This document shows, piece after piece, positions 1 through 64,000 of a DNA stretch of 64,000 bases. The notes under the pieces were generated by a model that saw only the letters and a list, made by a program, of their open reading frames with translations, had not been told where the DNA came from and did not search any database. The translations under genes were made by a program, and so were the position numbers. The DNA lies in NCBI RefSeq assembly GCF_000744825.1, contig NZ_JQMR01000001.1, positions 1,907,501 to 1,971,500 of the forward strand. The letters run 5' to 3'. Numbering within the stretch: position 1 is the stretch's first letter; each line of letters opens with the position of its first letter. This DNA is from Carnobacterium mobile DSM 4848. Its GTDB lineage: Bacteria > Bacillota > Bacilli > Lactobacillales > Carnobacteriaceae.

Positions 1-645
1 GAAACAGCCGGTGCTAATATTGAGTTTTATAATGTAAATCCTCATATGGCTCCATTTGTTACAAGCATGCAACTGGCTATGTATGATCATGGAGAAGAAA
101 TTGAAGATGCTAGAAGTATTAAAATGGCTTTAATGGGTCCTCTGTCAGGTATTGGTGATTCATTAGCACAATTTGGTATTGCTCCTTTATTTTCTACTCT
201 TTTTGCTGGGCTAGCATTAGATGGTTTAGGATTTGCTCCTATGGGATTCTGGGTATCAATGTTGATATCAATGTTTGTTATCAAAATGTTCTCAGGATAT
301 TTAGGATTCAAGTTAGGAACAAGCATTATTGATACATTAAGTGAACAAATCAGTAAAATATCTGCTGCAGCTAACATTGTGGGGGTTACAGTAATTGCGG
401 GACTTTCTACTACCTTTGTAAAAGCGAATATCCCTATTCAATATACTTCTATAATGGCAGATGGTACAGAACAAATTATCTCTCTTCAAGAAATTTTAGA
501 TAAGATTTTACCTAAATTGTTACCTGTTGTACTTACTATTATTGTTTTTTATTTAATTAAGAAACGTAACTGGTCAACATACCGTTTGTTAATTTTATTA
601 TTTGCAATTGGAATTTTAGGTTCTCTTCTAGGTATATTAGGATAA
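1..645 (+). CDS. PTS mannose-family IID component (5' end outside window)
   Basis: This is the membrane IID subunit of a mannose/N-acetylgalactosamine-type phosphotransferase system, which with IIC forms the sugar channel. The reading frame is open from base 1, and the residues before the first internal Met (ETAGANIEFYNVNPH) match the conserved IID core, so the gene starts upstream. The visible 214 residues contain the typical NPHMAPF segment, a GPLSGIGDSL loop and a hydrophobic C-terminus with several membrane segments. A hairpin terminator follows, then a lyase gene and a IIA gene, so this PTS probably imports unsaturated glycosaminoglycan disaccharides. IIB, IIC and the glucuronyl hydrolase expected in such loci would lie upstream. 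Family is confident; substrate is inferred from neighbours. Confidence 0.93.
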   Translation, partial: ETAGANIEFYNVNPHMAPFVTSMQLAMYDHGEEIEDARSIKMALMGPLSGIGDSLAQFGIAPLFSTLFAGLALDGLGFAPMGFWVSMLISMFVIKMFSGYLGFKLGTSIIDTLSEQISKISAAANIVGVTVIAGLSTTFVKANIPIQYTSIMADGTEQIISLQEILDKILPKLLPVVLTIIVFYLIKKRNWSTYRLLILLFAIGILGSLLGILG

Positions 646-647
646 AG

Positions 648-687
648 AAAAAAAGGAGCTAATATAATTTATTAACTCCTTTTTTTT
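648..687 (+). terminator. Rho-independent terminator after PTS IID
   Basis: An A-rich AAAAAGGAG arm pairs with CTCCTTTTT across a short AT loop, with one internal mismatch, and ends in a T run. It lies between the IID stop and the lyase start with no clear promoter in between, so it probably attenuates rather than fully separates the two genes. Confidence 0.75.
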
Positions 688-701
688 GAAAGGATATATT
701 G

Positions 702-2603
702 ATGGATTTTAAATTAATTGAAAAATATCACAATGAATTTTTTTTAGAACAGTCTGTAGAAGAGGAAGTATCAAAGAATAGAACTTTTTTTGATACAATT
801 GTTAATAGAGGAAACTACTTAAAAAAAGGGCAAATTATATTTGATGACTCCTTAGATATGGAAGCTGTAAGCACACCTTATAACTTAGATTTAGCTAATT
901 TGGTGGAAAGTCCGAATGGCGATTTAGAGTGGTGTTACATGGCTAGTCGTAATGGATATCTTGTAGACTTAGGGATTCTATACGCTTATACAAAAGAAGA
1001 AGTGTATTTTAATCTTTGGAAAAAATATCTTTTTTCTTTTATTGAATGGCAAGAGAAGAGTCCTCATATGTGGCGAAGTTTAGATGTAGGGTTACGTTTG
1101 AATAACTGGATGAAAAGTTTTATTTACATTTCTGATTTGGCTAATCAATTATCATGTACTGAGAAAATCAAATTAGAAAAATCTATCATTAAACAAATTA
1201 TTTATTTAAAAAATAATTTTCCTAAAAAGAGTTATTTAAGTAACTGGGGTGTGTTAGCTATAGCAGGAGTTTTATCTGCCAGTCAATTATTACCAGAATT
1301 AGTTGATAAAGAAACAGAAGAATGGTCATGGACAACTTTAACAGAGGCACTTGAAATTCAATTTTACGATGATGGAATCCAGTGGGAGCAAAGTCCCATG
1401 TATCATCATGAAGTTACTATGTGTGTGTTGCAATTGTGGTTAAATAGTTATTACTTAGAACACTCTTTCCCTGCACATATACAGTCTATTTTAGAAAAAG
1501 CAATTGACGTTAGTTATTATTATTGCGATCATGCCTTTAATTTATTACCTTTACATGATAGTGATGCTGTGGATTTCACATATATTTACAGTATTTATGA
1601 ATTATTAGGTTTTTTGGATTTAGATATAAAAAAAACGCCAGGAATTTTTTATACTGGAAAAAGAATTATTACAAAAAAGAAGAGGCTGTTACCCAATCTA
1701 TTTAAAACAGGTGAAAGTGGTTTTCTAGCATATAAAGACTCAGATATTTACTTAACTTTATTTAATGGACGACATGGTAGTGGACATGGTCACGGGTCTT
1801 TAGGTTCTATTACTTTGAATTATCAAGGAAAAGAACTAATAAAGGATCCAGGAAGGTATACTTATCTTGAGGTTCCTTTAAGAAGTTATTTGAAAGAAGA
1901 GTTTAGTCACAGTTCATTAATTGTTGATGGGAAACCGTTAACTCAAATAGATTCATCTTGGTCATATAAAACGATGGCAGAACCAATTTTTCATAAGAGT
2001 TTTGAAAATAAAGAGTATGTACTATTTGAGATTAGTTGGCATGGAAAGCAAGAAAATAATTTAGTTATCTTTAAAAGAAAAATCATTTTTTTTAAGAAAC
2101 TTATTGTTATTCTAGTGGTAAATACAACAGATTGTCTTGGGAACCATATTTTGAGTACGCGTTACCAAATGGGAGATAATCTTCAGCTAGATAAACAAGA
2201 CAATAATATTCTATTAAAGTCAACCCCATTTGCACTGCATGTTGGAAATCAAGCTGATGTTACGATTAATAATAAAACATGGTCCCCTAAATACAATGAA
2301 AAAGAACAGTATGAAGAAATATTGCTCGAACAGCCATTTAACAATAAATTAGTGTCGTATGAATGTTTTTATCCTTGGAATCAAGTAGAAATTGAAAAAA
2401 TTGATTGTTATCAAAATAATCAATCAGATCCGTGTGATATGTTGTTATATTTTGGAGTGAAAATGACTACTAATCAAGGAAAAGTTTATGAATATTATCA
2501 TAGCGCATATGATACATTTAGAGGCGATAAGTTGTATTTTGGAGAACAAGGACGTTTATTATATGGGAAATACAAAATTTTTAGAAAAGAGTTAGGAGAA
2601 TAG
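702..2603 (+). CDS. Heparinase II/III family polysaccharide lyase (cytoplasmic)
   Basis: This is a 633-residue protein with the alpha/alpha-toroid plus beta-sandwich layout of heparinase II/III-like lyases, which cleave uronate-containing oligosaccharides by beta-elimination. Recognisable features are the SPMYHHEV segment, the HGSGHGHGSLGS segment and DPGRYTY near residues 350-390, all typical of the catalytic and metal-binding core. There is no signal peptide, so it should act inside the cell on sugars brought in by the neighbouring PTS. An in-frame TTG lies one codon earlier, but ATG at 702 sits about 7 nt after GAAAGGA and is preferred. The next gene, a PTS IIA, starts 2 nt after the stop, so the two are co-translated. 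The precise polymer (hyaluronan, chondroitin or heparan type) cannot be read from the sequence. Confidence 0.85.
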   Translation: MDFKLIEKYHNEFFLEQSVEEEVSKNRTFFDTIVNRGNYLKKGQIIFDDSLDMEAVSTPYNLDLANLVESPNGDLEWCYMASRNGYLVDLGILYAYTKEEVYFNLWKKYLFSFIEWQEKSPHMWRSLDVGLRLNNWMKSFIYISDLANQLSCTEKIKLEKSIIKQIIYLKNNFPKKSYLSNWGVLAIAGVLSASQLLPELVDKETEEWSWTTLTEALEIQFYDDGIQWEQSPMYHHEVTMCVLQLWLNSYYLEHSFPAHIQSILEKAIDVSYYYCDHAFNLLPLHDSDAVDFTYIYSIYELLGFLDLDIKKTPGIFYTGKRIITKKKRLLPNLFKTGESGFLAYKDSDIYLTLFNGRHGSGHGHGSLGSITLNYQGKELIKDPGRYTYLEVPLRSYLKEEFSHSSLIVDGKPLTQIDSSWSYKTMAEPIFHKSFENKEYVLFEISWHGKQENNLVIFKRKIIFFKKLIVILVVNTTDCLGNHILSTRYQMGDNLQLDKQDNNILLKSTPFALHVGNQADVTINNKTWSPKYNEKEQYEEILLEQPFNNKLVSYECFYPWNQVEIEKIDCYQNNQSDPCDMLLYFGVKMTTNQGKVYEYYHSAYDTFRGDKLYFGEQGRLLYGKYKIFRKELGE

Positions 2604-2605
2604 TT

Positions 2606-3049
2606 ATGATTGGTTTTATTATTACAGGACACGGAGCTTATGCTCCAGGAATTTACGGTGCTATGGAAATGATTACTGGAAAACAAGAAAAGGTTAAGGT
2701 AATTCCTTTTTTGCCTGAAATGACATTAGAAGTTTTCAAAAACGAAATTGTTGCAAGTATTGATATTCTTAAAAAAGAGGTATCAGAAATAATTATTTTT
2801 TCAGACCTTTTGGGAGGAACTCCATTCAAGACTGCTGCAGAAATAGTAATGAACCAAAGTGGTATAGAAGTAGTTTCAGGTACTAACTTATCGATGTTGA
2901 TAGAAGGTTCAATCCTTAGATTAGGAATGACAAGTTCTCAAGAATTAGTTAGTCAGTTACTTCAAACTGGGAAAGATGGAATTAGTAGATTAGAGTTAAT
3001 TATTGAAGACTTTGAAAATGATACAGTGGATTTTTTAGATGGGATTTAA
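2606..3049 (+). CDS. PTS mannose-family IIA component
   Basis: This 147-residue cytoplasmic phosphocarrier of the EIIA-Man family receives phosphate from HPr on a histidine and passes it to IIB. The N-terminal beta-strand ends in TGHG, placing the phosphorylated His at residue 9, and the DLLGGTPF segment near residue 73 is the family signature. Length is normal for a stand-alone IIA domain. It follows the lyase by 2 nt with GGAGAA as ribosome binding site, and should complete the PTS whose IID lies at the window start. Family is certain; sugar is inferred. Confidence 0.93.
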   Translation: MIGFIITGHGAYAPGIYGAMEMITGKQEKVKVIPFLPEMTLEVFKNEIVASIDILKKEVSEIIIFSDLLGGTPFKTAAEIVMNQSGIEVVSGTNLSMLIEGSILRLGMTSSQELVSQLLQTGKDGISRLELIIEDFENDTVDFLDGI

Positions 3050-3456
3050 TTAGAATCACTTAACCTAATATAGTAGAAAATTGAATAAGCTGTAATAATA
3101 AATGTTTTTCCGATTGAAGGCATATCTTTCAACTTGGTGATAATCTAATATTGTTACAGTTTATTTAACTTTATAAGCTAACACGGAACATTTTTTGGAA
3201 GCGTGTACAGTTGATTGTTTTTTCCGAAGGTAAACTAACAAAGGAGTGTCTTTTTAGATATTTATGCTTAAAAATAATTCGTATCAATTCTCCAATCGCC
3301 TTTCAAGACAGTTGCATTCTAGAAACTATGATATATCAAGGAAAAAACTTATAACAATTATGAAGTGATTCAAGGGGTGTATTGTTTGATTTTTAAAGAA
3401 GAAGCTAATAAGTGTTAATTTGAAGCTCATAATTATATTGATAAGGAGAAATAATA
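3050..3456. other. 407-bp intergenic region upstream of the PL8 lyase
   Basis: No coding sequence was recognised. The stretch is AT-rich and should carry the terminator of the PTS operon and the promoter of the PL8 gene, but no strong hairpin with a T run and no convincing promoter stood out. A weak ACACG/CGTGT inverted repeat lies near 3181-3207. The TTTCY-N5-RGAAA box seen at iclR and kduI was not found here. AAGGAG precedes the ATG at 3457. Confidence 0.4.
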
Positions 3457-6400
3457 ATGAAAAATAAAATAGTAATGAATAGTTTGATTGTTTTAGCATT
3501 ATTGTCATCTACAAGTCTAAATGCCTCAGCAGAGGAGCCAGAATCACTTAATGAAGCAGAATAATCTATTAATAAAACAGTAAAACCATCTGATGATAGT
3601 CAAGGTAATTCTAATTTAGTGCAGAATGGTGATTTCTCAAATATTGAATCTCAAGAAGGTAAGTGGTCAGGAAATAAACCAAGTAGTTGGGGTATATGGA
3701 TACCTGGAGATATAACCACTATAGACTATACAGCTGAAGTAAACGATAACAACCAAATAGTATTATCTAGTTCAAAAGATGATTTTCGTGTAGGGATAAC
3801 ACAAAAAATTGAGGTAGATCCTAATAAACTTTATCAGCTGTCATTCAAATTAAAAACAGATGAGTTAACAAATGTGGCTCGTGTACGAATTAATGAGCAG
3901 AGTAAAAATGGACAAACTAATTTGTGGTATTCAAAATCTGTCAAGGGAACAACTGATTGGAAAACAATTACGCAAGACCTCGAACTAAATCCAGAAACTA
4001 GTTTTGTCACTATTGAATTGTTTTTTGAAAAAGGTACAGGGACACTTTATTATGATGACGTATCATTTTTAGAGAAGCAGGCTGAAGAAGATGATGGTAT
4101 AACAATCGAAGATAAAATTGAGATCAATACAAACAATATTTATGTAACAAAACAAGAAAATTATAAATACGTTGTAGGTGATACTTCAATAGCAACCGAA
4201 GAAGAAGGAATGTTGTATCCTGATAAAGAAGGAGAAACAACTGTAAAAATACTGGATGAAGAAGGTGTGCTATTGAAGGAAATTCCTTTGGTTGTATCTT
4301 CATATAATGAAAAAAAGTATAATAAAATGCTTAATCAATGGAATGAAGTAATTGCGGGAAATTCGTATTACAATGAAAATAATGATGTAATGGTTCAGCA
4401 AAATAAAGATTTAGATTATTCAGTAGAAAACATTATCTCTTTATATACTTATAAAGAAAATTCTAAAACGCTTTGGAGTGATATCACAGACTATAAAGTT
4501 TCTGCTAATATCACTGAGTCATATAGAAGAATTGAAACAATTTCAAAACAAGTGACTCAACCCGCTTCTAAATATTATCAAGATAAAGAAGTCATTCGCA
4601 TTGCAAAGAATGCAATGGAGTGGATGAATAAAAACGTCTATAACGAAAATTCGTCTCTTCAAGGTAATTGGTGGGATTATGAAATTGGAGCGCCACGTGC
4701 TATTAACAACGCGCTGTCTCTGATGCAAGCATATTTTACTCAGTCAGAAATATTGACGTACACTAATCCGATTAATTATTTTGTACCTGATCCTTATAAT
4801 TTTAGAGTGACATTAGGCAAACCATTTAAAGCATTAGGTGGTAATTTGATTGATATGGGTAGAGTAAAAATTATTTCAGGTGCTTTAAGAGAAGATGGAG
4901 ATATTGTCAGTAAATCAGTAGAATCTTTGCAACAAGCTTTCGAGTATGCCAAACCTGGTGAATCAGGATTTTATGAAGATGGATCATATATAGACCATGA
5001 TAACGTTGCTTTAACAGGTGCGTATGGTAGTGTTTTAATAGATGGTTTATCACAATTACTACCAGTAGTATTGGAGAGCGAATTACTACCTGTTAGCAAG
5101 TTAAATAATTTATATAATTTTATAGACAATTCATTTATACCATTAATGTACAAAGGTGAAATGATGGATATGGTCCGAGGTCGAGCGATTAGTAGAGAGG
5201 CGCTTCAAAGTCATGTTGCGGGAGGGGAAGTTCTTCGAGGTTTGATGCGAGTAGCTAATTCATCAGAAGAAAATCAAAAGAATCGATTGAATACACTGGT
5301 TAAAACATTTGTTAAAGGAAATACCTACTATGATATATACAATAGTCTAAATTCATATAAAGATATTGATTTGATGGATAAATTATTAGCAGATGATTCT
5401 ATTTCGACAACTGGTTTTTCAAATAGTTTAGCAACTTTTAATGAGATGGATAAAGTAGCATATCAAAATGTAAATGCAAAGTTTGGTATTGGAGTGAGTA
5501 TGTATTCTGATAAAACACAAAACTATGAGTATATGAATGGAGAAAACGCTCATGGATGGTATACATCAGATGGGGCAGTTTATCTATATAATGAAGATTT
5601 AGGTCAATTCAATGATAATTACTGGGCAACCGTAGATCCGTATCATATCCCGGGAACTACAATTATTCCAACGGAAAGAGAAGATGGGTCTGGAATGGTT
5701 ACATCACCTAATAGTTTTGTTGGTGCAACTAAGCTAGATGATACAACCGCTTCAATAGTTATGGAATTTACTAACTGGGATGAGTCATTAAATGCGAATA
5801 AATCTTGGTTCATTTTCAATGATAAAGTTGTATTTTTAGGTTCAGATATTCAAACTGCTGGAGACACACAATCAATTACTACAATCGAGAATAGAAAAAA
5901 TACTGATATGACACAATATGATGTGTATGTAAATGGAGATAAGCAAGCATTAACTAATGAAGAAGTAAAATTAAAAGATGTACACTCTTTATTGTTATCT
6001 TCACCAAACAACCAAGCAATGAATATTGGATATACTTTTTTGGACACAACTTCATTAGATTTTATAAATAAGACAAGCCAAGGCAGCTGGAAGGATATTA
6101 ATGCTAGTCAGTCAGATCAATTACACGAAAACAATTTTTTAACATTTTATAAAGCACATTCTAAGGAAGATACAACATACGCTTATGTGATGTATCCGAA
6201 TATATCAAATGATGAACTAGCTAAGAAAGAAGAATCAAATAAAGTCAAGGTATTGCAAAATAATGCGTCTGTTCAAGCTGTCTATGACGCTGGTGAAGAA
6301 AGTTGGGGAGTTGTATTATACGAGGATATGCCCTTTGAGATTGATGAAGCTATAACACTAACTAAAAAAGGTGTTTATAGTATTAAGAAGGAGAAAGATG

Positions 6401-6678
6401 AGTACAGAGTTGCATATCTTGCCCCATCAGATGAAGAATATCATTCAGATACAATTGAGAGTATCTTACCTCAAGAGATAATACAAGAAGCAAGAAATAA
6501 AGATAAAAGCACGATTGTTAGACTTAGTTTTGATAAAGATGCAAGAAAAGTATTAAAAGATAAACAAAAAGAGAAAGAAAAACAGAGAAAAGAGCAGAGA
6601 AAGATAGAAAGAAATAAGAAAAAGCAATTAGAAAAAGAGAAAAGAGAAAAAAGAACTAAGAAAAATAAAAATCTTTAA
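3457..6678 (+). pseudogene. Secreted PL8 family polysaccharide lyase (hyaluronate-lyase type), interrupted by an in-frame stop
   Basis: Read from ATG at 3457 after AAGGAG, the frame begins with a clear signal peptide (MKNKIVMNSLIVLALLSS, cleavage near ASA-EE). It hits TAA at 3562-3564 and then continues in the same frame, without a shift, for over 1000 codons to 6678. The body has a carbohydrate-binding jelly-roll (about 3620-4080), an alpha-toroid with NWWDYEIG at 4669, the catalytic HDN...TGAYG segment (His codon 4996, Tyr 5023) and RGRAISR, then the beta domain with GWYTSDG and TVDPYHIPGTT. All are PL8 hallmarks; the family cleaves hyaluronan or chondroitin to unsaturated disaccharides. 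The last roughly 48 residues are almost all K, E, R, Q and N, with no LPXTG. Unless the stop is a sequencing error or is read through, no secreted enzyme is made. Confidence 0.88.
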
Positions 6679-6732
6679 TGGATTTAATTTGACAAACAAA
6701 ATTATGAAAAAAGATGAATAGGAGAGATTGAA

Positions 6733-7521
6733 TTGTTAACATTAGTATTAAAAAACGAAAATGAAATTATTAAGGAAAGAAGTCACTCTACAGAGACTTA
6801 TTTAGGGTTGAAACGTAGAGAATATGCAGAAGGAGAAGTAGTAGAATTAATCCTAGATGAAGCTAATCAATTTGTATGGGTTCAGGTAGATGAAGCTATT
6901 GAACCAAGTTTAATTTACTTAACTGAAAAAACTTGGGAATTTCCGATTATCTTAGATGAGAGGTTACGTTTAGCTTATTCACCTAAAATATTTACAGGAG
7001 ATCGTCATTATATAAGAGCTTGGTTACCTACAGAAAAGGAAATTCATAGTTACCGCAATTTAACACGTAATGCACACGATCAAAAGGACGTTACTAATGC
7101 TTACCCACATGCATTTGCTAATGTTGAGACACGTAATGATTCAACATTCTTCGCTCGCAATGCAATTGACGGTGTTTTAGCAAATGAAGACCATGGTGCT
7201 TATCCATATCAATCATGGGGAATTAACCAGAACAAAGATGCAGAAATTACAATTGATTTTGGTCGTGAAGTTGAAATTGATAAATTAGCATTAGTTTTAC
7301 GTGGTGACTACCCTCATGATAGTTTTTGGACACAGATTACAGTTGTATTTTCAGACGGTGAAGAAAAAATTTTAGAAACAACTAATCAATTGGATCGTCA
7401 GTATTTTAATCTACCTTTGACAAAAACAAAAAAAATTACATTAAAAAAATTAATTAAAAATGAAGATGAGTCTCCTTTTCCAGCATTAACTCAATTTGAA
7501 GCTTACGGAAAAGAGGTTTAA
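6733..7521 (+). CDS. F5/8 type C (discoidin-like) domain protein of unknown function
   Basis: This 262-residue protein has no signal peptide and is probably cytoplasmic. The C-terminal half reads as a galactose-binding-like beta-sandwich: RNAIDGVLAN, YQSWGINQ, ITIDFG and LRGDYPHDSFW are typical of discoidin/F5/8C folds that bind sugars. The first 110 residues form a second beta-rich region I do not recognise. TTG at 6733 is chosen because AGGAGA lies 7 nt before it and no better Met exists. It sits between the PL8 gene and the iclR/kdu genes, and a decayed paralogue lies at 9408-10136, so a role in uronate or glycosaminoglycan use is likely. The exact function is unknown. Confidence 0.7.
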   Translation: MLTLVLKNENEIIKERSHSTETYLGLKRREYAEGEVVELILDEANQFVWVQVDEAIEPSLIYLTEKTWEFPIILDERLRLAYSPKIFTGDRHYIRAWLPTEKEIHSYRNLTRNAHDQKDVTNAYPHAFANVETRNDSTFFARNAIDGVLANEDHGAYPYQSWGINQNKDAEITIDFGREVEIDKLALVLRGDYPHDSFWTQITVVFSDGEEKILETTNQLDRQYFNLPLTKTKKITLKKLIKNEDESPFPALTQFEAYGKEV

Positions 7522-7538
7522 AAACCAGATGATTAGAG

Positions 7539-7712
7539 TTAGTCTCTTAAAGATGAATTGCATCTATATGTAGGTCTATCTATTAAAGTAGAGGAGAAAG
7601 AACAATTATTTAGCTTACAGCACGAAGATACATTTTCTGGGCTTAAACTTTATTTTGTAAATAAAGAACCAGTTTGCGGAAAAGTAACCTGGATTATAAA
7701 GAATAAACATAA
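7539..7712 (+). pseudogene. Unassigned coding remnant before the HAD pseudogene
   Basis: One frame stays open for about 60 codons (LKDELHLYVGLSIKVEEKEQ and onward) with protein-like composition, but it has no start codon or ribosome binding site and runs straight into the start of the HAD-type pseudogene. I do not recognise the family. It may be the tail of a deleted gene. Confidence 0.3.
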
Positions 7713-7713
7713 T

Positions 7714-8541
7714 GTGAAATATAAGCGTTTACTTTGATGTTGTAACACAAATATTTTCAAAAAAAAGCAGATGCTTCGTCAGTTAGAACCATTAGGAGTT
7801 CATATTGTTATAGCTACAGGTAGAAGTCTATATTTATCTAAAAAATAATGAATGAAATTAGGATAAAAGGTTATATCATTGGTCTAAATGGAACGTCTAT
7901 TTCTCATGTTAAAGATGGAAAAGCATTGCATGTAAGTGAGATACCATATTCTATAGTTAACGCAGTAATGATTATTGGCAATCAAAATGAAATAAATATT
8001 TAATTTAATTGCATTAAATATGTCGTATCTCATTTTGCGTGATTATAAATTTTATCATTATTTTGGAATAAAAAAGAATGGTAGATTTTATAATGAAGTA
8101 AGCCACTTCTGAATAAAAAAGAATTTAAAATTATTAACATAGATAGAGTTAAAGCTATGGAAATGAAGGAAGTAGTTATCTCAAAGATTTTATTTTTTAA
8201 TAAAAACTCAAAACTACTTGCAGAGTGTTAACAATACGATAGTAAATTAAATCTAGAAATGGTTTACCCTGATAGTTTAAGCGCTGAATTATACTTGAAA
8301 GGAACAAATAAGGCCATTGGTTTAAGATTTCTGTCTCAAAGCTTAAAAAATATTAGCTCAAGACACGGTAGCTATTAGTGATAGTGAAAATAATCGCTCC
8401 ATGATTAAATATGTTGGTCATGGTATAGCTATGAGAAACGCGATGAATTCAGTTAATAGGGTAGCAGATGAAATAATAAAAATAAATGATGAGGATGGTG
8501 TTGCAGAAATGATAGAGAAGTTTATTTTGAAATCTCAATGA
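7714..8541 (+). pseudogene. Cof-type HAD-IIB phosphatase, degraded
   Basis: Joining frames gives a nearly full-length Cof/HAD-IIB sugar-phosphatase relic. A GTG start (7714) leads into KYKRLL, where the expected DxDGT motif I is lost. The relic continues with QMLRQLEPLGVHIVIATGRS (motif II region), IGLNGTSISH, and near the end ISDSENNRSMIKYVGHGIAM with NDEDGVAEMIEKFIL. Several frameshifts and stops separate these blocks, so it cannot make protein. The total of about 276 codons fits the normal family length. It lies between the F5/8C-like gene and iclR, suggesting it once dephosphorylated a sugar phosphate linked to this locus. Confidence 0.82.
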
Positions 8542-8577
8542 GCCGCCTTTAAAAACGAGATACTCCTTCTTTAGAAG

Positions 8578-8613
8578 TTTCTTATATGGTAAAATTAGTT
8601 TCTAATAAGGAAA
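8578..8613. promoter_or_regulatory. Tandem IclR-type operator boxes at iclR
   Basis: TTTCTAATAAGGAAA (8599-8613) is a 5-5-5 palindrome of form TTTCY-N5-RGAAA. A weaker copy, TTTCTTATATGGTAA, lies at 8578-8592, centred 21 bp upstream. The pair covers a possible -10 (TAAAAT, 8590) and reaches the ribosome binding site of the regulator gene. The same box occurs twice before kduI. Autorepression by the IclR protein is inferred. Confidence 0.6.
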
Positions 8614-8617
8614 GGAT

Positions 8618-9400
8618 ATGAATATGACTATGGAAAACTTAAAAAAACCTTATGGAACTGTTTTAATTAGAGCTTCAAAGATACTTAATCTATTGTCTGA
8701 GTCCGATAAAGGCAGAACGTTAAAGGAAGTTTCGTTCTATACAGAAATGACAGCATCAACTACTTTGAAAATTCTAGATACCTTGTTATCAATTGGTTAT
8801 GTATCGAAGGATAACGAAAAAAAAGCATACCTTCTAGGCCCAGCTTTAGTAAAATACGCAAATAAATATGTTAATGATTCTTTGTTAATTAGAGTTGCAA
8901 CGCCACATTTAGAAAAACTGCATAAAACCATTGATGAGACTATTCATCTGGGAATACCTACTGCTGATGAAGTTATGTATTTAACAAAATTAGAGCCTCA
9001 AAAGCAATCAATCTATATGAGTTCTAAGGTTGGAATTACACGCCCATTGTATAGTTCTGCTATGGGAAAATCGATTTTGGCTCATTTGGACAAAGAAGAG
9101 TTACAAGACTATTTAGACAGAGTTCCATTAATTCCATATACAGAAAATACAATTACTAGCTCAGTTCAACTTATTGAAGAATTGAAACGAATTAACCAGA
9201 CAGATATAGCGTTTGATGATGAGGAAATGGAAAACGAATGTTTTTGTATTGGAGCCAGTATTGAAATTGAGAAGGATAAATATGGAGCTTTTAGTGTTAG
9301 TATTCCCAAATATAGGATGACAAAAAATCTAGAAGACTATCTAATCAGTTTAATTAAAGAGACAAAAATAAAAATAGAAAATGATATTAAGGAGTGCTAG
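8618..9400 (+). CDS. IclR family transcriptional regulator (KdgR-like)
   Basis: This 260-residue DNA-binding regulator has an N-terminal winged helix-turn-helix (about residues 15-75, with LKEVSFYTEMTASTTLKILDTL) and a C-terminal IclR effector domain containing YSSAMGKSILA and CIGASIEI segments. IclR proteins of the KdgR type commonly sense keto-deoxygluconate and repress uronate catabolism genes, which fits the kduI-kduD-kdgA-kdgK neighbours. ATG at 8618 follows AAGGAAAGGA. Paired palindromes at its own start and at kduI suggest autorepression and control of the kdu genes. Family is certain; the ligand is inferred. Confidence 0.9.
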   Translation: MNMTMENLKKPYGTVLIRASKILNLLSESDKGRTLKEVSFYTEMTASTTLKILDTLLSIGYVSKDNEKKAYLLGPALVKYANKYVNDSLLIRVATPHLEKLHKTIDETIHLGIPTADEVMYLTKLEPQKQSIYMSSKVGITRPLYSSAMGKSILAHLDKEELQDYLDRVPLIPYTENTITSSVQLIEELKRINQTDIAFDDEEMENECFCIGASIEIEKDKYGAFSVSIPKYRMTKNLEDYLISLIKETKIKIENDIKEC

Positions 9401-9407
9401 AGTAGCG

Positions 9408-10136
9408 ATCAAAGTATCTATTATTAATGTATTAGAAGAGATTAAACGTAAACATGAAGCTAATGAGAATGTCTATCTAGGATATAAAGAAGAGTATCAA
9501 GAAGGGGATGTTATACAAGTTGATATAACTATTAAAAATAATTATTTAATAGTTAATCTTGATAGCTCCTTAGAAGAAAGTCTTATCTGTCTTTTAGGAA
9601 ACCAGCTGAAACGTTTCGTGCAGCATTTTTACCTAATTTATTTAAAGGAGAACGCCATTATCTATCTGTCCGCTATGCTACAGTACACCAAATTTCACAA
9701 TATAGAAAGTTTACGTTAAATCCGCATGCAAGCGCAAACGTTGAAACTCGAAATGAAACAAATTTTTTTCTCGTAATGCTATTGATGGTATTTTAGCAAA
9801 TGAATACCAAGGCCGCTTTCCTTGTCAGTCGTGGATATTAACCAAGATCTTAATGCACAGTTACGTATTGATTTTGGAAGAAAAATAGACATTAACAAGC
9901 TAGGTTTCATTTTACGTGGAGACTATCCACATGGTAGTTACTGGACAGAAGCAAAAGTAACTTTTTCTAATGGTAATGAAAATACTTTTAATTTGGAAAA
10001 GTTAATGGAAGAACAACGTTTTGAAATTGAAGAACAAGATATTGAATGGCTAGAACTTCATAGCTTAATAAAAGCAACTGACAAATCTGTTTTTCCTGCT
10101 TTAACTTAGTTGCTTGTTTATGGTAAGGGTAAATGA
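9408..10136 (+). pseudogene. Second F5/8C-like gene, degraded paralogue of 6733-7521
   Basis: Across three frames this region encodes a homologue of the intact protein at 6733. Blocks such as YLGYKEEYQEGD, GERHYLSVR, SANVETRNETNFF, RNAIDGILANEYQG and LRGDYPHGSYW match it in order. Damage includes an ATC where the start codon should be (9408), a frameshift near 9598, another in the T-rich tract near 9770, and a TAG at 10107 shortly before the natural end at 10136. It begins just after the iclR stop. It is a decayed tandem duplicate separated from its partner by the HAD relic and iclR. Confidence 0.85.
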
Positions 10137-10251
10137 TTAATTGAAATGGTTACTTAAACTCTCTGCTTTTGGAACTTCAACGAAGTAGATTGAGTTTATG
10201 AAAATGAGAAGGTTTTCTAGATAAACGATAAACTTTTTTGTGTGAAATAGC

Positions 10252-10280
10252 TTGAATTAAATTTTTACTACAGTTATACT
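10252..10280 (+). promoter_or_regulatory. Sigma-A type promoter of kduI
   Basis: TTGAAT (10252-10257) and TATACT (10275-10280) are separated by exactly 17 bp. Transcription would start near 10287, just before the two palindromic operator boxes. Confidence 0.65.
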
Positions 10281-10290
10281 ACGATTATAG

Positions 10291-10326
10291 TTTCTTTAAG
10301 AGAAATACGATTTCCTATAAGGAAAT
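10291..10326. promoter_or_regulatory. Tandem IclR-type operator boxes at kduI
   Basis: Two palindromes, TTTCTTTAAGAGAAA (10291-10305) and TTTCCTATAAGGAAA (10311-10325, extended by flanking A/T), follow the TTTCY-N5-RGAAA pattern and are centred 20 bp apart, two helical turns. They lie just downstream of the predicted start of transcription, which fits repression. Matching boxes at iclR point to the IclR protein as the binder. Confidence 0.68.
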
Positions 10327-10351
10327 AATAAAATGTGGGAGGATATTTACA

Positions 10352-11188
10352 ATGAAAATGGAAACGAGATATGCACATAGCCCAGAGGATATTCAACACT
10401 ATTCAACTGAGCAGTTACGTGAAAAGTTTTTAGTAGAATCACTTTTTTCTCCAGGAGAAGTTTCATTAACTTATACACACAACGACCGTATGATATTTGG
10501 TGGAGTTACTCCAACTACAGAACCTTTAGAAATTATTTTATCTAAAGAATTAGGTGTTGATTATTTCTTAGAACGTAGAGAATTAGGTGTTATTAATATA
10601 GGTGGCCCAGGAAGTATAGTAATTGATGGCGAAGAGTCAGAGATGAAAAAACAAGATGGCTATTATATTGGAAAAGAAACAAAACAAGTTTTATTCAAAT
10701 CAAAAGATAAACTGAATCCAGCTAAGTTTTACTGTGTATCTGTACCTGCACATAAAATTTATCCAAATGTAAAAATTAGTATTGATAAGATTACACCAAT
10801 GAAGACTGGTGAGCAAAAAACGTTAAACGAAAGATCAATCTATCAATACATTCATCCGAACGTCTGCAAGAGCTGCCAGTTACAAATGGGTTATACTATT
10901 TTAGCTGAAGGATCATCTTGGAATACTATGCCTTGCCATACTCATGAACGTCGTATGGAAACTTATCTATATTTCGATATGGAAGCAGACACAAGAACGT
11001 TCCACTTTATGGGTAAACCAAATGAAACAAAACACTTAGTTGTGGCTAATGAGCAAGCTGTTATCTCACCAAGTTGGTCAATTCATACAGGAGTCGGAAC
11101 AGCGGACTATACGTTCATATGGGCAATGTGTGGAGAAAATATCACCTATACAGATATGGATATGGTAGCAATGGATGAGCTAAAATAA
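10352..11188 (+). CDS. kduI: 5-keto-4-deoxyuronate isomerase (4-deoxy-L-threo-5-hexosulose-uronate ketol-isomerase)
   Basis: KduI converts 4-deoxy-L-threo-5-hexosulose uronate to 3-deoxy-D-glycero-2,5-hexodiulosonate, the first intracellular step after unsaturated uronates are freed. The protein is 278 residues, the same as the classical enzyme, and the zinc ligands are in place: His196, His198 and Glu203 in PCHTHERRMETYLYF and His245 in SWSIHTG. It is a cytoplasmic bicupin. ATG at 10352 follows a strong GGGAGGA. kduD comes next, and a good promoter with two operator-like palindromes precedes it. Identification is confident. Confidence 0.96.
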   Translation: MKMETRYAHSPEDIQHYSTEQLREKFLVESLFSPGEVSLTYTHNDRMIFGGVTPTTEPLEIILSKELGVDYFLERRELGVINIGGPGSIVIDGEESEMKKQDGYYIGKETKQVLFKSKDKLNPAKFYCVSVPAHKIYPNVKISIDKITPMKTGEQKTLNERSIYQYIHPNVCKSCQLQMGYTILAEGSSWNTMPCHTHERRMETYLYFDMEADTRTFHFMGKPNETKHLVVANEQAVISPSWSIHTGVGTADYTFIWAMCGENITYTDMDMVAMDELK

Positions 11189-11221
11189 AATGATTCTATT
11201 TTGAAAAGAGGAGTATTTAAA

Positions 11222-12013
11222 ATGACAGAATTTGGTATGGATGCATTTAAATTAGATAGTAAGATAGCGCTTGTTACAGGCGCAGTTTACGGAATTGGCT
11301 TTGGAATTGCTGAATCTTTAGCTAAAGCAGGAGCTAAGATTGTCTTTAACAGTATCAATCAAGAAAGTGTTGAACAGGGATTGGCTTCGTATAAAGAAGC
11401 AGGAATTGAAGCATACGGCTATGTCTGTGATATTACAGATGAAGAGGCTGTGGAAAAAATGGTTAAACAGATTGAATCTGAGGTTGGAGTAATTGACATT
11501 TTAGTAAATAATGCTGGAATTATTAAACGCATTCCAATGTTAGACATGTCGGCTGAAGATTACCGTCAAGTGATAGATATAAATTTAACAGGACAATTTA
11601 TTGTATCAAAAGCTGTTCTTCCATCAATGATTAAAAAAGGACATGGGAAAATCATCAATATCTGTTCAATGATGAGTGAATTAGGTAGAGAAACAGTAAG
11701 TGCCTATGCATCAGCTAAAGGTGGATTGAAAATGTTGACCAAAAACATTTGTGCTGAATTTGGAGAGAATAATATTCAATGTAATGGAATTGGACCTGGG
11801 TATATAGAAACGCCACAAACTGCTCCATTACGTGTCGAAGGACATCCTTTTAATGAGTTTATTATTGATAAAACACCTGCAGCTCGCTGGGGCAAAGTGG
11901 AAGACTTACAAGGTCCTGCATTATTTTTAGCATCAGATGCATCTAATTTTGTTAATGGACATATTTTATATGTTGATGGCGGCATCTTAGCTTCTATTGG
12001 TAAACAACCTTAA
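11222..12013 (+). CDS. kduD: 2-dehydro-3-deoxy-D-gluconate 5-dehydrogenase (SDR family)
   Basis: This 263-residue short-chain dehydrogenase is the likely KduD that reduces 3-deoxy-2,5-hexodiulosonate to 2-keto-3-deoxygluconate with NAD(P)H. It has the nucleotide-binding TGAVYGIGFGIA, NNAG, a catalytic Ser in ICSMMS and the YASAK active-site pair, and ends with a typical VDGG segment. A TTG 21 nt earlier is in frame, but ATG at 11222 follows GAGGAG and is preferred. The gene lies 33 nt after kduI and is closed by a terminator. Gluconate 5-dehydrogenase is the close alternative name for the same fold; the context favours KduD. Confidence 0.9.
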   Translation: MTEFGMDAFKLDSKIALVTGAVYGIGFGIAESLAKAGAKIVFNSINQESVEQGLASYKEAGIEAYGYVCDITDEEAVEKMVKQIESEVGVIDILVNNAGIIKRIPMLDMSAEDYRQVIDINLTGQFIVSKAVLPSMIKKGHGKIINICSMMSELGRETVSAYASAKGGLKMLTKNICAEFGENNIQCNGIGPGYIETPQTAPLRVEGHPFNEFIIDKTPAARWGKVEDLQGPALFLASDASNFVNGHILYVDGGILASIGKQP

Positions 12014-12055
12014 CAGAAAAATAAACCGTTTAAAATAAATAATAAATAGTATCAG

Positions 12056-12100
12056 GAAAAATAAGAAACACTGATCTCATATGTGTTTCTTATTTTCTTT
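12056..12100 (+). terminator. Terminator between kduD and the MFS gene
   Basis: Arms AAAATAAGAAACAC and GTGTTTCTTATTTT pair perfectly over an 11-nt loop. The A/T-rich outer stem makes it usable on either strand. A possible GTG start at 12083 for the next gene falls inside this stem, which argues for the later start at 12125. Confidence 0.8.
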
Positions 12101-12124
12101 AGAATTAAGAAAGGAAATCAATTT

Positions 12125-13318
12125 GTGCAAAAAAATGCTTTTTATAATGATTTAAGCGATACTAATAAGTATATTATCAAGTGTTGTTTTTTTATCTTTT
12201 TCGTTAATGGTATTTATGCAATGGTTTTTGGGTCTATCTTGCCATTATTAAGCAGTGCTTATCAATTAAATGATTTAGTGAGTGGTATGCTAATTTCGAG
12301 TCACCAAATAGGAAATTTAATAGCAGGCCTTCTAGCCGGAATCCTACCTATTTATTTAGGAAAGAAAAATTCTATTCTTTTCTTAAGTAGTTTTGTTGTT
12401 GTTGGATTTTTATTAATCATAACAACAGGTCAACCTTGGTTATTATTAGCTGCATTTTTCTTTACAGGAATTAGTAGAGGGAGTATTTCTAACTTTAATA
12501 ATAAAGTGGTTAATGATATTTCAAACAGTAGCCCGACTGCTTCTAACTTATTACATAGTCTTTTTGCAGTAGGTGCATTAATATCTCCATTTTTGGTTAT
12601 TGTAACAACAAAATTATTTGGTGTAAATGGATGGAGAGTAACGGGTATCATTATCATTATTTTAATTTTAATTTCACAATTCATGTTCTCTAGGATGCCG
12701 ATAGATGAAGAAAAACCTAAAAAAAATAAGACAACCATTAAAAAGAATTATGAATTTTTTAAAAACAAATATTTTCTGATCACAGTCGTTATCTTGTTTT
12801 TCTATCTATGTGCTGAAGCAACCATAACTGGTTTTATAGTGAAGTATTTTGTAGATTCTACTATTATGACTGTTTTACAAGCCCAAATAGTATCCTCTGT
12901 TTTATGGCTGGCTATACTAGTCGGACGTCTAGGGTGTATTTTCTTTGGCCATTTTTTGAAAAAAAGCCATTTATTATTGTTAATAAGTGTAGGAGCAAGT
13001 ATGTTTTATTTCTTCTTGTTAAACGTAACGAATTACTCTCTAATCCTGCTTATTATTTTTGGCTTAGGTGTTTCAATGGGTGGGATCTATCCAACGGCAA
13101 TGACAATTGCCGGTTCATCTATAAAAGAATATCCAATGGCAATAGGATGGTTATTAATCTTAGGTGGCATAGGTGGTATTGCAATGCCAACGATAACAGG
13201 TATCCTATCTGATCAATTTGGTATTTTCGCTGGGATGGCAGCTATTATTGTTGCAATTGTGATCATGTTAATAGGTGTAATGGCTTACGCGTTAATTGAA
13301 AAAAATAATAAGGTTTAG
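12125..13318 (+). CDS. MFS transporter, probable sugar/uronate permease
   Basis: This integral membrane protein of about 397 residues has roughly 12 hydrophobic segments and the look of the major facilitator superfamily (sugar:H+ symporter or fucose-permease-like branch), with a paired-repeat layout and a basic central loop (EEKPKKNKTTIKK). GTG at 12125 is chosen because AAGAAAGGAAA lies 7 nt before it; an earlier in-frame GTG at 12083 is buried in a terminator stem. It is flanked by kduD and kdgA and lies 28 nt before kdgA, so uptake of a uronate or keto-deoxy sugar is a reasonable inference. The substrate is not visible in the sequence. Confidence 0.82.
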   Translation: MQKNAFYNDLSDTNKYIIKCCFFIFFVNGIYAMVFGSILPLLSSAYQLNDLVSGMLISSHQIGNLIAGLLAGILPIYLGKKNSILFLSSFVVVGFLLIITTGQPWLLLAAFFFTGISRGSISNFNNKVVNDISNSSPTASNLLHSLFAVGALISPFLVIVTTKLFGVNGWRVTGIIIIILILISQFMFSRMPIDEEKPKKNKTTIKKNYEFFKNKYFLITVVILFFYLCAEATITGFIVKYFVDSTIMTVLQAQIVSSVLWLAILVGRLGCIFFGHFLKKSHLLLLISVGASMFYFFLLNVTNYSLILLIIFGLGVSMGGIYPTAMTIAGSSIKEYPMAIGWLLILGGIGGIAMPTITGILSDQFGIFAGMAAIIVAIVIMLIGVMAYALIEKNNKV

Positions 13319-13346
13319 AACAGTTTAATTATTTGGAGGAGAAAAT

Positions 13347-13994
13347 ATGACAAAAAAATATGAAATATTAAAAAAATTATCCAATAACTATTTATTTGCA
13401 GTGGTCCGAGGTAAAGATAAAGAAGACGGAACAAATATTTCTAATGCATGCATTGAAGGTGGACTAAAGAATATTGAAATTACTTATACTACCCCTGATG
13501 CGAGTTCTGTTATTAGTCATCTAGTGAAATCAGTTAATTCTGAAGAAGTAGTAATAGGAGCGGGTACTATTTTAGATGATATTACTGCTCGCAATGCAAT
13601 TTTAGCAGGTGCAGAATTTATTGTTAGCCCTCACTTCGATAGCGCTATATCAAAAATTTGTAACCGATATAGTGTTCCTTACTTACCGGGATGTGCTACA
13701 GCAACTGAAATAATTAAGGCCTTAGAATCAGGAGTAGATGTTGTTAAATTATTTCCAGGTGGATTATTAGGTGCGAGCTTTATAAAAGATATCCATGGTC
13801 CACTACCACATGTAGAAATGATGCCTTCTGGTGGCGTTAGTTTAGATAACTTAAAGCAATGGATAGAAAATGGAGCATGGGGAGCAGGTATTGGGAGTGC
13901 GTTAACTAAAGACATTAATAAAAATGGTTATGAGAGTGTCACAATAGCAGCTAATAAGTTTGTTGATAAGATGCTAGAAATCAAGTCAGTTTAA
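13347..13994 (+). CDS. kdgA: 2-dehydro-3-deoxy-phosphogluconate aldolase
   Basis: KDPG aldolase splits 2-keto-3-deoxy-6-phosphogluconate into pyruvate and glyceraldehyde-3-phosphate. The 215-residue TIM-barrel protein has IEITYTTPDA (with the catalytic Glu), GAGTI, the Schiff-base lysine in VVKLFPGG, and the phosphate-binding PSGGV near the C-terminus. GGAGGAG precedes the ATG. It is the final step of the pathway and lies directly before the kinase that makes its substrate (25 nt gap). Confident. Confidence 0.95.
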   Translation: MTKKYEILKKLSNNYLFAVVRGKDKEDGTNISNACIEGGLKNIEITYTTPDASSVISHLVKSVNSEEVVIGAGTILDDITARNAILAGAEFIVSPHFDSAISKICNRYSVPYLPGCATATEIIKALESGVDVVKLFPGGLLGASFIKDIHGPLPHVEMMPSGGVSLDNLKQWIENGAWGAGIGSALTKDINKNGYESVTIAANKFVDKMLEIKSV

Positions 13995-14019
13995 AACTAA
14001 AAATTAGGAGAATGGATTT

Positions 14020-14970
14020 ATGATAGATGTTATGTTATTTGGTGAACCGATGGTTATTTTTTATGCAAACAATGAGGGTCCATTAGAAAATGCTATAAGT
14101 TTCTCAAAAGGATTAGCTGGAGCAGAAGTTAATGTAGGGATTGGCTTAACTCGTTTGGGTCATAATGTAAATTACATGACTAAATTAAATAAAGATGAAT
14201 TCGGAAAATATATTCATGATTGTTTAAAAAAAGAAAAATTAGATTCAACTTATATTTCATTTGATAAAAAAAAGCAAGTAGGGTTAATGTTTAAAAATAA
14301 AGTAATAGAAGGTGACCCTAAAACTTTATATTATCGTAAAAATACTGCAGCTTCTACATTATCTATTGAAGACGCAAAAAAAATTGACTTTAAAGAAGTC
14401 AAAGTATTGCATATCACGGGTATCCCACCAGCTTTAAGTGAAAGTAGCCGTCAAGCTTGTTTTTATATGATGAGAGCTGCGCGTAAAGCAGGCTGCTATA
14501 TCACTTTTGATCCTAACTTGCGTCCGGCTTTATGGGAGAGTGAAGAACTAATGATTAGAACTATGAATGAATTAGCTAGTCTTTCTGATGTAGTTATACC
14601 AGGAATTTCTGAAGGAGAGATCTTAACAGGATTAACTGATGTAGAGTCCATTGCCGATTTCTATTTAAATCAAGGTTCTAAAGTAGTTATCATTAAAGAC
14701 GGTAGTAGAGGTGCTTACTTTAAAGAAATTGATAAAAAAATTCAGTTTGTAAAAGGGTTCAAAGTAGACCGTGTTGTTGACACTATAGGTGCTGGAGATG
14801 GGTTTGCTACTGGAATAATTGATGGATATTTGTCAAATATTTCAACCGCAGATGCTATTAAACGTGCCAATGCGATAGGCGCGATTCAAGTACAAAACAT
14901 AAGTGATAATGAAGGACTACCAACTCGTAAGGAACTATTGTCTTTTTTAACAACGAATAAACAATTTTAG
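14020..14970 (+). CDS. kdgK: 2-keto-3-deoxygluconate kinase (PfkB family)
   Basis: This 316-residue PfkB/ribokinase-family kinase phosphorylates 2-keto-3-deoxygluconate to the 6-phosphate used by KdgA. It has the N-terminal GGxN-like region (GLAGAEVNVGIGLTRLG), the middle DPNLRPALW motif that is characteristic of KDG kinases, and the C-terminal GAGDGFATG signature carrying the catalytic Asp. TTAGGAGAA precedes the ATG. It is the last gene of the uronate cluster before the IS region. Confident. Confidence 0.93.
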   Translation: MIDVMLFGEPMVIFYANNEGPLENAISFSKGLAGAEVNVGIGLTRLGHNVNYMTKLNKDEFGKYIHDCLKKEKLDSTYISFDKKKQVGLMFKNKVIEGDPKTLYYRKNTAASTLSIEDAKKIDFKEVKVLHITGIPPALSESSRQACFYMMRAARKAGCYITFDPNLRPALWESEELMIRTMNELASLSDVVIPGISEGEILTGLTDVESIADFYLNQGSKVVIIKDGSRGAYFKEIDKKIQFVKGFKVDRVVDTIGAGDGFATGIIDGYLSNISTADAIKRANAIGAIQVQNISDNEGLPTRKELLSFLTTNKQF

Positions 14971-15096
14971 ACTGTCTACACTGGAATGGCAACAGTTTTT
15001 TTGACAAATTTTATAAGGTGCAGAACTTCTTTCCGTATGCTATTTCGATTGTCCTTGATAATGAGCCTCCTCGGATGTGACGATCTTCGGCAGGAG

Positions 15097-15945
15097 CTAA
15101 CAGTTAAAGGTTGACTGCCTCGCTAATGTTAGCCCGAGCTCATTATCAAGGATTCGCTGCGCCAATCTCTGGTTACGGTAACCAACCGGTGTCTCGTAGC
15201 CAAGTGTACCGTGCAACCGAAGGTGGTTCCACCAATTATCATAGTCAAATAACTCCAAATCCAATTGTTGTAAGGTTTCAAATGTGTATTGATAGACGAA
15301 TTCTACTTTCTACGACTTATAAGTTGATTCAACTACGGCATTATCAAAAGGACAGCCTTTATGACTCAATGATCGGTTGATGTCAAACGTTGTTAATAAT
15401 TCATCAATAGCTTGGTTATCAAACTCTTTTCCACGTTCAGTATGAAAAAACTCAATCTCTGTTAGAGGTTATTTGATACGGCTAAATGCTTTTTTTACTA
15501 GAAAAGCATCTTTATGTTCCCCCCACAAGAATAGCCGAGAATTTCTCGATTGAACAGATCCAAAATGAAACAGATATAATGCTATCTTTTCCCGACTCGT
15601 ACATAAGTCAAGTCTGTTACGATCGCTTCTAATGGGTTGTCTCTTAAGAATTTACGATTCAATACGTTTGTCGTTTTTTGCTTCATTGCAAGTAGAACGA
15701 TGTACTTTAAAATAAGCAACAGTATAGCTCGATTTTAATCCTCTATTTTTCATGATTCGACTAATTTTTCGTCGGCTGATCTGAATGCCTCGTTTTGATA
15801 AAGCTTTTTTTATTTTTCTTGAGCCGTAGGCTTTTCGGCTGCGGATAAATTCTTCAGCGACCGCTTCTTCAAGTTCTGATTCGTCTTTCTTTGGTTTTGA
15901 TTGATAATAATAGGACTGACGTGATAGACCTAACATTCTGCACAT
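15097..15945 (-). pseudogene. IS3-family transposase OrfB (rve/DDE), broken
   Basis: The minus strand starts MCRMLGLSRQSYYYQSKPKK, the usual start of IS150-type OrfB with its HTH_21 region (KAYGSRKI), and is open to 15652. Beyond that, frames must be switched to read the integrase core: AIVTDLTYV, LDLFNREILGYS, FHTERGKEFDNQ and the C-terminal DYDNWWNHLRLHGTLGYETP. At least one frameshift and one stop interrupt it. The total of about 283 codons fits the family. Confidence 0.82.
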
Positions 15946-15986
15946 CGCTGATATAGGGTAAAGATGCTTATTCTTATTCGCATCGA

Positions 15987-16277
15987 TTACTTGTCTCTTA
16001 GTCCGAATATCAGCGCTGCTTGCTTTAAAATATCATTTTCCATTTCTAATTGCTGGTTTCTTTTACGTAGTTCTAACAATTCTTTTTGTTCAGGCGTAAG
16101 ATTATCTTTTTCTTTGAATGAACCACTCGTTTTAGATTGCTTTACCCATTTGTCAAATGCTGAAGCCGTTAGTTCATATTCTCGAATGATTTCTACACGT
16201 GGCTTTCCAGCTAAGTAAAGATTGACGATTTGTTGCTTGAATTCTTGTGAAAAAGTTCTTCGTGTTCTCTTAGACAT
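15987..16277 (-). CDS. IS3-family transposase OrfA
   Basis: This 96-residue helix-turn-helix protein begins MSKRTRRTFSQEFKQQIVNLYLAGK, typical of IS3-family (IS150-group) OrfA, followed by a Leu/Glu-rich coiled coil (ELLELRKRNQQLEMENDILKQA) that pairs OrfA with OrfAB. The start at 16277 follows AGAAGGA on the minus strand; a longer frame to 16316 exists but lacks a ribosome binding site. OrfA looks intact although OrfB is broken. Confidence 0.9.
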   Translation of the reverse strand: MSKRTRRTFSQEFKQQIVNLYLAGKPRVEIIREYELTASAFDKWVKQSKTSGSFKEKDNLTPEQKELLELRKRNQQLEMENDILKQAALIFGLRDK

Positions 16278-16385
16278 AAAAATTCCTTCTGGTATGTTTG
16301 CTTCTAGTCTACACACCTTAATTTTTCTGTCTAGTTAATTATAGCCTATCCAAGCTAATAAAAAATGTATTTAATTATTCCGTTT

Positions 16386-18057
16386 GTGTCAAGTTTTTCT
16401 CGAGTGTCCTATTCCTTCACTAGTTTAGGCACTCTATTTTTGTACACCCATCAGCTACCACACGGCTCCGCCGCTTGCTGGCCCATCTTTTGGAAGAACG
16501 TTCCTAAAACCAGGAACCTTCTCCCAAAAGACAGGAATTAACGAAAACTTTTAATTAATTGTCCTATTGCCGATGAACGAGAAGCATACAAGGGAATGGT
16601 CCCATTCTTTGCCCCGACTGACTGCCGTGTTTTATCATGCAATAACGACGATAAACGAACCGTTTGGTTCAGCTTGCGCTGTTGTCTCGCACTTCTATTT
16701 TGTTGATGAAGGTAGGCTTCACGCAAGGTGTGATTGAACATCCCTTGTTTTACCTTTACCATAGCTTCGCAACCTTCTGCGCTCCAATGCATCCCACGCT
16801 TTTTCATGCGAAAAGAGATGTGTCGTTGATTCGATTCCATTGCGCCTAAACCTCTTGCATCCTCTGGTGCTTGTTCTACTTTTTCGCGCCAATCGAAAAT
16901 CCGATCCCAATTCCGTAAGACATAGGTTCTAAATGTATTCAGTTTTTCCACTGCTGCTGTTTCGTCTAACGTACTTTCATACGTATCTAACCAAATAGTT
17001 AAATGATCTAAATCATGCGTCTTTAATGCTTGCTTGACCTGCTGTTTAAAGATAGTCGTTTTCACACCAAATGCGCGATTTAACCCTTGAAAAACATGAT
17101 AAGAGTCTAGCTGATTGAGAACGGGATAATTCGATTGAGAAAAAGCTTCTTGGAATCTATCTGCAGTATAGCCTTGTCCACCGTCACTATTGGTAATAAC
17201 TTGGGCTTGTTGTAAGGCATAATGATTCGTTGTAAAGGCTTGGACCTCTGCCCAAAAACCAGCGGTTTTTTTAGTCGTCATAATGGCTTTAGGTTCCTTT
17301 AAGGAAACGCGTTTTCCGTTTTTATTCCAGCCTTCGTAAAGAATGGCATGACGAACTTCTAAGCTTTTTTTCTTTTCTGTTCCACGCACAAAAACACCAT
17401 CCGCTTCGGCATAGAAATAGTCCACTTTTTTCCCTTCTGGCAATTCAGCTGCTTCTTCTAGCTCCAATACGCTTTCTTCATCTTCACGTGCTTGTGCGGA
17501 TCCAACGCGTTTAAGAAGACTGCCAACTGTTTGGTGGCTGATCGTGACAGCCGTCCATTCATTTAGCATAGTTGCAGTATCTCGATAAGTAGCTTTACTC
17601 GCCAACTCAGCCACTTTTACTTCTACTAATGGACTATGACGCTGATATTTTCGAATGCCTAACCACTCATCTAGTGGATAATGATTCTGATCCGTGTGAT
17701 CTACCATTAAGGTACGATAGTACCGAACGGGACCGAAAATAAATTGGACCGTTTTCCAATCTTCTCGTTTCACTTTCCAACCTTCAAGTTGTTTCTCCTC
17801 TTTGATCACCTGATTGATATGAGTGAAGACATCTCCCACTAATTCAGAAAATACTTCATACATATAAACTTGAATAGCTTCTTCTGTCTCTATTAAATTG
17901 TTTGAACCCTTTATTATTTGGTAAACCTTTGATATAATCTTATCCATAAGAAGGCCTTTTTCATTTATGTATTTGCCGCTCAAGCATACATTTATGATAG
18001 AACGCCTTCTTTTTTTTTTTTCAGTAAAATTATTAACTCTCGAGAACTATTTTACAC
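16386..18057 (-). mobile_element. ISLre2-family insertion sequence, apparently intact
   Basis: One transposase gene is framed by imperfect inverted repeats: GTGTCAAGTTTTTCTCGAG from 16386, and GTGTAAAATAGTTCTCGAG reading inward from 18057. The length is 1672 bp. No clear target duplication was found at these borders. Confidence 0.8.
16538..17947 (-). CDS. ISLre2-type transposase (UPF0236 family)
   Basis: This 469-residue transposase matches the ISLre2/UPF0236 family in length and in motifs such as FGPVRYYRTLM, HQTVGSLLKRVG, VDYFYAEADGVFV, ITNSDGGQGYT, LDSYHVFQGLNRAF and GLGAMESNQRHIS, which hold the acidic catalytic residues. The frame is unbroken from ATG at 17947; an in-frame ATG at 17983 lies outside the conserved N-terminus. 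It is the only transposase in this cluster, besides IS66 TnpB/TnpC, that looks intact. Confidence 0.9.
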   Translation of the reverse strand: MDKIISKVYQIIKGSNNLIETEEAIQVYMYEVFSELVGDVFTHINQVIKEEKQLEGWKVKREDWKTVQFIFGPVRYYRTLMVDHTDQNHYPLDEWLGIRKYQRHSPLVEVKVAELASKATYRDTATMLNEWTAVTISHQTVGSLLKRVGSAQAREDEESVLELEEAAELPEGKKVDYFYAEADGVFVRGTEKKKSLEVRHAILYEGWNKNGKRVSLKEPKAIMTTKKTAGFWAEVQAFTTNHYALQQAQVITNSDGGQGYTADRFQEAFSQSNYPVLNQLDSYHVFQGLNRAFGVKTTIFKQQVKQALKTHDLDHLTIWLDTYESTLDETAAVEKLNTFRTYVLRNWDRIFDWREKVEQAPEDARGLGAMESNQRHISFRMKKRGMHWSAEGCEAMVKVKQGMFNHTLREAYLHQQNRSARQQRKLNQTVRLSSLLHDKTRQSVGAKNGTIPLYASRSSAIGQLIKSFR

Positions 18058-18344
18058 ATACAATTATTCCTATCCTCCTTAACTTAATATCTAGATTCTC
18101 TCAATTTTCTTTTAAAAAGTAACGCACCTATTAGTTTACAATTAGCAACCATGGGGTTACATATACTAAAAAAACTAAGTTTAAAAGAGTACTTATTTTA
18201 AATGATTCAATAAAAAGAGACTAATTACTGAGTAAAAGTAATTAATCTCTTGCTGCATTCCTTAAATAAAATCGCTTTTTATTGATACATGATTTTATCC
18301 GATTTCATGTATCAAACTTCTCGCTTTAACTACCATATATATAG
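18058..18344. other. Spacer between the ISLre2 and IS1380 elements, with a minus-strand terminator
   Basis: No gene seen. A hairpin at 18212-18251 (stem AAGAGATTAATTACT on the minus strand followed by TTTTTA) looks like a rho-independent terminator for minus-strand transcription, with no obvious gene to serve. Confidence 0.55.
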
Positions 18345-20011
18345 CCTAAATAATTCATAGTTTTTCTGAAAGCTATCTAAAACCTTACAGCGAAGCCATT
18401 ATTTCACATATTTTACAACACCCTTTGGGTGTACAAAAAGAACCCCAATCTGTTATGGTTAAAGTGACTAAACTAAACCATGAAAGGGGTTCTCTCAATG
18501 GCTACATTACAGGAAAAACGGATAAATTTCAATCCTAAACTAACAGTTTCCAACACTGGTGGTAATCTTTCAACAGATGCCGGATTGATTTTAGTAAAAG
18601 AATTTATGGATTCACTTGGATTTTTAGAATGGCCAAAAGCTTCCTTCAAATCAAAGATGACCGGACTTACTGGAGACACGACAATATCTCCTTACTAGAA
18701 CAACTTCTTTTCCAACTGATCTCTGGCTACGCTGCAGATTCATCAGCTAAATTATTGAAGGAAGATCCCATCTTCCAACTTATTTTAAATAAAGAAACTG
18801 CTGCTTCACAACCTTCTCTTTCACGTTTCTGGGACCGAATAGATGAAAAAACGATCCGTCAATTCCAAGATTTGAATCAAGCTTTGATTGATAAAGTACG
18901 ATTGAAGCGAAACACAACAGAGATGATCATTGATTTGGATTCTACTCATTCGGATACTTTTGGAAATCAAGAAGGAACGAACTGTAATGCCCACTATCAA
19001 ACAAACGGTTACCACCTTTTAGTTGCTTTTGATGAGCTAACGGGCGACTTTTTAAAGGCAGAACTTCGTTCTGGAAATGTTTATACATCAAACGGTGTAA
19101 GGGATTTTCTAAGGCCTTTACTCAATCATTACAGCCAGCAACTTCCTTGCACAACGATCCTTGTGCGTGGAGACAGCGGCTTTGCGACACCAGAAGTATA
19201 TGAAACTTGTGAATTGAACGAAAGCTTTTATGTGATTCGTCTGAAAGCCAATGCTCAACTAGCAAAGTTAGCAGAATCATTCATTTTAATTGGCGATGAT
19301 CATCATTGGGAAGAAAAAGAAGTTCACTACTATTCTACGTCTTATCGAGCAAAAAGTTGGTCACAAAAACGTCGGGTTTGCATCAAATCAACTAGAGAAG
19401 CAGGAGAGCTGATTTTTCGTCATGAATATGTGATCACCAATTGTTCAGAAAATTTATCCGCTGAAACATATTTTATACCTATCAAAATCGCAGTACGATG
19501 GAGAACTTTATTAAAGAAGCAAAGAATGGATTCTATTTTGATAAAACCGATAGCTCAACTTTTCTGGAAAATCATGCTCGTATGATGATAAGCCTATTGG
19601 CTTACAATATCGTTAACTTTATGCGAACACTTTGTTTATCGGCAAAAGAAGCGACACTTCAAATTGATACTCTCCGCTTGCATTTATTTAAAGTAGCAGG
19701 AAAATTGGTACGAAGTAGCCGTAGATTGCTATTAAAACTGAGCACGACTCATGTCTTTCAAGATAGTTTCTATCAGTTGTTAGAAAAAATACAACAACTC
19801 TGTTGGTGACCATCCAAATGAATTTAAAAAAATTCATTTCTTTCAGGGAGTTCGTGCGGCCAAAATTAAGTAATACCTTATCATTCAGCTCATTGTTTTA
19901 CCTATTTTAACTTTTTCCATCCTTTAATGAATAAAAAAGTAAGTTAATTGGGATGGGCAGATGAAAAAAATAACTTTTACAGATAAATTTTAGAAGTATG
20001 AATTATTCAGG
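18345..20011 (+). mobile_element. IS1380-family element, copy 1 (defective)
   Basis: This 1667-bp element is bounded by CCTAAATAATTCATA on the left and, inverted, CCTGAATAATTCATA on the right. It is nearly identical, base by base, to the copy at 27461-29130, in the same orientation; the borders were set by where the two copies stop matching. No 4-bp target duplication is visible. The transposase carries two frameshifts. Confidence 0.88.
18498..19809 (+). pseudogene. IS1380-family transposase, copy 1, two frameshifts
   Basis: The gene begins MATLQEKRINFNPKL after AAAGGGG and codes for an IS1380-type DDE transposase of about 437 residues (DLDSTHSDTFGNQEG, LVRGDSGFATPEVYE and NFIKEAKNGFYFDKT hold the acidic residues). 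Compared with copy 2 it lacks one T near 18629 and one A near 19465. This splits it into three frames: 18498-18698, 18629-19585 and 19498-19809. It cannot make full-length transposase. Confidence 0.9.
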
Positions 20012-20307
20012 TTCTATCCTTTGTTTTAAATTATCTATTCGCGTAAAGACATATAATTTTAAAGGACAGTTATTTACATAATGAACGTATTCGTTGGAAA
20101 TATATTTTGTAGTGTATCTAAAAAATGTAGCGTTGAATTATTCAGGATGATGGCTTTGTATTAAAAAAATAAATAAAGATTTAAGTTCTATTTTACCTTT
20201 GAATATAATATTAAACCCTTGCTTTTTAACTGAGTTATTAGTAAAGTTAGTACAGAGACATTTTATAATAATTACAAAATAGAACTTATTACAAGGAGGA
20301 AAAAGAA
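20012..20307. other. Spacer before the cupin gene with a solitary IS1380-like end
   Basis: No gene seen. At 20135-20146 the 12 bases GAATTATTCAGG repeat the right terminus of the IS1380 copies, in the same orientation, without the rest of the element. This may be a remnant of an earlier copy or chance. Confidence 0.4.
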
Positions 20308-20733
20308 ATGGAAATTAACGATAAAAAATATGGAAAAAAACCTTATATAGTGAATATCGAAGAGGCTACTGTCCAAAATGATAGGTATCGGACAACAATG
20401 TGGACAGGTGAAAAATTACAAGTTACCGTTATGTCTATTCAGCCTAATGATGATATAGGGTTAGAAGTTCACCATGGTATTGATCAATTTATTCGTATTG
20501 AAGAAGGAAACGGACTATGTAAAATGGGCCCTACTGAGGATAACTTGAACTTTGAACAAAAAGTTCAAGATGATGACGCTGTTTTTGTTCCAGCTGATAT
20601 GTGGCATAACATCTTGAATACAGGCGATAAACCTTTAAAACTATACACGATTTATGCAGGGCCAGATCATATTCCAGGTACTATACATGAAACACATGAT
20701 GATGCACGTAATGATCCTAATGAACAAGACTAG
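20308..20733 (+). CDS. Cupin domain-containing protein
   Basis: This 141-residue single-domain cupin has the two cupin motifs: VHHGIDQFIRIEEGNG (His/His/Glu metal ligands near residues 53-61) and the second with VPADMWHNILNTGD. It is cytoplasmic. Small cupins with an IPGTIHET C-terminus are common in lactic acid bacteria but have no set reaction. CAAGGAGGA precedes the ATG, and a strong terminator follows. It lies inside the segment flanked by the two IS1380 copies. Confidence 0.85.
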   Translation: MEINDKKYGKKPYIVNIEEATVQNDRYRTTMWTGEKLQVTVMSIQPNDDIGLEVHHGIDQFIRIEEGNGLCKMGPTEDNLNFEQKVQDDDAVFVPADMWHNILNTGDKPLKLYTIYAGPDHIPGTIHETHDDARNDPNEQD

Positions 20734-20755
20734 AATAAATTCATTTTAAAATCAG

Positions 20756-20792
20756 AAAAACGCTAATTGCATTTTTGAAATTAGCGTTTTTC
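20756..20792 (+). terminator. Terminator after the cupin gene
   Basis: Perfect arms AAAAACGCTAATT and AATTAGCGTTTTT over a short loop with a T run. Confidence 0.88.
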
Positions 20793-20956
20793 GTTTTATG
20801 GGAGGTTTTGTCCTAGCTTCTTTTTTCCAAATATACTATTATTTTATTTGGATCAGTTTAAGGGCTATCTAAAATCGACAGTATAGTTCAATCAAATCAC
20901 TACTTACTAACTCTCGGTTTTGGAGAGCCTCTATTCAGTCATTTGATTAGCTTTAA

Positions 20957-21241
20957 CTAATGTTTGTTTTTTAGCTCTAAAAATATCGGAATTACATTTA
21001 ATAATATTGATACAATCGTTAAAGCCCATAGGGCCGTTGTCAAGGTAGGTACTACATCTAACAAAGCAGCCCAATCTTCTACTTTTACCCAATTAGATAT
21101 CATGCTGTGGCCTGCAACAATTGTCATTGCTGTAAATGACAGTCCCATCGCCATTGCTAACTTATAATCTTTGCCTAGTTTGTATAAATAAAGATTTAAA
21201 ACAGTTGCTACTATAGCAATAATTCCCAATATTAGAAACAT
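20957..21241 (-). CDS. Small membrane protein, unknown function
   Basis: This 94-residue protein has three hydrophobic segments (MFLILGIIAIVATVLNLYLY, a middle AMAMGLSFTAMTIVAG stretch, and TTALWALTIVSILLNVIPIF). The start at 21241 follows GGAGGAATAATT on the minus strand; an upstream ATG at 21277 lacks a ribosome binding site. I do not recognise the family beyond its general resemblance to small Firmicutes membrane proteins. Confidence 0.65.
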   Translation of the reverse strand: MFLILGIIAIVATVLNLYLYKLGKDYKLAMAMGLSFTAMTIVAGHSMISNWVKVEDWAALLDVVPTLTTALWALTIVSILLNVIPIFLELKNKH

Positions 21242-21629
21242 AATTATTCCTCCAATATTTTTATTATTCTTACTCAATCTTATAAGTATCTTATTCTACA
21301 TACTATGACTTCTCAATACATGAAATTATAGCATATTGTGTAAGAATAGCCCGTAGAATTATTTACCTTACTATAACTTTTTCGATATAGAAAGTTGAAA
21401 AACACTTAAATAATTTTTGAATTTGTCTTAATGCTGATTAAGCGACAACTAGGCAAAAGTAAGGAAGTTAATTATGAATCCAGGTTTTTAGGATGTCTGT
21501 CTTTTTATTGTTTGTAAATACTTAGGTTGTGTTTTAGGGACAACGTCTGGCATAATGATAATGGAGTAAAACTTAACTTCATAAGTTTGATTTTTACAGA
21601 TTTTTTTCAAAAGAAAGGAAGGATATTTT
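21242..21629. other. 388-bp divergent intergenic region
   Basis: This lies between the minus-strand small membrane protein and the plus-strand HdeD-like gene and should hold both promoters. TTGTGT (21527) and CATAAT (21551), 18 bp apart, could serve the HdeD-like gene. No gene or strong repeat was recognised. Confidence 0.4.
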
Positions 21630-22157
21630 ATGATTACTAAAAATAGAAATGGATTCGGTTGGGGAAGCCTTCTTGCGAGTATTCTCTTTTTCATAGCCAG
21701 TTGGATAGCTTTTCGTAGCCCTGTGGAAACTTTAATAACTTTAGGCCTTCTGTATGGAAGTATTGCTATTGCTCAGGGATTTATAGGCGTTATGCTTTAC
21801 TTTGAACTTAAATCGGTATTCAAACGTAACTCTTGGCTCATTTTGATTACTGGGCTATTTGGATTATTCATTGGCTTCTATCTTATTCTAAATCCAACAA
21901 TTAGTTTGACGTTCCTACCAATTCTTTTTGCTGTTTGGTTTATAGTGGATTCTATTCGAAATATTTTGGTTGCTTTTCGACTACAATCTGTCAATAAAAA
22001 GTGGTTTTGGACCTATTTAACTTTGGGTATTTTAGGAATGATTTTAGGAATAGTATTATTAAGTAATTTATATGCAGCAATAATTTCAGTGGCTACTTTA
22101 ATCGCTTTTTATTTCTTTATTGTAGCGATTATTCGATTGATCGATGCCTTTGTCTAA
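21630..22157 (+). CDS. HdeD / DUF308 family membrane protein
   Basis: This 175-residue protein has six predicted membrane helices in a repeated pattern (SLLASILFFIASWIAFRSPV, then LLYGSIAIAQGFIGVMLYF, and so on), matching the DUF308/HdeD family named after an E. coli acid-stress membrane protein. Its biochemical role is unknown. GAAAGGAAGG precedes the ATG and a strong terminator follows, so it is probably monocistronic. A stress role is inferred from the family only. Confidence 0.82.
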   Translation: MITKNRNGFGWGSLLASILFFIASWIAFRSPVETLITLGLLYGSIAIAQGFIGVMLYFELKSVFKRNSWLILITGLFGLFIGFYLILNPTISLTFLPILFAVWFIVDSIRNILVAFRLQSVNKKWFWTYLTLGILGMILGIVLLSNLYAAIISVATLIAFYFFIVAIIRLIDAFV

Positions 22158-22197
22158 GCGTAGCCATGATTTTATACAGTGTCATGTGTTAATTATT

Positions 22198-22236
22198 AAA
22201 AAGTAGGAATAACGTTTTGTTATTCCTACTTTTTTT
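22198..22236 (+). terminator. Terminator after the HdeD-like gene
   Basis: Perfect arms AAAAAGTAGGAATAAC and GTTATTCCTACTTTTT with a short GTTTT-type loop and a T run. Confidence 0.9.
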
Positions 22237-22984
22237 AGTGCGCCCTCATTCCCCTTATGATAAGTGTATAAAATTAATAATTTGAATGATACAAAAGCAG
22301 GAATGCCAGTGTCTACAGGAGGATGGATTGCAATTTCTTTTGGTGTGAACTATTGAAAAATAATTAATGTCTGTTTCTAGGTTTGTCCCACTTAATTAAA
22401 AATGATTGTAGGCACAGTAAGTAAAGGACCTATTTAATACTTGCGATAACCAAACGGGTGTTTTGTATATGGCTCATACTGGAGGTGTAAGTATAGGAAT
22501 GACTACTCAAGTTAAAAAAGAGTCAGTTTTTAACTGAATGTAAAAAAGAGATATCAAGGTGAAATTAAAAGTTAAAGAAAAATTTGGTTTGTATTAGTCG
22601 TATTTTTCTTTAAAAAAGACCTTGAATGAGTAAAATTTGGGATGCACGATTCTATTTAATTTCATATATGTAACCCCACTTTACAACTTTTTAAGTAATA
22701 GAAGACATAAAAGTACAAACAACTCTGACTTTTTTGTCTACTAGATTCGAGGAAAAAAAACAAAAACGGGAGTTGTTTGTTAGGAACCGATTATACCAAA
22801 AGGGATTCACAATCCATAGCTTGAGAAACTATTGTTCACCATAATTTACCAGGATTCCCCAGCCTAATATTGTATTTGTCGTTACTTATTATTAATTATA
22901 CCAAAGATATTTCTTTTTTTAAAAGCATTCAAATGAGTATGATTGTTTTTTTAGTTGTTTTCTGTCCCAGGATCAGCGTATTGT
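22237..22984. other. Non-coding region with decayed coding fragments and a large inverted repeat
   Basis: No intact gene. Short protein-like runs occur (GMPVSTGGWIAISFGVNY near 22290-22357; VLYMAHTGGVSIGMTTQ near 22460-22510) that may come from one lost membrane protein, family not recognised. An inverted repeat with perfect 11-nt arms (ACAAACAACTC at 22715-22725, GAGTTGTTTGT at 22770-22780) encloses 44 nt. Confidence 0.4.
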
Positions 22985-23013
22985 TTGACATAAAACCACA
23001 ATAGGAATAAACT
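22985..23013 (+). promoter_or_regulatory. Promoter of the oleate hydratase gene
   Basis: A perfect -35 TTGACA (22985-22990) and TAAACT (23008-23013) are spaced 17 bp. The gene's GGAGGG and ATG follow within 35 nt. Confidence 0.6.
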
Positions 23014-23046
23014 TAAGATGTTTAAAAATATAGGAGGGAATAGACA

Positions 23047-24819
23047 ATGAGACATACAAACGGGAATTATGAAGCATTTGCAAAAAGTCGTAAGCCAGAT
23101 GGTATCGAAGAAAAAAGCGCTTATATCGTCGGTGCTGGGTTGGCAGGTTTAGCAGCGGCTGTTTTCTTGATTCGAGATGGTCATATGGAAGGTAAACGTA
23201 TTCACATTTTTGAGGAACTATCCCTTTCAGGTGGTTCATTAGATGGAACCTTTATTCCACATGATGGTTTTGTTACTCGTGGAGGACGTGAAATGGAAAA
23301 TCATTTTGAGTGTTTGTGGGATCTTTTTCGTTCTGTTCCTTCACTTGAAGTGGAAGATGCATCCGTTTTAGATGAATTTTATTGGCTAGATCATGATGAT
23401 CCCAACTCTTCTAACTGTCGAATTATCCATAATCGCGGAGAACGGGCAGATGATGATGGTCAATTTACGTTATCAAAAAAAGCACAAAAAGAGTTAGTTG
23501 AATTATTCATGACTTCTGAAAATCAATTGATTGGCAAAAAAATTGAAGATGTCTTTGGCGATGAATTTTTTGAATCAAATTTCTGGTTATATTGGTGTAC
23601 AATGTTCGCTTTTGAAAAATGGCATTCTGCAATCGAGATGAGGCGCTACGTAATGCGCTTTATTCATCATATTAAAGGATTACCTGATTTTTCTGCATTA
23701 AAGTTCACTCGTTATAATCAATATGAGTCATTAGTTAAACCTTTAATCACGTTCTTAAAAGATCAAGACGTCGACTTCCAATATGAAACAAAAATTAATA
23801 ATATTCAGGTTGATATTGATCACGAAACCAAAGTTGCGCGCACTATTTTGTTAACAAAGGAAGAAAAAACACAAGAAATTTCCTTATCTGAAAACGATCT
23901 TGTTTTTGTTACAAATGGATCAATCACAGAAAGTTCCACTCAAGGAGACCATAATACACCTGCACCAATAACTCATGAATTAGGCGGAAGCTGGAATCTT
24001 TGGAAAAACTTAGCTAAACAATCTTCAGAATTTGGACATCCAGAAGTATTCTATGAAAATCTTCCAGCTGAAAGTTGGTATATTTCAGCAACAGTAACTT
24101 GGGAAAACTTCGATATTGAACCCTATATTTCACGATTAACGAAGAGAAAATTGCGGACAGGAAAAGTCGTTACCGGTGGCATAATCACTATTAAGGATTC
24201 AAACTGGTTAATGAGCTTTGCAATACACCGTCAACCACATTTTAAAGGACAAAATGATCAACAAACAATAATGTGGGTCTATGGCTTGTTATCAAATAAA
24301 CCAGGAAATTATATAAAAAAACCAATCGAACAATGTTCCGGTCAAGAAATTGTTCAAGAATTAATGTATCATCTTGGTGTACCAGAAGAAGATATTCAAG
24401 TGTTATCTGAAACTTCTTGTACAGTAATTCCAGTTTATATGCCCTATATTACTTCATACTTTATGTTAAGAGCACCAGGAGATCGTCCTTTAGTAATTCC
24501 AAACGGATCAAAAAACTTGGCATTCATTGGAAACTTTGCAGAAACAGAACGTGATACAGTATTTACTACTGAATATTCTGTCAGAACAGCTATGGAGGCT
24601 GTTTATCAATTATTAAATATTGAACGTGGTGTTCCTGAAGTTTTTGATTCTGCATATGATATTCGTACACTTGCCAATGCTGTATATTATTTAACGGATA
24701 AGAAGAAACTTACGAAAACGGAGCTTCCGTTTGTAGAGCGGAAATTGATAGAAACTTTTGTTAAGAAGACCAAAAATACGTATATTGAAGATGTTTTGAA
24801 AGAATCAGATCTTCTTTAG
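23047..24819 (+). CDS. ohyA: Oleate hydratase (MCRA family)
   Basis: This 590-residue FAD-dependent fatty-acid hydratase adds water to the cis-9 double bond of oleic acid, giving 10-hydroxystearate. It is the family once called myosin-cross-reactive antigen. The FAD-binding GAGLAG is at residues 29-34, followed by the conserved GGSLDG and [15 protein letters not shown], which holds the active-site Glu, and MPYITSYFM and [11 protein letters not shown] segments. Length and motifs are complete. GGAGGG precedes the ATG. In lactic acid bacteria it often protects against unsaturated fatty acids. Here it sits in a segment bounded by two IS1380 copies, with a promoter of its own and a hairpin after it. 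Confidence 0.95.
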
Positions 24820-24871
24820 CATTGAAACCATACAAATAAATAAAATTTAACAATATTGAAAAGTAGGTAGA

Positions 24872-24916
24872 TATAGAGACATGGCTGGGGAATATTGTCC
24901 CAGCCATGTCTCTATA
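24872..24916 (+). terminator. Hairpin after ohyA
   Basis: A long perfect stem (GAGACATGGCTGGG with CCCAGCCATGTCTC) lies 53 nt after the stop. No T run follows, so it may act as a terminator with weak release or as an mRNA 3' stabiliser. Confidence 0.6.
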
Positions 24917-24971
24917 TTGCTCAAAAAAACATAAAGGTAACAATAAAATGAAACATTATCCATTGCAAGGA

Positions 24972-24979
24972 ATTAAAGC
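24972..24979 (+). repeat. Target site duplication of IS66, left copy
   Basis: ATTAAAGC at 24972-24979 is repeated exactly at 27375-27382, on both sides of the IS66 element, as expected for the 8-bp duplication made by IS66 insertion. Confidence 0.9.
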
Positions 24980-25065
24980 GTAAGCGCCTAATAGAAAGGT
25001 ATCTTCCGAAATACAAAATCTCTTGATAAACTTGAAACAATTCAAGTTTACAGTAGGTTTTATTT

Positions 25066-25272
25066 TTGAAAGCAAAACAAGATGTTGTCCCAGTGACGTT
25101 AAACGGTGATTCAAAAGCTTCATCTACCACGTCATTTAAGCCGAAGGCTTCCCCCTCTACATTGGTGGCTCGTGTCAAATTCTCCCGAGCAGAGTTATTT
25201 CTCTATGAAGAGATCAAAGAGGAGATAGTGCATATTCTTTTATCGGGGTTGAGTGCTCATGAAAATTATTGA
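25066..25272 (+). pseudogene. IS66 TnpA accessory protein, N-terminally truncated
   Basis: The 68-codon frame holds only the C-terminal half of IS66 TnpA (VPVTLNGDS to IVHILLSGLSAHENY). The usual N-terminal helix-turn-helix is absent and there is no ribosome binding site; the frame opens at a TTG. Its end overlaps tnpB by 14 nt, the normal IS66 arrangement. Confidence 0.75.
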
Positions 25273-25618
25273 CCTTACTAAAGTGAAGAATGTATTTATC
25301 GTTTGTGGAAAAACTGATATGCGCCGGCAAATTGATGGTTTAACTGCAACAATTGTGGAAGAATATGATATGAATGTCTATGATGATGCCGTATTCCTGT
25401 TTTGCGGTGGAAGAAAAGATCGGTTCAAAGCCCTATATTGGGAGGGCGACGGGTTTATTTTTTTATATAAGAGACTCGAAAATGGACGTTTGAAGTGGCC
25501 GAGAGATCAACAAGAAATCAAACAACTGACTTCCCAGCAACTACGTTGGCTGCTGGAAGGATTGTCAATTGACCAGAAAGTTACTATACAACCGGCAGCT
25601 GAAGGAATCGTGACATAA
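25259..25618 (+). CDS. tnpB: IS66 TnpB
   Basis: This 119-residue IS66 Orf2/TnpB protein has the family signature VCGKTDMRRQIDGL, LFLFCGGRKDRFKALYWEGDGF and the C-terminal WLLEGL segment. It is required with TnpA and TnpC for IS66 movement, though its biochemical role is unclear. ATG at 25259 overlaps the tnpA end. Confidence 0.92.
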   Translation: MKIIDLTKVKNVFIVCGKTDMRRQIDGLTATIVEEYDMNVYDDAVFLFCGGRKDRFKALYWEGDGFIFLYKRLENGRLKWPRDQQEIKQLTSQQLRWLLEGLSIDQKVTIQPAAEGIVT

Positions 25619-25723
25619 AAAACTAGTCTGGAACGGAGAATAAATTTTCTTTCCAGGCTAGTTTTTCTGATGAAAACCGATTATAATTAGCCTATCGAAA
25701 AAAACAGAAAGAAGGGTCTCTTC

Positions 25724-27286
25724 ATGTCGAAGTCGTTAGAAAAGCAGTTGGAAAAAGCCTTACAACAAAATGAGTTAATGGCTCAAAATCTAACTGAGTT
25801 AACACAACAACTCAAACACGTAAATGAAGAATTGGCCCTTCAACGCGAACAGAACCAGTACCTTCTCCAACAACTGTTTGGACGCAAAAAGGAGACTTTG
25901 TCTCCTGAAAAAATTCATCCCAACCAAACGGATCTTTTTGAGGATGACCCGTCTTTTAGTTGGCCAGAGCAGACTGGCAGCCAAAGCGAAGAAGAAACAA
26001 TCGAAGAAACTCCTGTCCGTCGTCATAAGAAGAAAGGTCATCAAAAAGAAAAACTCGCTCACTTACCAGTCGTTGAGCATCTATACCGTGAAGAAAATTG
26101 TACTTGTCCTCAATGTGCTTCTGCCATGAAAGAAATGGGAAAAGAAGTCGTACGTGAAGAGGTCGTATACATTCCTGCCCGCTTAGAGAATCATCGGCAT
26201 ATTCGATTGTCCTATTCCTGCCCATCTTGCGAAAAATACGGAGAAACATCTATCATAAAAGCTGAAGTACCGAAATCTCCACTCAGCGGCTCTTTCGCTT
26301 CTGCTTCTCTTATTGCAGAAACCATTTACCAAAAGTTTCAACAAAAAGTCCCTACTTACCGTCAGGAAGCCCATTGGACGATGATGAATTTTGATATCAA
26401 ACGTACCAACATTTCCAATTGGCATAAAAAAACCAGTGAGTATTATTTTGAACCGTTGGTTCAGCTATTGAAGAAAGCCTTATTGGAAGAAGAAGTGCTT
26501 CATGCGGATGAGACAACTTTCAATGTTTTGGATAGCCATCGAACAAAGGATTACGTCTGGCTCTTCAGCTCGGGACGGTATGCGGAGAAGAAAATCCACA
26601 TTTACAAACATGGACCTTCCAGAGGAAGCGAGGTTCTCGAAAACTTTTTAGCCGGTTATAAACGATACCTTCACTCGGATGGGTATTCCTCTTACGGGAA
26701 ACTCACTGATGTTACGTCCATTGGCTGTTTTGCTCATGTTCGAAGGAAATTCTATGATGCTCTTCCCGCCGAAGAAGGGGAAAAGAAAAGTACTTCACGG
26801 TTAGCCGTGGAGAAATGCGATGCTATCTTTCAAGAGGAAAAGAAACTGGCAGACCTGACGGTCGAGGAACGGCAATTAAAAAGGTGGGAGTTTGTGCAGC
26901 CAAAACTCGAAGAATTTTTTGGGTGGCTTCGAACACTGAATCCGATGATCAAAGGAAAAATCGGAACAGCTATTTCCTACGCATTAAAACAGGAAGTAAA
27001 AGTATTGAATTTTCTGAGGGATGGTCGCTTAGTGCTTTCCAATAACTTAGCAGAACGCGGCATAAAATCCCTCGTCATGGGGCGGAAGAATTGGCTGTTT
27101 GCGGCTACCACCGAAGGTGCTCACGCCAACGCAGCCATCTTGAGTCTGCAAGAAACAGCAAAAGCCAATGGATTGAATCCACAAAAATATTTTGACTATC
27201 TCCTGACACACCTGCCAAATCAAAAAAACACACTTTTGGAGGTTTATTTGCCATGGGCTCCAAAAGTGCAGATAAATTGTCATTAA
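25724..27286 (+). CDS. tnpC: IS66 transposase TnpC
   Basis: This 520-residue DDE transposase of IS66 has an N-terminal coiled coil (LEKQLEKALQQNELMAQNL), the LFGRKKE segment, a CxxC zinc-finger (CTCPQCASAM), then the DDE core: HADETTFNV (first Asp), YLHSDGYSSY (second Asp) and NNLAERGIKSLVMGRKNWLF (Glu). The C-terminal IS66 domain with YFDYLLTHLPN is present. The frame is intact. AGAAGGG precedes the ATG. Confidence 0.94.
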   Translation: MSKSLEKQLEKALQQNELMAQNLTELTQQLKHVNEELALQREQNQYLLQQLFGRKKETLSPEKIHPNQTDLFEDDPSFSWPEQTGSQSEEETIEETPVRRHKKKGHQKEKLAHLPVVEHLYREENCTCPQCASAMKEMGKEVVREEVVYIPARLENHRHIRLSYSCPSCEKYGETSIIKAEVPKSPLSGSFASASLIAETIYQKFQQKVPTYRQEAHWTMMNFDIKRTNISNWHKKTSEYYFEPLVQLLKKALLEEEVLHADETTFNVLDSHRTKDYVWLFSSGRYAEKKIHIYKHGPSRGSEVLENFLAGYKRYLHSDGYSSYGKLTDVTSIGCFAHVRRKFYDALPAEEGEKKSTSRLAVEKCDAIFQEEKKLADLTVEERQLKRWEFVQPKLEEFFGWLRTLNPMIKGKIGTAISYALKQEVKVLNFLRDGRLVLSNNLAERGIKSLVMGRKNWLFAATTEGAHANAAILSLQETAKANGLNPQKYFDYLLTHLPNQKNTLLEVYLPWAPKVQINCH

Positions 27287-27374
27287 AACGCACATGATAT
27301 TCAATCATTTGGACACCTCTCAGTATAGAGGTATCCTTTTCCATTTTCTAGGTACCTTTCTATTAGGCGCTTAC

Positions 27375-27382
27375 ATTAAAGC
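27375..27382 (+). repeat. Target site duplication of IS66, right copy
   Basis: ATTAAAGC, identical to 24972-24979. Confidence 0.9.
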
Positions 27383-27460
27383 TAGAAAAATAATCGACAA
27401 TTCAATAAATTATTGGAAATTTTTTCAATTAGCTAAATAAATTTAACTTTAATAATTTTA

Positions 27461-29130
27461 CCTAAATAATTCATAGTTTTTCTGAAAGCTATCTAAAACC
27501 TTACAGTGAAGCCATTATTTCCTATATTTTACAACACCCTTTGGGTGTACAAAAAGAACCTCAATCTGTTATGGTTAAAGTGACTAAACTAAACCATGAA
27601 AGGGGTTCTCTCAATGGCTACATTACAGGAAAAACGCATAAATTTCAATCCTAAACTAACAGTTTCCAACACTGGTGGTAATCTTTCAACAAATGCCGGA
27701 TTGATTTTAGTAAAACAATTTATGGACTCACTTGGATTTTTAGAATTGGCCAAAAGCTTCCTTCAAATCAAAGATGACCGGACTTACTGGAGACACGACA
27801 ATATCTCCTTACTAGAACAACTTCTTTTCCAACTGATCTCTGGCTACGCTGCAGATTCATCAGCTAAATTATTGAAGGAAGATCCCATCTTCCAACTTAT
27901 TTTAAATAAAGAAACTGCTGCTTAACAACCTTCTCTTTCACATTTCTGGGACCGAATAGATAAAAAAAACAATCCGTCAATTCCAAGATTTGAATCAAGC
28001 TTTGATTGATAAAGTACGATTGAAGCGAAACACAACAGAGATGACCATTGATTTGGATTCTACTCATTCGGATACTTTTGGAAATCAAGAAGGAACGAAC
28101 TATAATGCCCACTATCAAACAAACGGTTACCACCCTTTAGTTGCTTTTGATGGGCTAACGGGCGACTTTTTAAAGGCAGAACTTCGTTCTGGAAATGTTT
28201 ATACATCAAACGGTGTAAGGGATTTTCTAAGGCCTTTACTCAATCATTACAGCCAGCAACTTCCTTGTACAACGATCCTTGTGCGTGGAGACAGCGGCTT
28301 TGCGACACCAGAAGTATATGAAACTTGTGAATTGAACGAAAGCTTTTATGTGATTCGTCTGAAAGCCAATGCTCAACTAGCAAAGTTAGCAGAATCATTC
28401 ATTTTAATTGGCGATGATCATCATTGGGAAGAAAAAGAAGTTCACTACTATTCTATGTCTTATCGAGCAAAAAGTTGGTCACAAGAACGTTGGGTTTGCA
28501 TCAAATCAACTAGAGAAGCAGGAGAGCTGATTTTTCGTCTTGAATATGTGATCACCAATTGTTCAGAAAATTTATCCGCTGAAAACATATTTTATACCTA
28601 TCAAAATCGCGGTACGATGGAGAACTTTATTAAAGAAGCAAAGAATGGATTCTATTTTGATAAAACCGATAGCTCAACTTTTCTGGAAAATCATGCTCGT
28701 ATGATGATAAGCCTATTGGCTTACAATATCGTTAACTTTATGCGAACACTTTTTTTATCGGCAAAAGAAGCGACACTTCAAATTGATACTCTCCGCTTGC
28801 ATTTATTTAAAGTAGCAGGAAAATTGGTACGAAGTAGCCGTAGATTGCTATTAAAACTGAGCACGACTCATGTCTTTCAAGATAGTTTCTATCAGTTGTT
28901 AGAAAAAATACAACAACTCTGCTGGTGACCATCCAAATGAATTTAAAAAAATTCATTTCTTTCAGGGAGTTCGTGCAGCCAAAATTAAGTAATACCCTAT
29001 CATTCAGCTCATCGTTTTACCTATTTTAACTTTTTCCATCCTTTAATGAATAAAAAAGTAAGTTAATTGGGATGGGCAGATGAAAAAAATAACTTTTACA
29101 GATAAATTTTAGAAGTATGAATTATTCAGG
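27461..29130 (+). mobile_element. IS1380-family element, copy 2 (defective)
   Basis: This 1670-bp direct repeat of the element at 18345-20011 has the same terminal inverted repeats and only scattered base differences. Flanking 4-mers do not match each other or those of copy 1, so no target duplication supports a simple insertion. Confidence 0.88.
27614..28928 (+). pseudogene. IS1380-family transposase, copy 2, stop plus frameshift
   Basis: This is the same protein as copy 1, but with different damage: a TCA-to-TAA change makes a stop at 27923-27925, and extra A residues near 27962 shift the frame. The C-terminal two thirds (27990-28928) is open and carries DLDSTHSDTFGNQEG and VRGDSGFATPEVYE. 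The two copies' lesions do not overlap. Confidence 0.9.
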
Positions 29131-29493
29131 TTGAAGCAACAGCACACTGGTTCTTCTCTCTTCATTGTATTTTAGATAATAATATTTTAGATAATAAAAA
29201 TCGAACCTTAAAAGAGCTCTTACATGCTCATTTTGGGTTCGATTTAGTAGTTTATAGATGAATTAACGCAGACTTGCCCCGCTTTCAGCTATTTTAAACT
29301 TCCTTATACAATTCTAAAAATAATCATAAACTATCTAGTTGAATAGTATTATTTCATAAATCTTCTTAAGACAAGTGAAAGAGTAAACCAAAAGAAGATA
29401 CTGATTAAGAAAAATATACTATTTTAGATTCGCGGTTAGATAGTAAATGATAACTAAATGAGATAGAATCATGTTAGAAAGGAGTTGTTAAAT
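29131..29493. other. 363-bp region before the RpiR regulator
   Basis: No gene seen. A hairpin with arms AAATCGAACC and GGGTTCGATTT (29198-29245) looks like an old terminator. The rest is AT-rich and should contain the rpiR promoter; AGAAAGGAG at 29476-29484 is its ribosome binding site. Confidence 0.5.
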
Positions 29494-30363
29494 TTGGTGC
29501 AAGTATTGAATAAGTTGAAGGACCAAACGAACTTTACAAATACAGAGATAAGAATTGCCAACTATATTATCCAAAATATCACCAAGATTCCTACGATATA
29601 TATTGAGGATTTAGCAAAGTTAACGTATACTTCTCACTCAACGATCATCCGTCTCTGTAAAAAAATGGGATACGATGGATTTAGAAGTTTTAAAGACGCC
29701 ATTTCAGGTATAGTTTACAGCCAATTGCATTTACCAAGCGAAGTAGATGCTAACTTTCCTTTTAATCCAGAGGATTTAACCATGGATATAGCTAAGAATA
29801 TGGCAAATTTAACGATTGATACGATAAAAAAAACATTGAATCAATTAGATGAAGATTTACTACAATCAGTGGCAGAAATCCTTTTCAAATCTAAGCATAT
29901 GTTTCTGTTTTCTCGTGGCGATTCACAAGTAAGAGCGAGAAGTTTCCAAAATAAATTAGTAAAAATTAATAAATTCGCTATCATTTCTGAAGAATATGCA
30001 GATGAGGCATGGAATGCTTCTAACCTTACTCCAAAAGACTGTGCTCTGTTTCTGTCTTATAGTGGAACTAGTCCGCAATATAAGCGTATGTTGCAACATT
30101 TTTCTAACAAAAAGATTCCAACTATTTTGATAACGGGAAATACAGAATCTGATTTGATTAAACTAGCTAACAAAACGATAGTAGTAGTCCAAGAAGAATA
30201 TGATTTTGTAAAGGTTGGGACTTTTGCATCACAAGTTGCCTTTCAATATGTATTAGACACGTTGTATTCTATTTTATATGCAAAAGAATACAGCAGCAAC
30301 TTGGAAAATTTAAAAGAAAAACAGTCACTGATTCAAAATGGGATTTTGTCAGAAGAACTATAA
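29494..30363 (+). CDS. MurR/RpiR family transcriptional regulator
   Basis: This 289-residue regulator has an N-terminal RpiR helix-turn-helix (FTNTEIRIANYIIQN, then SHSTIIRLCKKMGYDGFRSFK) and a C-terminal SIS sugar-phosphate binding domain (FSRGDSQVRARSFQ, LFLSYSGTSPQYKRML, ILITGN). Such proteins usually control amino-sugar or sugar-phosphate genes. No ATG is near the ribosome binding site; TTG at 29494 gives the best spacing, though TTG at 29485 or GTG at 29497 are possible. It converges on two oxidoreductase genes, which it may regulate. Confidence 0.86.
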   Translation: MVQVLNKLKDQTNFTNTEIRIANYIIQNITKIPTIYIEDLAKLTYTSHSTIIRLCKKMGYDGFRSFKDAISGIVYSQLHLPSEVDANFPFNPEDLTMDIAKNMANLTIDTIKKTLNQLDEDLLQSVAEILFKSKHMFLFSRGDSQVRARSFQNKLVKINKFAIISEEYADEAWNASNLTPKDCALFLSYSGTSPQYKRMLQHFSNKKIPTILITGNTESDLIKLANKTIVVVQEEYDFVKVGTFASQVAFQYVLDTLYSILYAKEYSSNLENLKEKQSLIQNGILSEEL

Positions 30364-30374
30364 CTCGTCCCTAT

Positions 30375-30399
30375 AGTGAAAAAGCACCTGTTTTTCACT
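30375..30399. terminator. Bidirectional terminator between rpiR and the oxidoreductase operon
   Basis: AGTGAAAAA pairs with TTTTTCACT over a 7-nt loop. It lies 11 nt after rpiR and just beyond the 3' end of the minus-strand gene, and is usable both ways. Confidence 0.75.
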
Positions 30400-30407
30400 T
30401 TAAACAT

Positions 30408-31385
30408 TCAGCCTAATGATATACCAGCAGAAGCTAATCCTTTATCTACAATAGACATGACCATCTCACTGTGATCAAGGTGGTTTGTCATCGTTTCAAC
30501 GTCAGATTCTCTTATGATTCTTTCAAATTCAATAAATTCTTCATACATCCGATGTGCATGAACTTTAAAATCAACAATTTCGCTCTTGTTTTGATGATTT
30601 ATTACAGTAAACTGGTCAATGCTGCTGGTAGGTCCTTCAATAATGATCGCTCCTTTATCGCCTTGAATAATGGTTCGTATCGGAGCTGTAGAATCTTTAG
30701 CGCCTATACAGACTACTTTTTTATCCCCATAATCCAGACTTAGGATGCCAGAAGTATCAATCCCGTTTTCAACATTTGCCAAGTAGCTGACTTTTTGAGG
30801 CTCTCCAAAAATACCCGTTACAAAATGGATGTTATAAATATTGATATCCATTAAAGCTCCACCACCCATTTTAGGATTGAAAGCCGGTAAGATGTCTCCT
30901 TTTTTGAAGGCATCATACCTTGATGAGTATTGTGAATAATTGCATTCAATAATTTTAATAGCTCCAATAGTACATATGGCTTCTTTCATTTTTTTGTAAT
31001 TGGTTAAATATTGATTGGTGATAGCTTCTAACAACATGACCTTGTTTGCTGAAGCCAGTTCTCTTAGTTCTTTCATTTCGGATAAGTTTAAGGTAAAAGG
31101 TTTTTCACATATAACATTTTTTTTATTAAGGATGGCTTGTTTAGCAAAAGAAAAATGCAAATGATTGGGCAATGCAATATAAACAGTATCGATATTCTGA
31201 TCGGTTAAACAATCAGAATAATTGGTTGTGACTTGCCGAATGCCGTATTTGTCTTTTAAAAGTTTCATTTTTTCACTACTTCTATTTGTTCCTACAATGG
31301 TCTCTAATTGGATCTCTGGAACATCACGGACCATAGTTAAAAAATCATTTACGATCATCCCAGAACCTATAATGGCTAGTTTCAT
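30408..31385 (-). CDS. Gfo/Idh/MocA family NAD(P)-dependent oxidoreductase
   Basis: This 325-residue two-domain dehydrogenase has an N-terminal Rossmann fold (AIIGSGMIVNDF, ALPNHLHFSFAKQA) with the family's catalytic CEKPFTLN, and a C-terminal alpha/beta sheet domain starting near residue 125 with MGGGALMDINIYNIH, which carries the usual His. AGAAGGG precedes the ATG. It follows a second member of the same family by 55 nt, so the two probably act on the same sugar or inositol-like compound. The substrate is unknown. Confidence 0.88.
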   Translation of the reverse strand: MKLAIIGSGMIVNDFLTMVRDVPEIQLETIVGTNRSSEKMKLLKDKYGIRQVTTNYSDCLTDQNIDTVYIALPNHLHFSFAKQAILNKKNVICEKPFTLNLSEMKELRELASANKVMLLEAITNQYLTNYKKMKEAICTIGAIKIIECNYSQYSSRYDAFKKGDILPAFNPKMGGGALMDINIYNIHFVTGIFGEPQKVSYLANVENGIDTSGILSLDYGDKKVVCIGAKDSTAPIRTIIQGDKGAIIIEGPTSSIDQFTVINHQNKSEIVDFKVHAHRMYEEFIEFERIIRESDVETMTNHLDHSEMVMSIVDKGLASAGISLG

Positions 31386-31440
31386 GATAACCCTTCTTTC
31401 TTAGTTGAGCGATGCTATTTTTTAAAAACAAATGGATAAA

Positions 31441-32457
31441 TTAATATTTCATACTTTGAATACCTTCTTCAAGTATTTCCAATTGACGAATCGTTTCTTC
31501 ATCTTTCACAGTCTTCTCTTTCCCATTAATAATAGACTCATATAACCCTTCATAAACATGACTGTAATTCCCAATTTCTGAAACGACTTTTTCTTCATGA
31601 TAAAGACCCTCATTATCTATATAGGTCACAGTACCGTAATGCTCTGGAGTATCTATCCCAAAATCGGCATGAGTGGGCATATAGAATAATTTTAGGTGTT
31701 CTTCTTGTCTATCTTTCTCTTGCTTGATAAACATGCCCTTCTTACCATACAGAACAAAACTTGGTCGTGGTTTTATTCTGAAGTAACTTGATTTAACAGA
31801 AACCTTTATTTTTGAATAGTAAAAGTCCAAGTCAAAATAATCATTCATTCGATTTGGGCCTAATAACTGTCTTACATCATAATGAATGAAGTCTGGATCT
31901 CCAAAATAGGAAAGAACTTGATCAATTGTATGGCATCCATGTCCATACAAATAGCTTGAAGCTGCTGAAAATTCTGTACTGTTTTCTGGAACTTCTGGTC
32001 TGAAATAATCATAATGCATTTCTACTTCTAGCAATTCACCGATCCTACCGCTTTCGATAACTTTTTGAGCAGTCAGAAAATCTGAATCGTAGCGTCTATT
32101 TTGGTAGCATTGAACGAGTAAGTTTTTTGATTTTGCTAACTCAAATAGTTCTCTTGCTTCTTCGGCAGTTTCGGTAAAAGGTTTTTCAACGAGTGTGTGT
32201 TTTCCTTTTTCTAGTGATAATTTTGCAAATTCAAAATGCAATGAACCCGGAAGACAAATTGCAACTAATTGAATTTCCGGATCATTCCAAATATCTTCTA
32301 AATTCGTTGTATAGTGGACTCCAGGAATTTTATCCCATGAGCTGTTTTCACGACGAGAATAGATCGTTTTCACTTTAACGTTCTCTGTTTTTAATGAAAA
32401 AGGTAAATGATAACGATTCGTACTTTTTCCATTTCCGATATAAGCCATTGTTAACAT
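31441..32457 (-). CDS. Gfo/Idh/MocA family oxidoreductase (second)
   Basis: This 338-residue dehydrogenase has YIGNGKSTNRYHLPF in the Rossmann N-terminus, CLPGSLHFEFAKLS and the active VEKPFTET, then the C-terminal domain with YLYGHGCHTIDQVL. The layout is that of the YdgJ/YvaA-like branch. AGGAGG lies before the ATG, with an extra A/T-rich spacer. It is first of the two-gene minus-strand operon. Upstream are a TATAAT (32489-32494 on the minus strand) and an ATGAGT/ACTCAT inverted repeat overlapping the -35 position. Confidence 0.87.
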   Translation of the reverse strand: MLTMAYIGNGKSTNRYHLPFSLKTENVKVKTIYSRRENSSWDKIPGVHYTTNLEDIWNDPEIQLVAICLPGSLHFEFAKLSLEKGKHTLVEKPFTETAEEARELFELAKSKNLLVQCYQNRRYDSDFLTAQKVIESGRIGELLEVEMHYDYFRPEVPENSTEFSAASSYLYGHGCHTIDQVLSYFGDPDFIHYDVRQLLGPNRMNDYFDLDFYYSKIKVSVKSSYFRIKPRPSFVLYGKKGMFIKQEKDRQEEHLKLFYMPTHADFGIDTPEHYGTVTYIDNEGLYHEEKVVSEIGNYSHVYEGLYESIINGKEKTVKDEETIRQLEILEEGIQSMKY

Positions 32458-32488
32458 AAAAAAACCTCCTATAGTATCTGATAGTTAG

Positions 32489-32526
32489 ATTATATAGGAA
32501 AATGAGTGAGATAAACCGTTACTCAT
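32489..32526 (-). promoter_or_regulatory. Promoter with operator-like repeat before the oxidoreductase operon
   Basis: On the minus strand TATAAT (32494-32489) lies about 30 nt before the gene, and an inverted repeat with arms ATGAGT (32502) and ACTCAT (32521) covers the -35 area. RpiR control is possible but unproven. Confidence 0.5.
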
Positions 32527-32558
32527 CCATTCAGGTTCCCATGTTCTTTTTTCTTCCA

Positions 32559-32608
32559 ACTAAATAGGTATATCCTGAACATGATGTTCAGGATATACCT
32601 ATTTAGTT
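32559..32608 (+). terminator. Long orphan palindrome with T run
   Basis: A perfect stem of about 25 bp (starting AACTAAATAGGTATATCC) with almost no loop is followed by eight T residues on the plus strand. No plus-strand gene ends upstream of it; the nearest gene is on the minus strand and starts at 32457. It may be a leftover terminator of a deleted gene or a cruciform regulatory site. The rest of 32458-32870 holds no recognised gene. Confidence 0.65.
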
Positions 32609-32870
32609 TTTTTTACAGGATCCTTTTATTTAAAAACAGCTTTTTTCTTCGTTAAACACTGTATCTTTAACTATGGCAAAATGAAACTGAATCTATTTTT
32701 TTATGAAACGATATCCCCGAAAATCCAAGAAGAAATAAAGAAGGAACAACAGGATCGTAGGTACGACAGATTTTTGAAGAGAAAGCAATAAAAAACGTAA
32801 AGATGTTCTTTGTTAGTGCTTTTGAAAATATGGTATATTTAAAAAAATTGAATAAAAGAAAGGAAAGCCT

Positions 32871-33515
32871 ATGCTGACAAAAGAAGCCGCTCAACACGTT
32901 ATCTATGAAATTATGAAACTTTATCCTAACGCTGTCCCAATGATGCACTACCAAAATCCTTTTCAATTGTTGATGGTCGTTATCTTAAGTGCGCAGGCAA
33001 CAGATGTCTCAGTCGCTAAAGTGAAAGACAAGTTATTCGAACGCTATCCCAATCCTCAAGCTGTTAGCGAATCTTCACCGGAAGAAATTGAACCATACAT
33101 AAAAACAGTCGGACTTTACCGGAACAAAGCAAAGTATATTTATAAAAGCAGCTGTCAATTACTTGAAAAATTTGATGGGGAAGTTCCAAATACACGCAAG
33201 GAACTGCAATCATTAACTGGAATTGGGCCTAAATCAGCTAATATACTATTGAATGTCGCCTTTAGCCAAGATGCTTTTGCAGTGGACACACATGTCGAAC
33301 GAGTTTGTAAGCATCACAAAATAGTAGAAGAAAATGCCACGCCCAAACAAATTGAAGAACGCGTGACAGAAATTATCCCAGCAAAATACTGGGGAAGAGC
33401 ACACCAGTCCTTGATCTCATTCGGAAGAGAAATATGCACGCCCAGAAATAAGAAGTGCCATGAGTATCCACAGTTGTATAAGGACTTAGAAGAAGAACCA
33501 GCTGATACTGTCTAG
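32871..33515 (+). CDS. nth: Endonuclease III-like DNA glycosylase/AP lyase lacking two Fe-S cysteines
   Basis: This 214-residue HhH-GPD repair enzyme removes oxidised pyrimidines and nicks the abasic site. The helix-hairpin-helix LTGIGPKSAN holds the catalytic Lys (residue 121) and VDTHVERV holds the catalytic Asp (139). The usual C-terminal 4Fe-4S loop C-X6-C-X2-C-X5-C is only half there: Cys189 and Cys196 remain, but Tyr199 and Asp205 stand where the other cysteines belong. GAAAGGAAAG precedes the ATG. Activity of the glycosylase fold is likely, but the cluster cannot form normally. Confidence 0.88.
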   Translation: MLTKEAAQHVIYEIMKLYPNAVPMMHYQNPFQLLMVVILSAQATDVSVAKVKDKLFERYPNPQAVSESSPEEIEPYIKTVGLYRNKAKYIYKSSCQLLEKFDGEVPNTRKELQSLTGIGPKSANILLNVAFSQDAFAVDTHVERVCKHHKIVEENATPKQIEERVTEIIPAKYWGRAHQSLISFGREICTPRNKKCHEYPQLYKDLEEEPADTV

Positions 33516-33745
33516 ATTTAGATACGGTTATTAAGCAGAAAGCAAAAAGAATCTGATCAAGCTGGGACACTAAAGTATTAGAAGTTTTATTAACGAGAAT
33601 ATAAAAATGGTTATTTTAAAAAGACAGATAAACGTTTAATTAACAGACTAATCTATTTGTTATTCTTGATCATGCTACCTATAATGAAAATAGAAGACGA
33701 ATACAAATAATGTATAAATTTCAGTGTTTTGAAAGGGGAATAATG

Positions 33746-34705
33746 ATGGGGTTATTAGTAGACGGCAAGTGGCATGATCAATGGTATGACACAGAAGGGA
33801 ATGGGGGACGATTCATACGGCAAGAGTCTCAGTTTCGCAATTGGATTACACCGGATGGCAGTGCTGGTCCAAGCGGAGAATCCGGGTTTAAAGCTGAACC
33901 AAATCGTTATCACTTATATGTAGCCTTAGCTTGTCCTTGGGCAAACCGTACGCTGATCATGCGTAAGTTAAAAGGATTGGAAGATATGATCTCAGTCTCT
34001 GTCGTGAATCCTTTAATGGCCGAAAATGGATGGACATTTGAACCAGAAGAAGGTGTGGTTCCTGATCCGGTGATTGATGCAACATTTCTCTATGAAGTAT
34101 ATACACATGTGGAACCCGACTATAGTGGACGTGTGACGGTACCTGTTTTATATGACTTGAAACAAAATAAAATCGTCAATAATGAATCTTCTGAAATTAT
34201 GCGGATTTTAAATTCAGCATTTGACGAAGTCGGCGCAAAAGAAGGCGATTATTACCCGGAAGAATTGCGTTCAGAAATTGATGAAATCAATGACAAAGTG
34301 TATCCTTCTGTTAACAACGGGGTATATAAGGCAGGATTTGCAACGAAACAAGAGGTTTACGAAGAAGAAGTTGCCAATCTCTTTGATGCTCTTGACGAAT
34401 TAGAAGAACGATTAGGCAAGAACCGTTATCTAGTGGGCGACCAAATCACCGAAGCAGACTGGAGATTATTTACGACCTTAATCCGTTTTGACAGTGTTTA
34501 CTACGGCCATTTCAAATGCAACATCAAACAACTAACGGACTACAAAAATCTCTGGCGCTACACAAGAGAATTATACAATTGGCCAGGCATAGCGGAGACA
34601 GTGAACTTTAAGCATATCAAAGAACACTATTACCGCAGCCACAAAAACATCAACCCGACAGGCATTGTTCCAGTAGGACCCGAATTGGATTTTAGTTTAG
34701 ATTAA
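33746..34705 (+). CDS. Glutathionyl-hydroquinone reductase-like (GST family) protein
   Basis: This 319-residue omega/Xi-class glutathione transferase of the YqjG/ECM4 type reduces glutathionyl-hydroquinones. It has the catalytic Cys in LACPWANRTLIMRKLKGL, the NNESSEIMRILN thioredoxin-fold end, and the C-terminal helical domain with ITEADWRLFTTLIRFD and the end ...NINPTGIVPVGP. The N-terminus MGLLVDGKWHDQWYDT matches the family start, so ATG at 33746 after AAAGGGG is preferred to ATG at 33743 or 33710. It is a single-gene unit by context. The thiol cofactor used here is not known. Confidence 0.92.
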   Translation: MGLLVDGKWHDQWYDTEGNGGRFIRQESQFRNWITPDGSAGPSGESGFKAEPNRYHLYVALACPWANRTLIMRKLKGLEDMISVSVVNPLMAENGWTFEPEEGVVPDPVIDATFLYEVYTHVEPDYSGRVTVPVLYDLKQNKIVNNESSEIMRILNSAFDEVGAKEGDYYPEELRSEIDEINDKVYPSVNNGVYKAGFATKQEVYEEEVANLFDALDELEERLGKNRYLVGDQITEADWRLFTTLIRFDSVYYGHFKCNIKQLTDYKNLWRYTRELYNWPGIAETVNFKHIKEHYYRSHKNINPTGIVPVGPELDFSLD

Positions 34706-34738
34706 AATAGATAGCAAGAGAGATAAAGGGGTCATTAC

Positions 34739-35584
34739 ATGAAAACTACTGCAATATGCTTTTTGATAGGAGCAATGGTTATTTTAGGAGTAACAGGTTG
34801 TGCAAATTTAGAAGGAAAAGACAACAGTATACTCGAAAATACAGGTGATTATGGTGTGTTTTTGAGTTTAGATGGAAGTGAAGCAATCGAAGCTAGTGAA
34901 GGTTACGAAACAGTCATTATTGATGCACAAAATCTCTCCGAAACAGAAATTGCTGAGATGCAAGATCGGGGACAAAAAGTTTATAGTTATTTAAATGTAG
35001 GATCATTGGAAACTTTCAGACCTTACTATGAAGAATTTCAGTATCTTACTTTGAGGCCTTACGAAAATTGGGAAGAAGAATATTGGGTCGATGTAACCAA
35101 TGAAGACTGGCAAAATTTTAGTGCCGTTACTTTAGCTAATGAACTACTTGATAAGGGAATTAATGGCTTTTGGATCGATAATGTAGATGTGTACTGGCAA
35201 TTTCAAAAAAAAGAAACGTATATTGGACTGGAAAAGATCTTAAAGACACTCATGAGCTATGGCAAACCGGTCCTTATTAATGGAGGAAATGAATTTGTTA
35301 GTGCATATTTACAGCAAAATCAGCAAATAGACGATATTTTGACTGGTGTAAACCAAGAAACCGTCTTTTCAGCTATTGATTTTGAGGAAGATAAGCTGAG
35401 TACTCAAACAAAAGAAAATCAAACCTACTACTTAAATTATTTAGATACAGTTGATAAAGCTGGGAAAGAGATCTATTTGCTTGAATACTCTACAAAAAAA
35501 GAGCTAGCTAAAGATGTCCATGATTATGCGACTAAAAGAGGCTGGGAGTATTATATATCCGATTCGGTTGAGTTGGATAATTGA
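34739..35584 (+). CDS. GH114-like lipoprotein (endo alpha-1,4 polygalactosaminidase-related)
   Basis: This 281-residue protein has a lipoprotein signal (hydrophobic ICFLIGAMVILGVTGC, lipobox GVTGC, Cys about residue 21). The body is a TIM-barrel of the GH114/DUF297 type: VIIDAQNL, KVYSYLNVGSLE, YWVDVTNEDW, GINGFWIDNVDVY (acidic catalytic candidates), VLINGG and EYSTKK. The family includes enzymes that cut galactosamine-rich exopolysaccharides. It should sit on the outer face of the membrane. No polysaccharide synthesis genes are near, so the target is unknown. Confidence 0.82.
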   Translation: MKTTAICFLIGAMVILGVTGCANLEGKDNSILENTGDYGVFLSLDGSEAIEASEGYETVIIDAQNLSETEIAEMQDRGQKVYSYLNVGSLETFRPYYEEFQYLTLRPYENWEEEYWVDVTNEDWQNFSAVTLANELLDKGINGFWIDNVDVYWQFQKKETYIGLEKILKTLMSYGKPVLINGGNEFVSAYLQQNQQIDDILTGVNQETVFSAIDFEEDKLSTQTKENQTYYLNYLDTVDKAGKEIYLLEYSTKKELAKDVHDYATKRGWEYYISDSVELDN

Positions 35585-35723
35585 ATCGAATTGGCTGGAA
35601 CAAAAGATGATAAGAAAAGGAATAGAGAGACAGTCGCTTTCTAAACAGTTAACATATAAAGTTTAATGTTAATAGTAAGAAATATTCGAGTTTCTATCGA
35701 AAAATAATAAGTTTTATTTATAT

Positions 35724-35770
35724 AAGAATCCCACGTGTCCTTTTATCCAAAAGAATATGTGGGGTTCTTC
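35724..35770 (+). terminator. Terminator after the GH114-like gene
   Basis: Arms AAGAATCCCAC and GTGGGGTTCTT with one G-T pair enclose a longer loop, followed by a T/C-rich run. The surrounding 35585-36073 has no recognised gene. Confidence 0.65.
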
Positions 35771-35960
35771 TCTTCTTTTTTATAAACAAAGGTCAAAAAT
35801 CAATGGGATTGCTGATTAGAGTCTACCACGGATAACATGTGCTTCTAATTCTTTTTAATCCATTATTTATTTCTTAATGGGCCAAGTAACTAGCAATCAC
35901 AGATAATGTTTCAGTGAGACATGGAGTAGATTTGAATTTTTTTATTTTCTCTATAGAGAT

Positions 35961-36001
35961 AAAAAAGTCTGTAGAAGTCATTGACTCCTGCAGACTTTTT
36001 T
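35961..36001. terminator. Bidirectional terminator after the DUF305 gene
   Basis: A poly-A flanked arm AAAAAAGTCTG pairs with CAGACTTTTTT with inner AGTCA/TGACT pairs. It lies about 70 nt beyond the minus-strand DUF305 gene's 3' end. Confidence 0.8.
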
Positions 36002-36073
36002 GAATTAACTGGTATATATCTAAAGGTTGTTGTCTTGGATAGTAATGGGATTAAGCAAAGATAAATCAGAATT

Positions 36074-36535
36074 TTACTCTGTTTCTCCATTCTTTTCAAT
36101 GTCTTCAATTAGTTTTTTCATTTCTGCAATTTCCTCTTTTTGAGTTTTAATAATGGTATCCCTTAGTTCTTGTACACGAGGATCAGATACATCTGCTCGT
36201 TCACTGGTTAGGATAGCAATTGAGTGATGAGGGATCATTGCTTTCATCCAAGAAGAATCATCAATAGTTGCTTGACTTCTTACCAACCAAAGTGAAATAC
36301 CAAATGAAAGAATAGAAATGCCTAAAATAATGTAATTCAATTTTTTCTTTTGATACATTTTCCACATAAACAGCAGCATGATAATAGCCATTACGGATCC
36401 CATCATAATAGAGATATAGACTCGAGTTTCACTAAACTCAAAATGAGACAGTTCAAAAAAATTGAAGAACATTAAAAAGTACATTACAACAATAGAGGTC
36501 AAAATCATTAAACCAAAACGAATGTAACTTTTCAC
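36074..36535 (-). CDS. DUF305 domain membrane protein
   Basis: This 153-residue protein has three hydrophobic segments in the first 95 residues and an extracytoplasmic C-terminal DUF305 helix pair with WMKAMIPHHSIAI, TSERADVSDPRVQELRD and IIKTQKEEIAEMK. The conserved MIPHH motif may bind metal; DUF305 proteins often travel with copper genes, but none adjoins here. The minus-strand ATG follows AAGGTGGAG. The function is not established. Confidence 0.85.
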   Translation of the reverse strand: MKSYIRFGLMILTSIVVMYFLMFFNFFELSHFEFSETRVYISIMMGSVMAIIMLLFMWKMYQKKKLNYIILGISILSFGISLWLVRSQATIDDSSWMKAMIPHHSIAILTSERADVSDPRVQELRDTIIKTQKEEIAEMKKLIEDIEKNGETE

Positions 36536-36873
36536 ACTATCTCCACCTTAAAGTATATAACTAACTAGACTAAAAATTTAGAGCACCGAAGTTGTATAAG
36601 TTAAATTCAAAGTAACATATAATGTTCCTCCTTGCTTATAATCGTAGACTGTTTCTATAAATGTATAGAAATTTGGAACGATTTCAGAAATGCAGAAGCT
36701 GATTTAGAAATAATTTAATTTTTAAAATTAGAGAATTATCCTAAATTCTCTATTGTTAGCACTAAAAACAGACAAATGGAATCAAACCAAAATGAATAAT
36801 GCAAACAATTGGAAATTTTATTAAAGAGGCGTTACCATGAAAGTAGATACAAATAAAGAAGGAGGAAATATTC
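36536..36873. other. 338-bp region upstream of gap with a possible 19-codon leader ORF
   Basis: AT-rich with no clear gene. A 19-codon frame (36837-36896, [19 protein letters not shown]) starts 8 nt after AAAGAGG and overlaps the gap start; its significance is doubtful. No CggR-type regulator precedes gap. Confidence 0.35.
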
Positions 36874-37884
36874 ATGTCGATAAAAGTAGCGATTAACGGA
36901 TTTGGCCGGATTGGACGTTTGGCTTTACGCCGTATGTTGGAAAAGGACACAGAGTTAGAGGTTGTTGCCATCAATGATTTGACGAATAATGACGACTTGG
37001 TTTATTTGCTAAAATACGATACGGCACAAGGCCGTTTCCCATATGATGTAGAAGTGGGGAATGACGCAATTGTGGTAAATGGAAAAGAAATAAAATCATT
37101 TGAAGAAAAAGATGCGAGTCAGTTGCCATGGGGCGATTTAGGTATCGATATCGTCTTGGAATGTACGGGCTTCTATACTTCAGCAAAAAAAGCACAAGCT
37201 CACTTAGATGCAGGTGCAAAACGTGTATTGATATCGGCTCCAGTAAAAGCTGCAGGATCGGAAGTGGACAATACGAAAACAATCGTCTATGGTGTGAATC
37301 ATGATTCGCTTGATGCCAACGACAAAATCGTTTCTGCTGCTTCTTGTACGACGAACTGTTTGGCACCGATGGCCAATGTGTTGAATGAAAAATACGGCAT
37401 TGATCGTGCTTTGATGTCAACCATTCATGCTTATACTGCCACTCAAGCTTTACAAGATTCACCAGGTGGACGTAAAAATCGTGCAGGAGCACAAAATGCT
37501 ATTCCTGCTTCAACAGGTGCTGCCAAAGCGGTAGGAAAAGTGATTCCGGATCTGCAAGGAAAAATTGACGGAACTGCCGTCCGTATACCAACTATTACAG
37601 GATCAATGACAGAACTGTATTCAGTTTTAGGAAAAGAAGTAACAGCTGAAGAAGTAAATGCTGCCATGAAAGAAGCTTCAAGCGATGCGTTCTTATATAC
37701 TGAAGACGAAATCGTATCTTCAGATGTAATCGGAGTACCAGCAGGATCCATTTTTGATGCTACTCAAACCAAAGTGATTGAAGGCGAAAATGGCCAATTA
37801 GTCAAAACGGTTGCTTGGTACGATAATGAGTATGGTTTTGTGTCGAACATGGTAGGGACTTTAGAACATTTTGCTGCTATTTAA
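36874..37884 (+). CDS. gap: Glyceraldehyde-3-phosphate dehydrogenase, type I
   Basis: This 336-residue glycolytic enzyme converts glyceraldehyde-3-phosphate to 1,3-bisphosphoglycerate with NAD+. NAD-binding INGFGRIGR is at the start, Asp35 in INDLT fits NAD preference, the active-site Cys158 is in [12 protein letters not shown] and the base His185 in [17 protein letters not shown] precedes the ATG. It is a single-gene unit closed by a GC-rich terminator, without pgk or cggR beside it, so it may be a solitary or second gap gene. Confidence 0.96.
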
Positions 37885-37899
37885 TAAAAATTCGGATAA

Positions 37900-37928
37900 G
37901 CGGGAGAGCATAAAGCTCCCCGTTTTTT
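37900..37928 (+). terminator. Terminator after gap
   Basis: CGGGAGAGC and GCTCCCCG pair (one G-T) over ATAAA, followed by seven T residues. Confidence 0.9.
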
Positions 37929-38026
37929 TGCGTATTTGTTCTCAGTTTTCAAAATTAGTGATAGGAAATAATTATCAATAATAAAAAAAATACTGTAGCT
38001 GATTCAACGAAATTTAGCGGCTTCTT

Positions 38027-38060
38027 TTTTGTTGCATATACAACAAAATCTCTATATAAT
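38027..38060 (+). promoter_or_regulatory. MarR promoter with overlapping palindromic operator
   Basis: A perfect inverted repeat with arms TTTTGTTG and CAACAAAA around CATATA (38027-38048) overlaps a -35-like TTGCAT (38032), and TATAAT lies 17 bp on at 38055-38060. The MarR gene starts at 38093. Autorepression is the natural reading. Confidence 0.72.
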
Positions 38061-38092
38061 AATTGCTATCACTAATGAAATGAGGAGATGAC

Positions 38093-38545
38093 TTGATAGA
38101 TATTCTTCGAGATATTGGTGTAATTGCGAGGTCGTTAGATTCCATTGCCAATATAGAGTTCAAAGAATTAAAACTTACAAAAGGACAATACCTTTATTTG
38201 GTCAGAATCCAGGAGAATCCAGGAATTATACCAGATAAGTTAAGCGAAATGATCAAAGTTGATCGAACTACTGCCTCAAGAGCTATCCAAAAACTTGAGG
38301 CAAATGGCTATATTGAGAAACATTCTGATCCAGTCAACAAAAAGATAAAAAGGCTATTCACTACACAAAAAGGTGATGAATTAGCTGATGTTATTGTGAG
38401 AGAGAATGAATATTCAAACGGAGTTGCTTTAACAGGTTTGACAGATGAAGAAATTAAGCTATTCTCTCAATTCTTAACTACAATCAAACAAAATGTCGAA
38501 GAGGATTGGGATTTTGTGAAAAAAGGAAATAAAAGGATTTACTAA
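38093..38545 (+). CDS. MarR family transcriptional regulator
   Basis: This 150-residue winged-helix regulator has the DNA-recognition segment PDKLSEMIKVDRTTASRAIQKLEANGYIEK and wing DPVNKKIKRLFTTQKG, flanked by dimerisation helices. The start is TTG at 38093 after GAGGAG; no ATG fits. It heads a three-gene unit with a GNAT acetyltransferase (14 nt on) and a B3/4 protein. A palindrome over its promoter suggests it represses this unit. Confidence 0.9.
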   Translation: MIDILRDIGVIARSLDSIANIEFKELKLTKGQYLYLVRIQENPGIIPDKLSEMIKVDRTTASRAIQKLEANGYIEKHSDPVNKKIKRLFTTQKGDELADVIVRENEYSNGVALTGLTDEEIKLFSQFLTTIKQNVEEDWDFVKKGNKRIY

Positions 38546-38559
38546 AGGAGCTGTTGACA

Positions 38560-39072
38560 GTGGAGATTAAAAAAGCTGCATTAGCTGATTTAATGCTGCT
38601 TCAGGAAATCAGCATTGAAACATTTACAGATACATTTAAAGAGCAAAATACAGAAGAAGACTTAAACCAGTATTTAGAGAGAGCCTACAATCTTGAACAG
38701 CTAAAAAAAGAACTAGCTAATAAAAATTCAGCATTTTTCTTTTTGCTTGATAATAAAGAAACAGTAGGCTATTTAAAATTAAACGTAGAGGATGCCCAAA
38801 CGGAAAGTATTGCTGAAAATGCTATGGAAATTGAACGAATTTACATTCGAAAAAACTATAAAAGAAAAGGTTACGGAAAGTTTTTGCTAGAACAGGCTGA
38901 AAGGCTTGCTCAAAAAGAAAAGAAAAAGGTTATGTGGTTAGGAGTGTGGGAAGAAAATTCAGCTGCTCTAGCCTTTTACACAGCTAGAGAATTTGTTCAC
39001 ACAAGCTCGCATTCCTTTTTCATGGGGGAGGATGAGCAAACAGATTTTATTCTGACAAAACGGTTAATTTAA
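38560..39072 (+). CDS. GNAT family N-acetyltransferase
   Basis: This acetyl-CoA-dependent transferase of about 170 residues has the GNAT fold, with IERIYIRKNYKRKGYGKFLLEQA holding the CoA pyrophosphate-binding loop, and WLGVWEENSAALAFYTAREF as motif B. It resembles polyamine/amine acetyltransferases of the PaiA type. GTG at 38560 is 9 nt after AAAGGAG; an in-frame TTG at 38554 is too close. It is in the MarR operon. The acceptor is unknown. Confidence 0.86.
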   Translation: MEIKKAALADLMLLQEISIETFTDTFKEQNTEEDLNQYLERAYNLEQLKKELANKNSAFFFLLDNKETVGYLKLNVEDAQTESIAENAMEIERIYIRKNYKRKGYGKFLLEQAERLAQKEKKKVMWLGVWEENSAALAFYTAREFVHTSSHSFFMGEDEQTDFILTKRLI

Positions 39073-39091
39073 AGGGAAGGAAGTCCTTAAA

Positions 39092-39802
39092 ATGAAGAAA
39101 CTTATTGTAGACCCGGAATTTTGGGAAGTATTTCCAGAAGCGCAAATCAATGTTTTAGTAGTGAAGGGTATCAAAAATCAGGTTGATGAAGCAAAAAACG
39201 ATGATTTTTCAGAATTACTTAAAAATGGAAAAAAAGAAGCTAAAAAATTTTTAACAGAAGACACATTTAGTCAAAACCGAGTTGTTGATGAATGGCGACA
39301 AGCGTTTAGTCAATTTAAAACGAAAAAGGGAGCTCGCTCTTCCATTGAAGCCTTGTTAAAAAGAGTGGACCAAGACAGAGAGTTTTCTCCAATCAATCCG
39401 TTAGTTGATTTGTACAATAGTGTTTCGATGAAATACGCAGTGCCTTGCGGTGGCGAGGATCTGGATGTGATTTCTGGTGATCTGTATCTTGGAAAAGCCA
39501 AAGGTGGGGAACCCTTTTTTCCTCTAGGAGCTGAAAAAGATTCTCCTGCATTATCTGAAGAAATTATTTATTATGATAATAACGGAGCAGTTTGCAGGTG
39601 TTTGAATTGGCGAGAAGCTCAAAGAACCATGTTACAAGAAGATACGAAAAATGCTGTTTTAGTTATTGAATCGGTTAATTCAGAACAAGCAAAACGTGCA
39701 GATAAAGCTATTGAAGAGTTGCAGTCACTTATTTACTCTTATTCCCAAGTTGAAAGTATAACAGCTACACTAAATAATAAAAGTACTTCTTTTATCCTCT
39801 AA
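39092..39802 (+). CDS. B3/B4 tRNA-binding domain protein
   Basis: This 236-residue protein matches the stand-alone B3/4 domain found in phenylalanyl-tRNA synthetase beta chains. Typical are WRQAFSQFKTKKGARSSIEALLKRV, INPLVDLYNSVSMKYAVPCGGEDLD and NWREAQRTML. It may edit misacylated tRNA or act on free amino acids; the role of stand-alone copies is not settled. GGAAGGAAG precedes the ATG. It is the last gene of the MarR-GNAT unit. Confidence 0.88.
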   Translation: MKKLIVDPEFWEVFPEAQINVLVVKGIKNQVDEAKNDDFSELLKNGKKEAKKFLTEDTFSQNRVVDEWRQAFSQFKTKKGARSSIEALLKRVDQDREFSPINPLVDLYNSVSMKYAVPCGGEDLDVISGDLYLGKAKGGEPFFPLGAEKDSPALSEEIIYYDNNGAVCRCLNWREAQRTMLQEDTKNAVLVIESVNSEQAKRADKAIEELQSLIYSYSQVESITATLNNKSTSFIL

Positions 39803-39912
39803 AGGCTAAAAGGAGTACCTACTTAAAAAAGGGAATATATTGAAATACGAGTAGTTTTGGTGTCAATAAGAATAAAACAATTTTTAGTATGCATGTGCGT
39901 GGAAAAAGGTGG

Positions 39913-40896
39913 TTACTCTTTCTGAGTTATTTTTTCTAAACCTAACTTAATAAGACCGTTTAAATAATTTTGTGAGAACTCCTGCGAAATCGTGATCTTT
40001 GGGAAAACATTGTAAGAAAATACTTCAGATAAATATTTAATGATAAGCTCTTTTTCTATATGACTCAGCCAGTTTTCCGGTATATAGAGTATGATTTCGT
40101 GTGGATCATACATAGCTAGTATAGATTGGAGTGTCTCTGTTAATATAGAATTTAATTCCGAAGTTTTTAATGGAAAATTTGTGTATTTTAAATTAGGCAA
40201 ATGCTTAATTTCACCACTTAAATTATTATAGCCTCTAAAAATGTGTTGATTAATAATGAGTGCAGCACCTGGAGGAAAACTTTCTGGAAAGTAAACTCCT
40301 GCGAGAATGTGCTTGCTTTCTGATGAATACCCAAAAGTTGCTGCATTAATATCATTTTCGATAAATGAGTCGATAGCGATTTTTTTTGTTATTTCAGCAT
40401 TAAGGTCCAAATTTCTAAAAGGTATAAAATCCATAATTCTTAACTCTTTGTCTACTTCTACTCCTGGTATACCAGAAAGTACAATAGAGATTTCAGGGAA
40501 TTTCGCTTTTAGATTTGAAACAGATGCAAGAAATGCAGCTAACGTTATTGAAGATAAAGATTCTTTTTCTATAATATTACCTAATAGATCAACAACATAA
40601 AAATTAACGACCATCTTTTTTTCGTTTTCAATAAATTGATTAATTAAAACTAATTTCCGACGTTCATTAAATTTATAAGCAATTGCGTGGCGTCCACCAG
40701 TTTCAAAAGGAGTATCCAACTCAATGAAAATATTGTTTTGTACAATTTCTGGTATGAGTTTATTAATGGTCACAACGCTTAAATGAGATTGTTCTGATAA
40801 TTGTCTTTTAGTCATAGGGGAAACATTCTGTTTAAGCAGTTCTATTAATAAGTCTTGATTATGTTCTTTAATATTTTTTTGTTTATAGGCTTTCAT
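39913..40896 (-). CDS. ROK family transcriptional regulator (degenerate ROK domain)
   Basis: This 327-residue regulator has an N-terminal winged helix (LLKQNVSPMTKRQLSEQSHLSVVTINKLIPEIV) and a C-terminal ROK/actin-like domain (VLSGIPGVEV, ENDINAATFGYS). The CxCGxxGC zinc motif of typical ROK proteins is absent, so sugar sensing may be altered. AGAGGAGG precedes the ATG on the minus strand. Two similar palindromes lie just upstream. The likely role is repression of a sugar transport gene, of which only a fragment remains nearby. Confidence 0.82.
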   Translation of the reverse strand: MKAYKQKNIKEHNQDLLIELLKQNVSPMTKRQLSEQSHLSVVTINKLIPEIVQNNIFIELDTPFETGGRHAIAYKFNERRKLVLINQFIENEKKMVVNFYVVDLLGNIIEKESLSSITLAAFLASVSNLKAKFPEISIVLSGIPGVEVDKELRIMDFIPFRNLDLNAEITKKIAIDSFIENDINAATFGYSSESKHILAGVYFPESFPPGAALIINQHIFRGYNNLSGEIKHLPNLKYTNFPLKTSELNSILTETLQSILAMYDPHEIILYIPENWLSHIEKELIIKYLSEVFSYNVFPKITISQEFSQNYLNGLIKLGLEKITQKE

Positions 40897-40947
40897 TTAT
40901 TGAACCTCCTCTAAATTAATCATAGCAGAAAAAATGAAAGAAAACAG

Positions 40948-41008
40948 TTTATTAATTTTGTTAATAAAGGTATACTACCTTTAGATAATTAACTTTGTTA
41001 ATAAAGTT
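40948..41008. promoter_or_regulatory. Paired operator-like palindromes upstream of the ROK regulator
   Basis: Site 1 (40948-40968) has perfect arms TTTATTAA and TTAATAAA around TTTTG. Site 2 is AACTTTGTTAATAAAGTT (40991-41008). Both share TTTGTTAATAAAG, and they are candidates for ROK binding. Confidence 0.6.
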
Positions 41009-41023
41009 AAAGTGAGGTTCATA

Positions 41024-41123
41024 GATAAAAGGTAATCAGCAAAAGAGGAGTAGAAAAGGCGGCATACGTTTCTTATCTACTGTTACTGGACTAGTTATTG
41101 GAATACTTTTATTTTTGCATTAG
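41024..41123 (+). pseudogene. Remnant of the 5' end of a membrane transport gene
   Basis: A frame reads KGNQQKRSRKGGIRFLSTVT then GLVIGILLFLH before TAG at 41121-41123: a basic start followed by one hydrophobic helix, as at the N-terminus of many ABC or MFS permeases. The expected start codon is ATA, and GTGAGG precedes it. This could be what remains of the transporter controlled by the ROK protein. Family not certain. Confidence 0.35.
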
Positions 41124-41190
41124 TAGTGCACGAGTTATAAGGTTAAGAATTAAAACCAGTAATCATATTATTATTTAGGAGATGAAGAAA

Positions 41191-41571
41191 ATGCATTTAG
41201 AACATGTAGCAATTTGGACGAAAGACCTTGAAAAAATGAGAGAATTTTACGAGAAATATTTTAATGTAACAAGTAGTGAACTTTACTACAACCAAAGAAC
41301 ACAATTTCAATCTTACTTTTTAAGTTTCGAGACGGGTAGTCGTTTGGAATTAACAACTAAAAAATTTCTATCGGATAGAGCAGCAGATAGTTTAGGCTAT
41401 GCTCATATTGCTATTTCTGTGGGAACTAAAAACGATGTTGATTTTTTTGTCGAAAAATTAGTAGAAGATGGATACCCTCTGCTAAATGGCCCTCGTACTA
41501 CTGGAGACGGCTATTATGAAGCAGTGATTCAAGATCCTGAGGGGAATCTGATAGAACTAACAACTGATTGA
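41191..41571 (+). CDS. VOC (glyoxalase/bleomycin-resistance fold) protein
   Basis: This 126-residue single-module VOC protein has paired beta-alpha-beta-beta-beta units: HLEHVAIWTKDLEKMREFYEKYFN, then YAHIAISVGTKNDVDFFVEKL, and DPEGNLIELTT with the C-terminal metal-ligand Glu. His at the N-terminus and Glu near the end are kept, so it likely binds a divalent metal. ATG at 41191 is 10 nt after AGGAG; the earlier ATG at 41182 is too close to it. Reaction not known. It starts a three-gene run with the acetyltransferase and PHP genes. Confidence 0.86.
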   Translation: MHLEHVAIWTKDLEKMREFYEKYFNVTSSELYYNQRTQFQSYFLSFETGSRLELTTKKFLSDRAADSLGYAHIAISVGTKNDVDFFVEKLVEDGYPLLNGPRTTGDGYYEAVIQDPEGNLIELTTD

Positions 41572-41603
41572 AAAAAATAAATGGTTAATGGAGAGTAGAA
41601 AAG

Positions 41604-42230
41604 ATGACAAAAGATTTTGATTATCAACAAATGATAACAGGAGAACTCTATTTTGCGCCAGATATATTTCCTGAAAACAGTTCATTAGAAGGCAAAAAAC
41701 TAGCACAAAAAATTAATAACCTTCCTATAGAAAATAAAGAAGAAATCGTAGCGTTGGAAAAAAAGTTATTTGGCAAAACGGGAAATTCCATCTATGTCAA
41801 TCCACCTTTGTATGTTGACTATGGGCGACATGTGGAGATTGGCGATAACTTTTACGCGAATATGGATTGTGTTTTTTTAGATGTGAACAAGATTAGCATT
41901 GGAGACAATGTAATGGTTGGCCCTCGTGTTAGTTTCTACACTGCGGGACATCCTACTGATGCAGAAGTTAGAGTGAAAGAACTTGAATTTGGATTGCCTA
42001 TTGTCATTGAAGATAATGTTTGGATAGGGGGAAGTGCATCGATTCTGCCAGGAGTAACAGTTGGGGAGAACTCAATTGTAGCCGCAGGAGCTGTTGTGAC
42101 CAAAGACGTTCCTAATAATACGATTGTAGGCGGAAACCCAGCTAGAGTGATCAGAAAAATTGGAGAAAAAGATAAGGAAAAATGGGAAAAAGCGATGCAC
42201 GATTATCATACAGCAAAGAAAGACAAGTAA
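41604..42230 (+). CDS. Sugar O-acetyltransferase (Maa/LacA family)
   Basis: This 208-residue left-handed beta-helix acetyltransferase moves acetyl from acetyl-CoA to a sugar hydroxyl, as maltose or galactoside acetyltransferases do. It has the N-terminal Mac domain (MITGELYFAPD), hexapeptide repeats, the catalytic His in FYTAGHP, and the closing NSIVAAGAVVTKDVPNNTIVGGNPARVIR. Length is a little above the family norm (about 185-200). Natural substrate not determined. Confidence 0.92.
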   Translation: MTKDFDYQQMITGELYFAPDIFPENSSLEGKKLAQKINNLPIENKEEIVALEKKLFGKTGNSIYVNPPLYVDYGRHVEIGDNFYANMDCVFLDVNKISIGDNVMVGPRVSFYTAGHPTDAEVRVKELEFGLPIVIEDNVWIGGSASILPGVTVGENSIVAAGAVVTKDVPNNTIVGGNPARVIRKIGEKDKEKWEKAMHDYHTAKKDK

Positions 42231-42261
42231 AAAATGGGTGACTTAAAGGAGTTTTGTTTAG

Positions 42262-43095
42262 ATGGTTTATGCGGATTATCATGTCCACAGTGATTACAGT
42301 GACGATTCCTGGTATTTAATGGAAGATGTCGTAAAAGATGCTATTCAGCTGGGTCTAGAGGAAATTTGCTTTACTGACCATGTAGATTATGGGGTAAAAC
42401 CCGATTGGAGACCAGAGGAAGAGTTTCAAGCAGGCAAGAATAAAGAAGTTAAAAATGTTCATTACAAACTTTATTTTTCGGAGCTAGAGAAACTTTCTGA
42501 AAAATATGAAAAAAACATCACCATCAAAAAAGGACTAGAATTCGGCATGCAAGTCCATACCATCCCGCAATTTGAGAAACTTTATCAGTCTTATGATTTT
42601 GATTTTATTTTATTATCGGTGCATCAAATTGAGAACAAAGAATTTTGGACAGGAGAATTCCAAAAAGGGCATACACATCAGGAAAGTTATGATGAATATT
42701 ACGATGAGATGTATCGATTAGTCACTTCTTATAAAGATTATAGTGTATTGGCTCATATGGACTTGATGAGGCGTTATTTAGATAAAGAAGTTGATTTGTT
42801 TGAGTATAGTAAAGACAAAATAATGAAAATATTAAAAAAAGTGATAGCAGACAACAAAGGAATAGAATTAAACACTTCCTCTGTTCGTTATGAGATTAAC
42901 GGGTTCACCCCTTCTATAGAAATTTTAAAACTGTATCATAAACTTGGGGGTAAAATCATTACGATTGGCAGCGATAGCCATAAACCAGAACATTTAGGTT
43001 TTCATATCAAAGAATCTAAGAAACTGTTAAAAGATATTGGCTTTACTCATTTTTGTACTTTTGATAAAATGAAACCTATTTTTCATAAACTTTAA
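42262..43095 (+). CDS. PHP domain histidinol-phosphatase family protein
   Basis: This 277-residue PHP metallophosphatase of the HisJ/HisK type has the metal-binding DYHVHSDYS at the start, CFTDHVDYG, a GLEFGM segment with a ligand Glu, LLSVHQIE, LAHMDLMRRY and the C-terminal TIGSDSHKPEHLG. HisJ dephosphorylates histidinol phosphate, but with no his operon here it may act on another phosphate ester. AAAGGAG precedes the ATG. Confidence 0.88.
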   Translation: MVYADYHVHSDYSDDSWYLMEDVVKDAIQLGLEEICFTDHVDYGVKPDWRPEEEFQAGKNKEVKNVHYKLYFSELEKLSEKYEKNITIKKGLEFGMQVHTIPQFEKLYQSYDFDFILLSVHQIENKEFWTGEFQKGHTHQESYDEYYDEMYRLVTSYKDYSVLAHMDLMRRYLDKEVDLFEYSKDKIMKILKKVIADNKGIELNTSSVRYEINGFTPSIEILKLYHKLGGKIITIGSDSHKPEHLGFHIKESKKLLKDIGFTHFCTFDKMKPIFHKL

Positions 43096-43172
43096 AGATT
43101 TTAGTATTGTGTTAAATCTTTATCCGTCAAACAAATAGTAAAAAAATGTAACAGATTGGATTCTAAATTCTT

Positions 43173-43329
43173 TTTACGTACCTTAAGTCATTTAAATTTC
43201 TATCGATAAGGCAGGCAAATCCACTTTGCATACCTTAAGTATAAGAAAATTTATCACTTAAGGCACACAACTCAAATTTGCGTGCCCTAAAGGTGAAAAG
43301 GTCTATCACTTAAGGCACGCAATTTTTTT
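43173..43329. repeat. Three tandem 52-bp palindromic repeat units
   Basis: Three adjoining units (about 43173-43224, 43225-43276, 43277-43329) each begin TTTgCgTaCCTTAAgt and end in a near reverse complement such as ATCACTTAAGGCACGCAA. Each can fold into a hairpin, and the units match each other in phase. The third is closest to perfect symmetry. The family was not recognised. Genes on either side converge here. Confidence 0.75.
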
Positions 43330-43401
43330 GAAAATAAGATAATAAGTTTAACTCTTACTTATTTTTGACTAAATCGATAGTTTTTTTCCATATATAATAA
43401 A

Positions 43402-43444
43402 AAATGACACCTTCCTCCTTTTTATGCAGGAGAAAGGTGTCATT
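43402..43444. terminator. Terminator between the PHP and M24-like genes
   Basis: Arms AATGACACCTT and AAGGTGTCATT, with an inner CTCCT/AGGAG pair. It lies about 50 nt past the 3' end of the minus-strand M24-like gene, with an A run on the plus strand that gives T on the minus strand. Confidence 0.82.
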
Positions 43445-43492
43445 CTATTTATTCTGTTTTTTTAGCAACTTCGCTAAAAATGAATGTTCAGT

Positions 43493-44878
43493 TTAAGCTT
43501 CTTTTGTATAAGCTAGAGTTTTATTCAATAAAAATGGCGTATAGAAAGCTACTGTATCGCTTAAAGGTAAGATATCATCGGAAAGATTGATGTTGATCAC
43601 ATTTTTGATGTAGTTTCTTCTGTCTTCAATGCGTTTCCAGACATCCGGATACTGTTGTTTTAACTCGTCTCTCAAAGCTTCATCTGCTATAGCAATTGGT
43701 TCTTCCGCACTTGCACCTGAGTAGCCCGGCACACTTGGAATGATATCCACTTGGAATAGTTGTCCGCTCTTAACCACAGCTTTAGATCCTGGGTAGAATG
43801 GAGAAGACATCCACTCGTCATCTCCTGTATAGTGTCCAGGGTTTAGTGTCCAGCCATAAACGTCGGAAGGGAATACGGATTCGATCATCGAGTAGAATTC
43901 ATCGCCAGAAATGCCAATGCGGATATTTTCTAGCCATGTTGCATAAGCTGTAAAGTAAGGTTTGCCCACTTTTTCTAAATAGTCTTTTTGATTCTCAGGC
44001 AATTGTTCTTTAGAAGAAACCACAAATCCAGCACGACTGCTCAAACCGCCTTTGTAGCCGACCGTTATGGAATAGTTATCGGACAATTGAGCTTCTTTAT
44101 CTCTTGGGTAAAGAGTGGCATTTGTGAAACGCTGTCCTGCTGCACTAATGGTAGTGACCGTATTCGGCTGTCCATCTTGAGCAAGCAAAGCGCCAATTTC
44201 TTTTTCCGTTTTGCCGACCTCAATTGCTTGGATCGCGTTAAACATACCGATTCCTGCTAGTGAAGCACCGGCTTCGTAATGAGCGATCTCATTCGCATTA
44301 TGCGTTGTACGCAATCCGCCTTCTGGAGAGCTCAAAGAAAACGTGAAGTTTTTTAATTGGCTTCTATTCGATACATAGTTTAATAAACAGTCTACGATGT
44401 AAAAAGGTAGATCAAATAAATCAGCATTATCGTAACTGCTGGCAGTAAAGAGTTTCCAGCCAATGATTCCGATTTGAGCATCTGGTTTGATTTGACTTTC
44501 TTCAAAGAAGTTTTCCAACTTCTTTTCTCCTGCCATCGGTTGGTTTGGAAGAGAGAAGAAAGGAACGTGAATTGCCTTGGCCTTAATTCTAGAATGTTCA
44601 GCTAGCTTTAAGTTTTCATTTCCTAATAATAAATAACTGTCTCCATTTGCATGGACAACTAAGCAAGCTTCTTCAAAACGCGGAATAAAGCCGGTAAGAT
44701 ACTCGAAGTTAGCTCCATGTTCACGATCAGCATAAATAATTGCTGTATCGATTGAATTGGTTTTCATTTGTTCTAAAAAGTTTGTTTTTCTAGCAGCCAT
44801 GGTTTCGTCCGTTACTATCACGGACTGTGGGTTGGAATGGATCGTAGGCAATGTGACAGTAGTTAACTTAATGTTCAT
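43493..44878 (-). CDS. M24 (Xaa-Pro peptidase-like) protein with degenerate metal site
   Basis: This 461-residue protein has a creatinase-like N-terminal domain (FLEQMKTNSIDTAIIYA, FEYLTGFIPRFEEACLVV) and a C-terminal pita-bread M24 fold. The usual five metal ligands (Asp, Asp, His, Glu, Glu) are mostly gone: ITVGYKGGLSSRAG stands in place of the two-Asp segment and FQVDIIPSV in place of the EPG Glu. His in NPGHYTG and a Glu in SAEEP remain. It may be a non-peptidase member or use another chemistry. Its start overlaps the end of the DeoR regulator gene by 11 nt, so the two are co-translated. Confidence 0.8.
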   Translation of the reverse strand: MNIKLTTVTLPTIHSNPQSVIVTDETMAARKTNFLEQMKTNSIDTAIIYADREHGANFEYLTGFIPRFEEACLVVHANGDSYLLLGNENLKLAEHSRIKAKAIHVPFFSLPNQPMAGEKKLENFFEESQIKPDAQIGIIGWKLFTASSYDNADLFDLPFYIVDCLLNYVSNRSQLKNFTFSLSSPEGGLRTTHNANEIAHYEAGASLAGIGMFNAIQAIEVGKTEKEIGALLAQDGQPNTVTTISAAGQRFTNATLYPRDKEAQLSDNYSITVGYKGGLSSRAGFVVSSKEQLPENQKDYLEKVGKPYFTAYATWLENIRIGISGDEFYSMIESVFPSDVYGWTLNPGHYTGDDEWMSSPFYPGSKAVVKSGQLFQVDIIPSVPGYSGASAEEPIAIADEALRDELKQQYPDVWKRIEDRRNYIKNVININLSDDILPLSDTVAFYTPFLLNKTLAYTKEA

Positions 44879-45653
44879 TTTTATTTTCCTCTTTTCTAAC
44901 AGATTTTATAGTCGTTAAGTTGCTAATTTCTTTAAATTCAGGTTGCTTGCTTTCTAAATCAGTGACGATCATATCAAATTCAGAAACCTCACCTATTTTA
45001 TGAAGATAAGAGAGACCAAACTTTTTATGGTCAGCGACGAGCACATTTTTTTTAGCTTGTTTCATGATACTTTTCTTGGTAAAGGCATCCTCTTCATTTG
45101 GCAGAGAAACACCTGAGTCGGCAGTAATTCCTTCTGTACCGATAAAGGCAATATCAAAATTGAAATTTTTGACAAAGTCAGTAGTTTCTAATCCTAAAAA
45201 TCCTTTTGAAAGGTCGCGGTATTTACCAGGGAGACAGTGCAATTGGATGTCTTCATATTTAGCTAATGAATTCATCACCAATAATGAATTGGTATAAAAT
45301 TGGCAATTTTCGATATTGAATAACTCTCTTGCAACAGCTAGTGTGGTTGTACCGGTCTCAATAAAAACAGAACTACCCGGTTTGACTAAGGTTCGGCAAA
45401 ACTTGGCAATCATTTTTTTCTCGTGAATACTCACTTCTTCTTTAAACGAAATGGGATTTTCAAGTGTGGCATCTTTTCTGTAAATTGCGCCGCCATGGAC
45501 TAATTGGATTTCTTCCCATTTAGAAATTTCTTTTAAATCTCGGTTAACCGTCATCATCGAGACATTTAATTCATCTGCTAATTCTTTTGTTGTTACCTCG
45601 CCATTGATTTTTACCAAATTGAGAATTAGATCTTGTCTTTTCGCTTGATTCAA
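44868..45653 (-). CDS. DeoR family transcriptional regulator
   Basis: This 261-residue regulator has an N-terminal DeoR winged helix (QDLILNLVKINGEVTTKELADELNVSMMTVNRDLKEI, LVHGGA) and a C-terminal DeoRC sensor fold (FIETGTTTLAVAREL, LPGKYRDLSKGFLG, DIAFIGTEGI, VADHKKFG). The start is TTG at 45653 after AAGGAGGTG; a longer frame to 45743 has no ribosome binding site. It is transcribed with the M24-like gene, which it probably controls. A 30-bp inverted repeat lies upstream. Confidence 0.9.
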   Translation of the reverse strand: MNQAKRQDLILNLVKINGEVTTKELADELNVSMMTVNRDLKEISKWEEIQLVHGGAIYRKDATLENPISFKEEVSIHEKKMIAKFCRTLVKPGSSVFIETGTTTLAVARELFNIENCQFYTNSLLVMNSLAKYEDIQLHCLPGKYRDLSKGFLGLETTDFVKNFNFDIAFIGTEGITADSGVSLPNEEDAFTKKSIMKQAKKNVLVADHKKFGLSYLHKIGEVSEFDMIVTDLESKQPEFKEISNLTTIKSVRKEENKNEH

Positions 45654-45734
45654 CTGGAACACCTCCTTAACTAGATTAAGCGGTATCACGTTCTTTAGCT
45701 CTATTGTAACATTTAACAAAATATAAGCAACGCG

Positions 45735-45764
45735 AAATAACATATTGTCATAATTATGTTATTT
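45735..45764. promoter_or_regulatory. Large inverted repeat, candidate DeoR operator
   Basis: Perfect 10-nt arms AAATAACATA (45735-45744) and TATGTTATTT (45755-45764) are spaced by 10 nt. They lie about 80 nt upstream of the DeoR gene start. Confidence 0.62.
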
Positions 45765-45836
45765 TGAGTTATGTATCTTTATAAATTTTTTTAAAAAGCC
45801 CTTTTCCTTAGATCGTTATTCAAAAGGCTTAAAATA

Positions 45837-46097
45837 GTGAGCGTAGACAAGCTATTTTCATTAGTCCTTCATGAAATACACCCTTTATCTGAGACGTTAC
45901 AGTCCATTAACCAAGTACTTAGAGCAAAAGGCACATTTGTCTGTGTGGAATTAGAAGAGGAGAAAAATGAAAGACATCTCCCAAGAATCGCTTCAGCTGA
46001 AATGGAACGACAGCTAGAACAAGCAGGGTTTGAAATCAGCAAAAAATTTCACCCCGCTGATGCCATTTACGTTATCATTGCCCAAAAGAAACAGTAA
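45837..46097 (+). pseudogene. C-terminal fragment of a SAM-dependent methyltransferase
   Basis: The 86-codon frame reads LFSLVLHEIHPLSETLQSIN, RAKGTFVCVELEEEKNERH and MERQLEQAGFEISK, the end of a class I methyltransferase. The N-terminal half with the SAM-binding glycine motif is absent, and there is no ribosome binding site. It is best seen as the remnant of a deleted gene. Confidence 0.65.
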
Positions 46098-46129
46098 GCA
46101 CTAGCTACTTGAATAAAAAGTAGTTTTCC

Positions 46130-46160
46130 TTGACTTCGAGTCAACTTGAAGGTATATCCT
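46130..46160 (+). promoter_or_regulatory. MerR-type promoter (19-bp spacer) before the aldo/keto reductase
   Basis: TTGACT (46130-46135) and TATCCT (46155-46160) are 19 bp apart, the stretched spacing used by MerR-family activators. An imperfect dyad CTTCGAGTCAACTTGAAG (46134-46151) fills the spacer. No MerR gene is in the window. Confidence 0.72.
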
Positions 46161-46264
46161 AATAGATAAGACAGTTATTAACCTGGTTCTAATCGAGACA
46201 CTCAATGACTCATTAGAAATAAGATAAAGAACAATTGCTTGATTACTAGTGAAGGAGTGAAAAA

Positions 46265-47245
46265 ATGGAATACACAAAATTGGGAAATACAGGAATGGAC
46301 GTTTCAAGGATTTGTCTCGGAGCCATGAGTTTTGGAGACCCAGAAAAATGGATCCACAAATGGGTATTGAATGAAGAGGAAAGCCGGCCAATTATTAAAA
46401 GAGCTTTGGAGCTTGGCATAAATTTTTTTGACACTGCGAATGTTTATTCTCTTGGAACAAGCGAAGAGATTTTAGGAAAAGCATTAAAAGAATATGCAAA
46501 TCGAGATGAGATTATTATTGCTACAAAAGTGCATGGACAGATGTTTGAGGGACCAAATGGTGGAGGGCTTTCACGAAAAGCGATTCTTTCTCAAATTGAC
46601 CAAAGTTTAAAACGGCTGCAAATGGACTATGTCGATCTTTATATTATTCATCGTTGGGATTACAATACGCCGATTGAAGAGACTATTGAAGCCCTACATG
46701 ACATTGTAAAATCCGGAAAAGCACGCTATATTGGGGCTTCATCCATGTATGCTTGGCAGTTTCAAAAAGCTCAAAACATTGCAAAGCAAAACGGATGGAC
46801 TGAATTTATTTCTATGCAAAACCATCTAAACTTAATTTATCGAGAAGAAGAACGCGAAATGATCCCTTATTCTTTGTCTGAAGGAATTTCTTTAACGCCA
46901 TATAGTCCTTTGGCTTCAGGGCGTTTGACACGAGACTTATCTGTCCAGACTAAACGCACAGAAACAGATAATATTGCACGTGCCAAATACGATGAAACAG
47001 CTGATAAGGACCGTCTCATTATTGAAAGAGTAGCCCAATTAGCTGAACGCTATCAAGTCAGTCGCGTTCACATAGCTCTTGCTTGGCTTTTGCAAAAAGA
47101 GGGTGTAGCAGCGCCCATTGTCGGAGCAACTAAACTTGAACACATTGAAACAGCAGCTGCAGCGGTTGATTTTAGACTCACTCCAGAAGATATTATTTTT
47201 CTAGAAGAACCTTATATTCCACATGGCATAGTTGGATTTTCATAG
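46265..47245 (+). CDS. Aldo/keto reductase
   Basis: This 326-residue NADPH-dependent (beta/alpha)8 reductase of carbonyl compounds has CLGAMSFGD, the Asp/Tyr segment FDTANVYSLGTSEEILG, catalytic Lys in ATKVHG, His in YIIHRWD, and the cofactor-binding VGATKLEHIE near the C-terminus. It resembles the YhdN/AKR11-type general stress reductases. GAAGGAG precedes the ATG. A MerR-type promoter suggests induction by electrophiles or aldehydes. A terminator follows. Confidence 0.93.
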   Translation: MEYTKLGNTGMDVSRICLGAMSFGDPEKWIHKWVLNEEESRPIIKRALELGINFFDTANVYSLGTSEEILGKALKEYANRDEIIIATKVHGQMFEGPNGGGLSRKAILSQIDQSLKRLQMDYVDLYIIHRWDYNTPIEETIEALHDIVKSGKARYIGASSMYAWQFQKAQNIAKQNGWTEFISMQNHLNLIYREEEREMIPYSLSEGISLTPYSPLASGRLTRDLSVQTKRTETDNIARAKYDETADKDRLIIERVAQLAERYQVSRVHIALAWLLQKEGVAAPIVGATKLEHIETAAAAVDFRLTPEDIIFLEEPYIPHGIVGFS

Positions 47246-47301
47246 AACGTTTGAATGAATTTGTACTCGTGTACTGTAAAAAACGCTATAAAATAAACGT
47301 G

Positions 47302-47340
47302 TAAGAATAAATAGAGTTGTCTATCTATTTATTCTTTTTT
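47302..47340 (+). terminator. Terminator after the aldo/keto reductase
   Basis: AAGAATAAATAGA pairs with TCTATTTATTCTT over a short loop, with six T residues after it. Confidence 0.85.
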
Positions 47341-47350
47341 ACGCTAAACT

Positions 47351-47380
47351 AGTTACTTATAGTAATTATGTTAAGTAACT
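47351..47380. promoter_or_regulatory. Inverted repeat before the MarR-ABC operon
   Basis: Perfect 8-nt arms AGTTACTT (47351-47358) and AAGTAACT (47373-47380) lie 22 nt before the MarR start. This is a likely operator for autorepression. Confidence 0.6.
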
Positions 47381-47401
47381 TAATTTGAAAGGAGAGAAAA
47401 T

Positions 47402-47848
47402 ATGGATAGTCAACTATCTGAAGAATACATTGATGCTTGTATGTGCGCAAAACAAACGATTCAGTTTTTGCCTGATCCGCCTCTTGAAGTGCAAAAGAGA
47501 CACATTTATATTATCAAAACATTGTATAACTTATCGATGAAACGGGAAGAGGTGCGCGTAAGTGATATTGCTGCGGCAATTGGTGTAACGTTACCGAGCA
47601 TTACAAAAAGTATCACAACATTAGAAAAACAAGGCTATATTAAGAAAAAAGCTAATCCGGAAGATAAACGTGTAGTAAACATCGGTTTAACCGAAAAAGG
47701 CTTAGCGCTGCATCAAAAAATGGTCCAGGATTTCCATCGTAAAAATAGTCAGATTTTAAAAGACGTTCCAGATGAAGACATCCGTTTGACGATTAAAACG
47801 ATTTACCGGATACACAATTTAATGGAGCAAGCCCATTTGCTTAGTTAA
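47402..47848 (+). CDS. MarR family transcriptional regulator
   Basis: This 148-residue winged helix protein has RVSDIAAAIGVTLPSITKSITTLEKQGYIKK as the recognition region and NPEDKRVVNIGLTEKG as the wing. GAAAGGAGAG precedes the ATG. It lies 18 nt before a heterodimeric ABC exporter pair and probably represses it until a drug binds. Confidence 0.92.
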   Translation: MDSQLSEEYIDACMCAKQTIQFLPDPPLEVQKRHIYIIKTLYNLSMKREEVRVSDIAAAIGVTLPSITKSITTLEKQGYIKKKANPEDKRVVNIGLTEKGLALHQKMVQDFHRKNSQILKDVPDEDIRLTIKTIYRIHNLMEQAHLLS

Positions 47849-47866
47849 AAGGAGAGAAAACAAATA

Positions 47867-49603
47867 ATGTATAAAACTTTAATACAATCATTGCGGCAAT
47901 ATAAAAAGCCCTCATTTTTAACCATGCTGTTTATGGCATTAGAAGTTGCGGTGGAGATTTTTATTCCTTTTCTTATGGCAAAAATTATTGATAAGGGCTT
48001 ACTCGAAAAAGATATGGCTTATGTTTTAAAAATTGGCTCTTTAATGTTTGTAATGGCTTGTTTCTCCATGCTATTTGGCGTATTGGGCGGAAAATTTTCT
48101 TCGGATGCCGCAGTAGGGTTTTCGACAAATCTGCGTCAAGACATCTACGAAAACGTTCAAACCTTTGCCTTTGATAGTATTGACAAATACTCCTCATCTA
48201 GTCTGATTACTAGACTTACGACAGATATTACAAATATTCAAATGGCTTTTCAAATGGTCCTCAAAACCATTATTCGAGCACCGTTTATGATCGCCTTTGC
48301 TTTTGCGATGGCCGCTTATACAAATTTGAAATTATCTTTAACGATTTTATTTATTGTTCCAGTTGTAGGTGTTATTTTAGTTGGTTTGATCTATCGCGTG
48401 CACCCTTATTTTATAAAAGTTTTTAGAAAATATGACCGATTGAATCAAACTGTACAAGAGGACATCAATGGTGTACGCGTAGTAAAATCATTTGTTCGCG
48501 AAGAAAAAGAAATCGAAAAGTTTAAAGAAGCCTCTGAAAATATTAAAAGCTTATTTATGAAGGCAGAAAAAATTATTGCATTTAGCGCTCCGGTTATGCA
48601 ACTGGCTATTTACTCGTGTCTGCTGCTCGTTTATTGGTTTGGAGCAAAGTATGTGGTCGGTGGAACTATGAGTACCGGCGAATTGACGAGTTTTATTACG
48701 TATATGATGCAAATCCTAAGCAGTGTGATGATGATTTCCATGATTTTTGTGATGATCGTGATTTCCGAAGCTTCGGTAGAACGGGTGGCTGAAGTTCTGA
48801 ATGAAAAAGCAACATTGAGAAACCCTGAGAAGCCGCTGACAACTATTGGAAATGGCGACATTGAATTTAGGAATGTTCAATTTAAATATGCTAAACGCTC
48901 AGAAGAGGCCGACTTAAGTCACATCAATTTAACCATCAAGTCGGGCGAAACGGTAGGGATCATTGGCGGAACAGGCAGCGGGAAGAGTACGCTTATTCAG
49001 TTGATTCCGAGATTGTATGATGTGACTGAAGGAGAAGTATCTGTTTCAGGGCATAACGTCAAAGAGTATGATTTAGTGACCTTGCGTGATCAAATTGCAA
49101 TGGTACTCCAAAAAAATACCTTGTTTTCAGGAACGATTATTGACAACTTGAGATGGGGCAATAAAGACGCTTCTGAAGAGGAAGTACAGCGGGTTGCCAA
49201 ATTAGCACAAGCAGATGATTTCATTCAAGCCTTTCCCGATGGATATGAAACCGTGCTAGATCAAGGTGGTTCAAACGTATCCGGGGGGCAAAAACAACGA
49301 TTGACGATTGCGCGTGCTTTACTAAAACGACCTAAAATTTTGATTTTAGACGATTCGACAAGTGCTGTAGATACAAAAACAGATGCCTATATTAGAAAAG
49401 CTTTTATAGAAGAAATTCCAAATACAACTAAAATCATTGTGGCTCAACGTATCTCTTCTATCCAAGATGCTGACCGGATTATCGTGTTAGATGATGGAAA
49501 AATCAATGGCATAGGTACGCATGATGAATTGCTGAAAAATAATGTCATCTATCAAGAAGTATTCGATTCTCAAGTAAAGGGAGGGACGATCGTTGAAGAA
49601 TAA
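47867..49603 (+). CDS. Heterodimeric ABC exporter subunit with degenerate ATPase site (LmrC/EfrA-like)
   Basis: This 578-residue fused ABC protein has six membrane helices (residues about 1-310) and a nucleotide-binding domain with Walker A GGTGSGKST, signature VSGGQKQR and Walker B ILILDDSTSAVD. The catalytic Glu after Walker B is Asp, and the H-loop is VAQRIS, Gln instead of His. These are the marks of the non-catalytic half of LmrCD/EfrAB/BmrCD-type multidrug exporters. It overlaps its partner gene by 11 nt. The drug range is unknown. Confidence 0.9.
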   Translation: MYKTLIQSLRQYKKPSFLTMLFMALEVAVEIFIPFLMAKIIDKGLLEKDMAYVLKIGSLMFVMACFSMLFGVLGGKFSSDAAVGFSTNLRQDIYENVQTFAFDSIDKYSSSSLITRLTTDITNIQMAFQMVLKTIIRAPFMIAFAFAMAAYTNLKLSLTILFIVPVVGVILVGLIYRVHPYFIKVFRKYDRLNQTVQEDINGVRVVKSFVREEKEIEKFKEASENIKSLFMKAEKIIAFSAPVMQLAIYSCLLLVYWFGAKYVVGGTMSTGELTSFITYMMQILSSVMMISMIFVMIVISEASVERVAEVLNEKATLRNPEKPLTTIGNGDIEFRNVQFKYAKRSEEADLSHINLTIKSGETVGIIGGTGSGKSTLIQLIPRLYDVTEGEVSVSGHNVKEYDLVTLRDQIAMVLQKNTLFSGTIIDNLRWGNKDASEEEVQRVAKLAQADDFIQAFPDGYETVLDQGGSNVSGGQKQRLTIARALLKRPKILILDDSTSAVDTKTDAYIRKAFIEEIPNTTKIIVAQRISSIQDADRIIVLDDGKINGIGTHDELLKNNVIYQEVFDSQVKGGTIVEE

Positions 49604-51479
49604 AATGAATAAGAAAACGGCTGCTAATCCTTTGAAAACATTTAAACGTATTCTTTCCTATGCAACTAGAAAATATAAAATACGGATACTTATCGTAATT
49701 GTCAGTATTATCATTAGTGCAGCTACTAATGCGATTGGCATCAGCTTTACAAAAACGTTGATCGATGATTATATTGCCCCTTTGCTGACACAAGCCACAC
49801 CTGATTTTTCAAATTTAGCCCAGATTATTGGTGTAATGGCACTGTTGTATTTAACCGGTGCATTGTTCACCTATATTTTTAATCGGACCATGGTGACAGT
49901 GTCACAAGGAATCTTAAAAGATATTCGGGATGAACTGTTTACGCATATGGAATCTTTACCGATTCGTTATTTCGACAGCAATGCGACCGGCGACATTATG
50001 AGTCACTACACAAATGATATCGATACACTGAGACAGATGATCAGCCAATCGATTCCGCAAATTTTTTCTTCACTGATTATGATTTTATCCATTATCATTG
50101 CCATGTTCATTATCAACATACCAATGACCTTATTTGTCTTATGTATGATTGGTGTGATGGTGGCCGTGGTTCGCACAATCGGCAGTAAAAGCAGTCGTTA
50201 CTTCTCGATTCAACAATCAGCATTGGGAACGTTAAATGGATACGTAGAAGAAATGATTGAAGGCCAAAAAGTCGTAAAAGTCTTTAATCATGAAGAAGAA
50301 GCGATTGCTGATTTTAGTCAATTGAATGAAAGTTTAAGAGAAAATGCGACAAAAGCTAATACGTATGCCAACATTTTAATGCCGATCATGGGAAATATTG
50401 GGAACTTTACGTATTTGTTAACGGCTGTAATTGGCTCCATTTTTTCGATTACAGGTGTCACAGTACTAACGGTAGGGAGTATCGCGTCTTTTGTTCAATT
50501 TACAAAAAGCATTACCATGCCGGTAGCACAAATTTCACAACAGTTTAATGCGATCATCTTGTCATTAGCGGGTGCAGAACGGGTTTTTAATCTATTAGAC
50601 GAAACGCCTGAAGAAGACAATGGAACGATCAAGCTAGTTAATATCACTAAGACGGCTGATGGAAAAGTTGAAGAAGCGCAGCAACGTACAGGCAGCTGGG
50701 CTTGGAAACAAACGACTGCTGACCGTAAGACAGCTTATACTGAATTAACAGGAGATGTGCGTTTTAAAGACGTAACATTTGGATATAATGCCAATAAAAC
50801 GATTCTTCACGATATTAATCTGTTTGCAAAACCCGGTCAAAAAATTGCGTTTGTCGGAGCAACAGGAGCTGGGAAAACGACAATCACCAATTTGATCAAT
50901 CGCTTTTATGATATTCAACAGGGGTCGATCACTTATGATGGGATCGATATTAAAAAAATCAAAAAAGAGGATTTAAGAAAATCATTAGGCATTGTTTTAC
51001 AAGATACACATTTATTTACAGGAACGATCAAAGACAATATACGGTACGGCAGATTAGATGCCACTGATGAAGAAGTTGAAGCAGCTGCGAAATTAGTGAA
51101 TGCCGACTTTTTTATTCGACAATTGCCGCAGGGTTATGAGACAGAATTAACTGGCGATGGCGGTTCGCTTTCCCAAGGTCAAAGACAGTTGCTCGCAATC
51201 GCCAGAGCAGCAGTCGCGAATCCGCCAGTTCTAATACTGGACGAAGCGACTTCAAGCATTGATACACGAACAGAAACAGTTGTACAAAGTGGAATGGATG
51301 CACTGATGAAAGGAAGAACAGTCTTTGTTATCGCTCACCGGCTGTCAACTGTTCGAAATTCAGATGCCATTATGGTGATGGATCAAGGACGAATCATTGA
51401 ACGAGGAAATCATGAAGAGTTGATTGCTCAAGAAGGCGAATATTACCAATTGTATACAGGTGCATTTGAAATGAATTAA
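49593..51479 (+). CDS. Heterodimeric ABC exporter catalytic subunit (LmrD/EfrB-like)
   Basis: This 628-residue fused membrane/ATPase protein has Walker A GATGAGKTT, signature LSQGQRQLL, Walker B LILDEATSSID with the catalytic Glu, and H-loop VIAHRLST. A stretch of about 50 residues between the membrane and ATPase domains (ITKTADGKVEEAQQRTG and on) matches the longer linker of LmrD-type subunits. Together with the upstream gene it forms a multidrug efflux pump in the cell membrane. Confidence 0.91.
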   Translation: MKNKMNKKTAANPLKTFKRILSYATRKYKIRILIVIVSIIISAATNAIGISFTKTLIDDYIAPLLTQATPDFSNLAQIIGVMALLYLTGALFTYIFNRTMVTVSQGILKDIRDELFTHMESLPIRYFDSNATGDIMSHYTNDIDTLRQMISQSIPQIFSSLIMILSIIIAMFIINIPMTLFVLCMIGVMVAVVRTIGSKSSRYFSIQQSALGTLNGYVEEMIEGQKVVKVFNHEEEAIADFSQLNESLRENATKANTYANILMPIMGNIGNFTYLLTAVIGSIFSITGVTVLTVGSIASFVQFTKSITMPVAQISQQFNAIILSLAGAERVFNLLDETPEEDNGTIKLVNITKTADGKVEEAQQRTGSWAWKQTTADRKTAYTELTGDVRFKDVTFGYNANKTILHDINLFAKPGQKIAFVGATGAGKTTITNLINRFYDIQQGSITYDGIDIKKIKKEDLRKSLGIVLQDTHLFTGTIKDNIRYGRLDATDEEVEAAAKLVNADFFIRQLPQGYETELTGDGGSLSQGQRQLLAIARAAVANPPVLILDEATSSIDTRTETVVQSGMDALMKGRTVFVIAHRLSTVRNSDAIMVMDQGRIIERGNHEELIAQEGEYYQLYTGAFEMN

Positions 51480-51490
51480 TAAAATGCTAT

Positions 51491-51532
51491 TAAAAAAGGT
51501 ACTTTCCAAATGAATGGAGAGTACCTTTTTAA
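51491..51532 (+). terminator. Terminator after the ABC exporter
   Basis: AAAAAAGGTACTTTCCA pairs with TGGAGAGTACCTTTTT over a short loop. Confidence 0.88.
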
Positions 51533-51579
51533 TATGTCATCAACTTTTCAGCTTATCTAATCTCAAAAAAGCTGAAAAC

Positions 51580-51621
51580 TTGATGCGTATCAATTTTTAT
51601 TTGGTGTAATCCAACTATACT
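51580..51621 (+). promoter_or_regulatory. FNR/Crp-type activated promoter of the HMA-Ric operon
   Basis: TTGATGCGTATCAA (51580-51593) is a perfect TTGAT-N4-ATCAA FNR box. TATACT lies 22 bp on (51616-51621) with no good -35, so the box centre would be near -41.5, the class II activation position. Confidence 0.75.
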
Positions 51622-51687
51622 ACAGGTGTAAAGAGAAAGAGGCGAAGAAAAAGCCTCTACTACAAATAAAAAATAAAGGGGAAATGA

Positions 51688-51924
51688 ATGATGTCAAAAG
51701 CAGTCCTTACATTAGAAGCCTTATCTTGTCCAAGTTGTTTGCAAAAAATTGAAAGTGCAGTAAAAGGATTGAATGGAATCGACAAAGACAGCGTAAAAGT
51801 TTTATTCAATTCCAGCAAAGTCAAAGCTGATTTTGATGCAGATACTCTTTCGATTGAAGAAATTGAAAAAGCAATCATTGACTTGGGATACCCAGTTCTT
51901 AAAACCAAAGTGAAAGCAGCTTAA
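51688..51924 (+). CDS. Heavy-metal-associated (HMA) domain protein
   Basis: This 78-residue ferredoxin-like HMA protein has ALSCPSCLQKIESAV, where the CPSC pair would bind a soft metal such as copper or zinc. It probably hands metal to, or takes it from, the P-type ATPase two genes on. ATG at 51691 is an equally possible start; both follow AAGGGGA. It is transcribed from an FNR-type promoter. The metal is not known. Confidence 0.86.
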   Translation: MMSKAVLTLEALSCPSCLQKIESAVKGLNGIDKDSVKVLFNSSKVKADFDADTLSIEEIEKAIIDLGYPVLKTKVKAA

Positions 51925-51955
51925 ACGCCTATAAATCAGAAAGAAGGAATGGATA

Positions 51956-52258
51956 ATGACAGGACTCAACGAAGCAGCGAACAAGTATTTTGAAAAATTA
52001 GATATGTTTACAACAGCGATTACACGGGCGCATGGTAAAAATCACCCTGAAGCATTTGAAGTACGAGAATTGTTCAGTGAAATAAATGAGAAAATGCAAA
52101 CAGCAGGTTCAGTTAGACCCAATTTAGATGTGGAATTTGCTCGATTGCGTGAAATTACAAATAACTACACCATTCCTGGTGATGTTTGCGGAACTTATGC
52201 TGCAGTATACGACATGCTTTCTGAAACAGACCAAGCTTACCAAGCTTACCAAGCTTGA
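51956..52258 (+). CDS. Ric-like (Fe-S repair associated) helical protein
   Basis: This 100-residue helical protein has AITRAHGKNHPEAFEVRELF and NNYTIPGDVCGTYAAVYDML, which resemble the short proteins named iron-sulfur cluster repair di-iron protein Ric in streptococci and enterococci. The name is by resemblance; only some of the His/Glu ligands of full-length RIC proteins could be present. The C-terminus ends AYQAYQA from a 9-nt repeat. AAAGAAGGAA precedes the ATG. Co-transcribed with the HMA gene. Confidence 0.65.
   Translation: MTGLNEAANKYFEKLDMFTTAITRAHGKNHPEAFEVRELFSEINEKMQTAGSVRPNLDVEFARLREITNNYTIPGDVCGTYAAVYDMLSETDQAYQAYQA
52229..52258 (+). repeat. 9-nt tandem repeat at the end of the Ric-like gene
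   Basis: CAAGCTTAC repeats two and two-thirds times (about 52230-52255), giving QAYQAYQA just before the stop. It is likely slippage-prone. Confidence 0.75.
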
Positions 52259-52261
52259 TGC

Positions 52262-52320
52262 ATCGCTAAGAAAGAAGTCTCAGAAAGAACTAATTATTCT
52301 TTCTGGGACTTCTTTCTTTT
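52262..52320 (+). terminator. Terminator after the Ric-like gene
   Basis: AAGAAGTCTCAGAAAG pairs with CTTTCTGGGACTTCTT across AACTAATTATT, followed by a T-rich run. It separates the HMA-Ric pair from the ATPase gene, which has its own promoter. Confidence 0.8.
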
Positions 52321-52349
52321 TTTAATAAGTGAATAGAAAGTCTCCAAAC

Positions 52350-52391
52350 TTGATGGCCGTCAATTTATATATTTTGAAACGGTCCTATACT
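52350..52391 (+). promoter_or_regulatory. FNR/Crp-type activated promoter of the P-type ATPase
   Basis: TTGATGGCCGTCAA (52350-52363) is an FNR box with one mismatch, and TATACT (52386-52391) again follows after exactly 22 bp, the same geometry as the promoter at 51580. Confidence 0.75.
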
Positions 52392-52428
52392 TTATTTAAC
52401 AACAAAATATACATTGGAGGAAAAAATC

Positions 52429-54339
52429 ATGCAGCACTATATATTAAGCAAGAAAAACCAAATAACGTTGATCAGCGGTGTGTTGATCGGGCTAGGTTTC
52501 TTTAGTCATTTCATTTTAGAAAATGTGGGGATTTCTGAATGGTCTTTGATCATCGCTTCTATTTTCGGAGTTGCACCAATTGCTGTCCAAGCGTATCAAG
52601 CCATAAAAGTAAAAGTTGTCAGCATTGATTTGCTGGTCACTATCGCCGTCATCGGAGCTTTCTTAATTCAAAATTATGAAGAAGCAGCTATTGTTACCTT
52701 CTTATTTTTATTTGGGCATTTCTTGGAACAACGGACCTTAAACCAAACCCGTTCTGCTATCAAAGAGTTAACTGAAATGGCACCAGAAAGTGCTTTAAGA
52801 CAAATGGAAGATGGAGGATTCGAAGAAGTAGACGTGGAAGACGTGGACGAAGGAGAGGTCTTACTCGTCAAAACCGGTGCAAAAGTCCCGGTAGATGGAA
52901 CCGTCATCACAGGTGAAGGCTACATCAATGAAGCCAGCATCACAGGTGAATCCGTTCCAGCAAATAAAACAGTTGGTTCAGAAGTCTTTGCAGGCACTAT
53001 TTTAGAAAATGGAACGATCCAAATTCGTGCTGATCGAGTAGGAGAAGACACGACATTTGGAAAAATCATTGAATTGGTTGAAGAAGCACAAGATTCTAAA
53101 TCCGAAGCAGAACGGTTCATTGACCGCTTTGCCAAATATTACACACCAATTGTCTTGGTACTGGCATTTGGTGTGTGGCTATTCAGCCAAAACATCGAAT
53201 TAGCGATTACCATTTTAGTATTAGGCTGTCCGGGCGCATTGGTTATCGGAGTCCCAGTTTCGAATGTTGCCGGTATTGGAAATGGTGCTCGTAATGGGGT
53301 TCTGCTAAAAGGAAGCGAAGTGATTCATGACTTCAGTCGAGTAGATACAATCGTATTTGATAAAACAGGAACATTGACTGTCGGGAATCCAACTGTTGCA
53401 GAAACTGAGTTCTATAGAGAAAATAACACTGAAGTCCTTGGTTATTTAGCAAGTGTGGAACGTGAATCTGACCACCCGCTTGCAAAAGCTGTCCTCCAAG
53501 AAATTGGCGAGACATCTTTTTCTACAGTAGAAGGAACAGAAGTCGTCAAAGGGGGCGGTATTGTAGCAAGCGTGAATGGGCACCGGATAGCTATTGGGAA
53601 TGTTGCATTGATGGAAACAGAACATGTGGTATTCAGTAAAAAAGCGCAAAAAGACGTGGAATGTTTTGAAGAAAATGGCAACTCGCTGGTGCTGACAGCG
53701 GTCGATGGCGAATTAAAAATTCTGATGGGCATTCGTGATCAAGTCCGTCCCGGAGTAAAAGAAGACCTACAAGAGTTGAAAAAATTAGGCGTGAAAAACC
53801 TAGTTGTTCTTTCAGGCGATAATCAAGGAACGGTGGATGCTGTTGCTCGTGAGCTAGAGTTAACAGCAGCATATGGACATATGCTGCCAGAAGATAAATC
53901 GGCTCATATCGAGAAATTACAAAAAGCAGGCCAAATCGTTGCTTTTGTCGGAGACGGGGTCAACGACAGTCCTTCATTAGCTTTAGCGGATATTGGAATT
54001 GCGATGGGGAATGGAACAGACGTTGCCATTGAAACATCCGATGTTGTCTTAATGAACTCGGATTTCAGTCGTTTGCCGCATGCGTTAGGTTTGACGAAAG
54101 CCACAGCACGAAATATGAAACAAAATATTATTATCGCAGTGGGTGTAGTCTTGGTCTTATTGGCCAGCGTCTTTTTCAGTGAGTGGATGAATATGTCTAT
54201 CGGTATGCTGGTCCATGAAGGAAGTATCTTGGTTGTTATTTTCAATGGAATGAGACTATTAAATTATCGTTTAAAAGACAAAAGGGCTCGCAAGAAAATG
54301 GAGGCTAATCCAGTATCAGAAACAGTACACACAACTTAA
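52429..54339 (+). CDS. Heavy metal translocating P-type ATPase (P1B)
   Basis: This 636-residue metal-transport ATPase of the cell membrane has the actuator TGES, the phosphorylation site DKTGTLT, SDHPLAKAV in the nucleotide domain, GDGVNDSPSLALADIGIAMG, and a membrane metal motif LGCPGALVIGVP. That motif is CPG rather than CPC or SPC, and the last helix pair has HEGSILVVIFNGMRLL. There is no N-terminal HMA domain; the separate HMA protein upstream may serve. The metal is uncertain (Zn, Mn, Cu or Fe family members look alike). ATG at 52429 follows GGAGG, and FNR-type control is likely. Confidence 0.9.
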   Translation: MQHYILSKKNQITLISGVLIGLGFFSHFILENVGISEWSLIIASIFGVAPIAVQAYQAIKVKVVSIDLLVTIAVIGAFLIQNYEEAAIVTFLFLFGHFLEQRTLNQTRSAIKELTEMAPESALRQMEDGGFEEVDVEDVDEGEVLLVKTGAKVPVDGTVITGEGYINEASITGESVPANKTVGSEVFAGTILENGTIQIRADRVGEDTTFGKIIELVEEAQDSKSEAERFIDRFAKYYTPIVLVLAFGVWLFSQNIELAITILVLGCPGALVIGVPVSNVAGIGNGARNGVLLKGSEVIHDFSRVDTIVFDKTGTLTVGNPTVAETEFYRENNTEVLGYLASVERESDHPLAKAVLQEIGETSFSTVEGTEVVKGGGIVASVNGHRIAIGNVALMETEHVVFSKKAQKDVECFEENGNSLVLTAVDGELKILMGIRDQVRPGVKEDLQELKKLGVKNLVVLSGDNQGTVDAVARELELTAAYGHMLPEDKSAHIEKLQKAGQIVAFVGDGVNDSPSLALADIGIAMGNGTDVAIETSDVVLMNSDFSRLPHALGLTKATARNMKQNIIIAVGVVLVLLASVFFSEWMNMSIGMLVHEGSILVVIFNGMRLLNYRLKDKRARKKMEANPVSETVHTT

Positions 54340-54346
54340 TTTTTTT

Positions 54347-54441
54347 AAAAAAAAGCACCAGTCAACGAGGAGGCTGCTAAAGGATCAGATAAGATGATTT
54401 GACTCTTTAGCAGTTTTACTGATTGGAAGGTGCTTTTTTTT
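54347..54441 (+). terminator. Long nested hairpin after the ATPase gene
   Basis: Outer arms AAAAAAAAGCACC and GGTGCTTTTTTTT enclose a second stem with arms CTGCTAAAG and CTTTAGCAG. The T run makes it a terminator, but at about 95 nt it is larger than needed. The rest of 54442-54842 is AT-rich with no recognised gene. Confidence 0.75.
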
Positions 54442-54842
54442 GCTGATTAAGGCCCAAAATATTGTGAACAAGTTTGACATAATAATGGAATAAAAAAATA
54501 AATTGAATACAAAATAATAGATTAAAAATAAAGTACGTGATATAAATAACAGAATGCAAATTTAAAATATAGATTTGAGAGATAATGCATCAATTGATAC
54601 TCGTTTTTTCTTTAGAAATCCTTTCGATGACACTTATGTTAGAAAAAGATTTACTGACTCACTAGACTAGATAGCAGATATATCCACTAATCCCTCAACA
54701 ATAGGCAACCCGGTTTTTATGGTTCTTTAATTAATAAAAAAGCTTATGCCTTAGCCAATTTCCCTTTTTGATATGCCAAACGAAACCGCATTTTATTTTT
54801 TAACACAATTGATCAATTGAAGTAGTAAATGGAGGTTTTTAA

Positions 54843-55565
54843 ATGGAGGACTTACAATTTCATTTTCAACCTAAAGTCGATGTTCAAAACAAACGACTGA
54901 TGGGATATGAGGTCTTATTAAGGAATAATGAGCAAAATCCGTATTACCCAGCTGCAAAGATGGCTGAAGTAATCCACGATAGAAAAGAGCACTCGCTTTT
55001 CTTAAAGTGGTTCCAAGAAGAACTAATGCGTTTGGTAGATTTATGTCCAACCGTACAATTTTCAATTAATTTTGCACCAAAACAATTATTTTACCCGGAG
55101 ACACATGTCTTTTTCACTGAAATGCAGCCATATGCTAAACAACTGACTATTGAAATAACAGAAGATGCTCCATTTTTTACTGCTTCAAACGATACGATTA
55201 ATTCTTTAACAATCGACCAGCATTTTTTGTCTATTTTTGCCTCAATCAAGGAAAAAGGGTATTGCATTGCATTAGATGATGTTGGCTCAGGGAGGAATTC
55301 GTTAGAGGAAGTCTTAAAATACACTCCTTATCTAGATCAAATTAAATTTTCAATGGTAAATTGTAGTAAAAAGAAGATAAACGAAGCGACTTTACAGCTT
55401 TTCTTGCACGCTTGGAAACGTTTCTCAGAAGACTATCAGCTCGATTTCATTATAGAAGGTGTTGAAAATCAAGAAATGAGCGATGAATTGAAAGAACAAG
55501 GAATGTTTCTTCAGCAAGGATACTATTTTGGGAAACCTTCAAAATGTATAAAAACAGGTTATTGA
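54843..55565 (+). CDS. EAL domain protein (probable c-di-GMP phosphodiesterase)
   Basis: This 240-residue stand-alone EAL domain hydrolyses cyclic di-GMP if active. The signature is YEVLLR (EVL for EAL), with the metal-site Asn in INFAPKQ, Glu in IEITED, the DDxxxG loop as LDDVGSG, Lys in DQIKFS, and IEGVENQE and GYYFGKP at the end. The key acidic residues seem kept. ATGGAGG precedes the ATG. It lies 53 nt before a GGDEF gene that is broken. Confidence 0.87.
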   Translation: MEDLQFHFQPKVDVQNKRLMGYEVLLRNNEQNPYYPAAKMAEVIHDRKEHSLFLKWFQEELMRLVDLCPTVQFSINFAPKQLFYPETHVFFTEMQPYAKQLTIEITEDAPFFTASNDTINSLTIDQHFLSIFASIKEKGYCIALDDVGSGRNSLEEVLKYTPYLDQIKFSMVNCSKKKINEATLQLFLHAWKRFSEDYQLDFIIEGVENQEMSDELKEQGMFLQQGYYFGKPSKCIKTGY

Positions 55566-55618
55566 CAACTTACTAATTTTATTTGTTTCCTATGACTAGC
55601 TGATGAAAGGAGTTTATT

Positions 55619-56715
55619 ATGCTGTCATCTATTTTCTTAAGTCTTATTGCCAATATTTCTATTCTCTGTACCGTATCTTATATTTTCGTTAAATTAATCC
55701 CGAAAGAAAAACATTATACGCTTAGCTTAAAAAAGAAGCTAGAGATGATCGGCATAGCTAGTATAACAAATTTTATTTTAATGCTTTTTTCGGTTACCTT
55801 ACCTGAAGAAGCCATCCTAGATTTCCGGCAAATTATTTTGATTCTGCTGGTTTATTATTTTGGTCCTTCCGTTTCTATTCCAACTGCCTTTTTGATTTCG
55901 GCATTGCGTTTGTTATTAGGAATTAACCCTGCTTCGATTCAGACCGCATTTGTGTATGTTTTTCTAGGTCTTTTATTGCCGTATGTTAGCAGCAAGTTAA
56001 CAAAACGATTTAATAATTACGCTGTTTTGTCCTGTCTTAATGTGATTTGCGTTGCAACTATTAGTTTGAGTTTGTTCTTTTTGTATAAAAATATTTTGCT
56101 AAGCCTCCTTATTTGCTTTAGTTTACTGATTCTTTCTAGTATTGTAGTCATTGCTGTGACTGCTTTTATAGAAGATTTAATAAAAAATCTCCATTTATAT
56201 TTAGAGGAACAAGAACACGCCCAAATGGATTACTTGACGGGCTTATACAATATGAGAGCGTTTAATAAAAAATGGCAAGTGATCCAAGCGGATAAATCAA
56301 TCGCTAAGACCGCTTTTATGATAATAGATATCGACCATTTTAAATGGATCAATGACAATTATGGACATGCGAATGGAAACTTTATCTTGCGGCAGTTAGC
56401 AGTCATTTTAAATGTTGGGGCTCCGGACCACGAGTTGATTTACCGTGTAGGTGGAGAAGAATTTTGTTTGATTTTAAATCATTTGTCTTATGCAGAATAA
56501 CAAGAAGTGGCTGAAAATATCAGAGTCAGCGTGGCAGGTAAAGAATTCTTACTGGAAAATGGGCAGGCATCAACATAACCGTATCAATTGGGTTGGCTGC
56601 TTCTGGACAACAAAAAGATATGAAGAAACTGTTCCGGTTAGCCGATCGGTGCTTGTACATGGCAAAAGAGCAAGGGAGAAACCAAGTGATCGGAGCAACA
56701 TTGGAAAGTGAGTAG
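55619..56715 (+). pseudogene. GGDEF diguanylate cyclase with 5TMR-LYT-type sensor, broken
   Basis: The N-terminus has about five to six membrane helices like the 5TMR-LYT sensor (LVYYFGPSVSIPTAFLISALRLLLG), then a GGDEF domain (DYLTGLYNMRAFNKKW, IIDIDHFKWINDNYGHANGN, RVGGEEF). A TAA at 56498-56500 cuts it 11 residues after GGEEF. The rest of the domain can still be read: QEVAENIRVSVAGKEF, then after a one-base shift NITVSIGLAASGQQKDMKKL and LADRCLYMAKEQGRNQV to 56715. With both lesions the cyclase is surely inactive. Confidence 0.88.
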
Positions 56716-56741
56716 AACAGCAGCAAAATTTTATCCACTGA

Positions 56742-56945
56742 CTAAAAGAACAATATTATTATGATAAATGTACGAGTAAGCTGTTTGAACAGATTGCAAC
56801 TCTTTATCCTCAAGCTATGAATGGTGCTTTTAAAGTTAAAGAATATGTGGAAAAAATATATGATAAAGAAGTACCAGATGATGAATTGACGTATTTAGCT
56901 GTTCATATAAATCGCTTATTGAATTACAATGAACTAGATGGTTAG
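56742..56945 (+). pseudogene. C-terminal PRD fragment of a BglG-family antiterminator
   Basis: A frame without a start reads LFEQIATLYPQAMNGAFKVK, EYVEKIYDKEVPDDELTYLA and VHINRLLNYN, the end of a PTS regulation domain as in LicT/BglG. The RNA-binding domain and PRD1 are gone. It is the remnant of a deleted beta-glucoside-type operon regulator. Confidence 0.75.
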
Positions 56946-56986
56946 AAGTAATAAAAACTAATAAGATCCATCCGCTTAAAAAAATG

Positions 56987-57026
56987 CAAGAGAGAGTAGC
57001 TCTATAGGGGCAGCTCTCTCTCTTTT
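56987..57026 (+). terminator. Terminator after the PRD fragment
   Basis: AGAGAGAGTAGCT pairs with AGCTCTCTCTCT (one mismatch), followed by TTTTT. It survives beyond the broken gene. Confidence 0.75.
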
Positions 57027-57182
57027 TATGCTTTAAAAATAACGATCTTAAGTTGCTATTCCTCACAACACAGGCAGGTCCACCTTTTAGCTAGTGACTA
57101 ATCACCCAATCGCATAAACGAGCTAATGTAAGTTTAAATAAATTTTGTTAGTGATATAAAACACAATATCCCGGCATATTAT

Positions 57183-57190
57183 GCTATACT
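57183..57190 (+). promoter_or_regulatory. Extended -10 promoter before the small ORF and ABC pair
   Basis: A TATACT with a preceding TG one base upstream (57182-57190) forms an extended -10; no good -35 is needed. It lies about 70 nt before the small ORF. The region 56946-57257 otherwise holds the terminator above and no gene. Confidence 0.55.
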
Positions 57191-57257
57191 AGGTGGGCGA
57201 TATAAAAAGCGAGACAAAGGAAACATTGTCTATAAAATACCTAAGGAGCGAGAAAGA

Positions 57258-57371
57258 ATGAAAAACTTCTTTTTTATAAATTTGATAAAGAACACAGTTA
57301 AAGAGGGATTATCTGCCAATATACATAAAATAACAAAAACTATAGTTGCAGCGGGTGAAACAAATGATTGA
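57258..57371 (+). CDS. 37-residue small ORF before the CydDC-like ABC genes
   Basis: The frame encodes a 37-residue peptide (MKNFFFINLIKNTVKEGLSA, then NIHKITKTIVAAGETND). AAGGAG lies 9 nt before the ATG, an extended -10 promoter lies about 70 nt upstream, and its last 8 nt overlap the ATG of the ABC gene, so the two would be translationally coupled. The peptide has a hydrophobic start and an amphipathic basic middle. It could be a small membrane partner, an exported peptide or only a coupling leader. No family was recognised. Confidence 0.5.
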   Translation: MKNFFFINLIKNTVKEGLSANIHKITKTIVAAGETND

Positions 57372-59088
57372 TAAGCGTTTATTTCATTTGATAGAAAAAA
57401 AGCCTTTAATCTACTTAGTGATTTTCCGAACAATGAATTTAGGGTTATCTATAGTCTTGTGGTTCGTTTTTGCTGGTCAGTTAGCACATTATTTAGAAGG
57501 AGAGAGAATTTCCGTTCCTACTTTGCTGCTAATGACATTGATTGTACTCACTGGAAAAACTATTTTAACTAAACAAATTGAAAGAAAAGCTTATCAAGCT
57601 TCGGCAGATTTACGGATAAAGTTGCGACAATCAGTAATGGAGAAAGCCTTTCGCCTAGGCGGTGGTCAAGAACAATTAGCGGCACCTACTTTAGCGCAAT
57701 TGACCGTAGACGGTATTGAACAATTGGATATTTATTATGCACGTTTTTTGCCACAATTATTTTATTGTTTGATTGCTTCGTTGATGATTTTTGGCGTTCT
57801 AGCTGGATTTGCTTGGCAGCCTGCTCTAGTTTTGCTGATTTGTACGCCGCTGATTCCAATCGTGATTATAATGGTGATGAAAGTTGCAAAACGCATTTTA
57901 AGCGGTTACTGGTCACGCTATACGGATTTAGGGGCGAAGTTTCATGAGAATCTAGCAGGATTGAGCGTATTGAAAGCTTTTAACCAAGACGCCCACAAAC
58001 ACCAAGAAATGGTTGAGGATGCAGAGGGGTTTCGTAAAGTGACCATGAGTCTGCTTTCTATGCAGTTGAATTCTATTACTATCATGGATATTGTTTCTTA
58101 TAGTGGTGCTGCATTGGGAATTGGCTTAGCACTCATCGGTTATGCTCGAGGAACGATTGAAACAACTGGAGCAGTGATGTTTTTATTGTTGAGTGCAGAA
58201 TTTTTTATCCCGGTGCGCCAATTAGGGTCTTTATTTCATGTTGCAATGAATGGAATCAGTGCTTGCAGCAAATTATTTACCTATCTGGAACTTCCGGAAC
58301 AAGTCTACGGCACACAAAAAATAACAGCAGGCTCGTTAGCTGTAGTTCATGTGAAAAAACTATCTTTTTTTTACGATGCCAAGCAGCAACCTGCTTTAGA
58401 TCAAGTTTCTGCTGTTTTTTCAAAAGGCAGTTTTTCTGCTTTAGTTGGAATATCAGGATCGGGTAAAAGTACGTTTGCGCGTGTTCTCTTACATCAATTA
58501 GCTGGATATGAAGGCAGCATTTTATGGGATCAAACAGAACTTAGGGATTTAAATATGGAATCCATCCGCCAGCAAGCTGTTTTAGTTGATAATCATGGGT
58601 ATCTCTATCTGCAAAGTGTGAGAGAAAATCTCCTGATTGCTAACCCTAAAGCTAGTGATGCAGAATTATGGCATGTTTTAGAAAAAGTACATTTGAAAGA
58701 CTTTGTGCAAAAATTACCGCAGCAATTGAATGAGCCGTTGTTGGAAAATGGCGGCAATCTTTCAGGTGGTCAAAAGCAAAGACTTGTGTTAGCACGCGCT
58801 CTTTTAAGAAACACCCAACTGTATATTTTTGATGAAATCACGTCAGGAGTAGATCTAGCCAGTGAAGAGATTATTTTAGCTGTTTTAAAACAATTAGCTA
58901 AAGAAAAAATTGTTTTGTTTATTTCACACCGTTTGTACAATGTACTGCAAGCTGACCAAGTACTTGTTTTTGAAGAAGGGCGTATCGTTGAGCAGGGACC
59001 CCCGGAAAAATTGCATACCCATTCAACTTACTTTAAAAATTATTTCAGAGAAGAACGACAATTTATGAATGGAGGAGTGGAAAGATGA
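57364..59088 (+). CDS. cydD: CydD-like ABC exporter subunit
   Basis: This 574-residue fused membrane/ATPase protein of the CydDC family exports glutathione or cysteine, or handles haem, in other bacteria. The membrane part has VDGIEQLDIYYARFLPQLFYCLI and FIPVRQLGSLFHVAMNGISA, both CydD hallmarks. The ATPase has Walker A VGISGSGKST, LSGGQKQRL, FDEITSGVD and SHRLY. ATG at 57364 overlaps the small ORF; in-frame TTG (57346) and GTG (57355) starts are possible. No cydAB is near, so the link to cytochrome bd is unproven here. Confidence 0.87.
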   Translation: MIDKRLFHLIEKKPLIYLVIFRTMNLGLSIVLWFVFAGQLAHYLEGERISVPTLLLMTLIVLTGKTILTKQIERKAYQASADLRIKLRQSVMEKAFRLGGGQEQLAAPTLAQLTVDGIEQLDIYYARFLPQLFYCLIASLMIFGVLAGFAWQPALVLLICTPLIPIVIIMVMKVAKRILSGYWSRYTDLGAKFHENLAGLSVLKAFNQDAHKHQEMVEDAEGFRKVTMSLLSMQLNSITIMDIVSYSGAALGIGLALIGYARGTIETTGAVMFLLLSAEFFIPVRQLGSLFHVAMNGISACSKLFTYLELPEQVYGTQKITAGSLAVVHVKKLSFFYDAKQQPALDQVSAVFSKGSFSALVGISGSGKSTFARVLLHQLAGYEGSILWDQTELRDLNMESIRQQAVLVDNHGYLYLQSVRENLLIANPKASDAELWHVLEKVHLKDFVQKLPQQLNEPLLENGGNLSGGQKQRLVLARALLRNTQLYIFDEITSGVDLASEEIILAVLKQLAKEKIVLFISHRLYNVLQADQVLVFEEGRIVEQGPPEKLHTHSTYFKNYFREERQFMNGGVER

Positions 59089-60737
59089 AACAACTAAAGG
59101 TCATCCGATGGCTCGTTTCTTTCGTTCTTCCATTAAAAGGACGGATGCTTCTCGCGATTCTTTTTGGAATCATCAGCAATTTATCGGTTATAGCCATCTC
59201 GCTAGTTGGAATTCAAGAAATCATCGCTATTTTTATGAACCAGCCAAATAATCCGCAACAAGCCTTACTGATTATGGTGAGTTGCGGACTGGCTCGGGGA
59301 GCAGCGAGGTATGCGGAACAATATTTAAACCATGATATTGCTTTTCGTTTACTAGCATTAATTCGAGAAAATATTTTTGCTGTATTGCGAAAGTTAGGAC
59401 CAGCTCGGTTAACAGAAAAGAAGAGCGGCGACTTAGTCACAGCGATCACAACAGATGTTGAAGCATTGGAAGTTTTTTTTGCTCATACGATTTCACCTAT
59501 CTTTATTGCTTTAGGAACGTCTATCGCATCCATTGTTTTTTTATCACGTCACCATTGGGGATTAGCGCTTATTTTATTATTAGGTCACCTAGTTGTTGGC
59601 GTTATTATTCCCTTGATCAGCTTCTTAAAGCATCAAAAAATTGGAGAGGATTACCAAACAGCTTTTGTGGCACTCAATCAACAAGTTATCGAGAACGTTA
59701 ACAGTCTTTCAGATATTTTTCAATTTCAACTAAAAGACCAACGGGTGCAAAAATTAAACGCTATGGGCGAAGCATTAAATCAACAACACCGCAAACAGCT
59801 GCAACAATCAAGCCTATTGCAAATAGCCAGCGAAATCGTCTTAGTCACCACGGCAGTGAGTATTCTCTTAGTAGGAATTTTTCTTCACTTACCGGCAGCG
59901 ACCGTTCTTACTGCAACGGTTCTTAGCCTGAGTTCATTTGGTTCTGTCTTAGCGTTAAATGGTTTAGGGAGTGCTTTGCTAACCACTTTTGCCAGCGGTC
60001 AACGATTATATGCATTGACGCAAGAACAACCCACTGTTTCTTTTGAGACAAGCCAAGAGAAACTAGCTGAATTTGACGAAGGACAGATGAATCAAGTTGC
60101 GTTTAACTACCCAGCACGCTCACAATCTATTTTGAACGCTGCTTCTTTATCGTTAAACCGAGGGGAATGGCTTGGAATTGGCGGAGAGAGTGGAAGCGGA
60201 AAGAGTACGTTGGTCAAATTATTGATGCGCTATTGGAATCCAACCAGCGGAACCATTGAGTTCGATGGCATTCCGCTGGCTTCTATTCAAGAACAAGCAC
60301 TCCATCACCTAGAAGGCGTGATGGAACAAAGTACATTTCTTTTTGAAGAAACGATTTTTAATAACATTCGCTTAGGCAGAATGACTGCTTCTAAAGAAGC
60401 GGTAGAACAAGCTGCACGTCAAGCGTCGCTTCATGACTGGATTTTAACGTTGCCAGAAGGTTATGAAACTAAAATTGGCGGACAAGCTCGCAGTATTTCA
60501 GACGGAGAACGGCAACGGATAGGATTAGCTCGTTTGCTTTTGCAAGATGCCCCGTTATTATTACTAGATGAACCAACTAGTAACTTAGACTACATTAATG
60601 AACAAGCTATTCTTAACGTATTGTCTTCAGAAATCAAAGAGAAAGCTGTTCTTTTGGTCTCACATCGAGAAACAACTCTGGCCTATGCAAACCAACAACT
60701 TCGATTAGAAAGTGGGGTGTTGAAGGAAGGCGAATGA
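59085..60737 (+). CDS. cydC: CydC-like ABC exporter subunit
   Basis: This 550-residue partner of the previous gene shares the ATGA stop/start overlap. The membrane domain has FGIISNLSVIAISLVG, RYAEQYLNHDIAFRLLALIR and the LVTAITTDVEALEVFF segment typical of CydC. The ATPase domain has GGESGSGKST, ISDGERQRIG, LLLLDEPTSNLD and SHRE. Both halves of the pair keep their catalytic residues. Cargo not known for this organism. Confidence 0.87.
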   Translation: MKQLKVIRWLVSFVLPLKGRMLLAILFGIISNLSVIAISLVGIQEIIAIFMNQPNNPQQALLIMVSCGLARGAARYAEQYLNHDIAFRLLALIRENIFAVLRKLGPARLTEKKSGDLVTAITTDVEALEVFFAHTISPIFIALGTSIASIVFLSRHHWGLALILLLGHLVVGVIIPLISFLKHQKIGEDYQTAFVALNQQVIENVNSLSDIFQFQLKDQRVQKLNAMGEALNQQHRKQLQQSSLLQIASEIVLVTTAVSILLVGIFLHLPAATVLTATVLSLSSFGSVLALNGLGSALLTTFASGQRLYALTQEQPTVSFETSQEKLAEFDEGQMNQVAFNYPARSQSILNAASLSLNRGEWLGIGGESGSGKSTLVKLLMRYWNPTSGTIEFDGIPLASIQEQALHHLEGVMEQSTFLFEETIFNNIRLGRMTASKEAVEQAARQASLHDWILTLPEGYETKIGGQARSISDGERQRIGLARLLLQDAPLLLLDEPTSNLDYINEQAILNVLSSEIKEKAVLLVSHRETTLAYANQQLRLESGVLKEGE

Positions 60738-60931
60738 AGTTTCAAGAAATAGCTTTTAATTTGTTTTCAACTGGGGCAAATGGTTGCTGTTTACAATCGT
60801 TATGCTAGAAAACTGACTTTTAGGTGAGTGTGAAACAAGAAGACTGGAAAGTTGGCAATACAATATTTGTAAGTTAGTTTGTCATGTAGTGATTTGAAAG
60901 ATCTGGTTATAAAGCTCTTGAAAGATAAAGT

Positions 60932-60965
60932 AGGTCTGTACATCCGTATGTACAGGCCTTTTCTG
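60932..60965 (+). terminator. Terminator after the CydDC-like genes
   Basis: AGGTCTGTACAT pairs with ATGTACAGGCCT (one G-T pair) over CCGT, followed by TTTT. The rest of 60738-61131 has no recognised gene. Confidence 0.85.
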
Positions 60966-61131
60966 CAAATAAAAATATCCCCTCTTAGAAGAGCTCCTTG
61001 CTAAATGAACTTTTATTGAGTTTGAAATATTTCCCTAAACCAATTAGGTTTTTATCTTTTACAACATAACAAATACTGGCTTTCTTTACTCTACTTAAAA
61101 AGTAGCAATAAGCTTTATTTAGCATGAAAAT

Positions 61132-62310
61132 TTACAATGTTTCAGAAATACAGAGTCCGCACGCACCAAGAGCACCATTTATTTCATTATAAGGTTTAAA
61201 GATTCGTTGTTTAGGATGTTGAAGATTCAATAAAGATGCATTGTCATCAATATACTTAATCAGGAGATCAGCCAGTTCAGGCTCACTCAATAATTCACTA
61301 TGGATATAGACGATATCTGAATCCATAACCATTAATAAATTATTGATTGCAATAGAAAAATAATAAATAGCTTGATTAATAATTGTGATCGAACCTTCAT
61401 CTCCTAATTGATAGGCTTTAATGAGTGTATTGATATCAATCTGTTTTTTTTCGGATGCTAACTGTTTTAGGAAAGTATGAGGTACATTTTCATATATCAA
61501 ATTTGCTTTTTTTATCATCCAAGATTCGCTAGTATAAGTTTGAAGACACCCCCTTTTACCACACTCACATAATTCACCGTTTGGATTGATGACAGTATGT
61601 CCAATTTCACCAATCAAATGATTGTTTTCTGCGTATATTTCCCCGTTATACATATAAGTACAAAACATCCCGCGACGAACATGCAGAAAAATAAAATTCT
61701 TGTCTTGTATATCATCTCCAAATAAACGTTCAGCGATTGCCATACATTTGACGTTATTTTTTAAATAAATAGGCAGATTAATTGAGTCGACAATATTTTT
61801 CAGTGGAAATGTTTGCCAAAATGGGTTGTTTGTTTTAATAGTGCGGTTAACGGGATCATAGTGACCAGGTATCGCAATGCCTATAGCGACAGGATTATAT
61901 TCTGTACATTGCTCGATAAATTGGTTCAATTTATTCAGAAAAAAGGTATCTGTAAGCTTTTCTTGATAATCCCAATTATTGTGATAAATAATTTGCTGTT
62001 CAATAATTGTTCCAAGATTATCGCTTAAACAAAAAGATAGAAAATTATCAGATAGCTCTACACCTATGAAATAGTTATGATAGGGAGAAATAGCTAGTAA
62101 TATTTTCTTGCGTCCTGGTTTACTATACTTTTCATCTTCTCCCAATTCGTGAATATGATTTTCTTTAATAAGGTTATTTGTTATTTCGCTTACAGTAGCA
62201 GGGGTGATGGATAGTTCTTTTGATATATCGATTCTTGAAATCGGACCTTTCGTATATATTTTATCTAAGATTCTTGTTTTTTGTATACCTTGTTTCTTAG
62301 GCAGGTACAT
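61132..62310 (-). CDS. ROK family transcriptional regulator (XylR/NagC type)
   Basis: This 392-residue regulator has an N-terminal winged helix (RILDKIYTKGPISRIDISKELSITPATVSEITNNLI) and a ROK sugar-sensor domain with AIGIAIPGHYD, the zinc motif CECGKRGC, and GEIGHT. It diverges from a cellobiose-type PTS IIC gene, which it probably represses until the sugar binds. A run of AAGGGGC lies before the minus-strand ATG. Family sure; ligand inferred as a beta-glucoside or related sugar. Confidence 0.9.
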   Translation of the reverse strand: MYLPKKQGIQKTRILDKIYTKGPISRIDISKELSITPATVSEITNNLIKENHIHELGEDEKYSKPGRKKILLAISPYHNYFIGVELSDNFLSFCLSDNLGTIIEQQIIYHNNWDYQEKLTDTFFLNKLNQFIEQCTEYNPVAIGIAIPGHYDPVNRTIKTNNPFWQTFPLKNIVDSINLPIYLKNNVKCMAIAERLFGDDIQDKNFIFLHVRRGMFCTYMYNGEIYAENNHLIGEIGHTVINPNGELCECGKRGCLQTYTSESWMIKKANLIYENVPHTFLKQLASEKKQIDINTLIKAYQLGDEGSITIINQAIYYFSIAINNLLMVMDSDIVYIHSELLSEPELADLLIKYIDDNASLLNLQHPKQRIFKPYNEINGALGACGLCISETL

Positions 62311-62538
62311 GGTAATAGCCCCTTTCTGTGCTAAATTACAGATGAATCTACATTTTAATAAGTAAGAGTAGTCATAGTAGAAGGAGTGTGCGGTATTAAA
62401 CTTGTATTTCTTTCTCCACTTTGTTTGAAGACTTATTTTGCCGTATATTAATTGTAATGTATCATAGTAATGATAGTATAACTTAATATTTATTTTTTGT
62501 AACGTTTAAGAAGAAAAAAACGACCTAAATACATTTAA

Positions 62539-62567
62539 TTGTTTACAAAATAAAATTAAACTATTAT
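62539..62567 (+). promoter_or_regulatory. Promoter of the PTS IIC gene
   Basis: TTGTTT (62539-62544) and TATTAT (62562-62567) are spaced 17 bp. It lies in the 350-bp divergent region 62311-62660, which has no gene. Confidence 0.55.
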
Positions 62568-62594
62568 ACTGTTTTTAATAACTAAATATTACTA

Positions 62595-62638
62595 ATAAAC
62601 AAATGAAAGGGTTTTATATTGTATGTTTGTTTATAAAC
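62595..62638. promoter_or_regulatory. Inverted repeat between ROK gene and PTS IIC, candidate operator
   Basis: Perfect 9-nt arms ATAAACAAA (62595-62603) and TTTGTTTAT (62626-62634), the second running into the palindrome GTTTATAAAC (62629-62638). It lies downstream of the predicted promoter, fitting ROK repression. Confidence 0.58.
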
Positions 62639-62660
62639 TATAATTAACAGGAGGGTGTTT

Positions 62661-63947
62661 ATGTCTGAATCAAATAGTTTTATCGAGGAAAAGCTTATGC
62701 CGATTGCTTCAAAATTAAGTGCTAATAAATATTTAACAGCTATTCGGGATGGAATTACATTAGCCATGCCGTTGATTATTATTGGATCAATATTTATGGT
62801 AATCGCCAGTTTTCCAGTTCCAGGTTGGGAAGCTTGGTTAGGAGATATCGGTGTGGCTGATTACTTATGGAAAGGCGTTGATAGCAGTTTTGGTTTAATT
62901 GGTTTGGTGGCAAGTTTTGGAATAGCTCAAAGTTTAGCGAATCAATATAAAGTAGATGGTGTTGCTGCTGGGATTATTTCAATGTCTTCTTTTGTTATGG
63001 TTACACCTTTTATTTCAGGGGAAGCAGGAGCAGGTTTAACTGTTCGTTACCTTGGCGCTAGTGGTTTATTTGTTGCTATTGTTTTAGGATTGTTTAGTGC
63101 ATTTATTTATCAATGGTTCATTAATCACAATATTCAAATTAAAATGCCTGAGAGCGTTCCGCCAGCTGTTGCAAGAAGTTTCAGCGCTATTATACCCGGT
63201 GCAGTAATCATCACATTCTGGTTAATTATTTATTCTATTCTTGATACAGTATCTTGGCCTAACCTTCACGAGCTTGCTCAAGTAGTTCTAGGCGGACCAC
63301 TCGGGTTATTAGGTAACAATATTTTTGGTACAGTAATTGTTGCTGGTTTAAATAGTTTGTTATGGTTTATTGGTATCCATGGAGGAAATGTTGTGAACTC
63401 GATTATGCAACCAATCTGGATTTCAAACTTAGCCGAAAACAATGCTGCTTATCAAGCAGGAGCAGAAATGAAAAACATTATTACGATCGCATTTATGGAT
63501 AATTTTGTCTATATTGGCGGCGGTGGTGCAACGATTGGTTTAGTATTAGTGCTTGGTTATATAGCCCGTAAAAAGAATACGAGCAAACAAACTAAAATTA
63601 TGGCTCCAATAACCGTTGTACCTGGCTTATTTAATATTAATGAACCTACAATGTTTGGTGTCCCTGTTGTTTTAAACTTTGCATTACTGGTTCCTTTTAT
63701 TGTTGCTCCAATTGTAAATGCAATCGTTGCTTATATCGCTATGTCAACAGGGCTTGTTCCTCTAACTAGAGTTGTCGCTTCTTGGACGATGCCGCCTATT
63801 ATTAGCGGGTTCTTAACCACAGGAAGTATAAATGGATCAATATTACAAATTGTTTTGATTGTATTGGATATTCTGCTTTATCTGCCATTCTTCTTAGCCC
63901 TTGAAAAACGTTTCAAAGCACAAGAAGAAAATGAGCCGTTGTATTAA
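62661..63947 (+). CDS. PTS lactose/cellobiose-family IIC component
   Basis: This 428-residue membrane permease has about ten helices and matches CelB-type IIC: SFIEEKLMPIASKLSANKYLTAIRDGITLAMPLIIIGS, the LWFIGIHGGNVVNSIM sugar-site loop and PGLFNINEPTMFGVPVVLN, the conserved NEP motif. ATG at 62661 follows AGGAGGG; an earlier GTG at 62655 is too close. It needs separate IIA and IIB proteins not in the window. Probably takes up a beta-glucoside disaccharide such as cellobiose or chitobiose. Confidence 0.93.
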   Translation: MSESNSFIEEKLMPIASKLSANKYLTAIRDGITLAMPLIIIGSIFMVIASFPVPGWEAWLGDIGVADYLWKGVDSSFGLIGLVASFGIAQSLANQYKVDGVAAGIISMSSFVMVTPFISGEAGAGLTVRYLGASGLFVAIVLGLFSAFIYQWFINHNIQIKMPESVPPAVARSFSAIIPGAVIITFWLIIYSILDTVSWPNLHELAQVVLGGPLGLLGNNIFGTVIVAGLNSLLWFIGIHGGNVVNSIMQPIWISNLAENNAAYQAGAEMKNIITIAFMDNFVYIGGGGATIGLVLVLGYIARKKNTSKQTKIMAPITVVPGLFNINEPTMFGVPVVLNFALLVPFIVAPIVNAIVAYIAMSTGLVPLTRVVASWTMPPIISGFLTTGSINGSILQIVLIVLDILLYLPFFLALEKRFKAQEENEPLY

Positions 63948-63971
63948 AAATAGAAAGGAAGTTATATAAAA

Positions 63972-64000
63972 ATGGTCAAACGTTTAATAAGTGCGAATGC
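63972..64000 (+). CDS. Start of a gene cut by the window end
   Basis: Only nine full codons are visible (MVKRLISAN), after GAAAGGAAG. It begins 24 nt after the PTS IIC stop and so is probably in the same operon. The family cannot be named safely from this length. Confidence 0.6.

Follow-up and report, generated by a model that had tools for sequence, protein, structure and literature searches.

FLP, a two-cysteine FNR-like protein, as probable activator of a metallochaperone and P1B-pump module in Carnobacterium mobile

Two promoters of identical geometry in a 64,000-nucleotide stretch of the Carnobacterium mobile genome (the window) precede genes for a small HMA protein, a Ric-like protein and a P1B-type ATPase. 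They very probably belong to a real regulon driven by FLP, an FNR-like activator with two cysteines whose gene lies on the same chromosome at a distance of 405 kb; the boxes in both promoters would be its operators. The best explanation overall, which we regard as likely, is that FLP is a class II activator that runs a metallochaperone/P1B-pump module. The identity and geometry of the promoters, one matching candidate regulator, that regulator's own promoter and a near-perfect co-occurrence of FLP with the ATPase can be read directly from the genomes; binding of FLP to the boxes, and activation rather than repression, are predicted from them.

In the mechanism that we propose, FLP bound at -41.5 would recruit RNA polymerase, most likely as a class II activator, and would turn on its own gene, the hma-ric′ unit and the CPG-type P1B ATPase, and probably also the qNOR nitric oxide reductase of this genome. 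The HMA protein and the ATPase would work together in metal handling, most likely as chaperone and exporter, with the truncated RIC-like protein as a non-catalytic partner. The signal, which may be thiol oxidation, NO or metal, would act through the two cysteines of FLP.

Twin promoters in the window

Box 1 (TTGATGCGTATCAA, 51580-51593, forward strand) and box 2 (TTGATGGCCGTCAA, 52350-52363, forward strand) are each followed after exactly 22 bp by the -10 hexamer TATACT (51616-51621 and 52386-52391, forward strand). With the hexamer set at -12 to -7, both boxes are centred at -41.5, and transcription would start at about 51628 and 52398, respectively. An earlier note on this DNA had described these boxes, their 22-bp spacing and their position; we found all three again in the sequence, and the downstream genes are those that it had named, for an HMA protein, a Ric-like protein with partial similarity to RIC and a P-type ATPase. 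Between the hma-ric′ unit and box 2 lies an intrinsic terminator with a strong hairpin (52270-52316, forward strand; z = -6.88 for the surrounding 106 nt), and because it precedes box 2 we treat hma-ric′ and the ATPase gene as two transcription units.

The box alone was rejected as evidence, since it is near chance in the window: with one mismatch allowed, there are 12 matches against 8.25 expected from shuffles. When box, spacing and -10 element were sought together, no site arose in 400 runs of a first-order Markov model of the window. A search of the 2.63-Mb genome for box-22 bp-TATACT promoters had been proposed in the earlier note. With the pattern TTGATN4RTCAA-N{19,25}-TATAMT it returns 3 sites, all at spacing 22, and the backward pattern returns 0; widening the gap to 10-35 adds a single site, at spacing 27. 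The third exact site (C1:2365013, 405 kb from the window pair, spacing 22) stands upstream of flp, a gene for a 232-aa Crp/FNR protein, its box starting 237 bp 5′ of the start codon.

A relaxed pattern, TTGAYN4RTCAA-N22-TANNNT, gave 8 rows in the whole genome and 0 in the control. Three intragenic matches and the reverse reading of a palindrome before norB were set aside, leaving 4 sites, before flp, hma-ric′, the ATPase gene and norB. The small regulon that the earlier note had envisaged is thus borne out, with 3 exact sites in the genome and 1 relaxed intergenic site. A search with two mismatches found 26 matches against 14 for the backward pattern, with 12 of the 26 being copies of one repeated sequence, and by itself proves little; norB was taken up from it because the relaxed search with zero mismatches had also returned the norB site.

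FLP as the candidate regulator

FLP has a cNMP_binding domain (PF00027, 94.8 bits) and an HTH_Crp domain (PF13545, 72.6 bits), and this genome holds a single FLP match. As Crp/FNR candidates we took those 4 of 49 weak HTH_Crp_2 matches in the genome that exceed the curated cut-off, namely FLP, two other Crp-family proteins (L005 and L006) and one MarR protein. FLP is the sole protein with an E..SR recognition helix among the three Crp/FNR-family proteins examined, its E198, S201 and R202 aligning with the recognition residues of E. coli FNR; the helices of L005 and L006 are without these residues, so that of the proteins examined FLP alone is a candidate for reading TTGAT. The L005 gene adjoins an ORF that we labelled by eye as carbamate-kinase-like.

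The E. coli FNR box is TTGATN4ATCAA at -41.5, and E. coli FNR class II promoters resemble the present ones in this box, in its position and in the E..SR helix of the protein that reads it. Box, geometry and recognition residues together uphold the earlier assignment to FNR-box type promoters, and the Crp/FNR gene expected with it exists, as flp. The cysteines differ from what had been proposed: in place of a regulator with CxxC cluster cysteines, we find two cysteines, C17 and C115, that are 98 residues apart and invariant in 21 sequences, and their equivalents are the only invariant cysteines in 55 homologues. Overall, then, the earlier note was right in its observation, which it understated, and in its kind of interpretation, and partly wrong in its details.

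The two invariant cysteines share alignment columns with two E. coli FNR cysteines, Cys29 and Cys122, the cluster cysteines of that protein being 20, 23, 29 and 122; no conserved cysteine of FLP corresponds to the remaining two. A conserved pair spaced by about 97-98 residues is a mark of FLPs, the cysteines of Lactobacillus casei FLP being Cys5/Cys102. With only two cysteine columns in common with E. coli FNR, we rejected assignment to FNR proper, the four-cysteine [4Fe-4S] protein; the invariant pair in FNR-aligned columns therefore points to an FLP and not to an oxygen-sensing FNR. A model of the Carnobacterium jeotgali FLP homologue (mean pLDDT 86; residues 1-17 below 50) matched the CRP and FNR folds among solved structures. 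Some FLPs carry extra N-terminal cysteines and a His-rich tail, and His-rich N-termini are frequent.

These features bear on an FNR-type oxygen regulon, in which FLP would hold a labile iron-sulfur cluster, activate anaerobically and serve a pump needed for anaerobic physiology. The box, the -41.5 geometry and the E..SR helix are all FNR-like; FlpS-dependent arcABC expression in S. suis is higher anaerobically, and L. lactis FlpA is cited as binding its cluster via N-terminal non-cysteinyl residues, both according to the portions of PMC5039431 available to us; and the extra N-terminal cysteines and His-rich tail of some FLPs would also fit. Only two cysteines are invariant in the 55 FLPs, however, with the other two cluster cysteines unmatched, and at its core the regulon serves a metal pump with its partner proteins rather than anaerobic metabolism. 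We consider an oxygen regulon of this type unlikely. For FLP as the two-cysteine activator of a metal module, we rate a thiol-redox or NO signal about as likely as not, the alternative being oxygen sensed through a cluster. FLP could also be active in the absence of oxygen, in the manner of FNR or FlpS, rather than under oxidation. The redox sensing mechanism of FLPs is described as still disputed in the accessible part of PMC5039431.

PADLOC matches of FLP apparently reflect common cNMP/HTH domains only. A search for an HMA remnant between the promoter and flp in this genome yielded only stop-broken frames, with nothing recognised. Relatives have a second FLP paralogue with extra cysteines (L066:4433-5134, L062:10167-10865 and L080:335-1060), which in L062 and L066 is divergent from an acyl-CoA dehydrogenase-EtfBA operon with a TTGATTTAAATCAA box.

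Promoter geometry across relatives

The arrangement of box and -10 element was followed through related genomes in several ways. First, in 18 genomes of the family, a search at spacings of 10-35 gave 90 matches, where the backward pattern gave 8; removal of repeats left 66 distinct matches, of which 45 have a spacing of exactly 22.

Second, of 435 FLP relatives we analysed the 80 best loci, which by record title come from Bacillaceae, Carnobacteriaceae, Enterococcaceae, Lactobacillaceae and Clostridia. From these we took the boxes that stand 35-170 bp in front of HMA, ATPase, Ric-like or flp genes, blind to the -10 element. In these best 80 of 435 loci, TA...T stands at gap 22 in 61 of 65 distinct boxes (9 of 65 at the next best gap) and in 50 of 52 after clustering of the same boxes at 80% identity; the four exceptions of 65 comprise three boxes of Ric-like genes and a single flp box, whose TATACT lies at 21. 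For the other 131 boxes of these best 80 of 435 loci, gap 22 was seen in 20 cases, several of which precede plausible further members. When TATAMT was required, the 80 best loci and two norB loci gave 18 cases at gap 22, 7 at 23, 5 at 27 and 1 at 21. Among loci L049-L071, which were selected for holding box-22 sites, 31 of 35 such sites have an HMA, Ric-like, ATPase or flp gene at most 6 kb downstream and 4 do not. Sites in L092, L093, L094 and L204 lie inside ORFs and were rejected as regulon members.

Third, the number of sites follows the presence of FLP. Genomes with a strong FLP have on average 3.67 sites, against 0.37 in genomes without FLP (backward control, 0.12 and 0.14), and among 198 sampled genomes at least two sites are present in 42 of the 51 strong-FLP genomes (E <=1e-60) versus 3 of the 111 without FLP. 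The discordant cases are G132, G138, G146 and G148, which have a strong FLP yet no exact site, and G016, G099 and G179, which have no FLP yet at least two sites.

Finally, the box is followed by a T-rich stretch in the 61 promoters, 60 of which match TTGACA at three or fewer of the six -35 positions. Promoters without a good -35 hexamer are expected to need an activator (class II), and class II activation by FLP is in our estimation highly likely.

The boxes might instead be remnants or coincidences, lying idle in constitutive sigma-A promoters. A box alone is common by chance in this AT-rich genome, and a loose sigma-70 scan does list promoter 2 (9 of 12), with fewer total hits than in shuffles. 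Against idle boxes stand the spacing, which is conserved between Bacilli and Clostridia despite divergent spacer sequences, the concentration of multiple sites in strong-FLP genomes and the poor -35 elements, which lead one to expect an activator; we hold idle boxes to be very improbable.

In one family genome (G015:C1), box-22 sites with an FLP cluster nearby stand at 802591, 875714 and 948837. The interval is exactly 73,123 bp each time, and the three copies could reflect a tandem triplication, integration of a plasmid concatemer or an artefact of assembly.

Co-occurrence of FLP and the ATPase

Among 198 sampled genomes of the order, FLP is present in 81 and the ATPase in 80, with both in 80, FLP only in 1 (G056), the ATPase only in 0 and neither in 117; these counts ignore kinship, apply limits of E up to 1e-30 for FLP, chosen after the table had been seen, and E up to 1e-130 for the ATPase, and judge ATPase presence on at most six candidates per genome. 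Plasmids have spread several of the copies. With FLP at the looser 1e-15, 87 of the 198 genomes are positive and the ATPase is absent from 7 of these. A RIC-like gene occurs in 41 of the 198, all within the set having both FLP and the ATPase. G005, from the genus of the window, keeps the promoter with a fragmented ATPase gene and with flp absent (only a Crp protein of 25% identity is found), a state that looks like joint loss of flp and ATPase. Within flanks of up to 6 kb, the best 80 of 435 FLP loci include the ATPase in 54 cases, HMA in 52 and RIC-like in 16; none of these three partner genes is found there in 21 of the 80. The near one-to-one pairing of FLP with the pump in the 198 sampled genomes, and a promoter geometry that Clostridia share with lactic acid bacteria, point to a core function that is directly testable.

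Such pairing, with the ATPase in 80 of 81 genomes that have FLP (E up to 1e-30), is as would be seen for a cognate sensor-pump pair, and FLP might accordingly be a metal-sensing activator, a metalloregulator on the CRP/FNR fold whose cysteines and His-rich N-terminus bind the exported metal. The frequency of His-rich FLP N-termini is consistent with this, as is the placing of the FlpA regulon among Lactobacillales metal homeostasis regulons in the portion of PMC3616900 available. Against a metal sensor, RIC-type, Dps, DUF6448, flavodoxin and perhaps NO reductase genes have the same promoter across genomes, and targets so varied suggest redox or nitrosative stress rather than one metal; moreover, the N-terminal tail is variable, and the model shows little order there (pLDDT below 50 for residues 1-17). 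Direct metal sensing therefore seems to us doubtful, and we continue to favour FLP as a class II activator of the metallochaperone/P1B-pump module.

The metallochaperone-like protein and its pump

The small HMA protein (78 aa, 51688-51924, forward strand) is metallochaperone-like by sequence, with an HMA domain over the cut-off (PF00403, 42.5 bits, E=8.5e-11) and a CxxC in the form of a CPSC motif. The P1B-type heavy-metal ATPase (636 aa, 52429-54339, forward strand; TIGR01525, 562 bits, over the cut-off) contains the motifs DKTGTLT and GCPGALVIG, with CPG in the metal-site helix and HEGS(I) in the last membrane region. As far as the available text of PMC8880997 describes them, PIB-4 ATPases carry SPC and HEGxT motifs, and pumps of that subclass such as sCoaT share with the window ATPase the P1B fold, an HE(G/A)S close to the C-terminal membrane region and a pump without an HMA domain. 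The window pump differs in having CPG, in missing the final T of HEGxT and in its separate adjoining HMA gene; with CPG in place of SPC and HEGS in place of HEGxT, we rejected the PIB-4 subclass for it. Among the best 80 of 435 FLP loci, 49 of the 51 long ATPase ORFs have CPG; the remaining two have CPH or CPC and, at 36-37% identity, are more distant, other ATPases. Our literature search found no mention of CPG for CPG-type P1B ATPases.

By the ATPase gene, the region 54843-56500 contains an EAL-domain gene and then a membrane ORF that stops soon after a GGEEF motif, possibly through truncation or a frameshift.

The Ric-like protein

The second gene of the hma-ric′ unit encodes a truncated RIC-like protein (100 aa, 51956-52258, forward strand) with a RIC-type helical fold and without the di-iron ligands. 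It scores 43.2 bits against TIGR03652, whose cut-off is 204.7, and has no Pfam match and no ScdA_N domain; in a genome search with TIGR03652 its gene was the sole match. The protein is similar to S. aureus ScdA in two sequence blocks. The best 12 fold matches of its model (pLDDT 85) are all RIC proteins (ScdA, YtfE), as are all structures at E below 0.1, none of which reaches E 0.001.

As di-iron ligands of RIC proteins, the part of PMC9268430 that we could consult gives H84, H129, H160, H204, E133 and E208. In the Ric-like alignment, YtfE H84 corresponds to N5, H160 to D58, H204 to Y98 and E133 to E35, with gaps for H129 and E208; E35 is not kept in two of three homologues, and YtfE His105 is kept. 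Alignment with full-length RICs shifts the N-terminal half of the Ric-like protein, so single ligand positions are uncertain; in either alignment, the C-terminal helix bearing H204/E208 is absent from the Ric-like proteins. The Ric-like protein thus shares the fold and two sequence blocks with the RIC proteins YtfE and ScdA (PMC9268430 and PMC12412097, in their accessible sections), from which it differs in being 100 aa long and in having no ScdA_N domain, C-terminal helix or di-iron ligands. On the ligands and the TIGR03652 cut-off, we rejected its membership in RIC.

A promoter of this type does precede full-length RIC-type genes in two FLP-bearing MAG contigs, L140 (Eubacteriales) and L172 (Firmicutes), where both Pfam RIC domains are over the cut-off and the NCBIfam scores are 187-188 bits against a cut-off of 204.7. 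The truncated protein may therefore derive from a regulon RIC. The description of these genes as an Fe-S stress group is weak in the present genome, where the Ric-like protein is without the di-iron ligands; what stands of it are the RIC-type genes behind the promoter in L140 and L172.

norB and further candidate members

The relaxed genome search placed TTGATTTAGATCAA-22-TATGAT before the gene for a 760-aa quinol-type (qNOR) NO reductase. norB is found in 2 of 198 genomes of the order, and the box is absent before norB in the other genome copy (G059) and in the two closest homologues on lactic acid bacterial plasmids. Because these other copies are without the box, the membership of norB depends on one site, from which we consider that it probably belongs to the regulon. 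In four Bacillus/Neobacillus FLP loci, norB lies 3.5-5.6 kb downstream of flp; one of these genes is Pfam-confirmed and the other three run off the end of the locus.

In relatives, the box-22 promoter also precedes genes for a dps-type ferritin, DUF6448 proteins and a flavodoxin, as well as acyl-CoA dehydrogenase-Etf and FMN-binding/old-yellow-enzyme genes. Linkage of dps to flp is confined to 2 of 80 loci (the best 80 of 435), so dps is not counted in the universal core.

The DUF6448 proteins behind a box-22 promoter were seen in two distant organisms (L067:4349-5047 and L164:4788-5468). On Weissella/Leuconostoc plasmids, norB adjoins acyl-CoA dehydrogenase-EtfBA (L211:1468-7295 and L212:1484-7239), and this operon type has an FNR box in other Carnobacteriaceae. 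L070:1616-4712 holds an operon for an FMN-binding/PAS protein and an old yellow enzyme behind a box-22 promoter, and L071, near 4150, an operon with similar gene lengths behind another; the two are possibly a flavin electron-transfer branch of the regulon.

In four Bacillus/Neobacillus loci (L109, L115, L117 and L120), a box and then a Fur-like palindrome lie just downstream of flp, upstream of norB and of genes that look by eye like those of the mevalonate pathway. In at least L115, L117 and L120, a -10-like TATAA stands at about spacing 23 from the box.

Relation to known FLP and FNR systems

FLP proteins were first described in the 1990s. The FLP of Lactobacillus casei and the FlpA/FlpB of Lactococcus lactis are reportedly the subject of work by Gostick (1998, 1999) and Scott (2000), and the L. 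lactis study is said to have had zinc uptake as its theme. The present system resembles these in its two-cysteine FNR-like regulator and in the connection with metal and oxidative stress, and differs in its core target, an HMA/CPG-ATPase module that we see in Carnobacteriaceae, Bacillaceae, Clostridia and on plasmids and that frequently includes a truncated RIC-like gene. E. coli FNR stands apart in its four-cysteine [4Fe-4S] set, which FLP does not have, and in its targets, which are those of anaerobic respiration rather than, as predicted for FLP, of metal handling. FlpS of S. suis has two cysteines, oxygen-dependent activity and arcABC as its main reported target, according to the available part of PMC5039431. 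Like FlpS and ArcR-type regulators, FLP is a Gram-positive FNR-like protein with two cysteines; unlike them, it has other targets, and here a separate Crp-family gene (L005) lies by the carbamate-kinase-like ORF. In the literature searched, of which coverage was partial and included few subscription papers, we recognised no link between FLP and the pump.

Plasmids and the metal

Of 72,556 plasmid records, 451 carry relatives of the window ATPase (E up to 1e-100) and 327 carry FLP (E up to 1e-60), and the cassette occurs on many Enterococcus, Listeria, Lactococcus and Leuconostoc plasmids. Because it is so widely carried, the FLP signal and the metal would be relevant to stress survival in food and host. 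Gene orders on plasmids include dps-flp-(lgt)-hma-ATPase and ATPase-hma-dps-flp, and in four plasmid stretches (Listeria, Enterococcus faecium, Carnobacterium and Ligilactobacillus) dps, flp, hma and ATPase each have their own box-22 promoter.

FetAB iron export genes lie near FLP in 3 of 7 annotated plasmid stretches. Plasmid stretches also have cadmium, copper or arsenate genes nearby, so the neighbouring genes do not point to one metal. Iron is slightly favoured by FetAB, by Dps and by the Fur-like palindrome in the four Bacillus/Neobacillus loci, and we tentatively suggest Fe(II) as the metal of the pump, an assignment that is rather less than an even bet.

A wider reading, possible and, taken jointly in all its parts, improbable in our view, is that FLP, HMA and the CPG ATPase, often with a dead RIC fragment, form an ancient, plasmid-borne module for metal disposal after oxidative or nitrosative damage. 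The metal would most likely be labile or NO-released Fe(II), the CPG pump would represent an undescribed P1B subclass, the Ric-like protein would be an adaptor evolved from RIC, and FLP would be, at its core, the cognate activator of the pump. If this were true, FLP would be no general oxygen switch.

On contig G000:C6, the same weak HTH match recurs at 1844, 6930, 12022, 17110 and 22200, approximately every 5.09 kb, and the contig may be a concatemer of a small plasmid.
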